Source: Streptomyces atroolivaceus (GTDB lineage Bacteria > Actinomycetota > Actinomycetes > Streptomycetales > Streptomycetaceae). Taken from it: DNA of 64,000 nucleotides. Where the stretch lies: positions 248,001-312,000 of the forward strand of contig NZ_JNXG01000004.1 of NCBI RefSeq assembly GCF_000717025.1. The letters run 5' to 3'. The notes under the pieces are model-generated. The model was not told where the DNA came from. It worked only from the letters and a program-made list of their open reading frames with translations, and ran no database searches. Positions 1-64,000 of this stretch are shown one piece after another. Made by a program: the position numbers and the translations under genes. Numbering within the stretch: position 1 is the stretch's first letter; each line of letters begins with the position of its first letter.

Positions 1-219
1 TACGCGGTGCGCATCGAGGAGTGGGCGGGCTGCGTCGACGCGGCTGCCGGACGGGGGGAGCTGCCCGGCGGCACCGACGCCCGCGAGGTGATCCGGGCCG
101 TGTCGGCACCCCTCTACTACCGGCTGCTGGCCAGCGGCGACCCGCTCGACGAGGCGGCCGCCGACCGCGCGGCCGAGGCGGCGGCGGTGGCGGCGCGGGC
201 GGGCGTGTACGTGAGCTGA
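1..219 (+). CDS. TetR/AcrR-family regulator, C-terminal end only (5' truncated by window)
   Basis: The frame is open from base 1 and ends at TGA 217-219, so only the last 72 codons are present. The segment DAREVIRAVSAPLYYRLLAS followed by an Asp/Ala-rich last helix looks like the end of the effector-binding, dimerising domain of a TetR-family repressor. The DNA-binding half lies outside the window, so target and ligand cannot be judged. The next gene, an aldo/keto reductase, has its own promoter 18 bp downstream and need not be controlled by this protein. The family call rests on the C-terminal helix pattern only. Confidence 0.6.
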   Translation, partial: YAVRIEEWAGCVDAAAGRGELPGGTDAREVIRAVSAPLYYRLLASGDPLDEAAADRAAEAAAVAARAGVYVS

Positions 220-236
220 CGCGGGATCAGGAGTTT

Positions 237-273
237 GGAGTGTTGACTTGTTGTGCACTCCAGCACCTAGCTT
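237..273 (+). promoter_or_regulatory. Promoter with 19-bp spacer and dyads (MerR-type architecture)
   Basis: A -35 box TTGACT (243-248) and a -10-like TAGCTT (268-273) are separated by 19 bp. Two dyads overlap it: GGAGTG (237-242) with CACTCC (256-261), and GTGC (253-256) with GCAC (263-266) inside the spacer. A 19-bp spacer carrying a dyad is the hallmark of MerR-activated promoters. No MerR gene is in the window, so the regulator is inferred only from the architecture. Confidence 0.45.
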
Positions 274-281
274 CTGCGCTC

Positions 282-1280
282 ATGAAGACACAGACGGATC
301 GGAAGACGAGGACACTGGGCGGCGTCGGGGCCGAAGTCGGCGCGCTGGGCTTCGGGTGCTGGGCGATCGGCGGCGAGTGGTCGGCACCCGACGGCAGTCC
401 GCTCGGCTGGGGCGAGGTCGACGACGAGGAGTCGGTGGCCGCCGTACGCCGGGCGTTCGATCTCGGGGTGACCTTCTTCGACACCGCGGACGTGTACGGG
501 GCAGGGCACAGCGAACGCGTGCTGGGCAGGGCGCTCGCGGGCCGCCGGGACGAAGCCGTGATCGCCACCAAGTGGGGCAACCTGTTCGACGAGCGGACCC
601 GCACGATGGACGGGGCGGACACGTCTCCCGCGTACGCCCGTGAGGCGCTCGTCGCTTCGCTGCGCAGGCTGGGGACCGACCGGATCGACCTCTACCAGCT
701 GCACATCGGCGACACCCCGCCGGACAGGGCCCTGGAACTGCGCGACGCCTGCGAGGAGTTCGTGGCCGAGGGGCTGATCCGGGCCTACGGGTGGAGCACC
801 GACGACCCGGAGCGTGCCGCGCTGTTCGCCGGTGGTGAGCACTGCGTGGCCGTCCAGCACGCCTGCAACGTGCTGGAGGACGCTCCGGAGATGCTGAGCC
901 TCACCGAGGAGCGGGGGCTGATCAGCGTCGTCCGGAGCCCCCTGGCCATGGGCCTCCTCACCGGCGCCCGTGGCGAGGGCCGACGGCCGGCGGCGGGGGA
1001 CATCCGGTCCACCCCGCCCGCCTGGCTGAGCTGGTTCGAGACGGGCGGGGTGCCCGCGAAGCACTGGGCGGCGCGCGTCGAGGCCGTCCGTGAGGTGCTG
1101 ACCGCTGACGGCCGCACCCTCACCCAGGGTGCCCTCGGCTGGCTGTGGGCCCGCAGCGGGCGGACGGTGCCGATCCCCGGTTTCCGGACGGTCGCGCAGG
1201 CCGAGGAGAACGCCGCGGCCCTCGCTCTCGGCCCGCTGCGGCCCGAGCAGCTCGAGGAGGTCGCCGGTCTGCTCGCCTGA
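282..1280 (+). CDS. Aldo/keto reductase
   Basis: A 332-residue NAD(P)H-dependent oxidoreductase of the aldo/keto reductase superfamily, a cytosolic (beta/alpha)8 barrel reducing aldehydes or ketones. The catalytic tetrad is visible: Asp67 and Tyr72 in FFDTADVYG, Lys97 in IATKWGN and His141 in YQLHIGD. The C-terminal VPIPGFR stretch is the usual cofactor phosphate-binding loop. The ATG at 282 gives a normal family length and follows a recognisable promoter; the frame is open further upstream but that part is Arg-rich out-of-family sequence. It is monocistronic, ending at a 10-bp terminator hairpin facing the next gene. The substrate is unknown; the closest picture is the YajO/Tas-like group. 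Confidence 0.9.
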   Translation: MKTQTDRKTRTLGGVGAEVGALGFGCWAIGGEWSAPDGSPLGWGEVDDEESVAAVRRAFDLGVTFFDTADVYGAGHSERVLGRALAGRRDEAVIATKWGNLFDERTRTMDGADTSPAYAREALVASLRRLGTDRIDLYQLHIGDTPPDRALELRDACEEFVAEGLIRAYGWSTDDPERAALFAGGEHCVAVQHACNVLEDAPEMLSLTEERGLISVVRSPLAMGLLTGARGEGRRPAAGDIRSTPPAWLSWFETGGVPAKHWAARVEAVREVLTADGRTLTQGALGWLWARSGRTVPIPGFRTVAQAEENAAALALGPLRPEQLEEVAGLLA

Positions 1281-1286
1281 AGGGGT

Positions 1287-1320
1287 ACCGGTCCGCTCGT
1301 ACGAACGCGGGCGGACCGGT
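1287..1320. terminator. Bidirectional terminator hairpin
   Basis: ACCGGTCCGC (1287-1296) pairs perfectly with GCGGACCGGT (1311-1320) across a 14-nt loop. It sits between two convergent genes and can serve both; there is no U-tract, as is common in Streptomyces. Confidence 0.7.
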
Positions 1321-1331
1321 GTGTCCCGGGT

Positions 1332-2159
1332 TCAGGCCTTGCGGGCCACCGCCACGTACTCCCCGCTGTGCGCGTTCTCCTGGCCGGGGACCGGTTCGCC
1401 GAGCTCCGGGTGCCACTCCTCGGCGGCCACGATCCCGGGGGCGACCAGGTCGAGTCCGTCGAAGAAGCGGGCGAACCGGTCGCGGTCGCGCATGTCCAGG
1501 GTGAGCCCGTTGGCCTTGTACATGTCGCGGACCTTCTGGGAGGCCTCCTCGGGGTGGAAGTCCGGGGTGAGGTGCGAGATCACCACGTAACTGCCGGGCG
1601 CCAGCGCGGCCGTCAGCCGCTCCACCACCCCGTAGGCCCCCATCTCGTCGCTCAGGAAGTGCAGCAGCGCGTTCAGGGAGAGGGCGACCGGCCGGTCGAA
1701 GTCGAGGATCCCGGCGGCCTCGGCCAGGATGCGGTCGGTCTCCCGGGCATCGGCCTGTACGTAACCGAGAGCGCCCTGCGGGGTTCCGCTCAGCAGGGCC
1801 TGGGCGTGGCTGAGGACGACGGGATCGTGGTCGCAGTAGACGACCCGGGCGTCCGGAGCGGTCGTCTGGGCCACCTGGTGGAGGTTGGGCTGCGTGGGGA
1901 TCCCGGTGCCGATGTCCAGGAACTGACGGAGCCCTTGACCGGCCAGCCACCGGGTGGCCCGGTGGGTGAAGGCCCGGTTCATGCGCGCCATGACGGGGAT
2001 GACGGGAGCGAAGGCGGTCAGCCGCTTGCCCAGTTCCTCGTCCACCGGGTAGTTGTCCTTGCCACCGAGGTACCAGTCGTACAGCCGCGCCGGGTGCGGC
2101 TTGCTGGTGTCGATGTCTATGGGGGCCATCGCCGTCCCGTTCTCCGATAGGGGCATCAC
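1332..2159 (-). CDS. SAM-dependent methyltransferase, DUF574 (Methyltransf_19) family
   Basis: A 275-residue protein of the DUF574 S-adenosylmethionine methyltransferase family, very common in Streptomyces and of unknown substrate. The family signature PHPARLYDWYLGGKDNYPVD is at residues 21-40 and the SAM-binding loop FLDIGTG at about 80-86; an acidic VVYCDHDP strand end follows. The chosen ATG at 2159 has AGGGG 7 nt upstream. An internal ATG at 2129 (MAPIDIDTSKPH) fits the usual N-terminus of the family equally well. The gene is monocistronic and convergent with the aldo/keto reductase. Its role is unclear; proximity to regulators or esterases is the only published-type context I know for this family. 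Confidence 0.85.
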   Translation of the reverse strand: MMPLSENGTAMAPIDIDTSKPHPARLYDWYLGGKDNYPVDEELGKRLTAFAPVIPVMARMNRAFTHRATRWLAGQGLRQFLDIGTGIPTQPNLHQVAQTTAPDARVVYCDHDPVVLSHAQALLSGTPQGALGYVQADARETDRILAEAAGILDFDRPVALSLNALLHFLSDEMGAYGVVERLTAALAPGSYVVISHLTPDFHPEEASQKVRDMYKANGLTLDMRDRDRFARFFDGLDLVAPGIVAAEEWHPELGEPVPGQENAHSGEYVAVARKA

Positions 2160-2351
2160 CGGCCCCTGCGGGCGGAATGCCGACAGATGAGCAACCTGAC
2201 AGCAGGATAGGCACGCCGGCCCGGGCCCGTAGGGCGAAGCCGCGGCTTCGGCGGGCGGGGGACCGGCCGGGGATCCTGAGGCGCGCCCCTGCCCGCCCCG
2301 CCCCGTCCGCTGGTGCCGGCCGACGTGGGGCCGGCACCCCGCACTCCGCTC

Positions 2352-3239
2352 TCAGCCGATACGGGTCCCCGCCCCGGTCACCCTGATGCGCGCGTCACCC
2401 GGCCTGAGCCCGACGGTGAGGGTGCCGGGGCGGCCCATGTCGGCGCCCTGGTGCAGGGTGAGGACCGCGTCGTGCGCGACGAGGCCGAGCTCGCGCGCGT
2501 ACGCGCCGAAGGCGGCGGCCGCCGCCCCCGTCGCCGGGTCCTCGACGACGCCGCCGACCGGGAACGGGTCGCGGACGTGGAAGACCGTGCCGGACTCCCG
2601 CCACACCAGCTGCACGGTCGTCAGGTCGAGCCGGTGCATGAGGGTTTCGAGCCGGGCGAAGTCGTACGACAGGTCCGCAAGCCGTTCCCGGGTCGCGGCG
2701 GCCAGCACCAGGTGGCGGGCGCCCGCGTAGGCGATACGGGGCGGCAGCGCGGTGTCCAGCTGGGCGGCCGGCCAGTCCAGGGCGGCCAGGGCCTCCGTCA
2801 GGTCCTCGGGGGAGACGTCCGTGGTGTGCGGCTCGACGCTGGTGAGGGTGGCGCGCAGCTCGCCGCCCTCGCGGGTGACGGTGACGGGAACCGTACCGGC
2901 GCGGGTGGAGAACACCAGATCGCCCGGGCCGTCCCGCTCGGCGAGCGCGATGGCGGCGGCCACCGTGGCATGGCCGCAGAAGGGGACTTCGGCCTTCGGG
3001 CTGAAGTAGCGGACGGTGTGACCGCCCCGGCCGTCCGGCGCGGTGAGGAACGCCGACTCGCTGTAGCCCAGCTCCGCCGCGACGGCGAGCATCGCGGTGT
3101 CGTCGAGCCGGGAGGCGTCCAGGACGACCCCTGCCGGGTTGCCCCCTGCGGGGTCGGCGGAGAAGGCGGTGTAGCGGAGGACCTCGGCGCTGGAGTGTGA
3201 GCTCATGTCGCAGGTCAACCCAGGGGTCGTGGCACGCAT
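2352..3239 (-). CDS. PhzF-family isomerase/epimerase-like protein
   Basis: A 295-residue protein of the PhzF (phenazine biosynthesis) fold, two diaminopimelate-epimerase-like halves. Visible motifs are GNPAGVV (residues 33-39), the catalytic Glu61 in YSESAF, FCGHAT (87-92) and EDPATGAAAA near the C-terminus, all intact, so it should be active on a small conjugated substrate. The ATG at 3239 has a good GGAGGGG ribosome site 9 nt upstream; the internal ATG at 3206 (MSSHSSAEV) has none but starts at the usual family position. There is no phenazine cluster nearby, so this is a house-keeping or stand-alone PhzF homologue. A second, divergent PhzF gene is at 17.2 kb. Confidence 0.88.
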   Translation of the reverse strand: MRATTPGLTCDMSSHSSAEVLRYTAFSADPAGGNPAGVVLDASRLDDTAMLAVAAELGYSESAFLTAPDGRGGHTVRYFSPKAEVPFCGHATVAAAIALAERDGPGDLVFSTRAGTVPVTVTREGGELRATLTSVEPHTTDVSPEDLTEALAALDWPAAQLDTALPPRIAYAGARHLVLAAATRERLADLSYDFARLETLMHRLDLTTVQLVWRESGTVFHVRDPFPVGGVVEDPATGAAAAAFGAYARELGLVAHDAVLTLHQGADMGRPGTLTVGLRPGDARIRVTGAGTRIG

Positions 3240-3278
3240 TCCCGGCGGCCCCTCCGCGCGCTTCCCGAGGTCTCCCGC

Positions 3279-3316
3279 GGGGGTGGTCCGGGGGCCTGAC
3301 CCCCCGGACCACCCCC
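3279..3316. terminator. Strong terminator hairpin (16-bp perfect stem)
   Basis: Bases 3279-3294 and 3301-3316 are perfectly complementary (16 bp) with a 6-nt loop. It lies just downstream of the secreted lamin-tail gene on the minus strand and insulates it from the PhzF gene. Confidence 0.75.
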
Positions 3317-3362
3317 TGGCCGCTCCGCGGACCCCCCGGCCGCGGCGGCCCGTCCACCGCGG

Positions 3363-3827
3363 TCAGTGGCAGACCTTCACGCCGGTGCCCTTCCCCCAGG
3401 AGCAGGAGTCCAGGAGCGCGCCGCTCGGCTTGATCAGCCGGGCCTTGTCGCCGGTGTTGTTCCAGACGTACGAGCCGCGGTTCCAGTACACGTGGGCCGC
3501 GGAGTTCCCGCCCTTGCCGGTGTGGACCCGGACCGTCTTACCGGCGGCCACGCTGAAGGCGGGGAAGGTGTACGTGTAGCCGGTGTTGTCCTTCAGCTTG
3601 TAGCCCTTGAGCTGCAGCTTGGACTTGCCGTTGTTGTGGATGTCCACGTACTCGGCGACCAGGGACGCGTTCGTCCGGGTGTCCTTGCCGGGGCTGTCGT
3701 ACTGGATCTTGCCGAGGTGCAGCCCGCCCTGATGGGAGGCCGCCGAGGCCGGGGCCGTGGCGAGGAGCGAGCCGGCCAGGGCGGCGGCGGCGGCCAGGGC
3801 GAGGGGCGCGGCGGTGCGTATGCGCAT
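3363..3827 (-). CDS. Secreted lamin-tail-domain (LTD) protein
   Basis: A 154-residue exported protein. Residues 1-30 are a Sec signal peptide: Arg2/Arg4, a long Ala/Leu core, then an ATAPASA-A cleavage region. The rest is one lamin-tail domain, an Ig-like beta sandwich, shown by EYVDIHNNGKSKLQLKGYKL, the YTFPAF strand, the GxxVRVHTGKG turn and VWNNTGDKARL with a C-terminal DSCSWG pair of Cys-flanked strands. The ATG at 3827 has AAGGA 9 nt upstream; a second ATG seven codons earlier overlaps that site. Stand-alone LTD proteins are frequent in Streptomyces; they are thought to bind extracellular polymers or nucleic acid, but no enzymatic motif is present. Confidence 0.88.
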   Translation of the reverse strand: MRIRTAAPLALAAAAALAGSLLATAPASAASHQGGLHLGKIQYDSPGKDTRTNASLVAEYVDIHNNGKSKLQLKGYKLKDNTGYTYTFPAFSVAAGKTVRVHTGKGGNSAAHVYWNRGSYVWNNTGDKARLIKPSGALLDSCSWGKGTGVKVCH

Positions 3828-3964
3828 GCGTTGTGTTCCTTCTGTGTTCATCCGGTGAAGGTCAGCAGCATACGGGCAGCACACGCTCGCCCGGGCCCTC
3901 AGGGCGAAACTCGCAAATCCCGTCGTGCGACGGCGAGTTCCGGGCAAGCGTGGACGGAATTCGA

Positions 3965-4720
3965 TCAGCCTCGACCCACGTACGGCATGGCTGTCGCCAT
4001 CACGGTGGCGAACTGCACATTGGCTTCCAGCGGCAGCTCCGCCATGTGCAGGACCGTCCGGGCCACGTCGCCCGCCGCCATGACCGGCTCGGCGGCCACC
4101 TCGCCGTTGGCCTGGAGGATCCCCGTACTCATCCGCTCCGTCATGTCGGTCGCCGCGTTGCCGATGTCGATCTGCCCGCAGGCGATCCGGTACGGCCGCC
4201 CGTCCAGCGACAGCGACTTCGTCAGGCCGGTCACCGCGTGCTTCGTCGCGGTGTAGGCGACGGAGTGAGGGCGCGGCGCGTGGGCCGAGACGGAGCCGTT
4301 GTTGATGATCCGGCCGCCCTGCGGGTCCTGCTCCTTCATCAGCCGGTAGGCCGCCTGCGCGCACAGGAACGTTCCCGTCAGGTTGACGTCCACCACCGTC
4401 CGCCAGTCGTCGTACGCGAGGTCCTCGACCGGCACCGGACCCGGCCCGAACGTCCCCGCGTTGTTGAAGAGCAGGTCCAGCCGCCCGAAACGGTCCCGTA
4501 CGGAGGTGAAGAGCGCGGCCACCTCCTCCGGGTCGCTCACGTCGGTGGGCAGGCACACCGTGGCACCCGGCCCGGCCGCTGCGGCCGTCTCCTCCAGTGC
4601 CGCGGCCCGCCGCCCCGCCAGGGCCACCGTCCAGCCCGCACCCGAAAGAGTGAGGGCGACCGCCCTGCCGATCCCCGATCCCGCACCTGTGACGACAGCG
4701 ATTCTCTGCTCAGCGTTCAT
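3965..4720 (-). CDS. SDR-family oxidoreductase
   Basis: A 251-residue classical short-chain dehydrogenase/reductase. The NAD(P)-binding TGAGSGIG motif is at residues 11-18, NNAG follows the fourth strand, and the active-site Ser (INNGSVSA) and YxxxK (YTATK) are present; RR near residue 42 suggests NADPH. The ATG at 4720 is at the standard family start. It is divergent from the PhoD phosphatase gene (142-bp shared upstream region). The C-terminal [21 protein letters not shown] pattern is seen in SDRs of the YdfG/serine-dehydrogenase type, but the substrate cannot be assigned. Confidence 0.9.
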
Positions 4721-4862
4721 GGCCCGGCAGCGTACGGGAGGTTTCGCGGCGGCCGGCACCCGGTGCTCATCGCACCGCCATGAGGAAGTTGTGTACCCGC
4801 CAACGGCAGGTCGTCGCCCCGCACTCCAATGCCTCTGACAACATCCGGCACGGGAGGGGCAC

Positions 4863-6530
4863 ATGACACCCGCACAGATCAGCAGGTCGTCCGGCCGGCA
4901 CGGCCATTCCGCCGAGCTGCGCAGGGCCGCGCAGAGGTTCGGCTCCGGTGTGGACCGCCGCCGTTTCCTCACCGTCACCGGTGCCGCCGCCGCGCTCGCC
5001 TTCGCCGTCAACCTGCCCGGCGCGGGCACCGCCGCCGCCGCCGAGCTCGACGCCCGGAAGATCACCGAGGACCCCTTCACCCTCGGAGTGGCCTCGGGCG
5101 ACCCGCTGCCGGACTCCGTGCTCCTGTGGACGAGACTCGCGCCCCGCCCGTACGAGGCCGACGGCGGGCTGCCCGCCGAGCGCGTAGAGGTCCGCTGGGA
5201 GGTCGCCCGCGACGAACGCTTCCGGCGGACCGTCCGGCGCGGATCCACCACCGCCCACCCGGAGTTCGGGCACAGCGTCCATGTGGACGTGAACGGCCTC
5301 GACTCCGACCGGAGCTTCTACTACCGCTTCCGCGCCGGCAGCTGGACCAGCCCCACCGGCCGTACCCGCACCGCGCCCGCCCGCGGGGCCCGCAACAGCT
5401 CACTGACCCTGGCCGCCGTCTCCTGCCAGGCGTACCACGACGGCTACTTCACCGCCTACCAGCACCTCGCGGACGAGGACGTCGACGTGGTCTTCCACCT
5501 CGGCGACTACCTCTACGAGTACGCGGTCAGCGCCGTCGGCGGCGCCCGCAAGTACACCGACCGCCTCCTGCCGGACCACTACAACCGGGAGACGCTCACG
5601 CTGGAGGACTACCGCATGCGGTACGGCCTCTACAAGTCCGACCCCGACCTGCGCGCCGCCCACGCCGCGCACCCCTTCGTCGTCACCTGGGACGACCACG
5701 AGACCGAGAACAACTACGCGGGCGGCACCCCGGAGAACAGCGTCCCCCCGGAGGAGTTCCTGCTCCGCAGGGCCGCCGCCTACCGCGCGTACTGGGAGAA
5801 CCAGCCGCTGCGCACCCCGCAGCGCCCCACCGGCCCCGACATGCGCCTCTACCGCCGTCTGCGCTTCGGCCGGCTGGCCCAGTTCGACATCCTCGACACC
5901 CGCCAGTACCGCAGCAACCAGGCGTACGGCGACGGCTGGAAGGTCCCCGGCCCGGAGTCCGAGGACCCGTCGCGCACCATGACGGGCGCCGCCCAGGAGC
6001 GCTGGCTGCTCGACGGCTGGAAGACCTCGGACGCCCGGTGGAACGTCGTACCGCAGCAGGTCACCTTCGCCCGGCGGCGTGACGTGCCGGCCGACGCCTA
6101 CAAGCTGTCCATGGACTCGTGGGACGGCTACCCCGCGTCCCGGCAGCGGGTCATGGACGGCGCGGAGGCCGCCGGGGTCGAGAACCTGATGGTCCTGACC
6201 GGTGACGTACACGTCGGCTACGGCTTCGACCTCAAGAAGGACTTCGACGACCCCGCGTCCCGGACCGTGGGCACGGAGATCGTGGCCACCTCGATCGCCA
6301 GCGGCAAGGACGGCGCGGAGAAGCCGGCCAACTGGAACAACCTCACCCAGGCCAACCCGCACATGAAGTTCTACGACGGCCGCCGCGGCTACGCGCTCGT
6401 CACCCTCGGTACGGAGCAGGCGCGGGCCGACTTCCGTACGGTGTCGGCGGTCACCACGCCCGGTGCTCCCGTCACCACGGCAGGCTCCTTCGTGACCGAG
6501 GCCGGGAACCCGGGGCTCACCCCCGTGTGA
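4863..6530 (+). CDS. phoD: PhoD-family alkaline phosphatase/phosphodiesterase, Tat-exported
   Basis: A 555-residue secreted metallophosphoesterase. The twin-arginine motif [10 protein letters not shown] is at residues 31-40, followed by a hydrophobic Ala-rich core ending near residue 60. The N-terminal PhoD_N beta domain (about 65-180) precedes the catalytic domain with [23 protein letters not shown] and [10 protein letters not shown], which carry the Fe/Ca-binding Asp, Asn and His residues of the family. It releases phosphate from diesters or phospholipids outside the cell. The ATG at 4863 follows GGGAGGGG by 3 nt. I looked for PhoP boxes (GTTCACC-type repeats) in the upstream 142 bp and saw none convincing. 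Terminal [16 protein letters not shown] residues suggest a flexible tail. Confidence 0.92.
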
Positions 6531-6554
6531 CCCGGCACCCGGCCCCGCGCGGGG

Positions 6555-7562
6555 TCAGCCGCGGTCGTCCGCCGGATAGCGGACGCCGATCCGGTCACGT
6601 ACCGCGTCGAGCGTCCGCATCACCGCGAGCGAACCCTCCAGCGGCACCAGCGGGGACTCCTTCTCGCCCGCCAGCAGCGCGCGTGTCACCTCGGCCGCCT
6701 CGTACTGCATGCCCGAAAGGCCCTGCGGGCCCGGGCCCGTGACGACCTTCTCGGGCTCCCGGCCGTCCCGGTGCAGGAGGAAGTGCTCCGGGTGGAAGAA
6801 GCCCTGCGGGAAGTCGATCCGCCCGGCCGTGCCGGTGACGGACGCAACGGTCGGCAGGTTCCCGGCGATCGAACAGCTCAGCAGCGCCGTGGCACCGGAG
6901 TCCCAGCCCAGCAGCATCCCGGTGTTCAGGTCGACGCCCTCCGGGGACAGCAGCGCGTCCGCCTGCACCCGGTCCGGCTCGCCCAGCAGCAGCTGCGCGA
7001 ACGACACCGGATAGACCCCGAGGTCCAGCAGCGCGCCGCCGCCCAGCGCGGGGTCACGGAGCCGGTGCTCGGCCCCGAAGGCGCCCGCGAAGCCGAAGTC
7101 GGCCTGGACCGTGCGTATCTCACCGATCGCACCGTCCCGCACCAGCTCCGTCATCCTCCGGATGAGCGGATTGCAGTACGTCCACATCGCTTCCATCAGG
7201 AACAGCCCGCGCTCCCGGGCCAGGTCCACCAGCTCCCGCGCCTCACGCTCGTTGAGCGTGAAGGCCTTCTCGCACAGCACGTGCTTGCCGGCCTCCAGCG
7301 CGAGCCCGGCCGCCTCCCGGTGCGCGGAGTGGGGGGTGGCGACGTAGACGACGTCGACCGTGTCGTCGGCGACGAGCTCCGCCCAGCTCCCGTACGCCCG
7401 CTCGATCCCGAACCGCTCGGCGAACGCCTTGGCGGAAGCCTCGGCGCGGGACGCGACCGCCACGACCTCGGCCCCGGAGTCCTTCATCGCCAGCAGGTCC
7501 CCCGTGAAGGTCGCGGCTATGCCGCCCGTCGCCAGTACACCCCAACGCACAGTCCCGCTCAT
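6555..7562 (-). CDS. Gfo/Idh/MocA-family oxidoreductase
   Basis: A 335-residue NAD(P)-dependent oxidoreductase of the glucose-fructose oxidoreductase/inositol dehydrogenase family. The N-terminal Rossmann fold (GVLATGGIAATF, residues 9-20) is followed by VATPHSAHREAA and HVLCEKAFTLN, which is the usual EKP catalytic-lysine motif with Ala in place of Pro. The C-terminal half is the GFO_IDH_MocA_C beta sheet. It resembles dihydrodiol dehydrogenase-type members acting on sugar or cyclic diol substrates. It is divergent from the Bcr/CflA-type exporter (86 bp between start codons), so the two may share control. Confidence 0.88.
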   Translation of the reverse strand: MSGTVRWGVLATGGIAATFTGDLLAMKDSGAEVVAVASRAEASAKAFAERFGIERAYGSWAELVADDTVDVVYVATPHSAHREAAGLALEAGKHVLCEKAFTLNEREARELVDLARERGLFLMEAMWTYCNPLIRRMTELVRDGAIGEIRTVQADFGFAGAFGAEHRLRDPALGGGALLDLGVYPVSFAQLLLGEPDRVQADALLSPEGVDLNTGMLLGWDSGATALLSCSIAGNLPTVASVTGTAGRIDFPQGFFHPEHFLLHRDGREPEKVVTGPGPQGLSGMQYEAAEVTRALLAGEKESPLVPLEGSLAVMRTLDAVRDRIGVRYPADDRG

Positions 7563-7648
7563 GCCCGCCCGCCCTCACCCGAAAAAGGTATCGACCACTA
7601 CGACTGACCTGAGAGCATAGATGCGGATTCAACGAAGCGGAGACGAGG

Positions 7649-9043
7649 ATGCCGGACAGCGGCGCGAGCCGGGCCCAGCAAGAGCACGAGCACATACCGA
7701 CGAGCAGCAAGGGCGCCGCACTCAGCGCCCAGGCCACAGCCACCCCCACCGCTGCGGGTGTCCCGGCCATTCCGACGATCACAGCGCCGGGCATCCCGGC
7801 CACCTCCACGACCACCGCGCGGCGCGCCGGAATTCTGGTCACCCTGGTGCTGGGCGGGCTCACCGCACTGCCACCCCTCTCCATGGACATGTACCTCCCG
7901 GCGCTCCCGGAGGTCACCGACGCGCTGCACGCACCGGCCGCGACCGTCCAGCTCACCCTGACGGCCTGCCTCCTGGGCATGGCGCTCGGCCAGCTCGTCG
8001 TCGGGCCCATGAGCGACCGCTGGGGCCGGCGCACGCCGCTGCTCCTGGGCATGGTCGTCTACGTGATCGCCACCGCGATCTGCGCCGTCGCCCCCACCGC
8101 GGAACTCCTCATCGGCTTCCGCCTCCTCCAGGGCCTGGCCGGTGCGGCCGGCATCGTGATCTCCCGGGCCGTCGTCCGTGACCTCTACGACGGCGACGAG
8201 ATGGCCCGGTTCTTCTCCACCCTGATGCTGATCTCGGGAGTCGCACCCGTCATCGCGCCCGTGATCGGCGGACAGGTGCTCCAGTTCACCGACTGGCGCG
8301 GCATCTTCGTCGTCCTCACGGTCGTCGGCATCCTGCTCACCCTCGTCGTCTGGAAGTGGCTGCACGAGACGCTCCCCCCGGCCCAGCGGCACACCGGCGG
8401 TGTCGGCGACGCGCTGCGCACCATGCGCGGGCTGCTGGCCGACCGGGTGTTCACCGGCTACATGATCGCGGGCAGCCTCGCCTTCGCCGCGCTCTTCGCC
8501 TACGTGAGCGCGTCCCCGTTCGTCGTCCAGGAGATCTACGGGGCCTCCCCGCAGACCTTCAGCCTGCTCTTCGGCGTCAACTCCATCGGGCTGATCGCCG
8601 TCGGCCAGATCAACGGCAAGCTGCTCGTCGGCAGGGTCAGCCTGGACAAGGCGCTCGGCTTCGGCCTCGCCGTGATCTCCGTGGCGGCGGTCGCCCTGCT
8701 GCTGATGACCTCCGGGGTCTTCGGTGAGGTCGGCCTGCTGCCCGTCGCCGCCGGACTGTTCGTGCTCATGTCCGCCATGGGCCTGGCGATGCCCAACACC
8801 AACACCCAGGCCCTGATGCGCACCAGGCACGCGGCCGGCTCGGCCTCCGCGCTGCTGGGGACCTCCCAGTTCCTGATCGGTGCCATCGCCTCACCACTGG
8901 TGGGGATCGCCGGCGAGAAGACCGCCGTGCCGATGGCAGTGGTGCAGGTGGTCTGCGCACTGTCCGCGATGGTGTGCTTCCTGCTGCTGTGCAGGCCGTG
9001 GCAGAACACGGGCGCCGCGCGGGAGCCCCTCGGCAAGGGCTGA
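7649..9043 (+). CDS. Bcr/CflA-family multidrug efflux MFS transporter
   Basis: A 464-residue 12-helix proton-driven exporter. After a roughly 60-residue Ser/Thr/Pro/Ala-rich cytoplasmic extension, the first membrane segment carries LPPLSMDMYLPALPEV, the diagnostic start of the Bcr/CflA group, and motif A reads GPMSDRWGRRTPLL. The ATG at 7649 has GGAG 6 nt upstream. The N-terminal extension is longer than in E. coli Bcr and low in complexity; a shorter start is possible but none has a better ribosome site. Likely exports a bicyclomycin/sulphonamide/fluoroquinolone-like drug or an endogenous metabolite. It ends at a terminator hairpin at 9075-9102. Confidence 0.9.
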   Translation: MPDSGASRAQQEHEHIPTSSKGAALSAQATATPTAAGVPAIPTITAPGIPATSTTTARRAGILVTLVLGGLTALPPLSMDMYLPALPEVTDALHAPAATVQLTLTACLLGMALGQLVVGPMSDRWGRRTPLLLGMVVYVIATAICAVAPTAELLIGFRLLQGLAGAAGIVISRAVVRDLYDGDEMARFFSTLMLISGVAPVIAPVIGGQVLQFTDWRGIFVVLTVVGILLTLVVWKWLHETLPPAQRHTGGVGDALRTMRGLLADRVFTGYMIAGSLAFAALFAYVSASPFVVQEIYGASPQTFSLLFGVNSIGLIAVGQINGKLLVGRVSLDKALGFGLAVISVAAVALLLMTSGVFGEVGLLPVAAGLFVLMSAMGLAMPNTNTQALMRTRHAAGSASALLGTSQFLIGAIASPLVGIAGEKTAVPMAVVQVVCALSAMVCFLLLCRPWQNTGAAREPLGKG

Positions 9044-9074
9044 ACGGCTCGTCGGCCGGGGGACACGCACGCGA

Positions 9075-9102
9075 GGCCCGGGTGGGACGGACCGCCCGGG
9101 CC
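9075..9102 (+). terminator. Terminator hairpin after the Bcr/CflA-type gene
   Basis: GGCCCGGG (9075-9082) pairs with CCCGGGCC (9095-9102) around a 12-nt loop, 32 nt after the stop codon. Confidence 0.6.
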
Positions 9103-9159
9103 CCCGCGTGCCCGGTCAACCCGATGGCCCCCGCACGGACGGCCGGTCGGACCGTGGCG

Positions 9160-9345
9160 ATGCACGCCGAAGAGGAGGAACCCCTGGCCGGTGGGGACGT
9201 CAGCGCGGGCGTCGTCCGCGTCGGCGACACCGTCCGCCGCCTCGCGGGGCCCTGGACTCCGGCGGTGCACGCCCTGCTCACCCACCTCCACGAGGCCGGC
9301 TTCCGGGCGGCCCGGCGTCCCACCGGTGGGCGTGCGGGCACGGCC
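9160..9345 (+). pseudogene. Remnant of an aminoglycoside-phosphotransferase (APH)-family gene, N-terminal fragment
   Basis: An ATG at 9160 opens a frame reading EEEEPLAGGDVSAGVVRVGD, then TVRRLAGPWTPAVHALLTHL and HEAGFRAARRP. This is the characteristic start of the APH phosphotransferase family: a glycine-rich nucleotide loop in a beta hairpin, then the W-TPAVHALL-HL helix. After about 55 residues the similarity stops. The frame then runs antisense into the 3' end of the next gene, with no catalytic HGD..N..D region anywhere downstream. I therefore read it as a decayed 5' fragment left by a deletion. It fills most of the 305-bp gap between the flanking genes. Confidence 0.65.
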
Positions 9346-9348
9346 GGT

Positions 9349-10662
9349 TCAGCCCACGCGCGGATGCCCCAGGAGGTGCAGCCGGTCCTCGCGGTCCGTC
9401 CAGCGGAAGACGCCGACGCCGGAGGTCTCCATCTCCGGCAGCCGCGTGTTCGGTGCCAGCGCCTCGACGTCCCAGCTCGTGAAGTTCATCCGGACCGGAC
9501 CGCCCCCCACACCGTCCAGGGCCTCCTCCGCGTCCCGCGCGGTCGTCGCCCCGTAGGCGCTGCCCCCGTCCGTGACCGACGCGAGCGTCAGACGGGCCGC
9601 CCCGTCCTCCTCCTCGAAGCAGAACCCCTTCTTCTCCTCCAGGTCGAAGGCCAGGTTCCCCGCGACCAGGTATCGGCCCGAGGGCGAGACGACGGCCTGT
9701 GGATGGCGCCCGGGCTCGACAGCGGGTGTGTGGCACTCCACGGAGACGACCGGTTCGCCGTTCACCGCGTCGTGCACCGTCCACATCCGATGGGTGGCGG
9801 CCCGCTCCGCCCCCTCGGCCAGCCGCCACCTCGCCAGGACCAGCCCTGGTGCCACGGAGGTCGGCACCCCGGTCGCCGGGTCGGCACCCTTCGGTGCGGT
9901 CCTCCTGCTGAACCAGCCGCCCCGCACCCAGAATTCGCGGACCCCGCTCAGCAGCAGGCCCCCGGCCGTCTGCCCGCGCACCTCGGTGAGCTCCTTGCAG
10001 GCCGCGCAGCCCCTCGGATACGTCACCGCGGACGGGGCGACGCGCGACACCTCACCGGTGACCGGGTCCACGACCGCACTGTTCGTCCTGCCGTCAGTGA
10101 TCAGGACCCCCGGGCCGGTCGCCGTGACGGTCGGCGCACCGGTCCACGGCACCTCCACGCGCCGGCGCTCCCCGTCCACCACGTCGTACACGTCGAGGGA
10201 CACGAAGGTCTCCGCGGGTGAGAGCCCGTCGCCTGCCTTCCCGAAGGACCAGGTGACGAAGAACTGGCGGTCGTCCTTGGTGACCGTGAAGAGCTTCGGG
10301 AAGCTCAGCGGCTCCGGCGGGCGCCAGGCCTCGCCGCTCCAGCCGGCCCGGCCGGTCCCGGTCTCGAGGGTCCGCAGCCGGAAGCGGTTGCCGGGTGCCT
10401 TCTCCAGGTAGGCGAGCCGGCCCGTCGTGTGGGACACGGCGTAGTCGGGCCCCGCGCCGACGACCTCCCACACCTGCCGCGCCGTGTACTCCGGGGGGAC
10501 GTTCAGCCGCGTCGTGGGGCCGGCGCTCCTCCTCGCGGGCTTCTCCGGTTCGTCGTCCCCGGCATCCCGGCCCCCACCGCCTCCGCAGGTCGCGAGCAGG
10601 AGCAGCAGGGCGAGGACGATCACCCCGCCCACCAGCGCCAGGCGCACGATCCTCTGTCTCAT
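9349..10662 (-). CDS. Membrane-anchored or lipoprotein beta-propeller-like protein, unknown function
   Basis: A 437-residue protein with an N-terminal export signal (residues 5-25, LALVGGVIVLALLLLLATCG). LLATC could be a weak lipobox, otherwise it is a membrane anchor. A Gly/Asp/Glu/Pro linker follows. The rest is beta-rich with repeated short strands such as YAVSHTTGRLAYLEKAPG, VVDPVTGEVSRV and VVSPSGRYLVAGNLAF, which suggest a PQQ/WD40-like propeller facing outward. Four scattered Cys (two in RGCAACKEL) may form disulfides. I do not recognise a named family. It is convergent with the phosphotransferase remnant and has its own promoter region shared with the Rsm22-type gene on the other strand. 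Confidence 0.7.
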   Translation of the reverse strand: MRQRIVRLALVGGVIVLALLLLLATCGGGGGRDAGDDEPEKPARRSAGPTTRLNVPPEYTARQVWEVVGAGPDYAVSHTTGRLAYLEKAPGNRFRLRTLETGTGRAGWSGEAWRPPEPLSFPKLFTVTKDDRQFFVTWSFGKAGDGLSPAETFVSLDVYDVVDGERRRVEVPWTGAPTVTATGPGVLITDGRTNSAVVDPVTGEVSRVAPSAVTYPRGCAACKELTEVRGQTAGGLLLSGVREFWVRGGWFSRRTAPKGADPATGVPTSVAPGLVLARWRLAEGAERAATHRMWTVHDAVNGEPVVSVECHTPAVEPGRHPQAVVSPSGRYLVAGNLAFDLEEKKGFCFEEEDGAARLTLASVTDGGSAYGATTARDAEEALDGVGGGPVRMNFTSWDVEALAPNTRLPEMETSGVGVFRWTDREDRLHLLGHPRVG

Positions 10663-10816
10663 GGTCCCCCCGGATGAGCCAAACCCTGAGCAATCCCCGA
10701 TGCGGCGCCGGTCAGCGTAGCAACGGGCCCATGACGAAGAGCAGTTCGGTTCCGTAGCCGTTCCGTCCCGGTTCCGTGCCGGACCACCGGGCTGCGGGGG
10801 GAGGGGCCGCTGCGCC

Positions 10817-10822
10817 TACAAT
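10817..10822 (+). promoter_or_regulatory. -10 box of a leaderless promoter
   Basis: TACAAT lies exactly 6 nt before the GTG start of the Rsm22-type gene, so transcription should begin at or next to the start codon. No Shine-Dalgarno sequence is present, which agrees with a leaderless mRNA. Confidence 0.65.
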
Positions 10823-10828
10823 TCGGCG

Positions 10829-11830
10829 GTGAACGCCACCCTCCCCACCGCGGAAGCCCTGCGCGCGGCGCTGGCCGCCCTGCTCGACGGGCTGCCCCCC
10901 ACGCAGGCCGCACAGGCCGTCGACCGGCTGATCGCCAGCTACCGCGGGACCACCCCCACCGACGCCCCGATCCTGCGGGACCGCTCGGACGTCGCCGCGT
11001 ACGCCGCCTACCGGATGCCCGCGACGTTCGAGGCCGTACGGTCCTGCATCGCCGCACTCCGTGAGGCCGCGCCGGACTGGGTGCCCGCCACCCACACCGA
11101 CATCGGGGGCGGTACGGGCGCGGCGAGCTGGGCGGTCGCCGGGGCCTGGGAAGGGCCGCGGACGACGGTCCTGGACTGGTCGGAACCGGCCCTCGCGCTC
11201 GGCCGTGAGCTGGCCGAGGCCTCCGGCATCCCCGCGCTGCGGGCCGCCACCTGGGAGCGGGCGAGGATCGGCACGTCACCGGCCCCGGCGCCCACGGACC
11301 TGGTGACCGTCTCCTACGTGCTCAAGGAGCTCACGGCGCGGGACCGGGCCGCGGTCGTGGACGCCGCCGCCGCGGCCGCGCAGGCCGTGGTGATCGTGGA
11401 ACCCGGCACCCCGGACGGGTACGACCGGATCATCGAGGCCCGCGGCCGGCTGATCGCCGCCGGCCTGAGCGTCGCCGCACCGTGCCCGCACGACGACGCC
11501 TGCCCCATCGAGCGCGGCACCGACTGGTGCCACTTCTCGGCGCGGGTCAGCCGCTCGTCGCTGCACCGCCAGGTCAAGGGAGGGTCGCTCAGTCACGAGG
11601 ACGAGAAGTTCAGCTACGTCGTGGCGACCCGGTTCGCCACCGGCCCGGTCACCGCACGGGTCACCCGCAGGCCGCAGATCCGCAAGGGGCAGGTCCTGCT
11701 GGAACTGTGCACCAAGGACGAGGGCCTGCGGCGCGCCACGGTCACCAAGCGGCACGGGGCTCTCTACCGTGCCGCCCGGGACACGGCGTGGGGCGACGGC
11801 TGGCCCCCGCCGGGCACACCGGAGGGCTGA
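10829..11830 (+). CDS. Rsm22-family (METTL17-like) ribosomal small-subunit methyltransferase-like protein
   Basis: A 333-residue class-I methyltransferase-fold protein of the Rsm22 family, whose mitochondrial members assist small-subunit ribosome assembly. The SAM loop is THTDIGGGTGAASW (residues 88-101), with YVLKELTARDR after strand 4. Four cysteines, Cys219, Cys225, Cys234 and Cys294 (C-x5-C-x8-C-x59-C), match the arrangement that carries a [4Fe-4S] cluster in human METTL17 as I recall it. The final domain (about 275-325) is basic and beta-rich, like an RNA-binding OB-type tail. The GTG start is fixed by a leaderless promoter. Enzymatic activity is unproven for the family. Confidence 0.85.
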   Translation: MNATLPTAEALRAALAALLDGLPPTQAAQAVDRLIASYRGTTPTDAPILRDRSDVAAYAAYRMPATFEAVRSCIAALREAAPDWVPATHTDIGGGTGAASWAVAGAWEGPRTTVLDWSEPALALGRELAEASGIPALRAATWERARIGTSPAPAPTDLVTVSYVLKELTARDRAAVVDAAAAAAQAVVIVEPGTPDGYDRIIEARGRLIAAGLSVAAPCPHDDACPIERGTDWCHFSARVSRSSLHRQVKGGSLSHEDEKFSYVVATRFATGPVTARVTRRPQIRKGQVLLELCTKDEGLRRATVTKRHGALYRAARDTAWGDGWPPPGTPEG

Positions 11831-11864
11831 GGGCCCGGGTGCGGCTCAGCGGGGCCCGCCGCCG

Positions 11865-13142
11865 TCAGGCGCCGAGGACGTCGGCCACCTCCTTCGCCAT
11901 CACCCGGTAACCCGCGTCGTTGGGGTGCAGCGCGTCACCGAAGTCGTAGGCGGGATCGAGGCGGTCCGGGTCCGACGGGGAGGCGAGGGCCTTGTCGAAG
12001 TCGACGTACGCGTCGAACTCGCCGGCGTTCCGGATCCAGTCGTTGACCTCGTTGCTGACCCGTGCCGCGTGAGGGCCCCAGTGATCGGAGCCCTTGAGCG
12101 GCAGCATGGTCGCCCCGACGGCCTTCAGGCCCTTGTCGTGCGCGGCGTCGATCAGCTCGCGGTACCCGGCCACGATTTCGGCGGACGTGACCACGGGGGC
12201 GGGCTTGTACGTGGCGGGAGGGTTCGGTCCCTTCGCGGCCTCGCTGAAGCCGATGTCGTTGAGCCCTTCGAGGACGACGACCGTGGAGGCGCCCGGCTGG
12301 TCCAGGACGTCGCGTCCGAAGCGGGCGGTGGCACGCTCGCCGTACCAGGCGGAGTCGTTGAGGAGGAGGTTGCCGCCGATGCCCTGGTTGACGACCGGCC
12401 GCCCGGTCAGCTCGGCGAGAGCGTCGGAGTAGCGCCGGTCGGCGTTCGGCGTGGAGCCGAAGCCGTCGGTGACGGAGTCCCCGAACACGACGATGCCGTC
12501 CCCGGGCTTCCTGGCCCCCCGGGCGCGGGCCCCGTCCTCCGCGCCGCCGACCTCGACCCCGGAGAGGTAGTACCAGGACCGGGTCCTGTCGGTGTACGCG
12601 GTGGCCGTCGTGTCGGCCCGGTGGTCGCCCTGTGCCCGGTAGGTATCCGCCCACCCCTGCGAGTGGAAGGTGGCGGGGCCCGTCGTCCCCGCGAGATAGA
12701 GGGTGACCGTGACCGACTCCAGCCTCTTCAGGTCCATCGCCACCGCGTCACTGCGCAGTTCGCCGTGAGCCCGTATCCGGGTGGACTCCGCGCCGTCGAA
12801 GGTGAGGCGTCGGACGGACCCCTTCTCGACGGCCGCGCCCTGTGCGGTGCGGGCGATCGTCGCGCCGGTGATGTGCAGCGGGGAGGTGCCGTACGCGTTG
12901 GAGAGCCGGATCCGGGCCCGGTCGCCGCCCTCGGTGACGCGGACGACCTGGCGTACGGACTGGCCCGAGAAGCCCTCCTGGGACCAGTTCGGTGTGAAGC
13001 CGGTGCTGGGCGTCTGGGGGGAGGCGCCCCAGGCGGCGGTCCAGGTGACGGGGGAGGCCTCGCCAGGTCCGGCGAGTACGCCGACGGCGAGGGAACCGGC
13101 GGCGAGAGGTATGGCGACGAGGCGTACGCGGGCGAGGTCCAC
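11865..13142 (-). CDS. Secreted SGNH/GDSL-family esterase
   Basis: A 425-residue exported hydrolase. Residues 1-31 are a signal peptide (VRLVAIPLAAGSLAVGVL, cleavage near GEAS-P). An N-terminal beta domain (about 35-200) precedes the SGNH hydrolase domain. Block I is VVFGDSVTDGFGS with the nucleophile Ser, block II GIGGN, block III VVLEGLNDIG and block V DALHPNDAGYR with the catalytic Asp-His. The GTG start at 13142 follows AGGAG by 5 nt; the frame is open far upstream but overlaps the dimethylargininase gene. The organisation resembles Streptomyces secreted GDSL lipases/carbohydrate esterases. The upstream strong terminator separates it from the next gene, so it is transcribed alone. Confidence 0.9.
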   Translation of the reverse strand: MDLARVRLVAIPLAAGSLAVGVLAGPGEASPVTWTAAWGASPQTPSTGFTPNWSQEGFSGQSVRQVVRVTEGGDRARIRLSNAYGTSPLHITGATIARTAQGAAVEKGSVRRLTFDGAESTRIRAHGELRSDAVAMDLKRLESVTVTLYLAGTTGPATFHSQGWADTYRAQGDHRADTTATAYTDRTRSWYYLSGVEVGGAEDGARARGARKPGDGIVVFGDSVTDGFGSTPNADRRYSDALAELTGRPVVNQGIGGNLLLNDSAWYGERATARFGRDVLDQPGASTVVVLEGLNDIGFSEAAKGPNPPATYKPAPVVTSAEIVAGYRELIDAAHDKGLKAVGATMLPLKGSDHWGPHAARVSNEVNDWIRNAGEFDAYVDFDKALASPSDPDRLDPAYDFGDALHPNDAGYRVMAKEVADVLGA

Positions 13143-13236
13143 AGCCACTCCTAATGGGTCTGTCGTTCCTTTAAGGTGAGCAGACCCTACCAAGTGAAGG
13201 GCTTTAAGGGAACTGTGGAACCGTTTAGGGGTGACG

Positions 13237-13288
13237 GTCGCCGCTCCGGGAGGCCGCCGGCACGGCCGCGGCCTCCCGGAGCGGCGAC
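13237..13288. terminator. Very strong terminator, 21-bp perfect stem
   Basis: Bases 13237-13257 and 13268-13288 are exact reverse complements (21 bp) with a 10-nt loop. It begins 13 nt beyond the stop codon of the dimethylargininase gene and lies upstream of the GDSL esterase promoter. Confidence 0.85.
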
Positions 13289-13300
13289 TGCGCCGACCGG

Positions 13301-14116
13301 TCAGGCCCGTAGCTCCTGGGTGCAGCACTTCACGCTGCCGCCGCCCTTGAGCAGCTCGCCCAGATCCATCGGGACCGGGTCGAAGCCCCGGTCCCGCAGT
13401 GGGTCGTAGAGCCCCACGGCGGCCTGCGGGAGCAGCACGTGCCGTCCGTCGCTCACCGCGTTGAGGCCCAGCGAGGCGGCGTCCGCCTCCTCGGCCAGCA
13501 GGGCGTCGGGGAAGAGCCGGGCGAGCACGGACCGGCTGCCCGGCGAGAAGGCGCCGGGGTAGTACATGATCTCGTCGGCCGCGTCGTCCAGCACGCACAG
13601 CGCCGTGTCCAGGTGGTAGTAGCGCGGGTCCACCAGGTCGAGCCCGATCACCGGGCGCCCGAAGAACTCCTGTGCCTCGTCGTGGGAGAGGGGGCTGGAG
13701 CGGAAGCCCCGCCCGGCCAGCACGTACGAGGCGGTCACGGCGAAATCGCCCTCGCCCTCGTTGACGTGGGCCGGCTCGTGGATCTCCGTGAAGCCGTTGG
13801 CCCGGAACCACTCCCGGTGGGCCTCGGCCTCCGCGTACCGCTCCCGGTAGGCGAACAGGGCGCCGAGCACCCGGCCGTCGATCACGGTGGCCCCGTTGGC
13901 GGCGAACACCATGTCCGGGAGGTCGGGGCGAGGGGTGAGCAGTTCCACGGTGTGGCCGAGTGACCGGTACCGGTCGCGCAGATCCTCCCACTGGGTGGTG
14001 GCCAGCGGCAGGTCCACGGGTTTGGACGGGTCCATCCAGGGGTTGATGGAGTAGGTGACCTGGAAGTGGGCCGGGGCGCACATCAGGTAGCGACGAGGGG
14101 TGGCGTCACGGGTCAA
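13301..14116 (-). CDS. Dimethylargininase (dimethylarginine dimethylaminohydrolase)
   Basis: A 271-residue cytosolic hydrolase of the guanidine-modifying (pentein) fold, converting N-methylated arginines to citrulline plus methylamines. The five-bladed fold is marked by CAPAHFQVTYSINPWM, DMVFAANGATV, EGEGDF and YYHLDTALCVL with the catalytic His. C-terminal Cys264/Cys265 (VKCCTQELR) supplies the nucleophile. The start is TTG at 14116 with GAGGAG 6 nt upstream; the next in-frame ATG (at the LMCAP position) would remove the first strand. The gene is followed by a 21-bp terminator hairpin. Arginine deiminase-like activity is the main alternative, but length and motifs fit DDAH. Confidence 0.88.
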   Translation of the reverse strand: MTRDATPRRYLMCAPAHFQVTYSINPWMDPSKPVDLPLATTQWEDLRDRYRSLGHTVELLTPRPDLPDMVFAANGATVIDGRVLGALFAYRERYAEAEAHREWFRANGFTEIHEPAHVNEGEGDFAVTASYVLAGRGFRSSPLSHDEAQEFFGRPVIGLDLVDPRYYHLDTALCVLDDAADEIMYYPGAFSPGSRSVLARLFPDALLAEEADAASLGLNAVSDGRHVLLPQAAVGLYDPLRDRGFDPVPMDLGELLKGGGSVKCCTQELRA

Positions 14117-14263
14117 TGCAGGCTCCTCACGAACGGCGGCCGCGGCCGCGGAACGGTGGGATGCGCACGGGGTGTGTGCGTGAGTTCATGGTGCGCCGCG
14201 CCGGGCCCTCGCGCTGTGATCCGTTCGGGTGGTTCGCGCGCGACGGTGGGGCTACGGACAAGA

Positions 14264-14293
14264 CGATACGTATCGGGCCGTGCGCCTTAGGGT
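14264..14293 (+). promoter_or_regulatory. Palindromic operator and leaderless -10 box of the TetR gene
   Basis: CGATACGTATCG (14264-14275) is a perfect 12-bp palindrome of the kind bound by TetR repressors. It lies 12 bp upstream of TAGGGT (14288-14293), and the ATG follows after 6 nt, so the mRNA is probably leaderless and autorepressed. Confidence 0.6.
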
Positions 14294-14299
14294 GGCCGC

Positions 14300-14929
14300 A
14301 TGGCACCTCACAGGACCCCCGACTCCAGCCGCCGGAGCGACCGCTCCCGCCGCGCGATCCACGACGCCGCGCTCGCACTCGTCGGCGAGGTGGGCTACGC
14401 GAGGACGACGATCGAGGGCATCGCCGCCCGTGCCGGGGTCGGGAAGCAGACGATCTACCGTTGGTGGCCGTCGAAGGCGGCCGTGCTCATGGACGCGTTC
14501 CTCGACCTGAGTGCCCGGCAGGCCGCTGAGGTGGACGCGGCCGGGGCCGACGGTGACTACGGGATTCCGGACACCGGGGACCTGGAGGCCGACCTCAAGC
14601 TGGTCCTGCGGGCCACGGTCGACGAACTCAACGACCCCGCGGCCGAGGCTCCCACCCGGGCCCTTGCCGCCGAGGGCATCATCGATCCGGCTCTCGGGGC
14701 GCAATTCGTCGAAAATCTGCTCGACCCCCAGCTTCAGTTGTATGTCACACGCCTGCGCGCGGCCCAGGAGGCAGGCGAGGTGCGCGCGGACGTCGATCCG
14801 CGTGTCGCGCTGGAGCTCCTGATCGCCCCGCTCACCCACCGCTGGCTGCTGAGAACGCTTCCGCTCACCCACGCGTACGCGGACGCCGTCGTCGACCACG
14901 CGCTGCGCGGGCTCCTGGTCCGGCCCTGA
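14300..14929 (+). CDS. TetR/AcrR-family transcriptional regulator
   Basis: A 209-residue repressor-type protein. The helix-turn-helix is at residues 20-65 (AIHDAALALVGEVGYARTTI, then AARAGVGKQTIYRWWPSKAA), a textbook TetR N-domain with the YRWW variant of the recognition helix end. The C-terminal domain (about 85-205) is of the TetR_C_16/Rv1255c-like type. It is monocistronic and diverges from the dimethylargininase gene; the perfect palindrome 25 bp before its start implies autoregulation and possible control of that gene. The inducer is unknown. Confidence 0.9.
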   Translation: MAPHRTPDSSRRSDRSRRAIHDAALALVGEVGYARTTIEGIAARAGVGKQTIYRWWPSKAAVLMDAFLDLSARQAAEVDAAGADGDYGIPDTGDLEADLKLVLRATVDELNDPAAEAPTRALAAEGIIDPALGAQFVENLLDPQLQLYVTRLRAAQEAGEVRADVDPRVALELLIAPLTHRWLLRTLPLTHAYADAVVDHALRGLLVRP

Positions 14930-15070
14930 ACCGGGTGGGTATTTCGTGACATTCCGCAGAAAGGCGTCGGCCCTCGCGCGACGGCCCGGGCACCCCGCTT
15001 GGGAACTCTGGCCACCCGAGGCGCAGGATGGTGGGACCATGGAGAGGTAACCGCTGAGGTGAGGGGATAG

Positions 15071-15814
15071 ATGGGCGCCGATTCCGGCCGCTATCGCGGC
15101 ACAGAGGGCAGGATTTCCCAGTGGCTGCGCAGGCGGCCGAAGCCACAGCCGGAAGCCGACGACGCGGCGCGGCTGGCGATGCTCCTGGCCGTAGCCGAGG
15201 CCGGGATGCCGATCTCACCTGCCGCGCACCCGTCCGGGTACCGGTGTTCGTGCGAACGCATCGGCTGTCCCACCCCCGCGCGCCACCCCCTCTCGTTCGC
15301 CTGGCAGACGCAGTCCACGACGGACTCCGCGCAGATCGAGCGCTGGGCGGCCAACCAGCCGCTCGCCAACTTCATCACCGCGACGGGCGCGATCCACGAC
15401 GTCCTCGACGTCCCCCTCCCGGCAGGGCGCGCGGCCCTGGAGCGGCTCACCGAGGCGGGCATCGACGTCGGCCCCGTCGCCCAGTCCGGGTCCGACCGGA
15501 TGCTCTTCTTCACCGCCACCCGCGGCACCCCCGACGACGAGGACGAGTGGTGGCCGTGCGAGCTGGACTGCCACCCCGAGACCATGGACGAGCATCCGGG
15601 GCTCCGCTGGCACTGCCGCGGCAGCTACGTCCTCCTGCCGCCCGCACGGCTCCCGGGCGAGCTGGACGTGCACTGGATCCGCGGCCCGGAGAACCCCCTG
15701 CCCGACCCGCTGACCCTGCTCGAGACGCTCACCGACGCCTGCGCGCAGTACGCGGACACAGCCGACGCGAGCGACCTCGACCACGACTCCGTGGCCTGGC
15801 CGCTCAGCCGCTGA
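15071..15814 (+). CDS. Stand-alone bifunctional DNA primase/polymerase (prim-pol)-domain protein
   Basis: A 247-residue protein resembling the N-terminal prim-pol domain (archaeo-eukaryotic primase fold) found in many Streptomyces genes. Typical elements are AHPSGYRCSCERIGCPTPARHPLSFAWQ with three Cys and His likely binding zinc, WAANQPLANFITATG, and VPLPAGRAALERL. The expected catalytic DxD acids are not evident: IHDVLDVPLPAG replaces the usual strand. A helicase partner is absent and the following residues are Asp/Glu-rich, so it may be a non-catalytic regulatory or DNA-binding relative. It is monocistronic, with a possible RBS GAGGTGAGGGG upstream of ATG 15071. Confidence 0.75.
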   Translation: MGADSGRYRGTEGRISQWLRRRPKPQPEADDAARLAMLLAVAEAGMPISPAAHPSGYRCSCERIGCPTPARHPLSFAWQTQSTTDSAQIERWAANQPLANFITATGAIHDVLDVPLPAGRAALERLTEAGIDVGPVAQSGSDRMLFFTATRGTPDDEDEWWPCELDCHPETMDEHPGLRWHCRGSYVLLPPARLPGELDVHWIRGPENPLPDPLTLLETLTDACAQYADTADASDLDHDSVAWPLSR

Positions 15815-15884
15815 GAGCGGACACCGTCAGCCGGGCCGCCCGCCGGGGAGCAGGGCCCGCTCCGGACCCTGTGTCCCGTGGCGG

Positions 15885-16883
15885 TCAGGACCCCTGCGCG
15901 GCGACCAGACCGGGCAGCCGGTTCAGCACGCGCACCTTGCCGTCCGCACCGCCCGCGCCCTTCTTGGGTACGTAGACCAGCTGGCTCGAGACCCGCTCCT
16001 TGGTGAGGGTGCTCTTCACCTCGCCGCTCAGCAGCGCCTGCACGTCCTTGGTGACCGTCGGCCGCAGTCCCTGGGCGGCCGTCTGCCGCTCGAAGTGCTT
16101 GCTGCTGAAGAAGACCAGTGCCCCGCCGTCCTCCGTCGTCAGACCCAGGGGGGCGAACGTCCCGGAATCCAGGGCCTGGTCGACGTACTGGTAGGAGAAG
16201 CCCGCCCTGCGGGTGGTCTTCCGTGCCTCCCGCCAGCCCGAGGTCATCGACCCCGGAGCGAACACATCCGGCGCACCGTCCCTGAGGTAGTCCGTGTACG
16301 TGGTGCTCAGCTCCGCCGGAGCGGTGGCCAGCGTGGCGTCCGTGTCCGCCGAGGGTACGGGCTGCGCCCAGCCGTCGGCGTCCCTGCGGAACTTCGGTAC
16401 CTCGGTCGCGGAGGCGACCGCCAGGTAGGAGACCTTCCACGGCGCGTCGGGACCGGTCCGGACGAACGCCAGCAGCCAGCGGGTGTCCTGCTTCCCGCCG
16501 TCCTGGTCGCGGTTGGAGTCGGTGTCCGCGACGAACCAGCGGGGCCAGCCCGCCTTCCGGGGAATGACGTACGAGGCGTCGGTCAGCTCCAGCGGCTTGT
16601 GCTGCGCGTTGCCCTCCGGGCTGTTCTTCTGCCGCGCGGTCAGACCGGCCTGGTTGATCGCGCCGAGCGAACCGGTCACCCGGTCCGCGTCGAGCGCCGG
16701 ATCGTACGCCTTGTCCGCCTCGTTGTACGCGACGGTGAAGTCCTCCAGGGCCTTCGCGGCCTCGGGCTCCGTCGCTCCCGGCACGACTTCCAGTTCACCG
16801 TGCACCGTCACGCAGCCGCTCGCCGTCACGACCAGTACCGTCGCCGTCGCGAGCCCCGCCGCCAGTCGACCCAGCCTTCTCAT
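15885..16883 (-). CDS. Putative lipoprotein, unknown function
   Basis: A 332-residue secreted lipoprotein. The signal sequence (MRRLGRLAAGLATATVLVV) ends in the lipobox TASGC, with Cys24 as the lipidated residue, followed by a short linker. The mature part starts with EAAKALEDFTVAYNEADKAYDPALDADRVTG-type helices and shows repeated alpha/beta elements ending LVYVPKKG. I recognise it only as a conserved Streptomyces hypothetical; no enzyme motif is visible. The ATG at 16883 has AAGG 6 nt upstream. The 292 bp between this gene and the PhzF-like gene on the other strand hold no other coding signal. Confidence 0.75.
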   Translation of the reverse strand: MRRLGRLAAGLATATVLVVTASGCVTVHGELEVVPGATEPEAAKALEDFTVAYNEADKAYDPALDADRVTGSLGAINQAGLTARQKNSPEGNAQHKPLELTDASYVIPRKAGWPRWFVADTDSNRDQDGGKQDTRWLLAFVRTGPDAPWKVSYLAVASATEVPKFRRDADGWAQPVPSADTDATLATAPAELSTTYTDYLRDGAPDVFAPGSMTSGWREARKTTRRAGFSYQYVDQALDSGTFAPLGLTTEDGGALVFFSSKHFERQTAAQGLRPTVTKDVQALLSGEVKSTLTKERVSSQLVYVPKKGAGGADGKVRVLNRLPGLVAAQGS

Positions 16884-17175
16884 CCGTTGCCTTCTGCGCC
16901 TTCTGATCCGTCGTCCGCACTGACCGCCTGAACCCTACCGGGGACCGGAACCGCGCGAGCGCGGGGATGAGATCCAGCGCCCAACCGTGACATCGGGAGG
17001 GGCGGTCCGGCGCGGCCGCCGCATCAGGGGGACCGGCGCGGCACGACGGGCGGCACTCCGGTCCGCGGGTGGGGGAACGCCTCGACCTGCTGCCGGTCCA
17101 CCCCGTCGAGCGTCGACGGCACGGCCGGCGGCGGCCGGGCGCGTGAGGAACCGTGCGCGGTGCTTGAATGCGCAT

Positions 17176-17847
17176 GTGAACGACTTCGAGGTACCCGACG
17201 GCATCGACGTCCTGCGCGTGTTCTGCGGCCCTGACGGCCGCCACGGCAACGCGCTGGGCGTCGTGCGCGACGGACGCAGGTATCCCGGCAACGAGTCCCG
17301 TCAGGTGCTCGCGAGGAAGCTCGGCTTCAGCGAGACGGTGTTCGTGGACGACCCGGAGCGCGGCACCGTCGACATCCGCACGCCAGGACTGCGGCTGCCG
17401 TTCGCGGGGCATCCGCTCGTCGGCGCGGCGTGGCTGCTCGACCTGGAGGTCCTGGAGCTGCCCGTGGGAGACGTGACGGCCCGTCAGGACGGTGAGTTCA
17501 CCTGGATCACGGCCCGCCCGGAATGGGTTCCGGCGAGGACGCTGGAGCGGTACGCCTCGGTCGCGGAGGTCGAGGCGCTGACCGGGCCGCCGCCCGGCGA
17601 GGGCTGGCTCTACGTCTGGGCGTGGGAGGACGAGGCCGCCGGCCGTGTGCGGGCGCGGGCCTTCCCGCGGCGCGACGACGGCATCGAGGAGGACGAGGCG
17701 ACGGGCGCGGCGGCGATGCTGCTGAGCGCCGAGCTCGGCCGGGCCCTCAACATCAGGCAGGGGCGCGGCTCCCAGATCCTCACCGCGCCCGCGCCGGACG
17801 GGACGATGGAGGTCGGGGGCCGCGTCCTTCTGGTGGTCGCGTCCTGA
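17176..17847 (+). CDS. PhzF-family protein, shorter divergent member
   Basis: A 223-residue PhzF-fold protein, about 70 residues shorter than the copy at 2.35 kb. The GNPAG loop has become GNALGVV (residues 24-30) and CGHAT has become FAGHPLVG (76-83), while the catalytic Glu53 (GFSETVF) and EEDEATGAAA are kept. The GTG start at 17176 is preceded after 6 nt by TTGAAT, a weak -10, so it may be leaderless; the frame is open upstream but Arg-rich. It is convergent with heme oxygenase by 0 bp. Activity on a different substrate from the longer paralogue is an inference from the changed loops. Confidence 0.82.
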   Translation: MNDFEVPDGIDVLRVFCGPDGRHGNALGVVRDGRRYPGNESRQVLARKLGFSETVFVDDPERGTVDIRTPGLRLPFAGHPLVGAAWLLDLEVLELPVGDVTARQDGEFTWITARPEWVPARTLERYASVAEVEALTGPPPGEGWLYVWAWEDEAAGRVRARAFPRRDDGIEEDEATGAAAMLLSAELGRALNIRQGRGSQILTAPAPDGTMEVGGRVLLVVAS

Positions 17848-18513
17848 CTACGCGCTGAGCGGGAAGACCTCGCCGAGCTCGCGGAAGACGGCGGTGTTCA
17901 GCGCGAAGGCGCGCTTGCACTCCTCGATGATGCGCTGCTTCTCCAGCTCGTCGGCGTCCACCGCGTCCAGCAGCTCCCGGTACTCCCGCTTGAAGGCGGC
18001 CGGGTTGGGGATCTGCTCGAAGACGTAGAACCGGACCCCGTCGCCCTTGCGCTCGAAGCCCCAGGTCTTCTCCGCCGTGCCGCGGATGATCTGGCCGCCC
18101 GAGAGATCGCCGAGGTAACGGGTGTAGTGGTGCGCTATGTATCCGGCGGGCCACTCCCGGGCGCACTCGGCGACCCGCGCGGCGTACGCGGCGGTGGCGG
18201 GCAGGGGTTCGAGTCCTTCGCGCCATTCCCCGCCCCGCAGATGGGTGAGGTCGCGCTCCAGTTCGGCCGTGCGCATCAGCTCCGGCTGTATGAAGGGCCC
18301 GGCGACCGGGTCCTCGCGCAAGGCCTGCGCACCGTCCTCCAGCGCCCGGTAGACGAACCACAGCTGCTCGGTGTAGCGCGCGTACGCGTCCACCCCGAGC
18401 CGTCCGCCGAGCATGTCGCCCATGAAGGTCGAGGACTCCGCCTCCGTGTGCTGCTCGTGCGAAGCGGTGCGGATCAGAGTCGAGAAAGGCGTGGTCGTGG
18501 CGGTCGAGTCCAA
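17848..18513 (-). CDS. Biliverdin-producing heme oxygenase
   Basis: A 221-residue alpha-helical oxygenase that opens heme to biliverdin, CO and Fe2+ for iron recycling. The proximal heme ligand is His22 in QHTEAESSTFMGDML, aligned to His20 of corynebacterial HmuO, and the distal kinked helix reads HHYTRYLGDLSGGQ. I place the start at TTG 18513, which has GGAGG 6 nt upstream and gives the usual length; an ATG 17 codons earlier gives a non-homologous Arg/Pro-rich extension. An iron box about 100 bp upstream predicts derepression in iron starvation. No heme-uptake genes adjoin. Confidence 0.92.
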   Translation of the reverse strand: MDSTATTTPFSTLIRTASHEQHTEAESSTFMGDMLGGRLGVDAYARYTEQLWFVYRALEDGAQALREDPVAGPFIQPELMRTAELERDLTHLRGGEWREGLEPLPATAAYAARVAECAREWPAGYIAHHYTRYLGDLSGGQIIRGTAEKTWGFERKGDGVRFYVFEQIPNPAAFKREYRELLDAVDADELEKQRIIEECKRAFALNTAVFRELGEVFPLSA

Positions 18514-18614
18514 GGCGGGCCTCCGGGGACCGAGGGGACGGGAAGTCCGGACAGGAAGGTACATAGCGGTGGTATTCGTACGTGTGACTACACACCGATA
18601 AGCTGATCCTCCTG

Positions 18615-18630
18615 CTTAGGCATACCTAAG
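18615..18630. promoter_or_regulatory. Iron box (DmdR/IdeR-type operator)
   Basis: CTTAGGCATACCTAAG is a 16-bp near-perfect dyad (TTAGG/CCTAA arms) matching the core of the DtxR/IdeR/DmdR consensus TTAGGTTAGGCTAACCTAA. It lies about 100 bp before the TTG start of heme oxygenase on the minus strand and just after the methionine aminopeptidase gene. Confidence 0.7.
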
Positions 18631-18678
18631 TCAACAGGTTCCCGACCGTCTGTCGGTAAGAGCGTCCGGTGGGAGTCC

Positions 18679-19536
18679 TCACGGAAGCGTCAGGATCTCC
18701 GCCCCGGTCTCGGTCACCACCAGTGTGTGCTCGAACTGCGCGGTCCGCTTCCGGTCCTTCGTCACCACGGTCCAGCCGTCGTCCCACATGTCGTAGTCAT
18801 GGGTCCCGAGCGTCAGCATCGGCTCGATGGTGAACGTCATCCCGGGCTGCATCACGGTCGTCGCGTGCGGGCTGTCGTAGTGCGGGATGATCAGGCCGGA
18901 GTGGAACGAGGAGTTGATCCCGTGCCCGGTGAAGTCCCGCACCACCCCGTAGCCGAACCGCTTCGCGTACGACTCGATGACGCGCCCGATCACATTGATC
19001 TGCCGCCCGGGCCGCACCGCCTTGATGGCGCGGTTCAGCGACTCCCGGGTGCGCTCCACGAGGAGCCGTGACTCCTCGTCGACGTCACCGCAGAGGTAGG
19101 TGGCGTTGTTGTCGCCGTGCACGCCGTCGATGTACGCCGTGACGTCGAGGTTCACGATGTCGCCGTCCCGCAGCACGGTGGAGTCCGGGATGCCGTGGCA
19201 GATGACCTCGTTGAGCGAGGTGCAGAGCGACTTCGGGAAACCCCTGTAACCGAGGGTCGAGGGGTACGCCCCGTGGTCCACCATGAACTCGTGGGCGACC
19301 CGGTCGAGTTCGTCGGTGGTGACCCCCGGGGTGATGTGCCTGGCCGCCTCCTCCATCGCCTGGGCGGCGATGCGGCCCGCGATCCGCATGCGCTCCACGG
19401 TGTCGGCGTCCTGGATCTCCGGCCCGGTGTACGGGGTGGGGGCGGGCTTCCCCACGTACTCGGGGCGCCGGATCTTTCCGGGAACGGAACGGACGGGAGT
19501 GATCTCCCCTGGTACGAGAAGCGACTGGCCAGACAT
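18679..19536 (-). CDS. map: Methionine aminopeptidase, type I
   Basis: A 285-residue cytosolic dinuclear-metal peptidase removing the N-terminal Met of new proteins. Pita-bread fold motifs are present: [22 protein letters not shown], metal Asp residues in [20 protein letters not shown], His in DFTGHGI, FTIEPML and the final Glu in [10 protein letters not shown] 40-residue N-terminal extension ([12 protein letters not shown]) matches the type Ic actinobacterial form with an SH3-binding-like Pro-rich stretch. The ATG at 19536 lies 7 nt after a TAGACT -10 box, so the mRNA is leaderless. Streptomyces usually carries more than one map; this need not be the copy in the ribosomal protein operon. Confidence 0.93.
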
Positions 19537-19543
19537 GTCAGCG

Positions 19544-19549
19544 AGTCTA
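19544..19549 (-). promoter_or_regulatory. -10 box of leaderless map promoter
   Basis: TAGACT on the minus strand ends 7 nt before the map ATG; there is no ribosome-binding site. Confidence 0.6.
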
Positions 19550-19594
19550 ACCAGCGTGCTCGGGGCACCATGGCAACGAGGAAAGGATCCCGCA

Positions 19595-19831
19595 ATGGCC
19601 CTGTTCAAGAAGCGCACGGTGGGCAAACCGGGCGAATGGTACTACTGCCTGGAGCACAAGAAGGTGGAGGAGGGCCCCGAGTGCCCCGGGAAGGACCGGT
19701 TCGGCCCGTACACCACCCAGGGGGAGGCGCAGCGCGCCATGGACACGGCGCGTGAGCGGAACCTCGAGTGGGAGAACGACCCGAAGTGGCACGACCGTCC
19801 GGACCGGCCGGCGGACGGGACACCGGGCTAG
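19595..19831 (+). CDS. Small conserved hypothetical protein
   Basis: A 78-residue hydrophilic, charged protein starting [20 protein letters not shown], with two Cys ([19 protein letters not shown]), then [20 protein letters not shown], which resembles the short SPOR-like/DUF-type proteins conserved across Streptomyces. The ATG at 19595 has AAAGGA 7 nt upstream. It is divergent from map, whose leaderless start is 59 bp away. The [24 protein letters not shown] pattern suggests a small sporulation-repeat-like fold, but no function can be assigned. Confidence 0.8.
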
Positions 19832-19835
19832 GCCC

Positions 19836-19866
19836 CCGGTCCGGATCACGCCGGGGTCCGGACCGG
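19836..19866 (+). terminator. Terminator hairpin followed by a partial repeat of itself
   Basis: CCGGTCCGG (19836-19844) pairs with CCGGACCGG (19858-19866). The segment ATCACGCCGGG-TCCGG recurs just downstream (around 19871-19885), making a second potential stem. The 167-bp gap holds nothing else visible. Confidence 0.55.
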
Positions 19867-19998
19867 CCCAATCACGCCGGGCTCCGGCCCGGTCCGGACG
19901 GAAGTCCCCGGGCCGCGTCCGCGGAGTCCCGTCCGGCCCGCGACGCCGGACGCGCGGGCGCGCCCCCGGGCGCCCGGCGTGACCTTGCGGAGGCGGTC

Positions 19999-21279
19999 CT
20001 AGGTCTGCTCGGCCTTCTCGGGGCCGGCGCTCGCGGCGCGCCGTCGCACGGCGTCCTCGTCCGTTCCGGAGTCGTACGTGAGGAGCTTCGGCAGCGCCGC
20101 GGCCAGCAGTGCGACCGAAGCGACACACGCCACGCCGCCGGTCCAGACCGCGGTCCGCGTTCCCGTCCAGCCCGCCATCGCCCCCGCCCTGACCTGGCCC
20201 AGCTGGGGGCCCACGCTGTACGAGAGGACCTCGATCCCGGCGAGCCTCCCCCGCAGCTCGTCGGGGATGGTCTGGTTCCAGATCGTGGAGCGTCCCAGCC
20301 CGCTGAGCATGTCGCCCGCGCCGGCCACTCCCAGGCAGCAGAGCACCAGCCAGACGTTCCCGAACCATCCGGCCGCCGCGATGGCCAGGCCCCACACCGC
20401 CGCGCCGCCCACGACGAACAGTCCGTGCCGGCGCACCCGTGAGGTCCAGCCGCTGGTCAGCCCGAGCACCAGGGAGCCGACGGATCCCGCGGCGTACATC
20501 AGCCCCAGCGACCACTCCGCGTCCAGCTCGTCCGCCAGGAACGGGAAGATCGTGTTCGGGAAGGCGAAGAGCATCGCCGCCAGATCGATCGCGTACGTCC
20601 CCAGCAGTACGGGACGGCTCCAGGCGTACCGTGCGCCCTCCGCGATCCCCCGCAACGACGGCTTCTGCGCGTCGTGCGCGGGCGGGGCCGCGGACAGCCG
20701 CAGGCACAGCAGCACGGAGACGGCGAAGGTGACGACGGTGACGCCGTACGCGGTGGCGTGTCCGGCGTAGGCCACCACGAGCCCTGCCAGCGCGGGGCCG
20801 GCGATCGCGCCCACCTGCCAGCGCAACGAGTTCAGTGCCGCCGCCGCGGTGAGCTGGTCGTGCGGCACGATCCGGGCCATCAGCGAGTCCAGCGCGGGCC
20901 TCTGGAGCCCGGCCAGAGCGGAGACCCCGCCGGCCACCAGGTACAGGGGCCAGAGCGCGGGCTCGGGCGCGGTCGCGTTCACCAGCAGGACGACGGCGAG
21001 CACACCGAGGCCCGCCTCGGTGCCCAGGATGACCTTGCGGCGGTCCGCGGAGTCGGCGAGCGCCCCTCCGTACAGCCCGAAGACGATGAGCGGGACGAGC
21101 TCCACCGCTCCCATGGCGCCGACGGCGAGCGGCGACCCGGTGAGGTCCTTGATCTGGAGCGGCAGGGCGATCAGGGCCATGAAGCTGCCGAAGTAGGTGA
21201 TCAGCCCTTGGATCCACAGCAGCCGGAAATCGGCGGAGGAACGCCAGGGCGAGAAATCGGGCAGCAGACGGGAGGTCAC
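19999..21279 (-). CDS. MFS transporter (putative multidrug exporter)
   Basis: A 426-residue 12-helix transporter. The start WRSSADFRLLWIQGLITYFG and motif A-like GLYGGALADSADRRKVIL place it with the enterobactin-exporter/MFS_3 group (EntS-like). A conserved NSLRWQVGAIAGPALAGLVV segment corresponds to motif C, typical of exporters. The GTG start at 21279 has GGAG about 11 nt upstream. The cytoplasmic tail is charged. There is no linked regulator. A siderophore or drug substrate is possible but unproven. Confidence 0.85.
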   Translation of the reverse strand: MTSRLLPDFSPWRSSADFRLLWIQGLITYFGSFMALIALPLQIKDLTGSPLAVGAMGAVELVPLIVFGLYGGALADSADRRKVILGTEAGLGVLAVVLLVNATAPEPALWPLYLVAGGVSALAGLQRPALDSLMARIVPHDQLTAAAALNSLRWQVGAIAGPALAGLVVAYAGHATAYGVTVVTFAVSVLLCLRLSAAPPAHDAQKPSLRGIAEGARYAWSRPVLLGTYAIDLAAMLFAFPNTIFPFLADELDAEWSLGLMYAAGSVGSLVLGLTSGWTSRVRRHGLFVVGGAAVWGLAIAAAGWFGNVWLVLCCLGVAGAGDMLSGLGRSTIWNQTIPDELRGRLAGIEVLSYSVGPQLGQVRAGAMAGWTGTRTAVWTGGVACVASVALLAAALPKLLTYDSGTDEDAVRRRAASAGPEKAEQT

Positions 21280-21347
21280 GGAGGATCATGCTCCGTCGTG
21301 CCCGGCTCTCCCGGCAACCCATTTCCACCGCGGCCGGGACGGGCCCC

Positions 21348-21950
21348 TCACCAGCGGGTCGGTGGCGGTGCCGTCAGCTGGTCGGCCAGGCGGGAGAGGC
21401 GGTCGCGGAACGTGCGGCGGCCCCGGGCGGCCGGGGCGCGGTTCTCTCCCGCCGCCGCGCTGACCAGGTGCTGGACCGTGTCCAGGTCGACCTCGTCGTC
21501 GGCGGAGACGGTGAGCGCCTCGTGGGCGAGGCCCCGCACCTCCGGGTCGCCGCCGTCCAGCGTGAGCACGGTCGCCCCCGAGCGGCGCGCGTCGTGGACG
21601 CGCTCCAGCAGGCCGCCGTCCGGCCGCTCGGGCGCCACCACGAGCAGCGTCTCGCCGCGCCCGGCCGCCTCGATCCGGCCCAGGCCGACGGCCAGATGCA
21701 CCGGGTCGTCCGGCTCCACCCGGTGGCGTACGAGCGTGGGCCGCAGCTGCGGCAGGCCCGACCACGTGGACTCGTCCACCAGATGCGCGGCCATGTGCCA
21801 CGGCTCGTAGACCTCCGTCCCCACCAGCAGCAGCCCGCCGCCCTGCGGGACGACCGACGACCGCAGGGCCCGGGCGAAACCCCGGGCCGCCGCGGGCCAC
21901 TCCGTCCCGGCGAGCACGTCACGCAGCAGGGCGACACGTACGGCATCCAT
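21348..21950 (-). CDS. Conserved hypothetical protein with SIS/Rossmann-like core
   Basis: A 200-residue soluble protein conserved in Streptomyces, not assigned to an enzyme. Residues 35-160 alternate strands and helices (GGLLLVGTEVYEPWHMAAHL, GETLLVVAPERPDGGLLERV, SGATVLTLDGGDPEVRGLAH, EALTVS), which resembles a sugar-isomerase (SIS)-like alpha/beta sandwich. The tail (FRDRLSRLADQL) is basic. It follows the MFS exporter gene in opposite order (68 bp between them, same strand) and could be its upstream operon partner. Start ATG 21950; the ribosome site is weak. Confidence 0.65.
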   Translation of the reverse strand: MDAVRVALLRDVLAGTEWPAAARGFARALRSSVVPQGGGLLLVGTEVYEPWHMAAHLVDESTWSGLPQLRPTLVRHRVEPDDPVHLAVGLGRIEAAGRGETLLVVAPERPDGGLLERVHDARRSGATVLTLDGGDPEVRGLAHEALTVSADDEVDLDTVQHLVSAAAGENRAPAARGRRTFRDRLSRLADQLTAPPPTRW

Positions 21951-22076
21951 GGCCCGGCATCATGCCGCCGCCGGAGCCCGCGTGGCTGCCCGATCGCGGT
22001 AATCCACCCGAACGTGAGCCCCTCCGTGCTCCCTGCGTGACGCACGTCCCAGAGCGACGAGGTGAGGGTTCCGCTT

Positions 22077-22095
22077 CCCTACCTCGCAGTAGGGT
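22077..22095 (+). promoter_or_regulatory. Inverted repeat overlapping the npdG promoter
   Basis: CCCTAC (22077-22082) and GTAGGG (22089-22094) form a perfect 6-bp dyad with a 6-bp centre. The right arm merges with a -10 box TAGGGT (22090-22095), and the ATG follows 7 nt later. It could be an operator covering the promoter of a leaderless transcript. Confidence 0.45.
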
Positions 22096-22102
22096 CGGCG
22101 GC

Positions 22103-22813
22103 ATGACTACGAATGACAGTGGAAGCGCCCCCAAGCCCCCCGCCAAGGACCCCTGGGACCTCCCCGACGTGTCCGGCCTGACCGTAGGCGTGCTCGGCGG
22201 GACCGGTCCCCAGGGCCGCGGCCTCGCCTACCGCTTCGCCCGCGCCGGACAGAAGGTCGTCATCGGCTCGCGCGCCGCCGACCGCGCCGAGGCCGCCGCC
22301 GCCGAGCTGGGCCACGGTGTCGAGGGCGCGGACAACGCCGAGTGCGCGCGCCGCAGCGATGTCGTGATCGTCGCCGTGCCGTGGGACGGCCACGCCAAGA
22401 CGCTCGAGTCCCTGCGCGAGGAGCTCGCCGGAAAGCTCGTCGTGGACTGCGTCAACCCGCTCGGCTTCGACAAGAAGGGCGCCTACGCCCTGAAGCCCGA
22501 GGAGGGCAGCGCCGCCGAGCAGGCCGCCGCCCTGCTGCCCGACTCCCGGGTCACCGCCGCCTTCCACCACCTCTCGGCGGTACTGCTCCAGGACGAGGCG
22601 ATCGAGGAGATCGACACGGACGTGCTGGTGCTGGGTGAGGCGCGAGCCGACACCGACATCGTCCAGGCGCTCGCGAGCCGTGTCCCCGGCATGCGCGGCA
22701 TCTTCGCCGGCCGGCTGCGCAACGCCCACCAGGTCGAGTCGCTGGTGGCGAACCTGATCTCCGTCAACCGCCGCTACAAGGCACACGCGGGGCTGCGTAC
22801 CACCGACGTGTGA
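22103..22813 (+). CDS. npdG: F420-dependent NADP reductase (F420H2:NADP+ oxidoreductase)
   Basis: A 236-residue Rossmann-fold enzyme transferring hydride between coenzyme F420 and NADP. The dinucleotide loop is VGVLGGTGPQGRGLA (residues 28-42), followed by VVIGSRAADRA, whose Ser-Arg binds the NADP phosphate. DVVIVAVPWDGH, VVDCVNPLGFDKKG and FHHLSA are the F420-site elements typical of the family. F420 biochemistry agrees with an actinobacterial host. The ATG at 22103 is supported by both an AGGG ribosome-like site and a TAGGGT -10 box at 7 nt. Monocistronic or leading a pair with the small membrane protein 80 bp downstream. Confidence 0.92.
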   Translation: MTTNDSGSAPKPPAKDPWDLPDVSGLTVGVLGGTGPQGRGLAYRFARAGQKVVIGSRAADRAEAAAAELGHGVEGADNAECARRSDVVIVAVPWDGHAKTLESLREELAGKLVVDCVNPLGFDKKGAYALKPEEGSAAEQAAALLPDSRVTAAFHHLSAVLLQDEAIEEIDTDVLVLGEARADTDIVQALASRVPGMRGIFAGRLRNAHQVESLVANLISVNRRYKAHAGLRTTDV

Positions 22814-22893
22814 GCCCGTGCCCGGAGCCGAATCGGGCATGAGGGACACTGGACGGGACCGCGCACCATCCCCGGACAGGAGCACCAGCCCTC

Positions 22894-23085
22894 ATGCCCC
22901 GCCTCGCTCTCTACACCAGCATCGTCTGCGTCCTCGCCGTCGCCGCGGCCGTGGTCTCCTTCGTCCAGGGCAGCATCCTTCCCGGCGTCGTATGGGTCCT
23001 GCTGGCCGGTCTCTCCTCCAACATGGCGTGGTTCTACGTGCGCAGGCACAAGGCGGAGTCCCGCGCCGAAGCCGCCGCCGGCTGA
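22894..23085 (+). CDS. Small two-helix membrane protein
   Basis: A 63-residue protein with two hydrophobic segments (about residues 4-22 and 28-46) and a short basic tail RRHKAESRAEAA. I recognise it only as a conserved Streptomyces small membrane protein. AGGAG lies 10 nt before the ATG. It may be co-transcribed with npdG. It is convergent with the site-2 protease gene 14 bp away. Confidence 0.7.
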   Translation: MPRLALYTSIVCVLAVAAAVVSFVQGSILPGVVWVLLAGLSSNMAWFYVRRHKAESRAEAAAG

Positions 23086-23099
23086 CGGACCACCGCGCG

Positions 23100-23912
23100 T
23101 CAGCGGATGAGCGCACAGCCCGGGTCCTGGTCGCCGAACCACTCCTGCCAGAAGCGGTAACTGTCGAGTCCGCAGTACGTCTCGACCTCGCTCACGCCCA
23201 GGCCCCGCAGCAGCGCGTCCACCGCGTCGAAGAAGGCCCCGTTGACCTCCGGGATCCACAGGAGCGCGAAGACCGCGATCAGCCCGAAGGGCGCGAAGGG
23301 CTCGACCTGGCGCCGGATCCGGTAGGAGAGCCACGGCTCGATGACGCCGTAGCCGTCGAGACCGGGGACCGGCAGGGAGTTCAGGATCGCGGCCGTCACC
23401 TGGAGCAGTGCCAGGAACGCCAGCGCCAGCCGGAAGGGCAGCGGCACGCCGTCCAGGGCGCCCAGCCAGAACGGCGCCGTGCAGACGACGGCGAACAGCA
23501 CGTTCGTCAGGGGACCGGCCGCCGAGATCAGGCTGTGCTTCCAGCGCCCGCCGATGCGGCCCCGCTCGATGTAGACCGCCCCGCCGGGCAGACCGATGCC
23601 GCCCATGATCACGAACAGCACGGGCAGCACGATGCTCAGCAGGGCGTGGGTGTACTTGAGCGGGTTGAGGGTCAGATAGCCCTTCGCCCCGACCGAGATG
23701 TCGCCGCTGTGCAGTGCCGTGCGCGCGTGCGCGTACTCGTGGAGGCAGAGCGAGACGATCCACGCCGCGGTGACGAAGAGGAAGACCGCGAAGCCGGTCT
23801 GCTCGGCGAAGCCCGTCCACACCGCCCAGCCCGAGACGGCCATGACGGCGACGATCCCCAGGAAGACCGGGCTGACCCGCCGGTCGCTGGGGCGGCGGAA
23901 CGCGGTGGTCAT
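23100..23912 (-). CDS. Site-2 protease family (M50) membrane metalloprotease
   Basis: A 270-residue polytopic membrane protein with the zinc site HEYAH inside a transmembrane helix (IVSLCLHEYAHART) and the second metal motif NSLPVPGLDGYGVIEP, as in rhomboid-unrelated intramembrane proteases of the S2P type. A PDZ domain is absent, as in the short Streptomyces/Rv-type members. I set the start at ATG 23912, which has AGGAG 8 nt upstream; the frame allows an upstream ATG at 23969 with no such site. It would cleave single-pass proteins in the membrane, for example anti-sigma factors. None is encoded next to it. Confidence 0.9.
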   Translation of the reverse strand: MTTAFRRPSDRRVSPVFLGIVAVMAVSGWAVWTGFAEQTGFAVFLFVTAAWIVSLCLHEYAHARTALHSGDISVGAKGYLTLNPLKYTHALLSIVLPVLFVIMGGIGLPGGAVYIERGRIGGRWKHSLISAAGPLTNVLFAVVCTAPFWLGALDGVPLPFRLALAFLALLQVTAAILNSLPVPGLDGYGVIEPWLSYRIRRQVEPFAPFGLIAVFALLWIPEVNGAFFDAVDALLRGLGVSEVETYCGLDSYRFWQEWFGDQDPGCALIR

Positions 23913-24023
23913 CGGCGGCACTCCTGAGGGCTGGACGACGGCTGGAGCCCCCGACGGTACGGGTGACACGGCGAGAACGTCTCATGGACGGGTGGTAGTT
24001 CCTCGGAGGGCCGAGCCGTCACG

Positions 24024-24029
24024 GACAAT
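24024..24029 (+). promoter_or_regulatory. Putative leaderless -10 box
   Basis: GACAAT lies 6 nt before the GTG start of the AfsR-like gene; no ribosome site is visible. Confidence 0.45.
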
Positions 24030-24035
24030 GGGCGC

Positions 24036-27000
24036 GTGCACTACGGCATCCTCGGAACCACCCGCGCCCTCCGCGCCGACGGCACGGCCGTCGCCCTCAG
24101 CGGGGCGCGGCTGCGCGCCCTGCTCACCGTGCTGGCCCTGCGCCCGGGGCGTACGGTCCCGGCCGGAGTGCTCGTCGACGAGGTCTGGGACGGCGATCCG
24201 CCCGCCGACGCCCCGGGCGCCCTGCAGGCACTCGTCGGCCGGCTCAGGCGTGCGCTGGGCCGGGAGGCGGTCGAGTCCGCGTCCGACGGCTACCGGCTCG
24301 CCGCCGACCCGGACGCCGTGGACCTGCACCGCTTCCAACGGCTCACGGGGGAGGGCACCCGGGCCCTGGAGGACGGCGACGCGGCGAAGGCCGTCACGGT
24401 CCTCGACGACGCGCTCGCCCTGTGGCGCGGACCCGCACTCGCCGACCTGCCGGACCGCTCCGTGGCAGCCGCACGCTGGGAGGCGAGGCGCCTGGACGCC
24501 CGCAGGACGCGGATCGAGGCCGTCCTCGCACAGGGCCGTGCCGACCACGTCCTGTCCGACCTCGCCGGGCTCTGCGCAGACCACCCGCTCGACGAACCCC
24601 TGCAGGCGCTCCGTGTCAGGGCGCTGCGGGACGCCGGACGCACCGCCCAGGCACTCGCGGTGTACGAGGAGGTGCGCGCCCTGCTCGCCGACCGCCTCGG
24701 CACCGACCCGGGCCCCGCACTCCGCGCCCTGTACGAGGGGCTGCTGCACCAGGACCCGCCCGCCCCCGCTCCCGTCCCCCTCCCCGCACGGCCGGGCAAC
24801 CTGCGGGCCAGGCTGACGAGTTTCGTCGGACGCGAGGCGGACATGGCGGACCTGCGGGAGGACCTGACCCGGGCCCGGCTGGTCACCCTCCTCGGCCCCG
24901 GCGGGGCGGGCAAGACCAGGCTGTCCCAGGAGACCGCCGAGTCGGTCGCCGCCTCCTGGCCGGACGGCGTATGGGTGGCGGAGCTGGCCCCCGTCGACGA
25001 CCCGGAGGCCGTACCCGAAGCCGTGCTCAGCGCTCTCGGCGCCCGTGAGACCGTGCTGCGGGGCGCCGGAGCCGAAGGGCTCCGGGCCGTCGAGCGAAGC
25101 TCCGTGGCCGGCGCCGGGAGCGCGCTCACCCACCTCACCGAACACTGCTCGCGGCGGCGCATGCTGCTGTTGCTCGACAACTGCGAGCACGTGATCGAGG
25201 CGGCGGCCCGGCTCGCCGAGCATCTCCTCGCCCGCTGCCCCGGACTCACCGTCCTGACGACGAGCCGCGAGCCCCTCGGTGTCCCCGGCGAACTGGTGCG
25301 CCCCGTCGACCCGTTGCCCGACCCCATGGCCCTGCGTCTGCTCGCCGACCGTGGTGCCGCCGCCAGGCCCGGCTTCCGGGTCGACGCCGACGCGGCGACG
25401 GCGGCGTCCTGCGCCGAGATCTGTCACCGGCTCGACGGGCTTCCGCTCGCGATCGAACTGGCCGCGGCCCGGCTTCGGATGCTCGGCCCGCGGCAGATCG
25501 CCGACCGTCTCGACGACCGCTTCCGCCTGCTGACCAGCGGCAGCCGCACGGTGCTCCCGCGCCAGCAGACCCTGCGTGCCGTCGTCGACTGGTCCTGGGA
25601 CCTCCTCGACGAGGGTGAACGCGCCGTGCTGCGGCGGCTGTCGGTGTTCTCCGGGGGCTGCGACATCACCGCGGCGGAGGAGGTCTGCTCCCTGCCGGGT
25701 ACGCCGTCCGGCGACCCCCGCGACGTGGCGGTCGTCCTCGGCTCGCTCGTGGACAAGTCCTTGGTCGTGGCAGCGCCCGGCGACGGCGGCGACATGCGCT
25801 ACCGGCTTCTGGAGACCGTCGCCGAATACGCCGCGGAACACCTCGACGCGTCGGGGGAGCGGGCCGTCGCCGAACGCCACCACCTCGTCCACTACAGGGA
25901 GCTCGCCCGCGCGACCGACCCCGAACTCCGCGGCGCGGGGCAGCAGGCCGCCCTCGCGCTGTTCCGGCGGGAGTACGAGAACGTGCGGACCGCGCTGCGG
26001 CGCGCCGTCGCCGCGCGGGACGAGCACGAGGCGCTCTGCCTCGTCCACTGTCTCTTCTGGTACTGGCAGATGCGTGATCTGCGGGGCGAGGCGCGCTTCT
26101 GGGCGGACGCGGTCGCGTCTCTCGGCCCCGATCCGTTCGCCGAACCCGTCGAGCCGGCGCCCTCGCTGGTCGAACGCTGCACCGACCGCCCCCCGCCGAT
26201 GGAGCCGGAACAGCTCCAGGAGGCCAGGCGCGGTGTGCGGCTGGTCCAACTGGCCAGCATGGACCACGGTACCGACGAGTGGTTCACGGGTGCCGGCCGG
26301 GAATGGCTGCGGGCGATCGCCCGGACCTATCGCCCCGGCCAGCCGCAGACCTGCCGGATGCCGGGGTCGATGTGGATGTTCGCCGTCCTGTTCACCGGGG
26401 ACCACGCCCGGTTCCGTGAGCTCCTGGACGGTACGGTGCGCACCTGCCGGGAGCTCGGTGACGAGTGGGAGCTCGCCACCGCCCTCCAGATGCGGGCCAA
26501 CGCGCTGGCGAACCGGCCGGACTGGGCGGGCGAGGCCGGGCGTGACGCCGACGAGAGCCTGGACATCTTCATGCGCCTCGGTGACGCCTGGGGCGTCGCC
26601 GAGGCACTCGCCTCCAGGGGCGAGGCCAACGAACGCGCCGGTGACAGCGCGGCCGCCGCCGAGGACTTCCGTGCCGGGGTCGCCTACGCCGAGCAGCTCG
26701 GAGCCCACGCCCAGGTGGCGGTGCTGCGGGCCAGGTACGCCTCCGCGCTCTGCGACACGGGCCGCGGGGCGGAGGGGGAGCGCATCATGCGCGAAGTGCT
26801 CGCCGAGGGTGGCCAGTCCGGCTCCGAGGCCAGGACATGGGCCCGGCTGTATCTCGCGCTCTGGCTGGGAAGGACCGACCGTATCGCTGAGGCGCGTGAG
26901 CACCTGGACGCAGTGCGCGAAGTGCTCGCGTCCGAGAACGTTCCGTTGCCGTTCTTCGAGGGGTTCATCCTGGGTTTCCAGGCCTGGCTGGACAACCTGG

Positions 27001-27377
27001 AGGGGCTCTACGGCACCGCCCTGCCCCGGGCCCTCCGCGCACTGGAGCGGTCCCGGGACTCCCTGGTGGAGATGGTGGCACCCCATATGACCGCCGTCCA
27101 CCTGGTCACCGTCGCCTGGGCTCTCGCCGGCGCCGGCGCCGGCGCCGGTGGCGAGCAGCGGGGGGCGGACGCGGCGCGGCTGCTCGGCCTCCACGCGGCG
27201 CTGCTCCCGGACGGATACCTCCCCACCGCCATGGAGCGCCGGAACCTGGCCCGCGCGGAGGAGACCGCGCGCGCCGCCCTGCCCGACGCCGAGGCGTACG
27301 AGGCCGCCCACGCCGAGGGCGGTGGTCTCACGGTCGAGGAGGCCACCGCCCTGGTGCACGCGTACGTCGGAGGCTAG
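24036..27377 (+). CDS. AfsR/SARP-like regulator: HTH-BTAD-NB-ARC-TPR protein
   Basis: An 1113-residue transcriptional activator of the large SARP type. The OmpR-like winged helix is at residues 1-90 (LSGARLRALLTVLALRPGRT, LVDEVWDGDPP), the bacterial transcriptional activation domain at about 95-245 and an NTPase module after about 265. Walker A is GPGGAGKT near residue 287 and Walker B RRRMLLLLDNCEHV. The NB-ARC tail includes RQQTLRAVVDWSWDLLDEGE, and the last 400 residues are helical repeats of TPR type. Such proteins activate secondary-metabolite or stress genes. The linked target is not obvious; the convergent DrrAB exporter stops 3 bp away. GTG start with a leaderless-type -10. The Walker A residues are intact. 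Confidence 0.9.
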   Translation: MHYGILGTTRALRADGTAVALSGARLRALLTVLALRPGRTVPAGVLVDEVWDGDPPADAPGALQALVGRLRRALGREAVESASDGYRLAADPDAVDLHRFQRLTGEGTRALEDGDAAKAVTVLDDALALWRGPALADLPDRSVAAARWEARRLDARRTRIEAVLAQGRADHVLSDLAGLCADHPLDEPLQALRVRALRDAGRTAQALAVYEEVRALLADRLGTDPGPALRALYEGLLHQDPPAPAPVPLPARPGNLRARLTSFVGREADMADLREDLTRARLVTLLGPGGAGKTRLSQETAESVAASWPDGVWVAELAPVDDPEAVPEAVLSALGARETVLRGAGAEGLRAVERSSVAGAGSALTHLTEHCSRRRMLLLLDNCEHVIEAAARLAEHLLARCPGLTVLTTSREPLGVPGELVRPVDPLPDPMALRLLADRGAAARPGFRVDADAATAASCAEICHRLDGLPLAIELAAARLRMLGPRQIADRLDDRFRLLTSGSRTVLPRQQTLRAVVDWSWDLLDEGERAVLRRLSVFSGGCDITAAEEVCSLPGTPSGDPRDVAVVLGSLVDKSLVVAAPGDGGDMRYRLLETVAEYAAEHLDASGERAVAERHHLVHYRELARATDPELRGAGQQAALALFRREYENVRTALRRAVAARDEHEALCLVHCLFWYWQMRDLRGEARFWADAVASLGPDPFAEPVEPAPSLVERCTDRPPPMEPEQLQEARRGVRLVQLASMDHGTDEWFTGAGREWLRAIARTYRPGQPQTCRMPGSMWMFAVLFTGDHARFRELLDGTVRTCRELGDEWELATALQMRANALANRPDWAGEAGRDADESLDIFMRLGDAWGVAEALASRGEANERAGDSAAAAEDFRAGVAYAEQLGAHAQVAVLRARYASALCDTGRGAEGERIMREVLAEGGQSGSEARTWARLYLALWLGRTDRIAEAREHLDAVREVLASENVPLPFFEGFILGFQAWLDNLEGLYGTALPRALRALERSRDSLVEMVAPHMTAVHLVTVAWALAGAGAGAGGEQRGADAARLLGLHAALLPDGYLPTAMERRNLARAEETARAALPDAEAYEAAHAEGGGLTVEEATALVHAYVGG

Positions 27378-27380
27378 ACG

Positions 27381-28232
27381 TCAGGACGCCTTGCGGAACT
27401 TGGACACCGCGAGCGGGGCCATCACCGCGGTGATGACCACGGTCCAGCCGAGCGTCACCCAGACCGAGTGGGCGAGCGGGCCGCCCATCATCAGGGCGCG
27501 GGCGGCGTCGGCCAGGTTGGACAACGGGTTGTAGTCGGTGAACGTCTGGAGCCAGCCCGGCATGGTCGTGGTCGGCGCGAAGATGGACGAACCGAACTGG
27601 AGCGGCATCAGCACGAGCATCCCCATCCCCTGCACGGCCTGTGCCGTCTTCATGGTCAGTCCGAGCAGGATGAAGATCCACATGATGGCGGCACCGAACG
27701 CGGCCGACAGGGCGATCGCCCCGATCAGCCCGAGCACCGACTCCTGCAGCTCCATGCCGAGCGCGAAGCCCATGCCCAGCAGGATCAGGGTGGCGACCAT
27801 CATCCGGCCGAGCTCGACCACGATCTTCGCGATGAGCACCGAGGAGCGGGCGATCGGCATGGTGCGGAACCGGTCCATGACCCCCTTGCGGAAGTCGTCG
27901 TTGACACCGGAACCGACCGCCATCGCGATGTTCATGCCCATCATCGCCATCAGGCCGGGGATCAGGTAGTTGAGGTACTCCTGCCGGCCGCCGCCCATAC
28001 TGCCGCCGACCGAGCCGCCGAAGACGTACACGAACAGCAGCGTGAAGATGACCGGCATCAGGAGCGCGTCGAACATCGACTCCGGATCCTTCTTGATCTG
28101 GAGCAGGTTGCGCCGCACCAGGGCCCCGACGTGGCGCAGGTTGTTCCGCAGCCCGATCCGGCCCTCGTCGTGGAGCTTCGGCGACGGTGCGGAAGCCTCG
28201 GTGGGGGCGGGCGTCAGAGTCGTCGTGCTCAT
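27381..28232 (-). CDS. ABC-2 type transporter permease (DrrB-like)
   Basis: A 283-residue membrane protein with a cytoplasmic N-terminus and six hydrophobic segments, belonging to the ABC-2 family of daunorubicin-exporter permeases. The conserved amphipathic segment LMPVIFTLLFVYVFGGSVGG and the FRKGVMDRFRTMPIARSSVL loop (the DrrB loop that docks on the ATPase) are present. Its ATG overlaps the TGA of the ATPase gene (ATGA, bases 28229-28232), a sign of coupled translation and a 1:1 complex. The pair likely exports a hydrophobic drug or lipid. Confidence 0.9.
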   Translation of the reverse strand: MSTTTLTPAPTEASAPSPKLHDEGRIGLRNNLRHVGALVRRNLLQIKKDPESMFDALLMPVIFTLLFVYVFGGSVGGSMGGGRQEYLNYLIPGLMAMMGMNIAMAVGSGVNDDFRKGVMDRFRTMPIARSSVLIAKIVVELGRMMVATLILLGMGFALGMELQESVLGLIGAIALSAAFGAAIMWIFILLGLTMKTAQAVQGMGMLVLMPLQFGSSIFAPTTTMPGWLQTFTDYNPLSNLADAARALMMGGPLAHSVWVTLGWTVVITAVMAPLAVSKFRKAS

Positions 28233-29239
28233 GCCGCGACCTCCTGGGGAGTCGTGTCGGTGACGGTGGCCTTGTCGCCCGTGATGGCCAGGAACACCTC
28301 GTCCAGGCTGGGCAGTGCGGTGGAGACGTGGGCGAGCGAGAAGCCCCGGGTGCCGAGCAGTCCGATGACGGCCGTCAGCTGCTCGTCGCTGAGGATCGGT
28401 ACGTAGAGCAGTCCCTCGTCCGGGACCGCCTGGGCGCCGGCGACGCCGTCGAGACCGGCCTCCCTCACCGCCTGGGCCATCGCGGCCAGTTCGGCGGGAT
28501 CGGACGGCCGTATCTGCAGGGTGCGGCCGCCGACCTTGGCCTTGAGCTCGTCGACACCGCCCCGGGCGATGATCCTGCCGTGGTCGATGACGGTGAGCTC
28601 GCTTGCGAGCTGTTCGGCCTCTTCCATGTACTGGGTGGTGAGCAGCACGGTCGCGCCCTCCGCGACCATCCGCTGCACCTCGTCCCAGACCTCGTTGCGG
28701 GTGCGGGGGTCGAGCCCCGTCGTCGGCTCGTCCAGGTACAGGACGGCCGGGCTGCCGATCATGGATGCGGCCAGGTCCAGCCGCCGCCGCATGCCGCCGG
28801 AGTAGTCCATCGCGGCCTTCTTCGCCGCGTCGGTGAGCGAGAAGCGCTCCAGCAGCTCGTCGGCACGGGACCGGGCCTTCTTGCGTGACAGGTCGAGCAG
28901 CCGCCCGATCATGTAGAGGTTCTCCCAGCCGGAGAGCTTCTCGTCGACCGAGGCGTACTGCCCGGTCAGGCCGATGGTGCGGCGCAGCTGGCGGGGCTGC
29001 TTCACCACGTCGTAGCCCGCCACGACCGCGTGCCCGGCGTCGGGCAGGATCAGGGTGGACAGGCAGCGTACGAGGGTGGTCTTCCCGGCGCCGTTGGGCC
29101 CGAGCACGCCGAGGACGGTGCCCTCGCGCACATCGAGGTCCACACCGTCCAGCGCCTTGGTCTCGCCGTAGTGCTTGACCAGCCCCCGTACCTCGACGGC
29201 GTTCGTGCCGCCCCTGAGGTTCTTGTCGTTTCGCGTCAT
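28229..29239 (-). CDS. ABC transporter ATP-binding protein (DrrA-like)
   Basis: A 336-residue ATPase of the daunorubicin-resistance ABC family. Walker A is GPNGAGKTTLVRCL, the Q-loop IGLTGQYASVDEKLSG, the signature YSGGMRRRLDLAASM, Walker B VLYLDEPTTGLD and the H-loop TTQYMEEAE. The C-terminal 90 residues carry the DrrA-specific domain (GGVDELKAKVGG...). The ATG at 29239 is chosen because it starts the usual MTRN/AVEVRGLVKHYG module; the longer frame lacks a ribosome site. Four phased direct repeats lie 24 to 62 bp upstream, implying control by a dedicated regulator. Confidence 0.92.
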   Translation of the reverse strand: MTRNDKNLRGGTNAVEVRGLVKHYGETKALDGVDLDVREGTVLGVLGPNGAGKTTLVRCLSTLILPDAGHAVVAGYDVVKQPRQLRRTIGLTGQYASVDEKLSGWENLYMIGRLLDLSRKKARSRADELLERFSLTDAAKKAAMDYSGGMRRRLDLAASMIGSPAVLYLDEPTTGLDPRTRNEVWDEVQRMVAEGATVLLTTQYMEEAEQLASELTVIDHGRIIARGGVDELKAKVGGRTLQIRPSDPAELAAMAQAVREAGLDGVAGAQAVPDEGLLYVPILSDEQLTAVIGLLGTRGFSLAHVSTALPSLDEVFLAITGDKATVTDTTPQEVAA

Positions 29240-29262
29240 GGGGACCATCAGACCAGCCGCTA

Positions 29263-29301
29263 CCGACAAGTCACCGACATGTCGCTGACAGCGCACCGAC
29301 A
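29263..29301 (-). promoter_or_regulatory. Four direct repeats at exact 11-bp spacing upstream of drrAB
   Basis: On the plus strand CCGACA, CCGACA, CTGACA and CCGACA start at 29263, 29274, 29285 and 29296, exactly 11 bp apart; in the drrA sense this reads TGTCGG-N5 repeated. The centre also forms the palindrome CGACATGTCG (29275-29284). One-helical-turn direct repeats are typical of OmpR/PhoB-type response-regulator or SARP binding sites. Confidence 0.6.
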
Positions 29302-29344
29302 GCGAGGTGGCGGAGGGGCGGCCCGGTCCCGGGCCCTGGAGGGG

Positions 29345-29381
29345 CGACAGCCCGCCGATGGGGGAAGTCGGCGGGCTGTCG
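29345..29381 (-). terminator. Terminator hairpin after panB (14-bp perfect stem)
   Basis: Bases 29345-29358 (CGACAGCCCGCCGA) and 29368-29381 are exact complements with a 9-nt loop, 27 nt beyond the panB stop on the minus strand. Confidence 0.8.
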
Positions 29382-29407
29382 GTGGTGCGGCAGTGGTCAG
29401 CGGGGCG

Positions 29408-30295
29408 TCAGTGGAAGGTGTGCTCCGCCGCGGGGAAGGTGCCGCCGATGACTTCCTCGGCGTACTCCTTGGCGGCGTCGGTGAGCACCTGACGCATGTT
29501 CGCGTACTGCTTGGTGAAGCGCGGCACCTTGCCACCGGTCAGCCCGACCATGTCGGTGTACACGAGCACCTGCGCGTCCGTGTCGGGCCCGGCGCCGATG
29601 CCGACGGTCGGGATGTGCAGGGTGCGGGTCACCTCGGCGGCCAGCTCGGCCGGTACGAGCTCCAGGACCACGGCGAAGGCGCCGGCGTCCTGCACCGCCT
29701 TCGCGTCGCGCAGCAGCTGCTGGGCGGCTTCCTCGCCGCGGCCCTGCACCCGGTAGCCCATCGCGTTGACGGACTGCGGGGTCAGCCCGATGTGGCCCAT
29801 GACCGGGATCCCGGCCTCGACCAGGAGCCGGATCTGCTCGTGGGAACGCTCGCCGCCCTCCAGCTTGACCGCGCCGACGCCGGCGTCCTTGATCAGCCGG
29901 GTGGCGTTGCGCAGGGCCTGCACCGGGCCCTCCTGGTACGCCCCGAAGGGCAGGTCGGCCACGATGAGGGCACGCTTGGTGCCCCGCACGACGGCGGCCG
30001 AGAGCATGGCCATCTCGTCCATGGTGACGGGCACGGTGGTCTCGTAGCCGAGGTGACAGTTGCCCATCGAGTCGCCGACGAGCATGACCGGGATGCCGGC
30101 CTCGTCGAAGACGGACGCGGTCATCGCGTCGTAGGCGGTGAGCATGGGCCACTTCTCGCCGCGCTCACTGGCGGCGGCGATGTCGTGGACGGTGATGCGG
30201 CGGGTGCTCTTTCCCCCGTAGAGCGCCTTGCCGGCGCCGGGTGCGGGACCCGAGGGGGGAGTGGCGGACTGGTTCTGCGCAGCCTGCAGCGACAT
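29408..30295 (-). CDS. panB: 3-methyl-2-oxobutanoate hydroxymethyltransferase (PanB)
   Basis: A 295-residue TIM-barrel enzyme making ketopantoate from alpha-ketoisovalerate and methylene-tetrahydrofolate, the first step to pantothenate and CoA. Signature stretches are LTAYDAMTASVFDEAGIPV, MLVGDSMGNCHLGYETTVPVT (metal-binding Asp), KLEGG, MGHIGLTPQSVNAMGGY-like and VLELVPAELA with the catalytic Glu. The ATG at 30295 has AAGGAG 9 nt upstream; an ATG seven codons earlier has none. The first 35 residues are a Pro/Ala-rich extension seen in Streptomyces PanB. It is monocistronic, ending at a 14-bp terminator. Confidence 0.95.
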   Translation of the reverse strand: MSLQAAQNQSATPPSGPAPGAGKALYGGKSTRRITVHDIAAASERGEKWPMLTAYDAMTASVFDEAGIPVMLVGDSMGNCHLGYETTVPVTMDEMAMLSAAVVRGTKRALIVADLPFGAYQEGPVQALRNATRLIKDAGVGAVKLEGGERSHEQIRLLVEAGIPVMGHIGLTPQSVNAMGYRVQGRGEEAAQQLLRDAKAVQDAGAFAVVLELVPAELAAEVTRTLHIPTVGIGAGPDTDAQVLVYTDMVGLTGGKVPRFTKQYANMRQVLTDAAKEYAEEVIGGTFPAAEHTFH

Positions 30296-30713
30296 GGCCA
30301 ACGGCTCCTTCGTCATCTCGAGGCGCCCTGACGGCGTCCCCGGATCCCTTCCATGGTGGCATCCCGCAGCCGTTCCCGGGAAGTGGGCCCACCGCGTCCG
30401 GTGAACGGTGCGCGGCGACCGGGTCCCCAGCGCCCCCGCCGGAGGACCTCGCCGGCCGCGTCATCCGGACCCTCCTCCGGGAACGCGCACCCCGCTCACC
30501 GGAACCGCAGGTCACGGAAGTGGAACCGACGGCCTCCCCTGTGTGATCGTTCTGTCACAAGCCCCACACCCACGGCCATGGCCGGAACCCGCCACACCAC
30601 ATCGGTCGTCCTGATGGCAGTACGGCCGTCGTCGACGGCGGGATCGGCGTCACCCATCGCCTAGGGTCGGGAGGCGCGGTGATGTGTACGGCAAGGCAGT
30701 GAGGACGAGCGCA
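30296..30713. other. 418-bp intergenic region: divergent promoters only
   Basis: No coding frame here looks real by codon usage. The only structured elements are a TGTGA-N8-TCACA dyad near 30542 and a -10-like TAGGGT near 30662 upstream of the EEP gene. The panB promoter must also lie here on the other strand. Confidence 0.5.
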
Positions 30714-31736
30714 ATGGTGCAGGCGTACAGGGCGGACACCGAGAACACCGGCGCGGGTCAGCAGCCGGACTCCCGTTTCCGGGCACTGCGTCACAGACTG
30801 GCCTCCGACCGGGGCATCTGGCGGCGCGGCATCCTCCTGGCGCTGTGGTCGGTCCTCCTGACCGTCATCATGGTCTTCCACGCCGAGATCCCGAACGCCA
30901 TCGGCAACCTGGGCAGCCTCACCGAGACGTTCCTGCCCTGGTTCGGCCTTCTCGTGCCGTTCCTGCTGCTCCTCGGTCTGGTCCGGCGCTCCGCGACCGC
31001 GGTGATCGCCCTCGTCCTGCCCGTCGCGGTCTGGCTCAATCTCTTCGGCGGCCTGCTGTTCGCCGACAAGTCGGGCACCGGGGGCGACTTCACGGTCGCC
31101 ACCCACAACGTCAACGCGGGCAACCCCGACCCCGCGGGAACCGCCCAGCAGGTCGCGGGCTCCGGCGCCGACGTCGTGGCCCTGCAGGAACTGCCGAGCG
31201 GCAAGGTGGCGGCGTACGAGGACGCGCTCGCCGACCGTTATCCGCACCACTCCGTGCAGGGCACCGTCGGCCTGTGGAGCAAGTACCCGGTGACGGACTC
31301 CAGCCCCGTCGACATCAAGCTCGGCTGGACCCGGGCCATGCGTGCCACGGTCACCACCCCCGAGGGCCCGGTCAAGGTGTACGTCGCCCACCTCCCCTCC
31401 GTACGGGTCAAGCTGAACGCGGGCTTCACCGCCAACCAGCGGGACGACAGCGCGGACGCGCTGGGCGAGGCGATCGCCCACGAACCGCTGGACCGGGTGG
31501 TCCTGCTCGGCGACCTGAACGGCACGATGAACGACCGCTCGCTGAACGCGGTCACCGCCCAGATGCGCTCCACCCAGGGCGCGGCGGGCGACGGATTCGG
31601 CTTCAGCTGGCCGGCGTCCTTCCCGATGGCACGGATCGACCAGATCATGGTGCGGGGCCTCGAGCCCCTCGCCTCCTGGACCCTCCCCGCCACGGACAGC
31701 GACCACCTCCCGATCGCGGCCCGCGTCCAGTTGTGA
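30714..31736 (+). CDS. Membrane-anchored endonuclease/exonuclease/phosphatase (EEP) family protein
   Basis: A 340-residue protein with a cytoplasmic basic N-terminus, three transmembrane helices (about residues 38-58, 70-88, 96-115) and an external EEP catalytic domain. Metal-site motifs are ATHNVNAGN, ALQELPSGK (catalytic Glu), LLGDLNGTMNDR and the final SDHLPIAARV (Asp-His pair). Topology would place the hydrolase outside, so phospholipid or extracellular phosphodiester substrates are likely. The ATG at 30714 has GAGGA 8 nt upstream; a GTG ten codons earlier is an alternative. A hairpin at 31740-31765 follows the stop codon. Confidence 0.9.
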   Translation: MVQAYRADTENTGAGQQPDSRFRALRHRLASDRGIWRRGILLALWSVLLTVIMVFHAEIPNAIGNLGSLTETFLPWFGLLVPFLLLLGLVRRSATAVIALVLPVAVWLNLFGGLLFADKSGTGGDFTVATHNVNAGNPDPAGTAQQVAGSGADVVALQELPSGKVAAYEDALADRYPHHSVQGTVGLWSKYPVTDSSPVDIKLGWTRAMRATVTTPEGPVKVYVAHLPSVRVKLNAGFTANQRDDSADALGEAIAHEPLDRVVLLGDLNGTMNDRSLNAVTAQMRSTQGAAGDGFGFSWPASFPMARIDQIMVRGLEPLASWTLPATDSDHLPIAARVQL

Positions 31737-31739
31737 GCA

Positions 31740-31772
31740 CGCGGGTGAATGACGGGGCACCCGCGCTATGCT
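31740..31772 (+). promoter_or_regulatory. Hairpin plus -10 box of the leader-ORF promoter
   Basis: CGCGGGTG (31740-31747) pairs with CACCCGCG (31758-31765), serving as the terminator of the preceding gene. TATGCT (31767-31772) follows at once and sits 7 nt before the ATG of a 24-codon leader ORF, so that ORF is expected to be translated from a leaderless transcript. Confidence 0.6.
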
Positions 31773-31779
31773 CTCCCGC

Positions 31780-31854
31780 ATGTCCAGCCCCGAGTCCGAC
31801 AGACTCCGGCCGCCGGTCCGCCGGTGGCCCGTCCGTGACGCCGCAAGCCTCTGA
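31780..31854 (+). CDS. Leader peptide (24 aa, Arg-rich) upstream of a drug-efflux MFS gene
   Basis: ATG at 31780, stop TGA 31852-31854. The peptide contains RLRPPVRRWPVRD, including the RLR and VRRW basic clusters. It has no Shine-Dalgarno but begins 7 nt after a -10 box, typical of leaderless actinobacterial uORFs. R-x-R ("+x+") motifs in nascent leaders, as in ErmD leader MRLR, arrest macrolide-bound ribosomes. The downstream region folds into a hairpin (31894-31918) and leads to an efflux gene, so translational attenuation is plausible. A second small frame, 31932-31991 (MSRKKTGHSTALPSPRSGA), lies between them with no good ribosome site. Confidence 0.55.
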   Translation: MSSPESDRLRPPVRRWPVRDAASL

Positions 31855-31893
31855 CCCCAGCGGTCAGCCGGCTTCCCCTGTCGCGCCGTCGAC

Positions 31894-31918
31894 CACCGCC
31901 GGATCCTCCCCGGCGGTG
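31894..31918 (+). promoter_or_regulatory. Attenuator-type hairpin in the leader of the MFS gene
   Basis: CACCGCCGG (31894-31902) pairs with CCGGCGGTG (31910-31918) over a 7-nt loop. The right arm CCGGCGG can pair instead with CCGCCGG copies inside the leader ORF (about 31809-31823), so the two pairings exclude each other. Confidence 0.5.
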
Positions 31919-32064
31919 CGGGCCGACTCCCATGTCCCGTAAGAAAACCGGACATTCCACCGCGTTGCCGTCCCCGCGCTCCGGCGCGTGACGACGGGCG
32001 CGGCCCGCATCCCCCTGCACACCGCTCGTTCCTCCGACCGGTTCCGTACAAGGGGCTTCTCCTC

Positions 32065-33258
32065 ATGCCATTCGCTGTATACGTGCTCGGGCTCGCGGTC
32101 TTCGCCCAGGGCACATCGGAGTTCATGCTGTCCGGCCTGCTCTCGGGCATCGCCGGTGACCTGGACGTCTCACTGGGCGCGGCCGGGCTGCTGACCTCGG
32201 CCTTCGCGCTCGGGATGGTGGTCGGTGCGCCGCTCACCGCTCTGGCCGGCCGGACCTGGCCCCGGCGCAGGGCACTGCTCTTCTTCCTGGGTGTCTTCGT
32301 CGCCGTCCACGTCGTCGGCGCCCTGACCTCCAGCTACGGGGTGCTGCTCGCCACCCGGGTGGCGGGGGCGCTGGCCAACGCCGGCTTCTGGGCGGTGGCA
32401 CTGGTCACCGCGCTGGCCATGGTCCCCCCGCACCAGCGGGCCCGGGCCACCGCGGTGGTCGTCGGCGGTGTCACCGTCGCGTGTGTGGTGGGCGTTCCGG
32501 CGGGTGCGGCGCTCGGCGAGCTGTGGGGCTGGCGCTCGGCGTTCTGGGCCGTCGCCCTCGTCTCCGTACCGGCTGCGATCGCCTTGCTGGTGGCGGTGCC
32601 CGGGGGCCGGTCCGACGACGCGCCGGGGGTGAGCGCGCGGAGTGAACTGCGGACCCTCGGCCGGCCCCGGCTGCTGCTGACGCTCCTGGTGATGGCGCTC
32701 GTGCAGGGGGCGACCTTCTGCACGTTCTCCTACCTGGAACCGCTGGTCACCGAGGTCACCGGGTTCGGCGCGGGCTGGGTGCCCGTGGTGCTCGCCCTGT
32801 TCGGCGTCGGCTCGTTCGCGGGTGTCACCCTGGCGGGACGGATGGCCGACAGCCGTCCGGAGGCGGTCATCGGGCTGGGCATGACCGCGCTGGCCGTCGG
32901 CTGGGGAGCCCTGGCCCTGGCCGCCGCCCACCCGGTGGCGGCGCTCGCACTCGTCCTGCTCCAGGGCGCGCTGGCCTTCGGTACGGGAACGACGCTGATC
33001 ACCCGGGTCTTCCACCTGGCACCGGACGCCCCGACGATGGCGGGCTCCTTCGCGACGGCGGCCTTCAACGTGGGTGCGGCGGTCGGCCCCTGGCTCGGCG
33101 GTCTGGCCCTGGGTGCCGGCCTCGGCTTCCGCGCCCCGGTCTGGGTGAGTGCCCTGCTGATGTGCCTGGCCCTCGCCGGCGCGGGCGCGCTGGCGGCGTC
33201 CTCCGGTGCCGTACGGAGGAACCTCACCGCCCGGAGGCGTCCGGCGCCGGAGCGATGA
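32065..33258 (+). CDS. Chloramphenicol-type (Cml/Cmx family) MFS drug exporter
   Basis: A 397-residue 12-helix exporter. The start FAVYVLGLAVFAQGTSEFML and TSAFALGMVVGAPLTALAGR are the signature of the CmlR/Cmx chloramphenicol-efflux group of Streptomyces and Corynebacterium; motif C-like VVGVPAGAALGELWGWR is present. An AAGGGG ribosome site lies 10 nt before ATG 32065. The long leader (from about 31779) contains an Arg-rich uORF and hairpin, which suggests antibiotic-inducible translation as for known chloramphenicol resistance leaders. The actual drug is unproven. A hairpin terminator follows at 33265-33316 and a second MFS exporter gene comes next on the same strand. Confidence 0.88.
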   Translation: MPFAVYVLGLAVFAQGTSEFMLSGLLSGIAGDLDVSLGAAGLLTSAFALGMVVGAPLTALAGRTWPRRRALLFFLGVFVAVHVVGALTSSYGVLLATRVAGALANAGFWAVALVTALAMVPPHQRARATAVVVGGVTVACVVGVPAGAALGELWGWRSAFWAVALVSVPAAIALLVAVPGGRSDDAPGVSARSELRTLGRPRLLLTLLVMALVQGATFCTFSYLEPLVTEVTGFGAGWVPVVLALFGVGSFAGVTLAGRMADSRPEAVIGLGMTALAVGWGALALAAAHPVAALALVLLQGALAFGTGTTLITRVFHLAPDAPTMAGSFATAAFNVGAAVGPWLGGLALGAGLGFRAPVWVSALLMCLALAGAGALAASSGAVRRNLTARRRPAPER

Positions 33259-33264
33259 CGGCGA

Positions 33265-33316
33265 AGGCCCGGCCGTGGGAGGACGCTGTTGGTTGCGTCT
33301 GGGAGCGGCCGGGCCT
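33265..33316 (+). terminator. Terminator/cruciform after the Cmx-like gene
   Basis: AGGCCCGGCCG (33265-33275) pairs with CGGCCGGGCCT (33306-33316); inside the 30-nt loop GACGC and GCGTC form an inner stem. It lies 7 nt after the stop codon. Confidence 0.65.
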
Positions 33317-33548
33317 CGTGGCCCCAGGGCCGGCCGCGACTGCCGGCGGCAGGGCGCACCCACCGAGTGACGCCCACATCACACCCCGCCGCAACGGCAT
33401 GTTCACGTCCGGGCATAAAACGTCTGAGAGACTTTGTTCCGACGGGGTACATAACCCGTCCCGGCAACGAAGCCGACGCTCCCGCACATATTTCGCCGCC
33501 ACCCGGCCCTCATGGTCCGGGCGGCCCCCTGCCCGAAAGGTCTTCTCC

Positions 33549-34766
33549 ATGCCCCTGGCCCTGCTCGCCCTCGCTGTGAGCGCCTTCGGCATCGGCACCA
33601 CCGAGTTCGTGATGATGGGGCTGCTGCCCAACGTCGCGGACGATCTGGGAACGTCCGTACCCACCGCCGGATACCTCGTCTCGGCGTACGCGATCGGCGT
33701 CGTCGTAGGTGCCCCCCTGCTCACCGGTCTCGGTTCCAGGATCCCGCGCAAGCGGATGCTCCTGCTGCTGATGGCCGTCTTCACCGTCGGTAACCTCGCT
33801 TCCGCCTTCGCCCCCGACTTCGGCTGGCTGCTGGCAGGCCGGTTCCTGGCGGGACTGCCGCACGGGGCCTTCTTCGGGGTCGGCGCCGTCGTCGCCGCAC
33901 GCCTCGTACCGGACGGCCGTCAGGCCCGCGCCGTCGCCACGATGTTCCTCGGCCTGACCGTGGCCAACATCGTCGGCGTACCCGCGGCGACCCTCCTGGG
34001 GCAGCACCTCGGCTGGCGCGCCACGTTCATGGTGGTCGCGGTGATCGGGCTGGCCGCGATGGCCGCGCTCGCCCGCCTCGTCCCGCAGATCCCCGTCGAG
34101 GCGCACCAGAACGTACGCCGTGAGATGAGCGCGCTCGGCAACCGCCAGGTCGTCCTCGGCCTCCTCACCGCCGTCCTCGGTTTCGCGGGTGTCTTCGCCG
34201 TCTACTCCTACCTCTCGTCCATGACGACCGAGGCGATGGGCTTCGGTGAGTCCTCCGTGACGCTCGTCCTCGCGCTCTTCGGCATCGGGATGACCCTCGG
34301 CGCGCTGGCGGCGGGACCGCTGACCGACCGGGCGCTCCGTCCCACCCTCTACGGCTCCCTCGGTGCCCTGGCCGTCGTCCTCGTCGTCTTCCCCTTCACC
34401 GTCCACGTGCAGTGGGCGGCGCTGGTCATGGTGGTGCTGCTCGGCGGCGTCGGCTTCATGACGACCACACCGCTGCAGATGCTCGTGATGAACAAGGCCA
34501 AGGACGCCCCCACCCTCGCGTCGGCCTCCAACCACTCCGCCTTCAACCTCGCCAACGCGGGCGGGGCCTGGCTCGGCGGTGTCGCCATCGCGGCAGGATG
34601 GGGCTGGACGTCTCCGGCCCTGGTCGGCGCGGTGCTGGCCGCCGCCGGACTGGCGGTGGCGGTCACGGCCGGTCTGCTGGACCGGACCCCGGGCACCTCG
34701 CGCGTGGTGGCATCCGGCACCCGGTCCGAGTCGCGCGAGCGCGTGGGGGCGCGCTCCGAGTCCTGA
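33549..34766 (+). CDS. MFS transporter (AraJ/YdhP-like sugar or drug efflux)
   Basis: A 405-residue 12-helix exporter whose start ALLALAVSAFGIGTTEFVMM and SAYAIGVVVGAPLLTGLGSRIPRKR match the AraJ/NepI-type drug/arabinose efflux group. It is a relative of the preceding Cmx-like gene but diverged. ATG 33549 has AAAGG 8 nt upstream; the frame is open further up but that part contains the promoter. The upstream 290 bp include the dyad GACGGG-GTACATAA-CCCGTC near 33447-33466, a candidate operator, and AT-rich patches that may be the promoter. The C-tail is Ser/Arg-rich and possibly disordered. Confidence 0.85.
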   Translation: MPLALLALAVSAFGIGTTEFVMMGLLPNVADDLGTSVPTAGYLVSAYAIGVVVGAPLLTGLGSRIPRKRMLLLLMAVFTVGNLASAFAPDFGWLLAGRFLAGLPHGAFFGVGAVVAARLVPDGRQARAVATMFLGLTVANIVGVPAATLLGQHLGWRATFMVVAVIGLAAMAALARLVPQIPVEAHQNVRREMSALGNRQVVLGLLTAVLGFAGVFAVYSYLSSMTTEAMGFGESSVTLVLALFGIGMTLGALAAGPLTDRALRPTLYGSLGALAVVLVVFPFTVHVQWAALVMVVLLGGVGFMTTTPLQMLVMNKAKDAPTLASASNHSAFNLANAGGAWLGGVAIAAGWGWTSPALVGAVLAAAGLAVAVTAGLLDRTPGTSRVVASGTRSESRERVGARSES

Positions 34767-34819
34767 GACGCGCGGGGGCCGGGCCGGGCTGTCCTGCCCG
34801 CCCTCGCGGACCGTAGGAC

Positions 34820-34853
34820 GGAGCCGGGCCGCACGCGCGTGCGGCCCGGCTCC
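34820..34853. terminator. Bidirectional terminator, 15-bp perfect stem
   Basis: Bases 34820-34834 and 34839-34853 are exact complements with a GCGC loop, centred between the convergent MFS and nadE genes. Confidence 0.88.
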
Positions 34854-34863
34854 GGTGCTCGCG

Positions 34864-36618
34864 TCAGCCCGACTCGCGCCACCGGTTCGTGACCGGGAGC
34901 CGGCGGTCCTTTCCGAAGCCCTTCGGCGAGATCTTCGTGCCCGGCGGGTACTGACGCCGCTTGTACTCCGCGGTGTCCACCATCCTCAGCGTCTTCGTCA
35001 CCAGCGCGTCGTCGAACCCGGCCGCCACGATCGCGTCCCGGCCCTGGTCCCGGTCGACGTACAGCTCCAGGATCCGGTCCAGCACGTCGTAGTCCGGCAG
35101 CGAGTCCGAGTCCACCTGGTCCGGGCGCAGTTCGGCGCTCGGAGGTTTGGTGATGGACGCCTCCGGGATCGGCGGGATCTGGCCGCGCTCCTCGGCGGCG
35201 CGGTTGCGCCATTTCGCGAGGCGGAAGACCGACGTCTTGTACACGTCCTTGATCGGGCCGTACGCGCCGACGGAGTCCCCGTACAGCGTCGAATAGCCCA
35301 CCGCCAGCTCGGACTTGTTGCCCGGTGCCAGCACGATCTGGCCCTCCTGGTTGGAGACGGCCATCAGCATCGTGCCGCGCAGCCGCGACTGGAGGTTCTC
35401 CTCGGCGAGCCCGGTGAGCCCCAGCGAGGCCATGTACGCGTCGAACATCGGCTCGATCGGTACGGTGCGGAAGTTCAGCCCCGTACGCCGTGCCAGCTCG
35501 GCGGCGTCACCCTTCGAGTGGTCCGACGAGTACTTCGACGGCATCGAGATGCCGTACACGTGCTGAGCGCCGAGCGCGTCGCAGGCGATGGCCGCGACCA
35601 GCGCCGAGTCGATGCCGCCGGAGAGCCCGATCAGCACGCTGCTGAAACCGTTCTTCGCGGCGTACGCCCGCAGCCCCACGACCAGCGCCGAGTACAGCTC
35701 CTCGTCGTCGTCGAGCCGCTCGGCGTACCCGCCGGCGAGCTCCGGTTCGTAGGCGGGGAGCGGCTCCCCGCTCAGCACCACGTGGTCGATCCGCAGCCCG
35801 TCGTTGACGACCCCGGACGGTGCCTCGGCCGCAGCGGCCGGCAGGTCCAGGTCGAGGATCACCGTGCCCTCGGCGAACTGGGGCGCGCGGGCTATGACTT
35901 CGCCGTCCTTGTCGACGACGATCGAGTCCCCGTCGAAGACCAGCTCGTCCTGGCCGCCGATCATCGCCAGGTACGCCGTCGTGCAGCCGGCCTCCTGAGC
36001 CCGCTTGCGGACCAGTTCCAGCCTTGTGTCGTCCTTGTCGCGCTCGTACGGAGAGGCGTTGATCGACAGCAGCAGCCCCGCTCCGGCGGCGCGCGCGGCC
36101 GGTACGCGGCCGCCGTCCTGCCAGAGGTCCTCGCAGATCGCGAGGGCCACGTCGACGCCGTGCACCCGCACGACGGGCATCGAGTCGCCCGGCACGAAGT
36201 ACCGGAACTCGTCGAAGACGCCGTAGTTGGGCAGGTGGTGCTTGGCGAAGTTCAGCGCGACCTCGCCGCGGTGCAGCACCGCTGCGGCGTTGCGCGGGGA
36301 GCCCGCGGGCTGGCCGTAGCGTTCCGCGGCGTGTTCCGAGCGGTCGAGATAGCCGACGACGACCGGCAGCTCGCCGAAGCCCTCGTCGGCGAGGCGGACG
36401 GCGAGCGCGCGCAGTGCGGTCCGTGAGGCCTCGACGAAGGACGACCGCAGGGCGAGGTCCTCGACGGGGTACCCGGTCAGTACCATCTCGGGGAACGCCA
36501 CCAGGTGGGCGCCCTGCTCGGCGGCGTGCCGGGTCCAGTGGACGATCGACCCGGAGTTACCGGCGAGGTCTCCGACGGTCGCGTCGATCTGATTCAGTGC
36601 GAGGCGTAGTTGAGGCAC
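34864..36618 (-). CDS. nadE: Glutamine-dependent NAD+ synthetase
   Basis: A 584-residue two-domain enzyme making NAD+ from deamido-NAD+, ATP and glutamine. The N-terminal nitrilase-type glutaminase domain (1-270) has the catalytic triad Glu in VAFPEMVLTGYP, Lys in NFAKHHLPNYG and Cys in ALAICEDLWQDGG. The C-terminal synthetase domain carries the pyrophosphate loop LIGLSGGIDSALVAA and the NxxKSELAVGYSTLYGD motif. The GTG start at 36618 (VPQLRLALNQI) lies 6 nt after TACACT, so the mRNA is leaderless; no competing ribosome site exists. It is monocistronic, ending at a bidirectional terminator. Confidence 0.95.
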   Translation of the reverse strand: MPQLRLALNQIDATVGDLAGNSGSIVHWTRHAAEQGAHLVAFPEMVLTGYPVEDLALRSSFVEASRTALRALAVRLADEGFGELPVVVGYLDRSEHAAERYGQPAGSPRNAAAVLHRGEVALNFAKHHLPNYGVFDEFRYFVPGDSMPVVRVHGVDVALAICEDLWQDGGRVPAARAAGAGLLLSINASPYERDKDDTRLELVRKRAQEAGCTTAYLAMIGGQDELVFDGDSIVVDKDGEVIARAPQFAEGTVILDLDLPAAAAEAPSGVVNDGLRIDHVVLSGEPLPAYEPELAGGYAERLDDDEELYSALVVGLRAYAAKNGFSSVLIGLSGGIDSALVAAIACDALGAQHVYGISMPSKYSSDHSKGDAAELARRTGLNFRTVPIEPMFDAYMASLGLTGLAEENLQSRLRGTMLMAVSNQEGQIVLAPGNKSELAVGYSTLYGDSVGAYGPIKDVYKTSVFRLAKWRNRAAEERGQIPPIPEASITKPPSAELRPDQVDSDSLPDYDVLDRILELYVDRDQGRDAIVAAGFDDALVTKTLRMVDTAEYKRRQYPPGTKISPKGFGKDRRLPVTNRWRESG

Positions 36619-36624
36619 GCGGCC

Positions 36625-36630
36625 AGTGTA
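36625..36630 (-). promoter_or_regulatory. -10 box of leaderless nadE promoter
   Basis: TACACT on the minus strand, 6 nt before the GTG start codon of nadE. Confidence 0.6.
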
Positions 36631-36731
36631 ATCGTCTGACTGACGCGATGTCCTGCTCCGCCCGGTGCCCCCGCGGGTGCGGGGGCACCGGGCCGGGGGT
36701 GCGCGGGGGCGGACGGCGGGCGGGCGGGGAG

Positions 36732-37157
36732 TCAGGTACGGGTGTAGACCTTCTCCGCCCAGCCGGCGACCTGCTCGTCCGAGAGGTGGAGCGCCAGGTC
36801 CGCCTCGCTGATCATGCCGATCAGCTTCTTGTCCTCGACCACCGGGAGCCTGCGGATCCGATGGCTCTGCATCTCCTCCAGCACCGCGTCGACGTCCGCC
36901 GTCGACTCGATCCAGCGCGGGGTGCCGTCGCAGAGCTCGCCCGCCGTCACCTTCGACGGATCGTGCCCCGACGCCACGCACTTGATCACGATGTCGCGGT
37001 CGGTGATGATGCCGACCATCCGGTCCTGCTCGCCGTTGGCGGAGACGGGCAGAGCCCCCACCTTGTGGTCCCGCATCATCTCGGCCGCGCGGTCGAGCGT
37101 CTCGTGGGCGGGGATCCAGTGGGCCCCGGTGTGCATGATGTCCTTGGCCGTGGTCAT
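36732..37157 (-). CDS. Tandem CBS-domain protein
   Basis: A 141-residue cytosolic protein made of two CBS domains (about 8-63 and 74-130): TAKDIMHTGAHWIPAHETLD, HKVGALPVSAN, VGIITDRDIVIK, then ELCDGTPRWIESTADVDAVL, HRIRRLPVVEDKKLIGMISE. Such pairs bind adenine nucleotides and act as energy or redox sensors. The ATG at 37157 has AGGAGG 7 nt upstream, which excludes the longer frame. CBS proteins of this size in Mycobacterium (Hrp1) are hypoxia-induced; here no such context is seen. Its upstream side abuts a GC-rich tandem repeat. Confidence 0.9.
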   Translation of the reverse strand: MTTAKDIMHTGAHWIPAHETLDRAAEMMRDHKVGALPVSANGEQDRMVGIITDRDIVIKCVASGHDPSKVTAGELCDGTPRWIESTADVDAVLEEMQSHRIRRLPVVEDKKLIGMISEADLALHLSDEQVAGWAEKVYTRT

Positions 37158-37257
37158 GGGGTTGCCTCCTGCGTGCCGGTGGGCACTGCTGTACGGCCCC
37201 GAGTCCTTCCATCGTCGCGGGCCCGCCCGCCGCACGCGAACGCTGTCACCCGTTCGG

Positions 37258-37403
37258 CGTACGCCGGGCTCAAGGCCGGGGGCGTACGCCGGGTCCAGGC
37301 CCGGGGGCGTGCGCCGGGCTCAGGGCCGGGGGCGTGCGCCGGGCCGGTCCCGTGCTCAGGACCGGGGGCGTGCGCCGGGCCGGTCCCGTGCTCAGGACCG
37401 GGG
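37258..37403. repeat. GC-rich tandem repeat array (units of 25 and 36 bp)
   Basis: Three 25-bp units (37258-37282, 37283-37307, 37308-37332) each start CGTACGCCGGG or CGTGCGCCGGG and end GGCCGGGGG or a one-base variant. Two near-identical 36-bp units (37333-37368 and 37369-37403) follow, CGTGCGCCGGGCCGGTCCCG plus TGCTCAGGACCGGGG. The last unit contains the stop codon of the DUF305 gene (37392-37394), so the array looks like duplication of that gene's 3' end. Confidence 0.85.
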
Positions 37404-38060
37404 TGCCGCCCCACGCGCCGCGAGCATGTCCGCCATCAGGTCGAGCTCGGACTGCTGGGCCTCGACCATGCCCTGGGCGAGGCGCTTCTCCACCGCCACC
37501 GTGCACTGCCCGGCGCAGCCGCGGGCCATGGTGACGCCGCCCTCGTGGTGGTCGGTCATCAGCTGGAGGAAGAGGATCTCGGCCTGCCGGCCGTCGGCCT
37601 CGCCCAGCCGTTTCAGCTCGGTCCTGGTCGCCATGCCGGGCATGAGCGCCCCGTCGTGGTCAGTGCCGTGCGTGCTGTGGGCGCCGTGGGCGCCCGGCAT
37701 CCAGGCCATCGGGCCCTGCCCTTCGGGCGCCGTTTTGGGCAGCTCCCACAGGTCCAGCCAGCCGAGCAGCATGCCCCGCTGGTTGGCCTGCGTGTTGGCG
37801 ATGTCGTACGCGAGACGCCGTACGTCCTCGTCACGCGTACGGTCCCGCACGATGAAGGACATCTCCACGGCCTGCTGGTGGTGGACGGCCATGTCCCGCG
37901 CGAAGCCCGCGTCCGCGGACTGTGCCGAGGGCGTGCGGGGCGCGTGCGGAGCCCCGTCGCCGCGCGCGGAGGCGACCGTGGCCGCGCCGGCGAACAGCAG
38001 GGCGAGGGCCACGGCGGAGCCCGCCACCCACCGATTACGCCGGGTGAGGGCGGCGCTCAC
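37392..38060 (-). CDS. Secreted DUF305 domain protein
   Basis: A 222-residue protein with a signal/anchor segment (residues 9-33) and a DUF305 ferritin-like helical bundle. Key His pairs are AVHHQQAVEMSF and MTDHHEGGVTMARG, with two Cys in the second (CAGQCTVA); a His/Met-rich loop (MPGAHGAHSTHGTDHDGALMPGM) could bind copper. The GTG start overlaps the TGA of the upstream DUF3105 gene (GTGA at 38057-38060), so the two are translationally coupled. DUF305 proteins are often seen near copper or periplasmic redox genes; metal handling outside the membrane is my inference. Confidence 0.85.
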   Translation of the reverse strand: MSAALTRRNRWVAGSAVALALLFAGAATVASARGDGAPHAPRTPSAQSADAGFARDMAVHHQQAVEMSFIVRDRTRDEDVRRLAYDIANTQANQRGMLLGWLDLWELPKTAPEGQGPMAWMPGAHGAHSTHGTDHDGALMPGMATRTELKRLGEADGRQAEILFLQLMTDHHEGGVTMARGCAGQCTVAVEKRLAQGMVEAQQSELDLMADMLAARGAAPRS

Positions 38061-38731
38061 CCGTCGATCCCGCCGGTGCACGGCGCGCCGGGCTCGGGTG
38101 TCTGCGCACCCTGGACGTACTTCGCGAAGAACCGGGCCACCCGAGGGTCGTCCGCGCCGTCCACCGTGACCTGCTTGCCCCAGGCGCTGAGCATGAGGGA
38201 CCCGGCCTGGCCCTCGTACGGGGACATCAAGGAGTACGGGGTGCTCCTGACCCGGGAGGCGAGTGCCTCGACGTCGGAACCGGAGGCCTTCCCGTTGTAC
38301 GTCACCCATACCGCGCCGTGCTCCAGGGCGTGTACGGCGTTGACGTCCGGGACCGCCTTCTCGTATACGACGCCGTCGCAGTTCAGCCAGGCCGGATGGT
38401 GGTTCCCGCCGACGGGCGGCGCCATGGCGTACTCCACGCCGGTCGTGACGTGCTCGCGGGTCAGCTTCTGTGCGTCCCACGTCTTCTCGTCCGCGATCGG
38501 CTCGGCGGCGAGCTTCTTCTTCTCCTGCTCGGTCTGCTTGGCGTCCTGGGCCTGGCTCTCCCCGGTCTTCTCCTTCGCCTCGGACTTCTCCAGGAGCATG
38601 TACGAGCCGAAACCGAGCAGGCCGGCGACGACGACGGCGCTCAGGCCTATGGCGACGACCCGGTTGCGGCGGTCGCGTGCACGGCCGGCGCTGCGCATCT
38701 GCTCCATGCGGGTCCTGCGGTCGAAGCTCAT
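38057..38731 (-). CDS. DUF3105 membrane-anchored protein
   Basis: A 224-residue protein with a basic cytoplasmic N-terminus (FDRRTRMEQMRSAGRARDRR), one transmembrane helix (VVAIGLSAVVVAGLLGFGSYM), a Lys/Glu/Gln-rich linker and an external DUF3105 domain. The domain has HVTTGVEYAMAPPVGGNHHP, a Cys in WLNCDGVVY, and ALEHGAVWVTYNG, all conserved in the family and suggestive of a metal site (His-His, Cys, His). ATG 38731 has AAGGA 9 nt upstream. It is co-translated with the DUF305 gene. Biochemical role unknown. Confidence 0.88.
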   Translation of the reverse strand: MSFDRRTRMEQMRSAGRARDRRNRVVAIGLSAVVVAGLLGFGSYMLLEKSEAKEKTGESQAQDAKQTEQEKKKLAAEPIADEKTWDAQKLTREHVTTGVEYAMAPPVGGNHHPAWLNCDGVVYEKAVPDVNAVHALEHGAVWVTYNGKASGSDVEALASRVRSTPYSLMSPYEGQAGSLMLSAWGKQVTVDGADDPRVARFFAKYVQGAQTPEPGAPCTGGIDG

Positions 38732-38884
38732 GACGTCGGGTCCTTCTGCCAAGGGGGAGTGAGGGACGGGAGCGGAGCGGGGCGGAACCGGGTGCCGGGG
38801 GCCGTGGCCGGGCGACCGCGGCCCGTGCACACCGTGGGCGCCGATCGTAGTGGGTGGCCGCGTGCTCTCTCTCACACCGTGTGC

Positions 38885-38916
38885 GTAATCTGGGTGAAAT
38901 CCCGGGTCGTGATACT
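38885..38916 (+). promoter_or_regulatory. glnA2 promoter region with a GlnR-like box
   Basis: GTAAT-CTGGGT-GAAAT (38885-38900) resembles the GlnR half-box gTnAC-n6-GaAAC. A -10-like GATACT is at 38911-38916, which would place the box over the -35 region. Two bases deviate from consensus, so this is tentative. Confidence 0.4.
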
Positions 38917-38976
38917 GAGGTGTCCCCCTACCCCGGGCGGTGGTGCACGGACCGTCTGAACTGCAAGGATGTGGCT

Positions 38977-40338
38977 ATGGACAAGCAGCAGGAATTCGTC
39001 CTCAGGACGCTTGAGGAGCGCGACATCCGCTTCGTACGGCTGTGGTTCACCGATGTTCTCGGTTACCTCAAGTCCGTCGCCGTGGCCCCGGCCGAGCTCG
39101 AACAGGCCTTTGACGAGGGAATCGGCTTCGACGGCTCCGCGATCGAGGGCTTCGCCCGTGTATACGAATCGGACATGATCGCCAAGCCGGACCCCGGCAC
39201 GTTCCAGATCCTTCCGTGGCGTGCGGAGGCCCCGGGGACGGCGCGGATGTTCTGCGACATCCTGATGCCGGACGGCTCGCCCTCCTTCGCGGACCCGCGC
39301 TTCGTCCTCAAGCGCATCCTCGCGAAGACCTCCGACCTGGGCTTCACCTTCTACACCCACCCGGAGATCGAGTTCTTCCTGCTGAAGAACAAGCCGGTCG
39401 ACGGCAGCCGCCCCACCCCGGCAGACAGCTCGGGCTACTTCGACCACACCCCGCAGAACGTCGGCATGGACTTCCGCCGCCAGGCGATCACGATGCTCGA
39501 ATCGATGGGCATCTCCGTCGAGTTCAGCCACCACGAGGGCGCCCCCGGCCAGCAGGAGATCGACCTGCGGTACGCGGACGCGCTCTCCACCGCCGACAAC
39601 ATCATGACCTTCCGCCTGGTCATGAAGCAGGTCGCGCTGGAGCAGGGCGTGCAGGCCACCTTCATGCCGAAGCCGTTCTCGGAGTACCCGGGCTCGGGCA
39701 TGCACACCCACCTCTCCCTCTTCGAGGGCGACCGCAACGCCTTCTACGAGTCCGGTGCCGAGTACCAGCTGTCGAAGGTGGGCCGCTCCTTCATCGCGGG
39801 CCTGCTCAAGCACGCCGCGGAGATCTCCGCCGTGACGAACCAGTGGGTCAACTCGTACAAGCGCATCTGGGGCGGCTCCAGCCGCTCCGCGGGCGCCGGC
39901 GGCGAGGCCCCCTCGTACATCTGCTGGGGCCACAACAACCGCTCCGCGCTGATCCGCGTCCCGATGTACAAGCCCGGCAAGACCGGCTCGGCCCGCGTCG
40001 AGGTCCGCTCCATCGACTCCGGCGCCAACCCGTACCTGACGTACGCGGTCCTGCTCGCCGCGGGCCTCAAGGGCATCGAGGAGGGCTACGAGCTCCCGGC
40101 CGGTGCCGACGACGACGTCTGGGCCCTCTCCGACTCGGAGCGCCGCGCGATGGGCATCGAGCCGCTGCCGCAGAACCTGGGCGAGGCGATCTCCCTGATG
40201 GAGAAGAGCGAGCTGGTGGCGGAGACCCTGGGCGAGCACGTCTTCGACTTCTTCCTGCGCAACAAGAAGCAGGAGTGGGAGGAGTACCGCAGCGAGGTCA
40301 CGGCCTTCGAGCTGAAGAACCTGCTGCCGGTGCTGTAG
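38977..40338 (+). CDS. glnA2: Glutamine synthetase-family protein GlnA2 (probable gamma-glutamylpolyamine synthetase)
   Basis: A 453-residue enzyme of the glutamine synthetase I fold. Length and sequence (start DKQQEFVLRTLEERDIRFVR) match Streptomyces GlnA2 rather than the 469-residue GlnA1. The beta-grasp domain is 1-100; catalytic elements are HPEIEFFLL, GAPGQQEIDLRY, GMHTHLSLF, PSYICWGHNNRSALIRVP and SARVEVRSIDSGANPY. A Tyr lies in the adenylylation-site position (EEGYELPAGADDDVW). In S. coelicolor GlnA2 has been reported to glutamylate polyamines instead of ammonia, a function I infer here by orthology. ATG 38977 has AAGGA 7 nt upstream. A terminator hairpin follows. glnE is 6 kb downstream. 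Confidence 0.92.
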   Translation: MDKQQEFVLRTLEERDIRFVRLWFTDVLGYLKSVAVAPAELEQAFDEGIGFDGSAIEGFARVYESDMIAKPDPGTFQILPWRAEAPGTARMFCDILMPDGSPSFADPRFVLKRILAKTSDLGFTFYTHPEIEFFLLKNKPVDGSRPTPADSSGYFDHTPQNVGMDFRRQAITMLESMGISVEFSHHEGAPGQQEIDLRYADALSTADNIMTFRLVMKQVALEQGVQATFMPKPFSEYPGSGMHTHLSLFEGDRNAFYESGAEYQLSKVGRSFIAGLLKHAAEISAVTNQWVNSYKRIWGGSSRSAGAGGEAPSYICWGHNNRSALIRVPMYKPGKTGSARVEVRSIDSGANPYLTYAVLLAAGLKGIEEGYELPAGADDDVWALSDSERRAMGIEPLPQNLGEAISLMEKSELVAETLGEHVFDFFLRNKKQEWEEYRSEVTAFELKNLLPVL

Positions 40339-40369
40339 CGGCTGGTCAGCGGTCCAGAGAACGGAATGA

Positions 40370-40405
40370 GGGCGGGTCGCCCGGTTCAGCCGAAGCGACC
40401 CGCCC
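40370..40405 (+). terminator. Terminator hairpin of glnA2
   Basis: GGGCGGGTCGC (40370-40380) pairs with GCGACCCGCCC (40395-40405), 11 bp, loop 14 nt, 31 nt after the stop codon. Confidence 0.8.
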
Positions 40406-40521
40406 GCGGTCACGATCAGCTCTGGGCCGCCAAGGGGCCTTCAGACCCGGATGGCGGCCCGACTGCGCCGGTTACGAGACCGATCATGTGGAAGCTCGGT
40501 CAGCCCCAGCACCTGCACACC

Positions 40522-41796
40522 TCAGGTCCAGGGGAGCGTGCGCCACGGGCTGGCCGGGTCACTGGTCAGGGCGCGGTGGGTCGCGAGGGCAGTCTCGTAC
40601 CACTCGCCGAACTCCTCTTCGTCGAAGTGGAGGCATCGGCCAAGAACGTAGGCGGCCGAGAAGTTCTCCCACGAGCGGTAGTTGAGCTGGACGAGACGGC
40701 CGGCGCGGACCACGGCCGCCTCCGCCTCCTGCAGGGAGCACAGGCGGGCGGCGAGGCCCCAGCGGGCCATACCGGAAGCCCGGCCGTAGTCCCAGGCCTC
40801 GACACTTTGGACGAAGCCCCCTTCGGGTAGAAGGCCGTCGGCGCGGAACCGCGCCTCGTAGCGGGCGATACGGCCGATCAGCCGCTGCACGCCGGTCACT
40901 TGTCCCTCCAGCTCCGCTGCGGTGACGGTGCGGCCCTGAGTGACACCGTCCGCGGTCAGGCAGGGTTCGGCGGCGGCCTCGGTGCGCCGGCGCACCACAT
41001 TCGCCGCGGCCTCGCGCCAGTGGTCGACGTCGACGGGGCCCGCGAAGTCCAGGACCATGGAGCGGCGCAGCTGCAGGACGAACTCCCAGACGCCGCTGAC
41101 CATCCCGGCGCGCAGCAGCTGTTCCTGCGTGTCCAGCCAGTCCTCGCGGGTGGTGACACCCCACCAGCGTTCCAGCGTGCGCTTCTCGTTGCGGTAGCCG
41201 CCACCGTGGTAGGCCATCGCGTTCCAGTAGCGGCCGTTGCGCACGTTGATGTGCGCGCCGGCCGCGAGACCGAAGGCGACCGGACCGCTACGTGGCCCGC
41301 CCATCTCCAGGGTGTGGACGACGTCCTGGGCCAGCCCCGGCCGTTCGACCAAGGCTGAGTGGCGCTGCCACAGGGCGCGGCCCTCCGGCCCGGCCGGCAG
41401 GACGCCCTCGCAGGGGCTGCCTGGGTTGACGACGAGGTAGGGCGGGTCGTTCTGGTCCCAGGCCTCCGCGAACCAGCCCAAGTCGTAGCAGTTGTAGACC
41501 GGGTCGGCGACGGGCGGCGGCAGCATGCCGCCGGTGTAAACGGCCAGGCACATGGTCTGGGTCTGAGGGCTCCAGTAGGGGTGGAAGCGGGTGTTGCCCG
41601 GGTTCGCGTCGACGTACGCCCGCGACTGCATCATGTACAGGTCGGCCCGGGCGACGAGGTCGTAATATGCGGGCCAGTCGCCGCGCGACCTCGCCTCGTA
41701 CAGCCCCCACTCGACCGCGCTCGGCGCCTGCCAGCCCTGTGCTGGGGCCGTCGGACCGGGCAGGGCTCCTCCGTCGTGACCTGCTGTCAAACCCAT
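40522..41796 (-). CDS. SseB-like/DUF1266 domain protein
   Basis: A 424-residue soluble protein with two parts. Residues 25-170 resemble the SseB-type N-terminal domain (ARSRGDWPAYYDLVARADLY, RFHPYWSPQTQTMCLAVYTG, VNPGSPCEGVLPAG). Residues 180-424 are a DUF1266 domain (LERWWGVTTREDWLDTQEQL, WDYGRASGMARWGLAARLCS, WENFSAAYVLGRCLHFDEEE). ATG 41796 has AAGG 7 nt upstream. Base composition is somewhat less GC-rich than its neighbours, hinting at a later arrival between glnA2 and the MFS gene. DUF1266 proteins are found near secretion or immunity modules in enterobacteria; no such partner is here and no function is assigned. Confidence 0.82.
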   Translation of the reverse strand: MGLTAGHDGGALPGPTAPAQGWQAPSAVEWGLYEARSRGDWPAYYDLVARADLYMMQSRAYVDANPGNTRFHPYWSPQTQTMCLAVYTGGMLPPPVADPVYNCYDLGWFAEAWDQNDPPYLVVNPGSPCEGVLPAGPEGRALWQRHSALVERPGLAQDVVHTLEMGGPRSGPVAFGLAAGAHINVRNGRYWNAMAYHGGGYRNEKRTLERWWGVTTREDWLDTQEQLLRAGMVSGVWEFVLQLRRSMVLDFAGPVDVDHWREAAANVVRRRTEAAAEPCLTADGVTQGRTVTAAELEGQVTGVQRLIGRIARYEARFRADGLLPEGGFVQSVEAWDYGRASGMARWGLAARLCSLQEAEAAVVRAGRLVQLNYRSWENFSAAYVLGRCLHFDEEEFGEWYETALATHRALTSDPASPWRTLPWT

Positions 41797-42023
41797 GGGC
41801 AAACCTTAAGGGGTGGTCCCACGGTCGGCGTACGACTCCGGGGCGTAGGACCCGCGTAGCTCCGCGCAAGGCTCATGCAAGGGTCCTGGTGCCATCTCGG
41901 CCGGTGTCGGATGGGCTGCCCTCGTGGACCCAGTGGTACGGCTCACCGAGTTGTCGCGCTGCCGGACCCGTTGAGGACCTCGCCGGGCCGGCGGTCCCCG
42001 CTGCCGGACGGCCCGTCACCGCT

Positions 42024-43277
42024 TCAGTCGTGCCGGGCCGTCCGGGCGTCGTGCGGAGCCCCGTCAGGCGCGGCCGCCTGCGCGGCGTGCACGTCCGGAC
42101 GCGTGGTGCGCCGGGTGCCGATGGCCGGGGCGAGGAAGACCGCCACGGCGACGAACGCGAGGACGACGATCATGGCGGAGCGCAGCCCGTAGTGGTCGCC
42201 GAGGAAGCCGAGGCCGGGGGGCCCGACGAGGAAGGCGATGTAGCCGATCATCGCCACCAGGCTGACGCGCGCCGCCGAGTCGGGGCCCGAGTCGCCGGCC
42301 GCGGAGAGCGCGACCGGGAAACCGAGTGAGGCTCCCAGGCCCCAGAAGAGCACAGCGGCACCGGCGAGGACGGGGGAGTCGGCGAAGATGACGAGCGTGA
42401 GCCCGAGGGCCGCGGACAGTGCGCTGGCCCGGACGACCGGGGCGCGGCCGAATCGGTCGATGAAGAAGCCGCCGCCGAAGCGGCCGATCGTCATGGCGGC
42501 GGCGAAGCCCGCGTAGACGGCCGATCCCAGGGCCGGGTCCACGCCATGGCCGTCGACCATGAGCAGTGGCAGCCAGTCGTTGGCGGCGCCCTCCGCCAGT
42601 GCCATGGCGAGGATGATGCCGCCGATCAGCAGCAGCCGCCTGTCCTTCCACACCGCCGCCCGGGGCGGCGCCGTGCTGCCGTCGGCCGGCCGGGGCCCCT
42701 TGGTCCTGCCGACCGAGGCCGGGATGGCGCGGAAGGCGTGGACGAACATCGCGGCGGCGACGACGGCTGTCGCGGTCAGGTGCCACTGCACCGGGAACTC
42801 GATGGCGGTGAACAGGATGCCGACCGCGGCTCCCACGACCGTGCCGAGGCTGAAGAAGCCGTGCAGGGTGGGCAGCACGGTGCGGCCGATGATCTGTTCG
42901 ACCTCGGCGCCGTCGATGTTGACCGCGACCTCCCCGCCGCCCATCCCTGCGCCGAAGAGGAACAGCCCGGCCGTGACGGTGGGGGCCGAGGAGAGCAGGG
43001 CTCCCCAGCCGATGACCACCATGCTGAGGATGACCAGTGCCGTCCCCACACCCATGACCGGCCTGGTGCCGAACCGTGCCACCAGAGCACCGGAGCCGAG
43101 GATGCCGAGCATGGAGCCGACGGACAGGCCGAACAGGACGAGCCCCATCTGGGCCGTGGAAGCGCCCAGCTGATCCCTGATGTCGGGCGTCCGCGTCACC
43201 CAGGAGGAGATCGCCAGGCCGGGCATGAGGAAGAAGAGGAACAACGCCGTTCGGCGGCGACGGGTGGCCAGGTCCAT
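42024..43277 (-). CDS. MFS transporter (YbjJ/FucP-like)
   Basis: A 417-residue 12-helix transporter. The start RRRTALFLFFLMPGLAISSW and TPDIRDQLGASTAQMGLVLF are characteristic of the YbjJ-type MFS group; SVGSMLGILGSGALVARFGTRPV is motif A-like. The C-tail is Arg/Ala/Asp-rich. Substrate unknown. A dyad TGTACG-AA-CGTACA lies 55 bp upstream of its start codon (43332-43345) and looks like a TetR-family operator, but the regulator is not in the window. Confidence 0.85.
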   Translation of the reverse strand: MDLATRRRRTALFLFFLMPGLAISSWVTRTPDIRDQLGASTAQMGLVLFGLSVGSMLGILGSGALVARFGTRPVMGVGTALVILSMVVIGWGALLSSAPTVTAGLFLFGAGMGGGEVAVNIDGAEVEQIIGRTVLPTLHGFFSLGTVVGAAVGILFTAIEFPVQWHLTATAVVAAAMFVHAFRAIPASVGRTKGPRPADGSTAPPRAAVWKDRRLLLIGGIILAMALAEGAANDWLPLLMVDGHGVDPALGSAVYAGFAAAMTIGRFGGGFFIDRFGRAPVVRASALSAALGLTLVIFADSPVLAGAAVLFWGLGASLGFPVALSAAGDSGPDSAARVSLVAMIGYIAFLVGPPGLGFLGDHYGLRSAMIVVLAFVAVAVFLAPAIGTRRTTRPDVHAAQAAAPDGAPHDARTARHD

Positions 43278-43331
43278 CAGACACGTCTTTCACGAGAACA
43301 CGGCAGGGCGTACGTCACCCCGGGCAGAGCA

Positions 43332-43345
43332 TGTACGAACGTACA
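43332..43345. promoter_or_regulatory. Putative TetR-type operator upstream of the MFS gene
   Basis: TGTACG-AA-CGTACA: two perfect inverted 6-bp arms with a 2-bp centre, in the 254-bp region between the MFS gene and the SLOG-fold gene. Its cognate repressor is not encoded nearby. Confidence 0.5.
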
Positions 43346-43531
43346 CTCCGGCGCCGGGCAGAGGAAGAGCGCCCGGCGAGGAGCAGGCGGGCGGAGCGCT
43401 CCCGCACCGTCTGGGCGGGCCCCGGTCAGCGGTAGGGGCGTGCGAGGGTGCAAGGGGGGCAGCCGTACCCGTAGACCGTGGGCCCGTCGTGAACGGCCCG
43501 CGAACCGCTGCCGAGCCCAGGAGGAAGACGT

Positions 43532-44017
43532 ATGACGACGCTGGCCGTGACCGGGCACACCGACCTGACCGAAAAGACCGTGCCGCTCGTACGGGCGGCG
43601 CTGCGCGAGGTGCTGAAGCCCTACAGCGAGGACCTCACGGGGATCTCGTGCATCGCCGCCGGCGCCGACTCGCTCTTCGCGGAGGAGGTCTCCGCCATGG
43701 GCGGCCGCCTCGTCGTCGTCGTTCCGTCGCTGGACTATCGCAGTGCAGTGGTGAAGCCCGAGGACCTTCCGGTCTTCGACCATCTCAACGAGACCGCCGT
43801 CGAGGTGCAGACCCTGCCGTACGAGAGCGCCGACCGTGCGGCCTACGAGGCGGCCAACTCCGAGCTGCTGGAGCGCGCCGACCGTCTGGTCGCCGTGTGG
43901 GACGGAACGCCGTCCACGGGCCGGGCCGGCGGGACGGCAGACCTGGTCGAGGAGGCCCGGCGGGCCGGGCTGCCCGTGGACGTGGTCTGGCCGGACGGCG
44001 CCGTGCGGGGCGGCTGA
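43532..44017 (+). CDS. SLOG/LOG-like Rossmannoid protein, unknown function
   Basis: A 161-residue single-domain protein. The start LAVTGHTDLTEKTVPLVRAA, the glycine-rich GISCIAAGADSLFAEEVSAM, GGRLVVVVPSLDYR and ADRLVAVWDGTPSTGRAGGT show a Rossmannoid SLOG fold (YpsA/DprA/LOG relatives). This fold binds nucleotides or nucleotide-derived ligands, and the GxPSxGRGGTAD-like loop is the LOG phosphoribohydrolase-type signature in altered form. ATG 43532 has AGGAGG 7 nt upstream. It is convergent with a small membrane protein (1 bp apart). No effector domain is fused, so it may be an enzyme or a stand-alone ligand sensor. Confidence 0.75.
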   Translation: MTTLAVTGHTDLTEKTVPLVRAALREVLKPYSEDLTGISCIAAGADSLFAEEVSAMGGRLVVVVPSLDYRSAVVKPEDLPVFDHLNETAVEVQTLPYESADRAAYEAANSELLERADRLVAVWDGTPSTGRAGGTADLVEEARRAGLPVDVVWPDGAVRGG

Positions 44018-44018
44018 G

Positions 44019-44345
44019 TCACCTTCCGCGTACGGCCGCGGTGACCGCCAGTGCCATGGTTCCCGTCAGGACGGTCACCACGAGTGAGGCGAAGAACAGC
44101 ACCACCAGCCATCCAGGGGCCGCTCCGGTGACCGTCCCGTCCGCGGCCGCGCAGGCCACCTCCGTCGGGAAGACCTGCCTGCGTACGTCGTCGCAGGTGT
44201 TGGGCAGGTCGTCGTTGACGGCGTACGCCTGGATCCAGCACATGGCCCAGCTCGCCAGGAAGACGGCCAGCGCGCTGAACGAAACGGCCCACAGGTGGTT
44301 CGGGCCCGCCGGCCGCGGCGTACCGCCCCTCGACTCCGGTGACAT
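44019..44345 (-). CDS. Small two-helix membrane protein, hypothetical
   Basis: A 108-residue protein with a Pro/Gly-rich N-tail, two transmembrane segments (about 20-42 and 80-102) and an external loop containing three Cys (DDLPNTCDDVRRQVF, VACAAADG) that could form a disulfide. It resembles generic actinobacterial small membrane proteins only. It is monocistronic and convergent with the SLOG-fold gene. Start ATG 44345 has no strong ribosome site. Confidence 0.65.
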   Translation of the reverse strand: MSPESRGGTPRPAGPNHLWAVSFSALAVFLASWAMCWIQAYAVNDDLPNTCDDVRRQVFPTEVACAAADGTVTGAAPGWLVVLFFASLVVTVLTGTMALAVTAAVRGR

Positions 44346-44505
44346 GCGGGGAGCCTATCCGCACGGCGTCAGGACGGGGCGGGCGTCCCGGCCGGCGTCC
44401 GGTGGTGACGTGCGGGGTGGCGGGGCGCGCGGGCGCGGTTCCCGCAGCGCCAGCAGTCCTCGAAGGCCGCAGATGTGAGGCATCGTCAGGTGGGTGCCGG
44501 TCCGG

Positions 44506-44511
44506 TAGTGT
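44506..44511 (+). promoter_or_regulatory. -10 box of the leader transcript upstream of the HemK/PrmC-like gene
   Basis: TAGTGT at 44506-44511 with a poor -35; predicted start near 44518, about 20 nt before the AGGAGG of the leader ORF. Confidence 0.45.
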
Positions 44512-44538
44512 GACCCCTCCCGAGACCGGGACCGACCC

Positions 44539-44612
44539 AGGAGGTGAGACCCATTACCGCTTCAGCAGGCTGGGCGCTCACCCCTCGCCGTCGTGTGGCC
44601 GACCGGGCCTGA
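44539..44612 (+). CDS. Putative leader peptide (19-22 aa) with unusual start, upstream of a HemK/PrmC-like gene
   Basis: AGGAGG (44539-44544) is 8 nt before ATT at 44553; the frame reads ITASAGWALTPRRRVADRA and stops at TGA 44610-44612. A GTG at 44544 is in the same frame but overlaps the AGGAGG, so ATT initiation (as in E. coli infC) is the better-spaced choice. The peptide carries RRR (R-x-R type). Its codons 7-9 form one arm of two competing RNA stems leading to the downstream gene. The feature starts at the ribosome site. No homologue can be claimed from sequence alone. Confidence 0.5.
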
Positions 44613-44653
44613 GCGATCGCGGAGCGCCCATCGGTCATCCCGAAAGGCTCCGC
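44572..44653 (+). promoter_or_regulatory. Mutually exclusive RNA stems before the HemK/PrmC-like start codon
   Basis: Arm 1 GGGCGCTC (44572-44579, inside the leader ORF) pairs perfectly with GAGCGCCC (44622-44629). The overlapping arm 2 GCGGAGC (44619-44625) pairs perfectly with GCTCCGC (44647-44653), which starts in the AAAGG ribosome site and ends 4 nt before the ATG. Both stems share 44622-44625 and cannot coexist. Confidence 0.6.
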
Positions 44654-44656
44654 ACC

Positions 44657-45445
44657 ATGCAGGAACACGCCCCACCGCTCACCTTCCCCGCCCTCGTCAC
44701 CGCGCTCCGCGCCGCCGGCTGTGTGTTCGCCGAGGACGAGGCGGAACTCCTTCTCGCCTCAGCGGCGGACCCCGCCGGACTCGCCGCCATGCTGGAACGC
44801 CGTGCAGCCGGCCTGCCGCTCGAACACGTGGTCGGCTGGGCCGAGTTCTGCGGTCTGCGGATCGAAGTGGACCCCGGGGTCTTCGTGCCACGTCGGCGTA
44901 CCGAATTCCTCGTCCGGCAGGCTGTGGCCCTCGCGTCCGGCCGGGCGGTCGTGGTCGACCTCTGTTGCGGGACCGGCGCGCTCGGCAGGGCACTCGCGTC
45001 GTCGCTGCCCGAGGCCGAACTGCACGCCGCCGACGTGGAACCCGCCGCCGTGCGCTGCGCCCGGCGCAACGTGGGCGGGCGCGGGACGGTCTACGAGGGC
45101 GACCTCTTCACGCCCCTGCCCCGCTCGCTGCGCGGGCGGGTCGACGTGCTGCTCGCCAACGTGCCGTACGTTCCGACCGAGGACGTCGAGCTGCTGCCCG
45201 CCGAGGCGCGCATCCACGAGCCGCGCGTCGCGCTCGACGGAGGCGGTGACGGGCTCGACGTGCTGCGGCGGGTCGTCGCCGAGGCGGACGACTGGCTGGC
45301 CCCCGGCGGCAGTCTGCTGGTCGAGACGAGCGAGCGGCAGGCGGCGCGCGCCCGGGAGACGGTGGGCAGCGGCGGACTGACCGCGCGCGTGGTCGTCTCC
45401 GAGGAGCTGTACGCCACCGTCGTCATCGGGACCCGGCCGCGCTAG
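44657..45445 (+). CDS. HemK/PrmC-like putative protein N5-glutamine methyltransferase
   Basis: A 262-residue class-I methyltransferase. An N-terminal five-helix substrate domain (residues 1-80) contains LLASAADPAGLAAMLERR and the LEHVVGWAEFCGLRIEV linker. The SAM domain has VVVDLCCGTGALGRALA and, instead of NPPY, LLANVPYVPTEDVELLP, consistent with amide methylation of a glutamine. Full-length PrmC (release-factor GGQ methylase) is usually elsewhere near prfA, so this is a paralogue whose target is unknown. ATG 44657 has AAAGG 9 nt upstream, enclosed in a regulatory stem. Its stop-codon region is duplicated downstream. Confidence 0.8.
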   Translation: MQEHAPPLTFPALVTALRAAGCVFAEDEAELLLASAADPAGLAAMLERRAAGLPLEHVVGWAEFCGLRIEVDPGVFVPRRRTEFLVRQAVALASGRAVVVDLCCGTGALGRALASSLPEAELHAADVEPAAVRCARRNVGGRGTVYEGDLFTPLPRSLRGRVDVLLANVPYVPTEDVELLPAEARIHEPRVALDGGGDGLDVLRRVVAEADDWLAPGGSLLVETSERQAARARETVGSGGLTARVVVSEELYATVVIGTRPR

Positions 45446-45544
45446 GCCGGCCAGGGCCACCGGGCCGGTCCGCCTCCCCGGGGACCCGGCCGCGCCAGGG
45501 TCTCTCGTTCGGATCGGGCAGGCCAGGGCCACCGGGCCGGTCCG
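45428..45544. repeat. Duplicated 3'-end segment with a 24-bp direct repeat
   Basis: A 24-bp sequence beginning GGCCAGGGCCACCGGGCCGG occurs identically at 45449-45472 and 45521-45544. GGGACCCGGCCGCGC plus TAGG or CAGG occurs at 45428 and 45481. The first copy includes the stop codon of the HemK/PrmC-like gene, so the gap seems to be an imperfect copy of the gene's own end. Confidence 0.75.
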
Positions 45545-45564
45545 GCCCGGCCCCGTGGCGCCGC

Positions 45565-46089
45565 TCAGGCGAAGCGCCAGCGCGTCTGGCCGTACGGGTC
45601 GCCTTTGGCGAAACCGAAGGCGGTGCGGGGGGCCACCGCGAACACCTCCGCACGGCCGCCCGCACCGTTGGAGAACATCCCGTCCGTGACGCCGAAGTGC
45701 CAGTCGGCGCCGTACTTCGCCTCCCAGGCCTCGGCCAGCACGATCAGCCGCTGCTCGTCCGCCACCCGGGCGGCGCGGCCCTCGACCACCACGTCGAACC
45801 CCTCGTTCAGCGTGTTGGCGCCGGTGGTCAGGACGACCTCCGGGTTGGAGGCCAGGTTGCGCGCCTTCCGTTCGGAGGGGCCCGTGCAGAAATGCAGCGC
45901 GCCCTCCGACCAGAGGCCGATCAGCGGGGTGACGTGGGGGCGGCCGTCGGGCCGGACCGTGGACAGCCAGTACAGCTCCGCGCGGTCCAGCAGGGCGACC
46001 GCCTCCGCCCAGGGCCGGGCGGTGGCGTCCTCGCCGCTGTAGTGGGGGTCGAGAGTGGTGTCGGGGGTGGCTGTGTCCTTGGCCGGCAT
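45565..46089 (-). CDS. Pyridoxamine 5'-phosphate oxidase-family (split-barrel flavin) protein
   Basis: A 174-residue split-barrel protein of the PNPOx-like/F420-binding group. Core strands are ELYWLSTVRPDGRPHVTPLI and GLWSEGALHFCTGPSERKAR, then NLASNPEVVLTTG, WEAKYGADWHFGV, and FGFAKGDPYGQTRWRF at the end. These place it with F420/FMN-dependent reductases rather than true PdxH. ATG 46089 has AGGAGG 6 nt upstream. It is divergent from glnE (149 bp), with no evident functional link. The presence of an F420 reductase gene in the window supports F420 use by the strain. Confidence 0.85.
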   Translation of the reverse strand: MPAKDTATPDTTLDPHYSGEDATARPWAEAVALLDRAELYWLSTVRPDGRPHVTPLIGLWSEGALHFCTGPSERKARNLASNPEVVLTTGANTLNEGFDVVVEGRAARVADEQRLIVLAEAWEAKYGADWHFGVTDGMFSNGAGGRAEVFAVAPRTAFGFAKGDPYGQTRWRFA

Positions 46090-46238
46090 GGCGTGCCTCC
46101 TGGGGCGGTATGGCGGTGTGCGTGGCCTTTTCGTCGATCGTGCCTCTGCAGTACGGACTCCGCCGCCGCTCCGGATTCATCGGGGCCGGGCTAGGCTCGA
46201 AGGGCGGATATGTGTGATCGGCGGGCAGGAGACACAGG

Positions 46239-49235
46239 ATGACGACGGTGCCGGGACGCAGAAGCAGTACGTTCACCCGACTGCTGCGGCACGGTTTCAC
46301 CGATCCGTCCGCCGCCGAACGGCTGCTGGATCTGCCCGAGCTCTCCTCCGTACGGGCCGATCCCGTCCTCTTCGACGCCCTCGGGGCGACCGCCGACCCC
46401 GATCTGGCCCTGCACAGCCTCGTACGGCTCGTCGAGGCCGAGGAGGCCGGGGAGCGGCAGGTCCTGCTGGACACCCTGGTCACGGCCAAGCCGCTGCGGG
46501 ACCGGCTCCTGGGGGCCCTGGGCGCCTCCGAGGCGCTCGGGGACCATCTGGCACGGCACCCGCGCGACTGGCAGGTGCTGGTCACGTACGAGGCCACCGA
46601 TCTGCACCCCGGGGTCCCCGAGTTCGAACACATGCTCTGCGACGCCGTCGACCCGGACTCGCTGCGCGTCGCCTACCGCAGGTCACTGCTGTCGATAGCG
46701 GCCCGCGACGTGTGCGGCACGACCGACGTCGCCCAGGTCGCCGCGGAGCTCGCCGACCTTGCGACGGCCACGCTGCGGGCGGCGCTCGCCATCGCCCGGG
46801 CAGCCGCGCCCTCGGACGCCGCGCAGTGCAGGCTCGCCGTCATCGCGATGGGCAAGTGCGGCGGACACGAGCTGAACTACGTGTCCGACGTCGATGTGAT
46901 CTTCGTGGGCGAGCCCGTGAACGGCGCGGAGGAGAGCGGCGCCATGCAGGCCGCGACCCGGCTGGCCGCCCACCTGATGCGCATCTGCTCCGACACCACC
47001 GTCGAGGGCACCATCTGGCCCGTCGACGCCAACCTCCGCCCCGAGGGCCGTAACGGGCCGCTGGTGCGGACCCTGTCCTCGCACCTCGCCTACTACCAGC
47101 GCTGGGCCAAGACCTGGGAGTTCCAGGCGCTGCTCAAGGCCCGGCCTGTCGCCGGCGACCCCGAGCTGGGGGCGGAGTACGTCGAGGCCGTGTCCCCACT
47201 GGTGTGGCAGGCCGCCGACCGGGAGAACTTCGTCAGCGATGTACAGAAGATGCGTCGCCGCGTCGTCGACAACATCCCCGTCGACCGTATAGACCGCGAA
47301 CTCAAGCTCGGTCCCGGCGGCCTCCGGGACGTCGAATTCGCCGTACAACTGCTCCAGCTCGTCCACGGCCGCAGCGACAGCACCCTGCGCTCCGGCTCCA
47401 CCCTGGAGGCACTGCGGGCCCTCGCCGACGGAGGATACGTCGGGCGGGCGGACGCCGCTCAGCTGGACGAGGCGTACCGCTTCCTGCGGACCATGGAGCA
47501 CCGGATCCAGCTCTACCGGCTGCGCCGCACCCATCTGGTCCCCGAGGAGGAGGCCGACCTGCGCAGGCTCGGGCGTTCCCTCGGACTGCGTACGGACCCT
47601 GTCGCCGAGCTCAACCGGGCGTGGCGGCGGCACGCCTCCGTCGTACGGCGGCTGCACGAGAAGCTCTTCTACCGGCCGCTGCTCGACGCCGTCGCCCAGC
47701 TCGCGCCCGGCGAGAGCAGGCTCAGCGCGAAAGCGGCCGTCGTCCGGCTGGAGGCCCTCGGCTACGCGGACCCCGCCGCCGCCCTCAGGCACCTGGAAGC
47801 ACTGTCGTCGGGGGTCTCCCGCAAGGCCGCGATCCAGCGCACCCTGCTGCCGGTGCTGCTCGGCTGGTTCGCGGACTCCGCCGACCCGGACGCCGGGCTC
47901 CTCGGCTTCCGGCAGGTGTCCGACGCGCTCGGCAAGACCCCCTGGTACCTGCGGCTCCTGCGCGACGAGGGCGCCGCGGCCGAGAACCTCGCCCGGGTCC
48001 TGTCCGCCGGCCGTCTCGCCCCCGACCTGCTGATGCGTGCCCCGGAGGCCGTCGCCATCCTCGGTGACCCCGAAGGCCTGAGGCCGCGCAGCCGGGACCA
48101 CCTGGAGCAGGAGGTACTGGCCGCGGTCGGACGGGCACCGGGGGCCGAAGCGGCCGTCGCGGTGGCGCGCGGGGTCCGGCGCAGGGAACTGTTCCGTACG
48201 ACCGCCGCCGATCTCATCGGCTCGTACGGCACCGAGGACAACCCCGCCGAGACCGACCCGGGTGCTCTCGCCGACCGGGTCGGCTCCGCGGTCACCGACC
48301 TGAACGCCGCCACCCTGTCCGGGGCGCTGCGCGCCGCTGTCCGGGAGCGGTGGGGCGACACCCTGCCGACCCGGTTCGCCGTCATCGGCATGGGCCGCTT
48401 CGGCGGTCACGAGCTGGGCTACGGATCGGACGCGGACGTCCTGTTCGTGCACGAACCCCGGGAAGGGGTCGGCGACGAGGAGGCGGCCAGGGCCGCGAAC
48501 GCCGTCGTCACGGAGATGCGCAGACTGCTGGAGCTGCCGACCGCGGACCCGCCGCTCCTGATCGACGCCGACCTGCGGCCGGAGGGCAGGACCGGCCCCC
48601 TGGTGCGCACCCTGAAGTCGTACGAGGTCTACTACCGGCGCTGGTCGCTGGTCTGGGAGAGCCAGGCGCTCCTGCGCGCCGCGCCGGTGGCCGGGGACGA
48701 GGAGCTCGGCCGCGCCTTCATCGAGCTGATCGACCCGCTGCGGTACCCGATGGAAGGGCTGGGGGACGACGCGGTCCGGGAGATCCGGCGGCTCAAGGCG
48801 CGGATGGAGTCCGAACGCATGCCACGCGGGGCCGATCCGACGCTCCACACCAAGCTGGGGCGCGGCGGGCTGAGCGACGTCGAGTGGACCGTGCAGCTGA
48901 TGCAGATGCAGCACGGCTGGGTGGAGCCCGGACTGCGGACCCCGCGTACGCGGGAGGCGCTGGCGGCGGCCTGCGCGGCGGGGCTCATCCCCGCGGAGGA
49001 GGCACAGACGCTGGACGAGGCGTGGGTCCTGGCCTCGCGGGTCCGTAACGCGGTGATGCTGGTGCGGGGGCGGCCGGGCGACACCTTCCCCTCGAACCCG
49101 CGTGAGATGACGGCGGTCGGCCGGTACCTGGGCTACGAGCCGGGGCACGTGGGGGACATGCTGGACGACTACCGGCGGATCACCCGGCGGGCCCGGGCGG
49201 TGGTGGAGGAGAGGTTCTACGGCGCCGCGGGGTGA
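46239..49235 (+). CDS. glnE: Bifunctional glutamine-synthetase adenylyltransferase/deadenylyltransferase
   Basis: A 998-residue two-headed nucleotidyltransferase that adenylylates and deadenylylates glutamine synthetase I. The N-terminal (deadenylylating) catalytic motif AMGKCGGHELNYVSDVDVIF is near residue 205 and the C-terminal (adenylylating) GMGRFGGHELGYGSDADVLF near residue 716, each with the two metal-binding Asp of the pol-beta fold. Each is followed by a GlnD PII-uridylyltransferase-type helical domain. ATG 46239 has GGAG 7 nt upstream. It is monocistronic. GlnA1, the usual substrate, is not in the window, and whether GlnA2 is modified is unknown. A hairpin terminator follows at 49249-49280. 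Confidence 0.96.
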   Translation: MTTVPGRRSSTFTRLLRHGFTDPSAAERLLDLPELSSVRADPVLFDALGATADPDLALHSLVRLVEAEEAGERQVLLDTLVTAKPLRDRLLGALGASEALGDHLARHPRDWQVLVTYEATDLHPGVPEFEHMLCDAVDPDSLRVAYRRSLLSIAARDVCGTTDVAQVAAELADLATATLRAALAIARAAAPSDAAQCRLAVIAMGKCGGHELNYVSDVDVIFVGEPVNGAEESGAMQAATRLAAHLMRICSDTTVEGTIWPVDANLRPEGRNGPLVRTLSSHLAYYQRWAKTWEFQALLKARPVAGDPELGAEYVEAVSPLVWQAADRENFVSDVQKMRRRVVDNIPVDRIDRELKLGPGGLRDVEFAVQLLQLVHGRSDSTLRSGSTLEALRALADGGYVGRADAAQLDEAYRFLRTMEHRIQLYRLRRTHLVPEEEADLRRLGRSLGLRTDPVAELNRAWRRHASVVRRLHEKLFYRPLLDAVAQLAPGESRLSAKAAVVRLEALGYADPAAALRHLEALSSGVSRKAAIQRTLLPVLLGWFADSADPDAGLLGFRQVSDALGKTPWYLRLLRDEGAAAENLARVLSAGRLAPDLLMRAPEAVAILGDPEGLRPRSRDHLEQEVLAAVGRAPGAEAAVAVARGVRRRELFRTTAADLIGSYGTEDNPAETDPGALADRVGSAVTDLNAATLSGALRAAVRERWGDTLPTRFAVIGMGRFGGHELGYGSDADVLFVHEPREGVGDEEAARAANAVVTEMRRLLELPTADPPLLIDADLRPEGRTGPLVRTLKSYEVYYRRWSLVWESQALLRAAPVAGDEELGRAFIELIDPLRYPMEGLGDDAVREIRRLKARMESERMPRGADPTLHTKLGRGGLSDVEWTVQLMQMQHGWVEPGLRTPRTREALAAACAAGLIPAEEAQTLDEAWVLASRVRNAVMLVRGRPGDTFPSNPREMTAVGRYLGYEPGHVGDMLDDYRRITRRARAVVEERFYGAAG

Positions 49236-49248
49236 GTGGGGTGAGTGG

Positions 49249-49280
49249 CGGGGCGCCGGGGCGGCCGGTCCGGCGCCCCG
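49249..49280 (+). terminator. Terminator hairpin of glnE
   Basis: CGGGGCGCCGG (49249-49259) pairs with CCGGCGCCCCG (49270-49280), loop 10 nt, 14 nt after the stop. Confidence 0.7.
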
Positions 49281-49343
49281 GCCCGTACGCCGTCCCGGCC
49301 GAGGCCCGTACCCGTCCCGGCCGAGGGGCCGGGAGAATGCCGC

Positions 49344-50342
49344 TCAGCCGCCGGGCGGGCTCGATCGCGGCGGGGCGGTTTCCGCCGCTCCGGCGGGTGA
49401 AGGACCGGCCTGAGCCGTCAGTTCGGGTGCGAGGGCGGGTGGCCGTCGCAGGGCGCGCAGGCGGCTCGTACCGGACTGCCGCACCTGCTTCGGCAGACGG
49501 TGCGGCAGCGCCCCGTACCAGGCGCAGGAGACCGCCACCCCGAACGCCAGGCAGGCCATACCGCCCACCGCGTCCAGCCAGAAGTGGTTCGCCGTCGCCA
49601 CGATCACGACCAGCGTGGCCATGGGGTACAGGGCGCCGAGGATCCGCGCCCAGGGCGCGGTGGCCAGGGCGCATATGGTCAGACCGCACCACAGGGACCA
49701 GCCGATGTGCATGGACGGCATCGCCGCGTACTGGTTCGACATGTGCTTGAGGTCGCCCGAGGCCATCGAGCCCCACGTCTGGTGCAGCATCACCGTGTCT
49801 ATGAAGGCGTTGCCGTTCATCAGCCGGGGCGGCGCCAGCGGGAAGACGTAGTAGCCGAGCAGGGCGACCGCCGTCGTGGCGAAGAGAACCAGGCGGGTGG
49901 CCGCGTAGCGGCCCGGGTGACGGCGGAAGAGCCAGACGAGCACACCGATGGTCACGACGAAGTGCAGCGTCGCGTAGTAGTAGTTCATCGACACGATCAG
50001 CCATGTCACCGAGTTGACGGCCCGGTTGACCGTTTCTTCGAAGGCGAGGCCCACGGTGCGCTCGAGTGACCAGATCCAGTCGGCGTTCCGCAGGGCCGCT
50101 GCCTTCTGCTCGGGCACGGCGTTGCGCACGAGCGAGTAGAGCCAGTAGCTGACCGCGATCAGCAGGATCTCGAACCAGATGCGTGGGTGGCGCGGGGAGC
50201 GCAGGGATCGGAGGGAGGGTCGGGTACGCATGCGTGAAAGGGTGATCGCTCTCGTTGAACCGGAGGCCGTCGTTCCGTTCGCGACGGGTGACGGGGTGGC
50301 CGCCGTGCGGTCTTCCTGTGTGGTCACGTGCGATTCACCCAT
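49344..50342 (-). CDS. PAP2-family membrane phosphatase
   Basis: A 332-residue polytopic membrane protein of the PAP2 superfamily, inositol-phosphorylceramide-synthase-like branch. Six hydrophobic helices start around residue 55. The catalytic motifs are C2 AAMPSMHIGWSLW (Ser-x-His) and C3 TANHFWLDAVGG (His-x4-Asp). The N-tail is Thr/Ser-rich, the C-tail Pro/Ala-rich. It should remove or transfer a phosphoryl head group of a lipid. The ATG at 50342 (MGESHVTTQ) is preceded at 8 nt by CAGACT, a weak leaderless -10; the frame continues 22 codons upstream without a ribosome site. It follows malR on the same strand by 76 bp but probably has its own promoter. Confidence 0.85.
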   Translation of the reverse strand: MGESHVTTQEDRTAATPSPVANGTTASGSTRAITLSRMRTRPSLRSLRSPRHPRIWFEILLIAVSYWLYSLVRNAVPEQKAAALRNADWIWSLERTVGLAFEETVNRAVNSVTWLIVSMNYYYATLHFVVTIGVLVWLFRRHPGRYAATRLVLFATTAVALLGYYVFPLAPPRLMNGNAFIDTVMLHQTWGSMASGDLKHMSNQYAAMPSMHIGWSLWCGLTICALATAPWARILGALYPMATLVVIVATANHFWLDAVGGMACLAFGVAVSCAWYGALPHRLPKQVRQSGTSRLRALRRPPALAPELTAQAGPSPAGAAETAPPRSSPPGG

Positions 50343-50418
50343 AGGCGCAGAGTCTGCCAGATACGTCCCCCTCTGCCCGATGATCCTCCGGTCGGGTTCC
50401 GGTCGCACATCCAGGACT

Positions 50419-51462
50419 TCACCGATGGGCGCGAGGGGCCGAGGAGGGGCCCGGGCCCGAGGCCGTTGAACCGCGTACGACCAGTTCGGGCATGAACACG
50501 AACTCGCTGTGCGGAGCGGGTGTGCCGCCGATCTCCTCCAGCAGTGTGCGCACGGCGGCCTGGCCCATGGCCGTCACCGGCTGCCGGATCGTGGTCAGCG
50601 GCGGATCGGTGAACGCTATGAGGGGCGAGTCGTCGTAGCCGACCACCGAGAGGTCGCGCGGCACCTCCATCGACAGCCGGCGGGCGGCGCGGATCGCGCC
50701 GAGCGCCATCATGTCGCTCGCGCACACCACCGCGGTGCATCCGCGTTCCATCAGCGCCGAGGCGGCCGCCTGGCCGCCTTCCAGGGTGTACAGGGAGTGC
50801 TGGATCAGCTCCTCCACCGCGTCGGCGGTGAGATCCAGCTGTTCCCGCATCGTGGCGTGGAACCCCTCGATCTTGCGGAGCACGGGAACGAAGCGCTTGG
50901 GCCCGACCGCCAGACCGATCCGCTGGTGGCCCAGCGCGACCAGGTGCGTCACCGCGAGCCGCATCGCCGCCCGGTCGTCGGGGGAGATGAAGGGGGCCTG
51001 CACCTTGGGGGAGAATCCGTTGACCAGGACGAAGGGGACACCCTGGGCGCGCAGTTGCTCGTAGCGCTGCATGTCGGCGGAGGTGTCGGCGTGCAGTCCG
51101 GAGACGAAGATGATGCCCGAGACCCCGCGGTCGACGAGCATCTCGGTGAGCTCGTCCTCGGTGGAACCGCCAGGCGTCTGGGTCGCCAGCACCGGCGTGT
51201 AGCCCTGCCTGGTGAGTGCCTGGCCGATGACCTGGGCCAGCGCGGGGAAGATCGGGTTCTCCAGCTCGGGCGTGATCAGGCCGACGAGACCGGCACTGCG
51301 CCGGCGCAGCCGGACGGGGCGTTCGTAGCCGAGGACGTCGAGCGCCGCGAGGACGGATTCACGGGTGGCCGCTGCGACACCGGGCTTGCCGTTCAGTACG
51401 CGGCTGACCGTCGCTTCGCTGACCCCCGCCTGAGTTGCGATATCGGCAAGCCGTGCGGTCAT
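50419..51462 (-). CDS. malR: LacI-family repressor of the maltose operon (MalR)
   Basis: A 347-residue LacI/GalR regulator. The helix-turn-helix is at residues 4-28 (LADIATQAGVSEATVSRVLN), the hinge GKPGVAAATRESVLAALDVL, then a periplasmic-binding-protein-like effector domain from about residue 60 (SAGLVGLITPELENPIFPAL), ending in FVFMPELVVRGST. It is divergent from malEFG, matching Streptomyces MalR, which represses malEFG and amylases unless maltodextrin is present. ATG 51462 lies 8 nt after TACAGT, so it is leaderless. CTTGCAAG-type operators between malR and malE fit autorepression. A close paralogue lies 5 kb away at the end of the operon. Confidence 0.92.
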   Translation of the reverse strand: MTARLADIATQAGVSEATVSRVLNGKPGVAAATRESVLAALDVLGYERPVRLRRRSAGLVGLITPELENPIFPALAQVIGQALTRQGYTPVLATQTPGGSTEDELTEMLVDRGVSGIIFVSGLHADTSADMQRYEQLRAQGVPFVLVNGFSPKVQAPFISPDDRAAMRLAVTHLVALGHQRIGLAVGPKRFVPVLRKIEGFHATMREQLDLTADAVEELIQHSLYTLEGGQAAASALMERGCTAVVCASDMMALGAIRAARRLSMEVPRDLSVVGYDDSPLIAFTDPPLTTIRQPVTAMGQAAVRTLLEEIGGTPAPHSEFVFMPELVVRGSTASGPGPSSAPRAHR

Positions 51463-51822
51463 GGCACTGGACTGTACCGGGCGCGTGTCGGATTGCCCAC
51501 CGTGCGCGGGATTCGGGCGGTCCACCCCCGCAGCCACCGGCCGGAGGGTTTCTCGCAGCAATATCTTGCAAGGCCTTGCGGGCGCTGCCGGGCTGTCGCG
51601 TCCGGATCCTCCTGCCACCGCCGTAAGGGGTCTGGCCAGGACAAGGCAGGGTGAAAGGGCTTCCGTCAAGAGGCTTGACGGCAACCTTGCGGACACGCCA
51701 ATGTAACGATCAGCAGCGCTTGCAGAAATCTTCCGCAAGGTCTTTCGGTCGTCTTTCATCCTTGTTACGTTCACGTCGACCCGGCGCCGCGACGGAGCGG
51801 TACGGCAGTTGAAGGAGTTCAG
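51463..51822. promoter_or_regulatory. malR-malE intergenic control region (360 bp)
   Basis: Contains several copies of CTTGC/GCAAG. GCAAGGCCTTGC (51568-51579) is a perfect 12-bp palindrome fused to CTTGCAAG (51565-51572). CTTGC-N11-GCAAG spans 51719-51739, and CTTGC is also at 51686-51690. TTGACG (51675-51680) may be a -35 of the malE promoter. TACAGT (51471-51476) is the malR -10 box. CTTGCAG-type repeats are the reported MalR/Reg1 sites in Streptomyces, as I recall. Confidence 0.7.
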
Positions 51823-53094
51823 ATGCGACGTGGCATAACGGCCACCGCCCTGGTCGCGACCCTGGCGCTCGCGGCGACCGCTTGCGGAAGCGACGACGAG
51901 TCCGGCGGCAGCAAGAGCTCGGGCGAGCTCTCCGGCACGGTGACCTGGTGGGACACCTCGAACGTCGGCAGCGAGGACAAGGTCTTCAAGAAGATCGCCG
52001 AGGGCTTCGAGAAGAAGCACCCGAAGGTCGACGTCAAGTACGTCAACGTGCCCTTCGGTGAGGCGCAGAACAAGTTCAAGAACGCGGCCCAGGCCGGTTC
52101 CGGCGCCCCCGACGTCATCCGCTCCGAGGTCGCCTGGACCCCCGAGTTCGCGGACCTCGGCTACCTGGCCCCGCTGGACGGCACCACGGCGCTCAAGGAC
52201 CAGGACGACTTCCTCAAGCAGGCCGCCGCGTCGACCAAGTACAAGGGCAAGACGTACGCGGTCCCGCAGGTGATCGACTCCATGGGCATCTTCTACAACA
52301 AGAAGATGTTCGCGGACGCGGGCGTCGAGCCGCCCGCGAAGATCGCCGACCTGAAGACCGTCGCCAAGAAGATCAAGGACAAGACCGGCAAGTCCGGCCT
52401 CTACCTGCGCGGCGACGACTCGTACTACTTCCTCTCCTTCCTCTACGGCGAGGGCGGCGACCTGGTCGACGCGGACGCGAAGACCGTCACCGTGGACAAC
52501 GCCGAGGGTGTCAAGGCCTTCGGTGTCGTGAAGGACCTCGTCGACTCCGGGGCGGCCAAGACCGACGCCACGGACGGCTGGGAGAACATGATGCAGTCGT
52601 TCAAGAACGGCGACGTCGCGATGATGATCAACGGCCCCTGGGCCGTGGCCGACACGCTGACCGGCAAGGAGTTCACCGACAAGGCGAACCTGGGCATCTC
52701 CACGGTGCCGGCCGGCTCCGCCGCACAGGGCGCCCCGCAGGGCGGCCACAACCTCGGCGTCTACGCGGGCTCCAAGAACATCGACGCCTCCTACGCGTTC
52801 GTCGAGTACATGACCTCGGTCGAGGCCCAGGCGCAGACCGCCGGTGAGCTCAACCTGCTGCCGACCCGCACCTCCGCGTACTCCAAGAAGGAGGCCGTGG
52901 ACAGCGAGATCGTCCAGTTCTTCAAGCCCGTCGTCGAGACCGCGGTCGAGCGCCCCTGGATCCCGGAGACCGGCAGCCTCTTCGCCCCGCTGAACGTCGA
53001 GTACACCAAGGTCCTCACCGGCCAGACCACGCCGGAGAAGGCCGCCAAGGCGACCGGCGACTCCTACCGCAAGCTCCTCAAGGGCTGGAAGTAA
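51823..53094 (+). CDS. malE: Maltose/maltodextrin-binding lipoprotein (MalE)
   Basis: A 423-residue extracellular solute-binding lipoprotein of the ABC sugar-uptake family 1. The signal (RRGITATALVATLALAATAC) ends in a lipobox with Cys21 as the lipid-anchored residue, followed by a Ser/Gly/Asp/Glu linker. The mature protein has the usual two-lobed features: GTVTWWDTSN, EKKHPKVDVKYVNVPFGEAQ, APDVIRSEVAWTPEFADLGY, and MMINGPWAVAD. It delivers maltose or maltodextrin to MalFG. ATG 51823 has AAGGAG 5-6 nt upstream. The gene opens the operon malE-malF-malG-glucosidase-lacI2 and is the likely MalR target. Confidence 0.93.
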   Translation: MRRGITATALVATLALAATACGSDDESGGSKSSGELSGTVTWWDTSNVGSEDKVFKKIAEGFEKKHPKVDVKYVNVPFGEAQNKFKNAAQAGSGAPDVIRSEVAWTPEFADLGYLAPLDGTTALKDQDDFLKQAAASTKYKGKTYAVPQVIDSMGIFYNKKMFADAGVEPPAKIADLKTVAKKIKDKTGKSGLYLRGDDSYYFLSFLYGEGGDLVDADAKTVTVDNAEGVKAFGVVKDLVDSGAAKTDATDGWENMMQSFKNGDVAMMINGPWAVADTLTGKEFTDKANLGISTVPAGSAAQGAPQGGHNLGVYAGSKNIDASYAFVEYMTSVEAQAQTAGELNLLPTRTSAYSKKEAVDSEIVQFFKPVVETAVERPWIPETGSLFAPLNVEYTKVLTGQTTPEKAAKATGDSYRKLLKGWK

Positions 53095-53115
53095 CTCAGG
53101 AAGGCAGGCCGACTG

Positions 53116-54132
53116 ATGGCTGTCCACACCAGCCAGTCGGTGGCGAAGGCCGCGGGCGACGACGTCGCCCGCGGCCGGAGCCGCGGTACTGGTAACCCCC
53201 CACCGCCGAGCAGGTTCCGGCGCGCCCTGTCGGTCCACTGGTACGCCTGGACCATGGTCGCCCCGGTCGTGCTCGTGATCGGCGTGATCATCGGATACCC
53301 GCTGGTCCGCGGTATCTGGCTGTCGATGACCGACGCCAACGAGCGCAACGTCGCCCGGTCCATCGGTGTCAACGAGATGCCCGCCACCTACGAGTTCGTG
53401 GGGCTGGACAACTACGCCGACGCCCTGACCGGGACCCAGTTCCTCGGAACGCTGGGCTGGACGCTGGTGTGGACGGTCTCCTGTGTGACCATCACCTTCT
53501 GCCTGGGCATGGCCCTCGCCAACATCCTCAACCGCAGGATCGCCGGCCGCTCCGCCTACCGGATGGCACTGATCCTGCCCTGGGCGATCCCCGGCTTCGT
53601 CTCGGTCTTCGCCTGGCGCTTCCTCTACAACGAGAACAACGGCCTGCTCAACAAGATCCTCGGCGGCGCCGGAATCGACGGCATACCCTGGCTGAACGAC
53701 CCCACCTGGGCCAAGTTCTCCGTCATCGCCGTCAACGTCTGGCTCGGCGTGCCGTTCATGATGGTCGCCCTGCTCGGTGGACTCCAGTCGATCCCCTCGG
53801 AGCAGTACGAGGCCGCCGAGATGGACGGAGCCACCGCCTGGCAGCGCTTCCGCCACGTCACGCTCCCCGGACTGCGCCCGGTGTCCACCACGGTGGTCCT
53901 GCTCTCCACCATCTGGACCTTCAACATGTTCCCGGTGATCTTCCTGCTGACCCGCGGCGGACCCGGCGAGGCCACGCAGATCCTGGTCACCCAGGCCTAC
54001 AAATTCTCCTTCGAGATCAGCCCGCGCGACTTCGCGCAGTCCTCCACCTGGGGCGTGCTGATTCTCGTACTCCTGATGCTCTTCGCCATGGTGTACCGGC
54101 GAGTGCTCCGCACGCAGGGAGACAACTGGTGA
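53116..54132 (+). CDS. malF: Maltose ABC transporter permease (MalF)
   Basis: A 338-residue inner-membrane permease. A Ser/Arg/Pro-rich N-tail (1-45) precedes six membrane helices. The binding-protein-dependent transport signature EYEAAEMDGATAWQRFRHVTLPGLRP, with the EAA loop that docks on the ATPase, is present in slightly altered form (EQYEAAEMDGA). It pairs with MalG. The gene begins 21 bp after malE and its stop overlaps the malG start (GTGA). No ATPase gene is in the operon; Streptomyces uses the shared MsiK ATPase encoded elsewhere. Confidence 0.92.
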   Translation: MAVHTSQSVAKAAGDDVARGRSRGTGNPPPPSRFRRALSVHWYAWTMVAPVVLVIGVIIGYPLVRGIWLSMTDANERNVARSIGVNEMPATYEFVGLDNYADALTGTQFLGTLGWTLVWTVSCVTITFCLGMALANILNRRIAGRSAYRMALILPWAIPGFVSVFAWRFLYNENNGLLNKILGGAGIDGIPWLNDPTWAKFSVIAVNVWLGVPFMMVALLGGLQSIPSEQYEAAEMDGATAWQRFRHVTLPGLRPVSTTVVLLSTIWTFNMFPVIFLLTRGGPGEATQILVTQAYKFSFEISPRDFAQSSTWGVLILVLLMLFAMVYRRVLRTQGDNW

Positions 54133-55016
54133 CCACCGTTACGGCAACCCCCGCCCGGCACGGCGCCCGCAAGGCCCCCAAGGTCCGCAAGCGCGGCGAC
54201 CGCTCGCCGGCCGCCTCCGTGGCCCTGCACCTCACCCTGATCGTCATGTCGGTGATCGCGGTCTTCCCGGTGCTGTGGGTCCTGCTGACCTCGCTGAAGC
54301 CCGCGAAGTTCGCTTCCACGACAGACTTCTTCAAAGAGACGACGTTCGAGAACTACACGAACCTGATCAAGGACACCGAGTTCCTGAGCTGGTTCGGCAA
54401 CTCCGTGGTCGTCGCGGGACTCTCCACCGTCATCGGTGTCTTCGTCTCCGCCACCACCGGCTACGCCGTCAGCCGCTTCCGCTTCCCCGGCAAGCGCGGG
54501 CTGATGTGGACCCTGCTGGTCACCCAGATGTTCCCGGTGGCCGTCCTCATCGTGCCGATCTACAACATCATGTCGACGATGGGCCTGCTCAACCAGCCGG
54601 CCGGGCTCGTCATCACCTACCTCACCATCTCGGTGCCCTTCTGCGCCTGGATGATGAAGGGCTTCTTCGACACGATCCCGCGTGAGATCGACGAGTCGGG
54701 GCAGGTCGACGGACTCACACCGTTCGGGACGTTCTGGCGGCTCATCCTGCCGCTCGCCAAGCCCGGCCTCGCCGTCACCGCCTTCTACTCCTTCATCACC
54801 GCCTGGGGCGAGGTCGCGTACGCCTCCGCCTTCATGGTCGGGGACGAGAACCTCACGCTCGCCGGCGGACTGCAGAAGTTCGTCAACCAGTACGGAGCCC
54901 AGTGGGGCCCGATGACCGCGGCGTCCGTACTCATCGCGATCCCGGCCGCGCTTGTCTTCCTCTTCGCGCAGAAGCACCTGGTCACCGGCATGTCCGCCGG
55001 AGCCGTCAAGGGCTGA
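54129..55016 (+). CDS. malG: Maltose ABC transporter permease (MalG)
   Basis: A 295-residue permease. After a 30-residue basic N-tail there are six membrane helices (first: VALHLTLIVMSVIAVFPVLW). The EAA loop is REIDESGQVDGLTPFGTFWR followed by LILPLAKPGLA. The GTG start at 54129 overlaps the malF TGA (54130-54132), so it is translationally coupled. It forms the channel with MalF. Confidence 0.92.
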   Translation: MTTVTATPARHGARKAPKVRKRGDRSPAASVALHLTLIVMSVIAVFPVLWVLLTSLKPAKFASTTDFFKETTFENYTNLIKDTEFLSWFGNSVVVAGLSTVIGVFVSATTGYAVSRFRFPGKRGLMWTLLVTQMFPVAVLIVPIYNIMSTMGLLNQPAGLVITYLTISVPFCAWMMKGFFDTIPREIDESGQVDGLTPFGTFWRLILPLAKPGLAVTAFYSFITAWGEVAYASAFMVGDENLTLAGGLQKFVNQYGAQWGPMTAASVLIAIPAALVFLFAQKHLVTGMSAGAVKG

Positions 55017-55113
55017 CAGTCCCGCACGACCGTACGACCGCACCCGTCACGGCGGCGCCGGAACCCCGACCCGGTCCCGGCGCCGCTCCCCACCCAGACA
55101 CCCCAGGGACGAC

Positions 55114-56790
55114 ATGACCCAGCACCTCGCTGCCCCCTCCACCGGCACGTCCGACGACGCCCCGGGCCACCGCACCGGCTGGTGGCAGGACGCGGTGATC
55201 TACCAGGTCTACCCACGGAGCTTCGCCGACGGCAACGGCGACGGCATGGGCGACCTCGCGGGCGTCACCGCGCGCCTCCCGTACCTCAGGGACCTCGGCG
55301 TCGACGCCGTCTGGCTCAGCCCCTTCTACGCGTCGCCGCAGGCCGACGCGGGCTACGACGTCGCCGACTACCGGGCCATCGACCCGATGTTCGGCACGCT
55401 CCTCGACGCCGACGCGCTGATCCGCGAGGCCCACGGCCTGGGGCTCCGCATCATCGTCGACCTGGTGCCCAACCACTCCTCCGACCAGCACGAGTGGTTC
55501 AAGCGCGCCCTCGCCGAGGGGCCCGGATCGGCCCTGCGCGAGCGCTACCACTTCCGCCCCGGCAAGGGCGCCGACGGCGAACTCCCGCCGAACGACTGGG
55601 AGTCCATCTTCGGAGGCCCCGCCTGGACCCGCACCACCGACCCGGACGGCACCCCCGGCGAGTGGTACCTGCACCTCTTCGCGCCCGAACAGCCCGACTT
55701 CAACTGGGAACACCCGGCCGTCGCCGACGAGTTCCGCTCGATCCTGCGCTTCTGGCTCGACATGGGCGTCGACGGCTTCCGCGTCGACGTCGCCCACGGC
55801 CTCGTCAAGGCGGAGGGCCTGCCGGACCTCGGATCGCACGACCAGCTGAAACTGCTGGGCAACGATGTCATGCCGTTCTTCGACCAGGACGGTGTGCACG
55901 AGATCTACCGCAGCTGGCGCACCATCCTCGACGAGTACCCCGGCGACCGCATCCTGGTGGCCGAGGCGTGGACCCCCACCGTCGAGCGCACCGCCAACTA
56001 CGTGCGCCCCGACGAGATGCACCAGGCCTTCAACTTCCAGTACCTGTCGACCGCCTGGGACGCCGCCGAGCTGCGCGCGGTCATCGACTCCTCGCTCGAC
56101 GCGATGCGTCCGGTGGGCGCGCCCACCACCTGGGTGCTCTCCAACCACGACGTCACCCGGCACACCACCCGCTTCGGCAACCCGCCCGGTCTCGGCACCC
56201 AGATCCGCACCCCCGGCGACCGCGAGCTCGGCCTGCGCAGGGCGCGCGCCGCGACCCTGCTGATGCTGGCCCTCCCCGGCTCCGCCTACGTCTACCAGGG
56301 CGAGGAGCTGGGCCTCCCGGACGTCACCGACCTGCCCGACGAGGCCCGCCAGGACCCGTCCTTCTTCCGCGCCGAGGGTCAGGACGGCTTCCGCGACGGA
56401 TGCCGCGTGCCGATCCCGTGGACCCGCGAGGGCAGCTCGTACGGCTTCGGCGACGGCGGCAGCTGGCTGCCACAGCCCGGCAGCTGGGGCACGCTCTCCG
56501 TCGAGGCGCAGTCCGGCACGGAGGGCTCCACACTGGAGCTCTACCGGGCCGCGATCGCGGCCCGGCGTGAGCACCCGGGGCTCGGCGCCGGCACGGACGT
56601 CGAGTGGCTGGACGCCCCCGAAGGCGTACTCGCCCTCGGCCGCCCCGGCTTCGCCTGCACCGTCAACACCACAGGCGCCCCGGTGCGGATCACCGTCCCC
56701 GGCACCCTGCTGCTCGCCAGCGCCCCGGTGACCGTCGAGGGCACCACGTTCGAGCTGCCCGCCGACACCACGGTGTGGTGGACGGTGTGA
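55114..56790 (+). CDS. aglA: Alpha-glucosidase, glycoside hydrolase family 13
   Basis: A 558-residue intracellular GH13 enzyme splitting glucose from the ends of maltose/maltodextrin. The (beta/alpha)8 barrel opens with WWQDAVIYQVYPRSFADGNG; conserved regions are LVPNHSSDQHEWF, the nucleophile Asp in GFRVDVAHG (about residue 225), the acid Glu in ILVAEAW (about 284) and LSNHDVTR with the third Asp (about 346). No signal peptide, so it works on sugar imported by MalEFG. The ATG at 55114 starts the usual family N-terminus; the ribosome site GGGAC is weak, 97 bp after malG. Its stop overlaps the start of the second LacI gene (GTGA). The symbol is by analogy with S. coelicolor. Confidence 0.92.
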   Translation: MTQHLAAPSTGTSDDAPGHRTGWWQDAVIYQVYPRSFADGNGDGMGDLAGVTARLPYLRDLGVDAVWLSPFYASPQADAGYDVADYRAIDPMFGTLLDADALIREAHGLGLRIIVDLVPNHSSDQHEWFKRALAEGPGSALRERYHFRPGKGADGELPPNDWESIFGGPAWTRTTDPDGTPGEWYLHLFAPEQPDFNWEHPAVADEFRSILRFWLDMGVDGFRVDVAHGLVKAEGLPDLGSHDQLKLLGNDVMPFFDQDGVHEIYRSWRTILDEYPGDRILVAEAWTPTVERTANYVRPDEMHQAFNFQYLSTAWDAAELRAVIDSSLDAMRPVGAPTTWVLSNHDVTRHTTRFGNPPGLGTQIRTPGDRELGLRRARAATLLMLALPGSAYVYQGEELGLPDVTDLPDEARQDPSFFRAEGQDGFRDGCRVPIPWTREGSSYGFGDGGSWLPQPGSWGTLSVEAQSGTEGSTLELYRAAIAARREHPGLGAGTDVEWLDAPEGVLALGRPGFACTVNTTGAPVRITVPGTLLLASAPVTVEGTTFELPADTTVWWTV

Positions 56791-57833
56791 CCGTCCCCGC
56801 ACCCAGGACCGGACCGGCGCTGCGGCTCTCCGACATCGCCGGTCAGGCCGCGGTCAGCGAGGCCACCGTCAGCCGGGTGCTCAACGGGAAGCCGGGCGTC
56901 GCGGACACCACGCGTCAGCGGGTGCTCGCGGCGCTCGACATCCTCGGCTACGAACGACCCGTACGGCTGCGGCAGCGCAGCGCAGGGCTGATCGGTCTGG
57001 TGACACCCGAACTCACCAACCCGATCTTCCCGGCGTTCGCGCAGTCCGTGGAGCAGGTCCTCGCGGGGCACGGCTACACGCCGGTGCTCTGCACCCAGCT
57101 GCCCGGCGGCGCCACCGAGGACGAGCTGGTCGAACAGCTCGTCGAGCGTGGCGTGGGCGGCATCGTCTTCCTGTCCGGCCTGCACGCCGACACCTCGGCC
57201 GACCCGGCGCGCTACGCCGCGCTGACCGACCGGGGCGTGCCGTTCGTCCTCATCAACGGCTACAACGAGCGCATCAGCGCCCCGTTCGTCTCGCCCGACG
57301 ACCAGGCCGCCGTGCGGATGGCCGTCGGCCACCTCGCCGAGCTCGGGCACCGGCGGATCGGCCTGGCGATCGGACCGCAGCGCTACGTGCCCTCCCGGCG
57401 CAAGCGCGACGGCTTCGTCGACGCGGCCGTCTCGCTGCTGGACATGGACCGTGAGGAGGCCGAACTGCTGGTGTGCTCCACCCTGTTCAGCGTCGAGGGC
57501 GGACAGGTCGCGGCCGGAGCCCTCCTCGACCAGGGGTGCACCGGCATCGTCTGCGGCAGCGACCTCATGGCGCTCGGCGTCGTCCGGGCGGCCCGGGGGA
57601 GGGGCCTGGACGTGCCACGCGACGTCTCCGTCGTCGGCTTCGACGACTCGCAGCTCATCGCGTTCACCGACCCGCCGCTGACCACGGTGCGCCAGCCGGT
57701 CCAGGCGATGGCCTCGGCCGCCGTCGGTGCCCTGCTGGAGGAGATCGGCGGAAGCCCCGTGCAGCGCACGGAGTACGTGTTCCAGCCGGAGCTCGTGGTG
57801 CGCGGGTCCACGGCGGCGGTGCGCACCGCCTGA
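56787..57833 (+). CDS. LacI-family regulator, MalR paralogue at the end of the mal operon
   Basis: A 348-residue LacI/GalR protein very similar to MalR along its whole length: helix-turn-helix SDIAGQAAVSEATVSRVLNG at residues 16-35, hinge GKPGVADTTRQRVLAALDIL, and shared effector-domain stretches such as GLIGLVTPELTNPIFPAF and FLSGLHADTSAD. Its GTG start overlaps the glucosidase TGA (56787-56790), so it is co-translated with it and not autonomous. It likely forms part of a feedback loop with MalR, by homodimer or heterodimer. A terminator hairpin (57855-57889) ends the operon. Confidence 0.9.
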   Translation: MTVPAPRTGPALRLSDIAGQAAVSEATVSRVLNGKPGVADTTRQRVLAALDILGYERPVRLRQRSAGLIGLVTPELTNPIFPAFAQSVEQVLAGHGYTPVLCTQLPGGATEDELVEQLVERGVGGIVFLSGLHADTSADPARYAALTDRGVPFVLINGYNERISAPFVSPDDQAAVRMAVGHLAELGHRRIGLAIGPQRYVPSRRKRDGFVDAAVSLLDMDREEAELLVCSTLFSVEGGQVAAGALLDQGCTGIVCGSDLMALGVVRAARGRGLDVPRDVSVVGFDDSQLIAFTDPPLTTVRQPVQAMASAAVGALLEEIGGSPVQRTEYVFQPELVVRGSTAAVRTA

Positions 57834-57854
57834 GCGGGTGCGGGTGCGGGAAGT

Positions 57855-57889
57855 GAAGGGCCGGGTCCGGAGGGGGGATCCGGCCCTTC
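57855..57889 (+). terminator. Terminator hairpin of the mal operon
   Basis: GAAGGGCCGG (57855-57864) pairs with CCGGCCCTTC (57880-57889), loop 15 nt, 22 nt after the last stop codon. Confidence 0.75.
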
Positions 57890-58027
57890 GCGTGCCCGGC
57901 CCGCCGGCGTATGCCCCCGGAGGCTGCCCCACGGTCATCCTCCGTGCCGGCGGCGCTACCACCTCGGGGGAATCGGCCGTACTGAGCTCCGGGGCAGGCC
58001 GGGCACAGGGGCAGTGGTGGACTTTGC

Positions 58028-58618
58028 TCAGCTGCCGGGGCCCGGGCTCGGGTCGCCCGCAGCGGTGTGATCGGTGCCGGTCCCGGTGGGCGGTGCTTCG
58101 ACGGGGAAGAGGATCGGGCTGATCAGGTACTGCGTGCGGCCGGGTGATGGCTCGTTCGCCAGGTGGGGGGCGATCGCCTCCCGCATCCCTTCGATCATCC
58201 CGCGCAGTTCCCCAGGATCGAGCCAGACGGCATGCTGCCGGTAGCCGACCTGGTCGGCTACCGGGTCGGCGGCGTCACGGCCGAGATACGCGGTGAATTC
58301 GGCGGCCAGCGCCGCCAGAGCGTGGGCGAACGCACCGCGATGGTCGTCGAGCGAGAGTGAACCGGCCGTGTCCGTATCGATCCCCGCGCGGTCGCGGCGC
58401 AGCCGGTAGCGGCGCTCGACCGCGCCGCGCACACGTCGCTCCAGGGCGACTTCCAGGACCCCTCCGGCCGCGAGCAGGTCGACGTGCCGGTAGACCGTGG
58501 CCTTCGAGACGTCCCGAATGCGGTCGCAGAGCTCGGCGGTGGTCAGCTCCCTGCCTCCGGACATCGCATGAATCACTCGCAACCGCACCGGGTGTGCCAA
58601 GAGTTCGAAAGCATCCAT
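58028..58618 (-). CDS. Winged helix-turn-helix regulator (ArsR/PadR-like)
   Basis: A 196-residue DNA-binding protein. The N-terminal wHTH (residues 1-75) reads FELLAHPVRLRVIHAMSGGR, ELTTAELCDRIRDVSKATVY, RHVDLLAAGGVLEVALERRV: an ArsR-like repressor fold with LAHPVRLRVI. The C-terminal part (about 85-165) is a helical ligand or dimer domain without metal-binding Cys, so it is not a metal sensor. It is divergent from the alpha/beta hydrolase gene (58 bp), which is probably its target. ATG 58618. Confidence 0.82.
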   Translation of the reverse strand: MDAFELLAHPVRLRVIHAMSGGRELTTAELCDRIRDVSKATVYRHVDLLAAGGVLEVALERRVRGAVERRYRLRRDRAGIDTDTAGSLSLDDHRGAFAHALAALAAEFTAYLGRDAADPVADQVGYRQHAVWLDPGELRGMIEGMREAIAPHLANEPSPGRTQYLISPILFPVEAPPTGTGTDHTAAGDPSPGPGS

Positions 58619-58676
58619 CCCGCAATGATCTCATGCCGTGCTACCGTTCGCACTTCTTGAGAAAGGTTGTGATGGG

Positions 58677-59663
58677 ATGCCTGCCAGCGCTGCGACAGAG
58701 TCCATGACCGGCTCAGAACTCGCTTGGACGCCGCCGCCCTATGCCGAGCCCGACCGCTTCAGTGAACACGAAGTCACCGTCGGCACCGGCCCACTCGCCG
58801 TACCGGGCACGATGAGCGTCCCCCGGGGGCGGACTCCCGGCCCCGGCGTGGTGCTGCTCGCCGGTGGCGGGCCGTTCGACCGCGACGAGACCAGCGGGCC
58901 GAACAGACCGCTCAAGGACCTGGCCTGGGGGCTCGCCGGCCGCGGGACGACGGTACTGCGCTTCGACAAGGCGACATTCGCCCACCGCGATGTCGCCGCG
59001 GCATCGGAGCTGACGATGACGCAGGAATACGTGCCGCACGCCGTCGACGCGGTCGCCCTGCTCCGCCGCCACCGGTCGGTGGACCCCGAGCGGGTTTTCG
59101 TCCTCGGCCACAGCATGGGCGGCAAGGTCGCCCCCGCCGTCGCCGTCGCCGCTCCCACGGTGGCGGGCCTCGTGATCATGGCCGGGGACACGCAGCCGAT
59201 GCACCACGCCGCTGTCCGCGTCGTCAGCTACCTCGCCACCGTGCTCCCCGACCAGGTCCCACCCGCCGCTGTCGAGACCTTCCGACAGCAGGCCGCCCTG
59301 GTCGACAGCGCGGACCTCACGCCTTCGACCCCCGCAGCGGATCTGCCGTTCGGTCTGTCCGCGCCGTACTGGCTCGAACTGCGCGACTACGACCCGGTCG
59401 CGATCGCGGCCGGACTCGGCAAGCCGATGCTCATCCTCCAGGGAGGGCGCGATTACCAGGTCACCGTCGCCGACGACCTGGCGCGATGGCGGACGGGCCT
59501 GGCCGGCCGCCCGGAAGCCGATATCCGTGTCTACGAGGCCGACAACCATCTGTTCTTCCGCGGCGCAGGACCGTCCACCCCCGCCGAGTACGGAACTCCG
59601 CAGCACGTCGACCCCGCCGTCATCGCCGACATCGCCCACTGGCTGGGCTGCGACGAGGTATGA
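58677..59663 (+). CDS. Alpha/beta-hydrolase family protein
   Basis: A 328-residue cytosolic hydrolase. The nucleophile elbow is LGHSMGGKVAP with the catalytic Ser, the oxyanion region VVLLAGGGPFDRDET, and the later LILQGGRDYQVTV (Asp) and ADNHLFF (His) complete the triad. The pattern resembles YqiA/BAAT-like or dienelactone-hydrolase-type enzymes with a DUF3887-like N-terminal region. ATG 58677 follows GAAAGG by 10 nt. It is paired divergently with a wHTH regulator, typical of an inducible detoxification or ester-cleavage unit. Confidence 0.85.
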   Translation: MPASAATESMTGSELAWTPPPYAEPDRFSEHEVTVGTGPLAVPGTMSVPRGRTPGPGVVLLAGGGPFDRDETSGPNRPLKDLAWGLAGRGTTVLRFDKATFAHRDVAAASELTMTQEYVPHAVDAVALLRRHRSVDPERVFVLGHSMGGKVAPAVAVAAPTVAGLVIMAGDTQPMHHAAVRVVSYLATVLPDQVPPAAVETFRQQAALVDSADLTPSTPAADLPFGLSAPYWLELRDYDPVAIAAGLGKPMLILQGGRDYQVTVADDLARWRTGLAGRPEADIRVYEADNHLFFRGAGPSTPAEYGTPQHVDPAVIADIAHWLGCDEV

Positions 59664-59981
59664 GTGCTCGCTCCGCGTGCAAGCAGCGGTCGACAGCCTC
59701 CTGACTCCTGCCTCCTGCCTCCTGCCTCCAGCCTCCTGGAGAGGCGTCGGCACACTGCCGGTCCGCGCACCGAGGGAGGTGCCCCGCTCGCCCTTGCGTC
59801 AGCGCCGTGAGGCCGAACGTGGCCGATCTCGACGCCTGCCGTCGATCGGCGCGAGGACGGGCGGCCGTTCCCGCAGGGCGCGATCAGCTGTCCCGCAGAC
59901 AAGTGGGCGTCATCTGCGAAACGACTTGGGCCGGGTCCCTCGCCGACACCCCGTCAGCCGCCCACCAGGGCCGAGCGAGGC
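59664..59981. other. 318-bp intergenic region with a CTCCTGC microsatellite
   Basis: A run of imperfect CTCCTGC/CTCCTGA heptamers lies at about 59697-59740 shortly after the hydrolase stop codon. Nothing else with coding character is visible; small frames here have no homology I recognise. Confidence 0.5.
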
Positions 59982-60893
59982 TCAGCGCCGGTTTTCGTTC
60001 CGATGTTCCTCGACCCCCACTACGTCCTCGAACTGGGCCAGTTCCCCCGAGCTCAGCTGGAGTTCCGCGGCACGGGCCGCGTCCCGGACGGAGGCCGGGC
60101 GGCTCGCTCCCGGCACCGGGATCACCGCCGGGGAGCGGCTCAGCAGCCAGGCCAGGGCGATCTGCTGCGGGCTCACGCCGCGCACGGCCGCGATGCGCTG
60201 AAAGGCGGTGCCGGCGGACGTCGGACGCGAGGGGCCGTCGAGGGAGCTGCGGGAGATGCCACCGAGAGGGCTCCAGGGCAGGAACGCCAGGCCCAGCCGG
60301 GTGCACAGCCGCAGCTCGGGCTCGCTGTCGCGGACGGCGGGCGAGTACCGGTTCTGCACCGAGACGAGTCCGTCGCCCAGGATCTGATGCGCCTGGCGGA
60401 TCTGGCCCGTGGTCACGTTCGAGATGCCGGCGGCGCGGATCGTGCCGGCGTCGAGCAGGTCGCGCAGAGCGCCGACGGACTCCGTCCACGGCACGGCAGG
60501 GTCCGGCTTGTGCAGCTGGTACAGACCGATGGCCTCGACCCCCAAGCGCTTGGCGGAGGCTTCGGCGGCGCGCTTGAGGTGGCCCGGATCGGCGTCGACG
60601 GTCCAGCTGCCGTCGCCGGGCCGGCCACGACCGCCCTTGGTGGCGATCAGGACGTCGGAGGTGTCCCCGCCGTAACGGGCCAGGGCCCGGGCGATCAGAA
60701 GCTCGTTGTGACCCGCCTCCCCGGCGTGCCAGTGGTAGCTGTCGGCGGTGTCGACGAAGGTGACGCCGGCGTCGAGGGCGGCGTGGACGGTGGCGACGGC
60801 CCGCGCCTCGTCCGGGCGGTTCTCGATGGACAGGGGCATGGCGCCCAGGCCGATGGCGCTGACGGCGGTGTCCGCGATGGTGCGGTACTGCAT
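59982..60893 (-). CDS. Aldo/keto reductase
   Basis: A 303-residue aldo/keto reductase barrel. The catalytic set is Asp48/Tyr53 (TFVDTADSYH), Lys in LIATKGG and His in YQLHKPDPAVPW, with WSPLGG and VIPVPGASRPASV as cofactor elements. It resembles YdbC/oxidoreductase groups. It sits 14 bp after the epimerase gene on the same strand and should be co-transcribed with it, under a divergent LysR gene. Confidence 0.88.
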   Translation of the reverse strand: MQYRTIADTAVSAIGLGAMPLSIENRPDEARAVATVHAALDAGVTFVDTADSYHWHAGEAGHNELLIARALARYGGDTSDVLIATKGGRGRPGDGSWTVDADPGHLKRAAEASAKRLGVEAIGLYQLHKPDPAVPWTESVGALRDLLDAGTIRAAGISNVTTGQIRQAHQILGDGLVSVQNRYSPAVRDSEPELRLCTRLGLAFLPWSPLGGISRSSLDGPSRPTSAGTAFQRIAAVRGVSPQQIALAWLLSRSPAVIPVPGASRPASVRDAARAAELQLSSGELAQFEDVVGVEEHRNENRR

Positions 60894-60907
60894 GGCGGTC
60901 GAACTCC

Positions 60908-61894
60908 TTACGCGACGGGCGCGACGGGCGCGACGGGCGCGGCGGATGCGGCGGATGCGGCGGGCTCGGCGGCTGCGGCGACGGTTTCCGCGACGGCGCC
61001 GGGCAGCCAGTCGGCGGTACGGGAGAAGGTGAAGCCCAGCTCCTTCGCACGGGTGTTGCTCATGGCGTAATGGCGGTCGAAGGAGAACGGCGAAGCCGTC
61101 CCGCCCGCTGCGACGGCCCGGAGGACGGGATCCCTGCCGGTCTGCGCGGCGACCACCGCAGCCAGGTCACGCACGTCGAGCAGGCCGTCGGAGCAGGCGT
61201 TGACCGGACCCGTGAAGTCGCCGGCGGTGGCCGCCCACAGCAGCAGGTCCGCCAGCTCCTCGTAGTGGATGAACACCGTGGGCAGCGCCTGCGCGTGCAC
61301 GGTGATCTCTTCGCCCCGGCAGACGCGCTCGGTGTAGTGCGCCAGCCGGCCGGTGAACTCCTGCGCGCCGCCGCCGAGCACGTGCGCGCAACGCACGGAG
61401 GCGAACACGAAGCCACCGTCCCGGGTGAAGACGGCCTCCGCCTGGCGTTTTCCCTCGGCGTAGTGCGCCTCCAGGTATGCCTCGTCGTGCCAGGGCAGGT
61501 CCATGGCCACCCGCCAGGTGCGCGGGTCCACGTTCCCCTCCGGCACCGGAGTACCCGCCGGCACAGCCGGCAGCGCGGCGGTCGCCGGATCGTAGACCTC
61601 GATCGTGGACGTCATGACACAGCGCCGGGTACGGCCGGCGAAGGCGCGGGCGGCGATCGCGGCCTGCACCGGGGTGTAGCAGACCTGGTCGACGACCACG
61701 TCGAAGGTGCGGGAGCCGAGCGCGGCGAGGAGAGCGGCCTCGTCGTTGCGGTCGACGACGAGGTGCTCGACACCGGCGGGCGGCCGGGTGGAGCCGCGGT
61801 TGATCACAGTGACGTGATGGCCGGCCGCCTGCAGGCGCGTGACCAGGAGCTTTCCGAAGTAACGGCTTCCGCCGATGACGCAGATCCTTTGCAT
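60908..61894 (-). CDS. NAD-dependent epimerase/dehydratase family protein
   Basis: A 328-residue extended-SDR-like protein. The Rossmann motif is ICVIGGSRYFGKLLV (residues 4-18), then TVINRGSTR and HLVVDRNDEAALLAAL. The YxxxK pair appears as YAEGKRQAEAVF, although the upstream Tyr motif is less classic. The last 20 residues are an Ala/Pro/Val repeat (SAASAAPVAPVAPVA) coded by 9-bp repeats near 60910-60965. ATG 61894 has AGGA 7 nt upstream. It resembles chloroplast-stem-loop/isoflavone-reductase-like proteins of Streptomyces; substrate unknown. Confidence 0.85.
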   Translation of the reverse strand: MQRICVIGGSRYFGKLLVTRLQAAGHHVTVINRGSTRPPAGVEHLVVDRNDEAALLAALGSRTFDVVVDQVCYTPVQAAIAARAFAGRTRRCVMTSTIEVYDPATAALPAVPAGTPVPEGNVDPRTWRVAMDLPWHDEAYLEAHYAEGKRQAEAVFTRDGGFVFASVRCAHVLGGGAQEFTGRLAHYTERVCRGEEITVHAQALPTVFIHYEELADLLLWAATAGDFTGPVNACSDGLLDVRDLAAVVAAQTGRDPVLRAVAAGGTASPFSFDRHYAMSNTRAKELGFTFSRTADWLPGAVAETVAAAAEPAASAASAAPVAPVAPVA

Positions 61895-61964
61895 GCCCCC
61901 ATCCTGGGGACCTATCGTCATCAACAGAAGTGCCGGCTTACTGGGACCGCCTTAAGGAAAACTG

Positions 61965-62867
61965 TTGATCGATGTGCAGCGGCTTCGCATCCTGCGGGCG
62001 GTGGCGGACCACGGCAGCTTCAGCAAGGCGGCTGCGGTGCTCCGCCTCACTCCTTCCGCCGTCTCCCAGCACGTGGCGGTGTTGGAGCGCAGCCTCGGTG
62101 CTCAGGTCGTGACGCGCAGCACCCGCGGGGTCATCCTCACCCGAGCCGGCCAGATCATGGTCGGGGCCGCCGAGTCCGTCGCAGCCGAGCTCGAACAGGC
62201 GAGACAACAGGTCGACCGGCTCAGTACAGGGCGCGTACAGCTCACCGTCGCCACCTTCACCAGCGGCGGCAGGCACCTGCTGCCCGGCGCTCTCCCCCGG
62301 CTCATGGCGAGCCATCCGAGCACCGTGCTCCACGTCAGGGAGGGAGAGCCCGAGGACACTCTGCCCCTCGTTCGCCAGGGTGCTGTCGACCTCGCACTCG
62401 CCTACCACTTCGACGGTCCGCTGCCCGTCGGGCCGGGTCAGAGCTCCAGCCTGCGGTGGACCCCGGTCATGGAAGATCCCCTGCACGTCGTCATGCCTGA
62501 GGGGCATCGACTGGCCGGCCACCGGTCGCTCGACATCGCCGAGCTGGCAGCCGAGCCCTGGGTGCTCGGCTGCCTCAAGACCGAGGCGTACCTGCGCCGT
62601 TACGCCGAGCAGGCGGGCTTCGAACCGGATGTGCGCGGCACCACCACCGACTACTTCTTCGCGCGCTCGCTCGTCGCGGCGGGAATCGGGATCTCCCTGA
62701 TCCCTTCCATCGCGCTCGTCCCGCCGGTGCCGGGTCTGCACACCGTCCCGGTCAAGCCCCCGGCTCCGGCCCGCCACATCGGCGTCGCCACGCTCGGCCG
62801 CCACGACCACCCGCACGTCGCGACCTTCGTCGAGGCCCTCCGCGAGCAGGCGACGCTTCACACCTGA
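61965..62867 (+). CDS. LysR-family transcriptional regulator
   Basis: A 300-residue LysR-type regulator. The HTH is at residues 1-60 (LRILRAVADHGSFSKAAAVL, TPSAVSQHVAVLERSLGAQV), followed by the two-subdomain effector-binding region (from residue 90, VQLTVATFTSGGRHLLPGAL). The start is TTG 61965 with AAGGA 6 nt upstream. It diverges from the epimerase/aldo-keto reductase operon with 70 bp between starts, the standard arrangement for LysR control of its neighbour. Confidence 0.9.
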   Translation: MIDVQRLRILRAVADHGSFSKAAAVLRLTPSAVSQHVAVLERSLGAQVVTRSTRGVILTRAGQIMVGAAESVAAELEQARQQVDRLSTGRVQLTVATFTSGGRHLLPGALPRLMASHPSTVLHVREGEPEDTLPLVRQGAVDLALAYHFDGPLPVGPGQSSSLRWTPVMEDPLHVVMPEGHRLAGHRSLDIAELAAEPWVLGCLKTEAYLRRYAEQAGFEPDVRGTTTDYFFARSLVAAGIGISLIPSIALVPPVPGLHTVPVKPPAPARHIGVATLGRHDHPHVATFVEALREQATLHT

Positions 62868-63089
62868 GGGCGGCGGATCCGTCGTCCGGAAACCGGAACG
62901 GGTCCCTCATGAGGTCCGAGCTGTGGTGCGTGACCACCCGGGCTGAAGCGCCCTCTCCCAGTCGTGGCTGTCGAGGCAGTGGCGTGCACGGTCACGGACG
63001 CACAAGCTACGAGCTCGTCCACCGAAACGCCACCGGCCGGCGGCAGCCGCCCGTGCGCCGCCCCCTACAGACCTGTCCGTCGGGGGTGG
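62868..63089. other. 222-bp gap without a recognisable gene
   Basis: No frame with coding character. It separates the LysR gene from the lower-GC XRE/DUF397 pair. No clear terminator was seen. Confidence 0.4.
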
Positions 63090-63299
63090 TCAGCTCCCGC
63101 ATGCGTACGTCACGAAGGCTTCCCAGGTGGCGGGGGTGAAGCCGAGGCGGGGGCCGGGCAGGTCCTTGGAGTCGCGCACGTGTACGGCGCCGGGTGTGGT
63201 CGCGATCTCGACGCACTCGTTGCTGTTGCTGCTGTCGCTGTAGCTGCTCTTGAACCACTCAAGCTCCGTGGATTCTCCGGCGGAGGGTTTGTGGGTCAT
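63090..63299 (-). CDS. DUF397 domain-containing small protein
   Basis: A 69-residue protein with the DUF397 core: WFKSSYSDSSNSNECVEIA, VHVRDSKDLPGPRLGFTPAT and WEAFVTYACG. These small proteins are encoded next to XRE-type regulators and act with them in Streptomyces development or antibiotic control (bldB/whiJ/abaA-type loci). ATG 63299 has AGGAG 4-5 nt upstream and overlaps the stop of the regulator gene (ATGA at 63296-63299), so both are co-translated. Confidence 0.9.
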   Translation of the reverse strand: MTHKPSAGESTELEWFKSSYSDSSNSNECVEIATTPGAVHVRDSKDLPGPRLGFTPATWEAFVTYACGS

Positions 63300-64000
63300 G
63301 TCTCTCCTAGCACTTGCTCGATGAAGGCCAGTGACTCCCGGGGCGTGAGAGCCTGAGCCCGGATGATGCCACACCGGAGTTCGATGATCCGGAGGTGCTT
63401 CGGGTCCGCGATCGGGCGGCTTCCGAAGTCCCCTTCGGAGCGCCCCACGGCCGAGCCGTCCCCGAACTTCAGCACCTGCATCTCCCCTCCCATACCGGCA
63501 TGGTCATCGCGTGCGGTCGGCATGACCTGGATCTCGACATTGCGAAACTGCCCAAGTTGCAGCAGGCGTTGGAGCTGCCGGCGCAGGACCATTCTGCCCC
63601 CGAGGTGGCGTCGCAGAGTCACCTCTTCCTGGACAAAACTGAGCTCAGGCGCAGGTGAACGATTGAAGATGGACTGACGGGCGACGCGAGCGGCCACCAG
63701 CCTTTCCACCTCGTCCGGTGAGAATGCAGGCCGCCGCATCCCGAACAATGCCCGCGCATATTCCTCCGTCTGCAACAAGCCGTGGAAGTTATGGCTGCCG
63801 TAGGCCGAGAGCTCTACAGCCCGTGCCTCCAGCTTCGCCAACTCTCGAATCTTCCTCGGATACCGGGCCTCAGCCATTTCCTTCTTGAACATGGCTAGCT
63901 TGCCGCCTGCTCCCAGCACCGTGTCCGCCTTGTCGAGGAATTCAGGCCGGGGGATACGCCTTCCGCCCTCCACCTTGTAGACCAGGTCCTCCCCGTACCC
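63296..64000 (-). CDS. XRE-family regulator with DUF5753 domain, N-terminus beyond the window
   Basis: 235 codons are visible and the frame is open to base 64000, so the start lies outside. The first visible residues (YGEDLVYKVEGGRRIPRPEF, then LDKADTVLGAGGKL) are the end of the XRE helix-turn-helix. The rest is the DUF5753 domain: REARAVELSAYGSHN-like strand, FHGLLQTEEYARALF, and VQVMPTARDDHAGMGGEMQV. It is a partner of the coupled DUF397 gene, as in WhiJ-like systems. GC content is noticeably lower than in the rest of the window. Confidence 0.9.
   Translation of the reverse strand, partial: GYGEDLVYKVEGGRRIPRPEFLDKADTVLGAGGKLAMFKKEMAEARYPRKIRELAKLEARAVELSAYGSHNFHGLLQTEEYARALFGMRRPAFSPDEVERLVAARVARQSIFNRSPAPELSFVQEEVTLRRHLGGRMVLRRQLQRLLQLGQFRNVEIQVMPTARDDHAGMGGEMQVLKFGDGSAVGRSEGDFGSRPIADPKHLRIIELRCGIIRAQALTPRESLAFIEQVLGET

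Follow-up and report, generated by a model that had tools for sequence, protein, structure and literature searches.

In ermC-type translation attenuators, a stalled ribosome frees the Shine-Dalgarno (SD) sequence of the next gene. For whiB7/wblC, PMC11550727 describes a gene that is off when a short upstream ORF (uORF) is translated and on when uORF translation is blocked. Actinobacterial ABCF genes are also reported to be induced by blocked uORF translation, and lincosamide/streptogramin A/pleuromutilin-type drugs to stall ribosomes at the uORF start codon (PMC12421871). The Rifamycin-associated element (RAE) lies in the 5' region of genes for rifamycin resistance, rox among them, as described in PMC10719064 and PMC12802891. 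Initiation at AUU outside infC is reported for pcnB (cited in PMC1780047) and for cvfC1 of S. aureus, a species in which extended SD sequences are described as accompanying non-canonical AUU and AUA starts (PMC13009471).

Here we analyze a leader of 118 nt (44539-44656, plus strand) in the window, a stretch of 64,000 nt of Streptomyces atroolivaceus DNA. It runs from the extended SD AGGAGGTGA up to the ATG at 44657 of a methyltransferase gene. The first-pass annotation had regarded expression from an untranslated leader as an unusual, reverse logic, which is already on record for whiB7/wblC (PMC11550727); it had also called an AUU start outside infC rare, as indeed it is, yet pcnB and cvfC1 precede this case. 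As a kind, the leader is most likely a translation attenuator; as a family whose AUU/AUC starts are kept across genera, it may be new. In the literature that we searched, mostly open-access journals and few subscription journals, we saw neither a description of this leader nor a further case of a leader ORF that retains AUU/AUC across many genera.

Anatomy and pairing of the leader

A short ORF with an ATT start and two mutually exclusive stems had been annotated in front of the methyltransferase gene, and re-reading of the sequence finds the ORF, stem and position coordinates all exact (Table 1). The ATT (44553-44555) lies 8 nt past AGGAGG, and the TGA stop occupies 44610-44612. The motif GGAGGTGR is present in 171 of 175 located leaders, a count that is partly circular, as the locators demanded a GGxGGT core. 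Stem A joins GGGCGCTC to GAGCGCCC by eight perfect pairs, and stem B joins GCGGAGC to GCTCCGC by seven; the two overlap at 44622-44625 and therefore cannot coexist.

Table 1. Features of the leader and of the gene behind it, in window positions.
Feature	Position	Strand	Basis
-10-like hexamer TAGTGT, possible leader promoter	44506..44511	+	Sequence reading; putative
Extended SD AGGAGGTGA of the leader ORF	44539..44547	+	Sequence reading
In-frame GTG within the SD, an improbable alternative to the ATT start	44544..44546	+	Without an SD of its own
Leader ORF, putative ATT start, 19 codons (ITASAGWALTPRRRVADRA), TGA stop	44553..44612	+	Conserved frame
Arm 1 of stem A, GGGCGCTC, inside leader codons 7-9	44572..44579	+	Perfect pairing with 44622-44629; covariation
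Arm 2, shared by stem A (44622-44629) and stem B (44619-44625)	44619..44629	+	Covariation
SD GAAAGG of the methyltransferase gene, in and beside stem B	44642..44647	+	(Nearly) invariant alignment columns
Arm 3 of stem B, GCTCCGC	44647..44653	+	Perfect pairing with 44619-44625; covariation
Putatively controlled gene, PrmC-related methyltransferase, 262 aa	44657..45445	+	TIGR03704 profile score

Hexamers resembling TA-(G/A)-TGT are visible by eye, uncounted, in many of 30 orthologous upstream regions, and a sigma-70 consensus scan returned no promoter. No terminator-like site was found in positions 44380-44720 of the window, the one sequence scanned, which favors translational control.

Taken by itself, the RNA of the window shows no unusual folding stability (z -1.24, with 18 of 200 shuffles equal or better), so that the case rests on comparison among leaders. 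The stems were assessed in an alignment of 37 leaders: that of the window and those of 36 loci chosen, for ease of alignment, from the 56 that bear the leader, which excluded most leaders with long inserts. In this alignment, pairing reaches 94.0% in stem A and 94.5% in stem B; none of 500 shuffles reaches either value, and slid pairings give 41.6-66.6% and 46.1-67.1%, respectively. The covariation score is 0.121 for stem A (0.092 in shuffles, at most 0.078 when slid) and 0.283 for stem B (0.145 and at most 0.100); relatedness among leaders is allowed for by the slide control, not by the shuffle control. Conserved and covarying arms, the property on which the first-pass annotation had staked its two stems, are thus found for both.

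Double-change cells number 11 in stem A (2.7 in shuffles) and 20 in stem B (7.5), and 10 of the 11 in stem A fall in two extension pairs absent from the window's own stem. The core of stem A is nearly invariant and says little for or against pairing; replacements of GC by AU and of UA by CG also occur in it across gene classes. Further pair types are no higher than in shuffles for either stem (stem A 474/500, stem B 139/500), and pairs with change on both sides show no excess over shuffles in stem B (212/500). Beside the SD, an inner hairpin has 91.2% of its cells paired, without a covariation signal, and RNAalifold alone returns stem A together with two short further helices.

The gene behind the leader scores 407 bits with the TIGR03704 profile (cut-off 248.8) and 181.2 bits with the PrmC profile, below the equivalog cut-off of 199.1, which supports its annotation as a PrmC/HemK paralogue. 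A separate PrmC above the cut-off (239.6 bits) is encoded elsewhere in the same genome. Downstream of the methyltransferase gene and on the same strand lies a glutamine synthetase adenylyltransferase gene (NF010707, 46239-49235).

Gene classes behind related leaders

Of 150 genomes of the genus, 97 contain a BLASTN match to the leader; in several of them (for instance G003 and G117), the match sits at another gene. Among 80 methyltransferase loci from a search of GTDB contigs, the locator identifies the leader at 56, including loci of Kitasatospora, Actinomadura, Nonomuraea, Streptosporangium, and Crossiella; at the other 24 it is absent or too diverged for the locator, although L013 and L074 visibly have it. 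A leader pattern searched across the taxonomic family with at most two mismatches matches at some locus in 264 of 297 genomes (the backward control pattern gives 4 matches), and a covariance model built on 43 leaders in 83 of 246 genomes of the class, covering 33 of 103 genera. These counts mix two genome collections, in which a species may count twice, and L060 and L064 are identical over 120 nt. The genome of the window has this leader copy only, the next covariance-model match having an E-value of 0.89. A plasmid search returned one match, a lead only, in a chromosome-sized Nonomuraea record that carries no annotation at that place. At one methyltransferase locus (L046), the leader is apparently deleted, and AGGTGAGACCCATTACC directly precedes the methyltransferase frame (last 60 bases before 3001).

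Class calls cover 90 loci among the covariance-model matches listed, window included. Of these, blastp classed 67: 24 methyltransferase (MT, window included), 17 HYD2 and 11 HYD, both hydrolase-like, 10 rifampin monooxygenase (Rox) and 5 GNAT acetyltransferase loci. Seven are patatin-like (PAT) by sequence, and tblastn classed 14 of the remaining 16 (5 MT and 9 hydrolase), leaving L260 and L266 unclassed. The rifampin monooxygenase behind leader L114 scores 805 bits with NF033145 (cut-off 800) and matches PDB 5vqb, and the acetyltransferase of L181 and the patatin-like protein of L218 are both above Pfam cut-offs. The hydrolase-like protein of L117 matches an esterase structure with an E-value of 2.9e-32; its Pfam alpha/beta-hydrolase scores stay short of gathering, and no Pfam match exists for L149, which represents HYD2, so that the name hydrolase is tentative. 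Patatin-like genes stand under a related leader at L218, L220, L242, L246, L256, L259, and L263. With relatives standing before genes that resemble antibiotic-inactivating enzymes, the leader appears to represent a widespread form of gene control.

Coding signal and start codon

A stop is reached no later than arm 2 in the frame of the ATT in 79 of 82 MT leaders, and in the +1 and +2 frames in 27 and 13; an earlier count over 50 loci gave 50 in the ATT frame against 16 and 8. Codon differences were analyzed in 74 distinct leaders of the 76 in standard register, out of 94 MT leaders. Single-base differences at codons 2-6 are synonymous in 51% of cases, compared with 33% expected, and at codon 3, where Ala is almost constant and the third base free, in 95% compared with 37%. 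Shifted frames have no synonymous excess at codons 2-5. Beyond codon 9 the coding signal is weak (codons 10-13: 0.38 against 0.29 in frame 0, and 0.36 against 0.33 in frame +2), and codons 10-14 are variable. Frame conservation and the synonymous pattern argue for a genuine small ORF, as had been annotated.

Ala is important for some context-dependent antibiotics. At codon 3 it is present in 85 of 94 MT, 19 of 19 Rox, 19 of 22 HYD, 11 of 19 HYD2, and 2 of 6 GNAT leaders.

The ribosome halt on RRR that the first-pass annotation envisaged is not borne out. Besides being subject to the variation at codons 10-14, RRR occupies codons 12-14 in 6 of 94 MT leaders (the window, L001, L002, L012, L016, and L262, with PRRR in the first five) and is found anywhere in the leader ORF in 9 of 94. 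Macrolide-type stalling on RRR (+X+) was rejected, the motif not being conserved. The leader was also considered as an N-terminal extension of the methyltransferase, the ORF at 44339-45445 being open through it. This was rejected for the random relation of the frames: the methyltransferase frame falls in the three leader registers at 19, 19, and 18 of 56 loci, so the leader is no N-terminus, and a stop in the methyltransferase frame lies between leader and gene at 36 of the 56.

Of 56 loci, 48 have arm 1 at 19 nt from the start, and two others deviate from this distance by whole codons. At L020, L026, L062, L063, L067, and L069, arm 1 is off by one base and hence in another frame, so that the arm appears essential and the peptide over it does not. 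The patatin-like leaders L218 and L220 likewise have arm 1 in another frame (GAP, not WVL), the arm being kept rather than the peptide over it. Three of nine located leaders of a further hydrolase subclass, HYD3 (L171, L251, and L253, with ATC/GTT starts), have no in-frame stop before arm 2, so that leader translation would run on toward the downstream gene.

The start position was read in 175 of 187 leaders tried (missed: MT 6, HYD 2, HYD3 2, HYD2 1, PAT 1); 30 genus-BLASTN loci, 17 of 30 family-pattern loci, and L122, L124, L125, and L175 were left out of this census. Among 94 MT leaders it is ATT in 64, ATC in 21, GTT in 4, GTC in 2, and ATG in 3, that is, ATT/ATC in 85 and one of the four RTY codons in 91. 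Conversely, the 72 leaders that precede Rox, hydrolase (HYD and HYD2), GNAT, and patatin genes have ATG/GTG (RTG) in 69 cases (Rox 19/19, HYD2 19/19, GNAT 6/6, PAT 6/6, HYD 19/22), and HYD3 has ATC or GTT in all nine located leaders. This exclusivity by class provides the strongest argument for the ATT being a start, and it supports the non-AUG start of the first-pass annotation. From this pattern we infer that a non-AUG AUU/AUC codon is kept by selection in the MT class and that the leader is translated from it.

The infC gene of the same genome (L275, G000:C17:237381-237884) seems to start with ATC AGC GCC behind GAGGAGG. Between the upstream stop and this site all codons are known and none is an in-frame ATG, GTG, or TTG, which suggests that such starts are in use in this organism.

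A-runs in front of the -35 are a feature of WhiB7/WblC promoters. Under a loose rule of our own, canonical-start leaders have such a run in 53 cases and lack it in 19, and for non-canonical leaders the numbers are 7 and 96 (Fisher p 5e-21, which is overstated given the kinship among leaders and the confounding of gene class with start codon). Exceptions are the patatin leaders (0 of 6 with the run) and the non-canonical HYD leaders (2 of 3 with it).

Ribosome position, stem choice and known systems

On balance we think it probable that the leader belongs to a widespread actinobacterial family of translation attenuators operated by the ribosome, in which an elongating ribosome turns the gene off and an absent or start-held ribosome leaves it on. 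The leader ORF, behind its very strong SD, would start at AUU, where most other gene classes have AUG/GUG. A ribosome elongating through codons 4-9 would open stem A, upon which arm 2 would pair with arm 3 beside the methyltransferase SD and the gene would be off. With no leader initiation, or with the ribosome held on the start codon, stem A would form first and block stem B, and the methyltransferase would be translated. The poor AUU codon behind a strong SD would make leader elongation rare and keep the gene partly on, the output of methyltransferase responding to the success of initiation at this codon.

Folding of MT leaders with a masked ribosome favors this direction of control, although it does not fix it. 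The means cover 82 MT leaders under an assumed footprint of -14 to +15; arms were available in 144 of the 175 located leaders (lost: MT 12, HYD3 9, GNAT 5, PAT 3, ROX 2). In free RNA, stem A has a mean of 0.18 and stem B of 0.61. A ribosome on the start codon shifts these to 0.45 and 0.41, a ribosome at codon 4 to 0.00 and 0.74, and at codon 8 stem A is abolished with stem B at 0.72. As stem B predominates in free RNA of full length, stem A would have to win by kinetics; in MT RNA ending just past arm 2 it reaches 0.47, and the window's own RNA favors it in folding. For Rox, HYD, and HYD2, free RNA gives 0.00-0.01 for stem A and 0.72-0.81 for stem B, and RNA ending past arm 2 gives stem A only 0.06 in Rox and 0.08 in HYD2. 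With stem A nearly absent in Rox both at equilibrium and in shortened RNA, the model is weak there and arrest at the leader stop codon is a fair alternative for that class.

Occlusion of the ribosome-binding site (RBS) by stem B is a prediction of modeling, in which the position of the ribosome has little effect on RBS openness. This openness in MT leaders is 0.37 in free RNA, 0.43 with the ribosome at the start and 0.33 with it at codon 8; in the other classes it is 0.42, 0.39, and 0.44, which speaks against the model there. Mean unpairedness of the SD gave no useful difference as a switch readout and was replaced by stem-specific pairing.

Arrest at the stop, following classic logic, is possible for the family as a whole, though we do not expect it. 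A ribosome at or near the leader stop would cover the 5' edge of arm 2, hinder both stems and leave the SD open, the signal being slow termination or late-leader arrest. Such a signal would suit a PrmC-like feedback on release-factor modification, but is a poor fit to Rox, hydrolase, and acetyltransferase targets. The stop holds a median distance of 13 nt from arm 2 (interquartile range 12-13, range 1-60, 79 MT leaders), although the ORFs range from 42 to 90 nt in length. When it is masked, pairs between arms 2 and 3 drop from 11.5 to 7.4 in MT leaders and from 14.3 to 9.1 in the others, and RBS openness rises from 0.37 to 0.43 and from 0.42 to 0.56, respectively. Under a finer arm definition, stem B decreases in HYD2 (0.77 to 0.53) and in MT (0.61 to 0.51), but not in Rox (0.81 and 0.81). 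The late codons that an arrest would involve (10-14) are not conserved, and stem A, which nonetheless covaries, has no clear role in this scheme.

Initiation of the ORF at the GTG within the SD (44544), which would make the ATT an ordinary Ile/Val/Met codon, is unlikely. This GTG shares the frame of the ATT at standard spacing, and an Ile, Val, or Met codon at the ATT position might simply encode an internal hydrophobic residue; in six MT leaders the position is GTT or GTC, codons that to our knowledge are not accepted as starts. However, the GTG has no SD in front of it, the ATT position is exclusively ATG/GTG in the located Rox, HYD2, GNAT, and patatin leaders (50/50), and in L256 a spacing one base longer puts the GTG of the SD out of frame with the ATG.

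It is very unlikely that the ORF is incidental and the leader a conserved RNA structure recognized by a ligand or protein: the strong primary conservation of AGGAGGTGAGACCC and of the arms in the 37-leader alignment, the non-AUG leaders without a stop, and the six of 56 loci with arm 1 in another frame would agree with it, but the coding signature and frame conservation do not, and Rfam has no match at gathering score in the window or in 6 other leader loci, an implausible miRNA on the opposite strand (E-value 4.5) being the only other match. A riboswitch or other known RNA was rejected for want of an Rfam match.

Within the attenuator reading, we offer as a speculative extension that the non-AUG leaders are built-in sensors of initiation fidelity, while the AUG/GUG versions sense ribosome-blocking drugs at drug-inactivating genes. 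IF3-controlled proofreading at AUU/AUC would decide whether the ribosome departs, and hence whether stem A or stem B forms; the same RNA chassis with AUG/GUG would sit at drug-inactivating genes with WhiB7-type promoters. If true, one switch family would be tuned by the start codon alone. The attenuator reading itself, if true, describes a large family of leader-ORF switches, absent from the Rfam version searched, that is shared by a translation-related methyltransferase and by other genes, rifampin monooxygenase among them. It would suggest looking for the function of TIGR03704 in translation or the drug-stress response, and it makes a role of non-AUG initiation outside infC testable by one-base swaps.

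The leader resembles ermC-type attenuators in that its ORF carries an SD and that a stem is predicted to cover the SD of the next gene; it differs in that a ribosome on arm 1 is predicted to close that SD and in having no conserved arrest motif. The A-run, found by our loose rule in 53 of 72 canonical-start leaders, is shared with WhiB7 promoters. A short uORF, two exclusive RNA folds, and a predicted off state under uORF translation are further traits in common with whiB7/wblC as described in PMC11550727. There, the off-structure is a Rho-independent terminator, whereas here none was found in the window and stem B borders the SD of the gene; in addition, the MT leaders have a non-AUG start.

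The Streptomyces ABCF attenuators are5sc, tiaA, and lmrC also combine a small uORF with a conformational switch. They differ in being presented as predicted terminator/anti-terminator switches, with tiaA responding in translational reporters only, and MLV and MVGDDDISG are given as their uORFs (PMC12421871). The RAE and the present leader both precede rox-type genes. Compared by description, the RAE is a 19-bp palindrome that may bind a factor (PMC10719064, PMC12802891), in contrast to a leader of about 120 nt with an ORF. With infC, which encodes IF3, the MT leaders share a putative non-AUG AUU/AUC start behind a strong SD, and the ATC AGC GCC of the organism's own infC resembles the ATY-ANC-GCN of the leaders. 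In infC this start belongs to a full gene under IF3 control, whereas here it would open a leader ORF placed before another gene.
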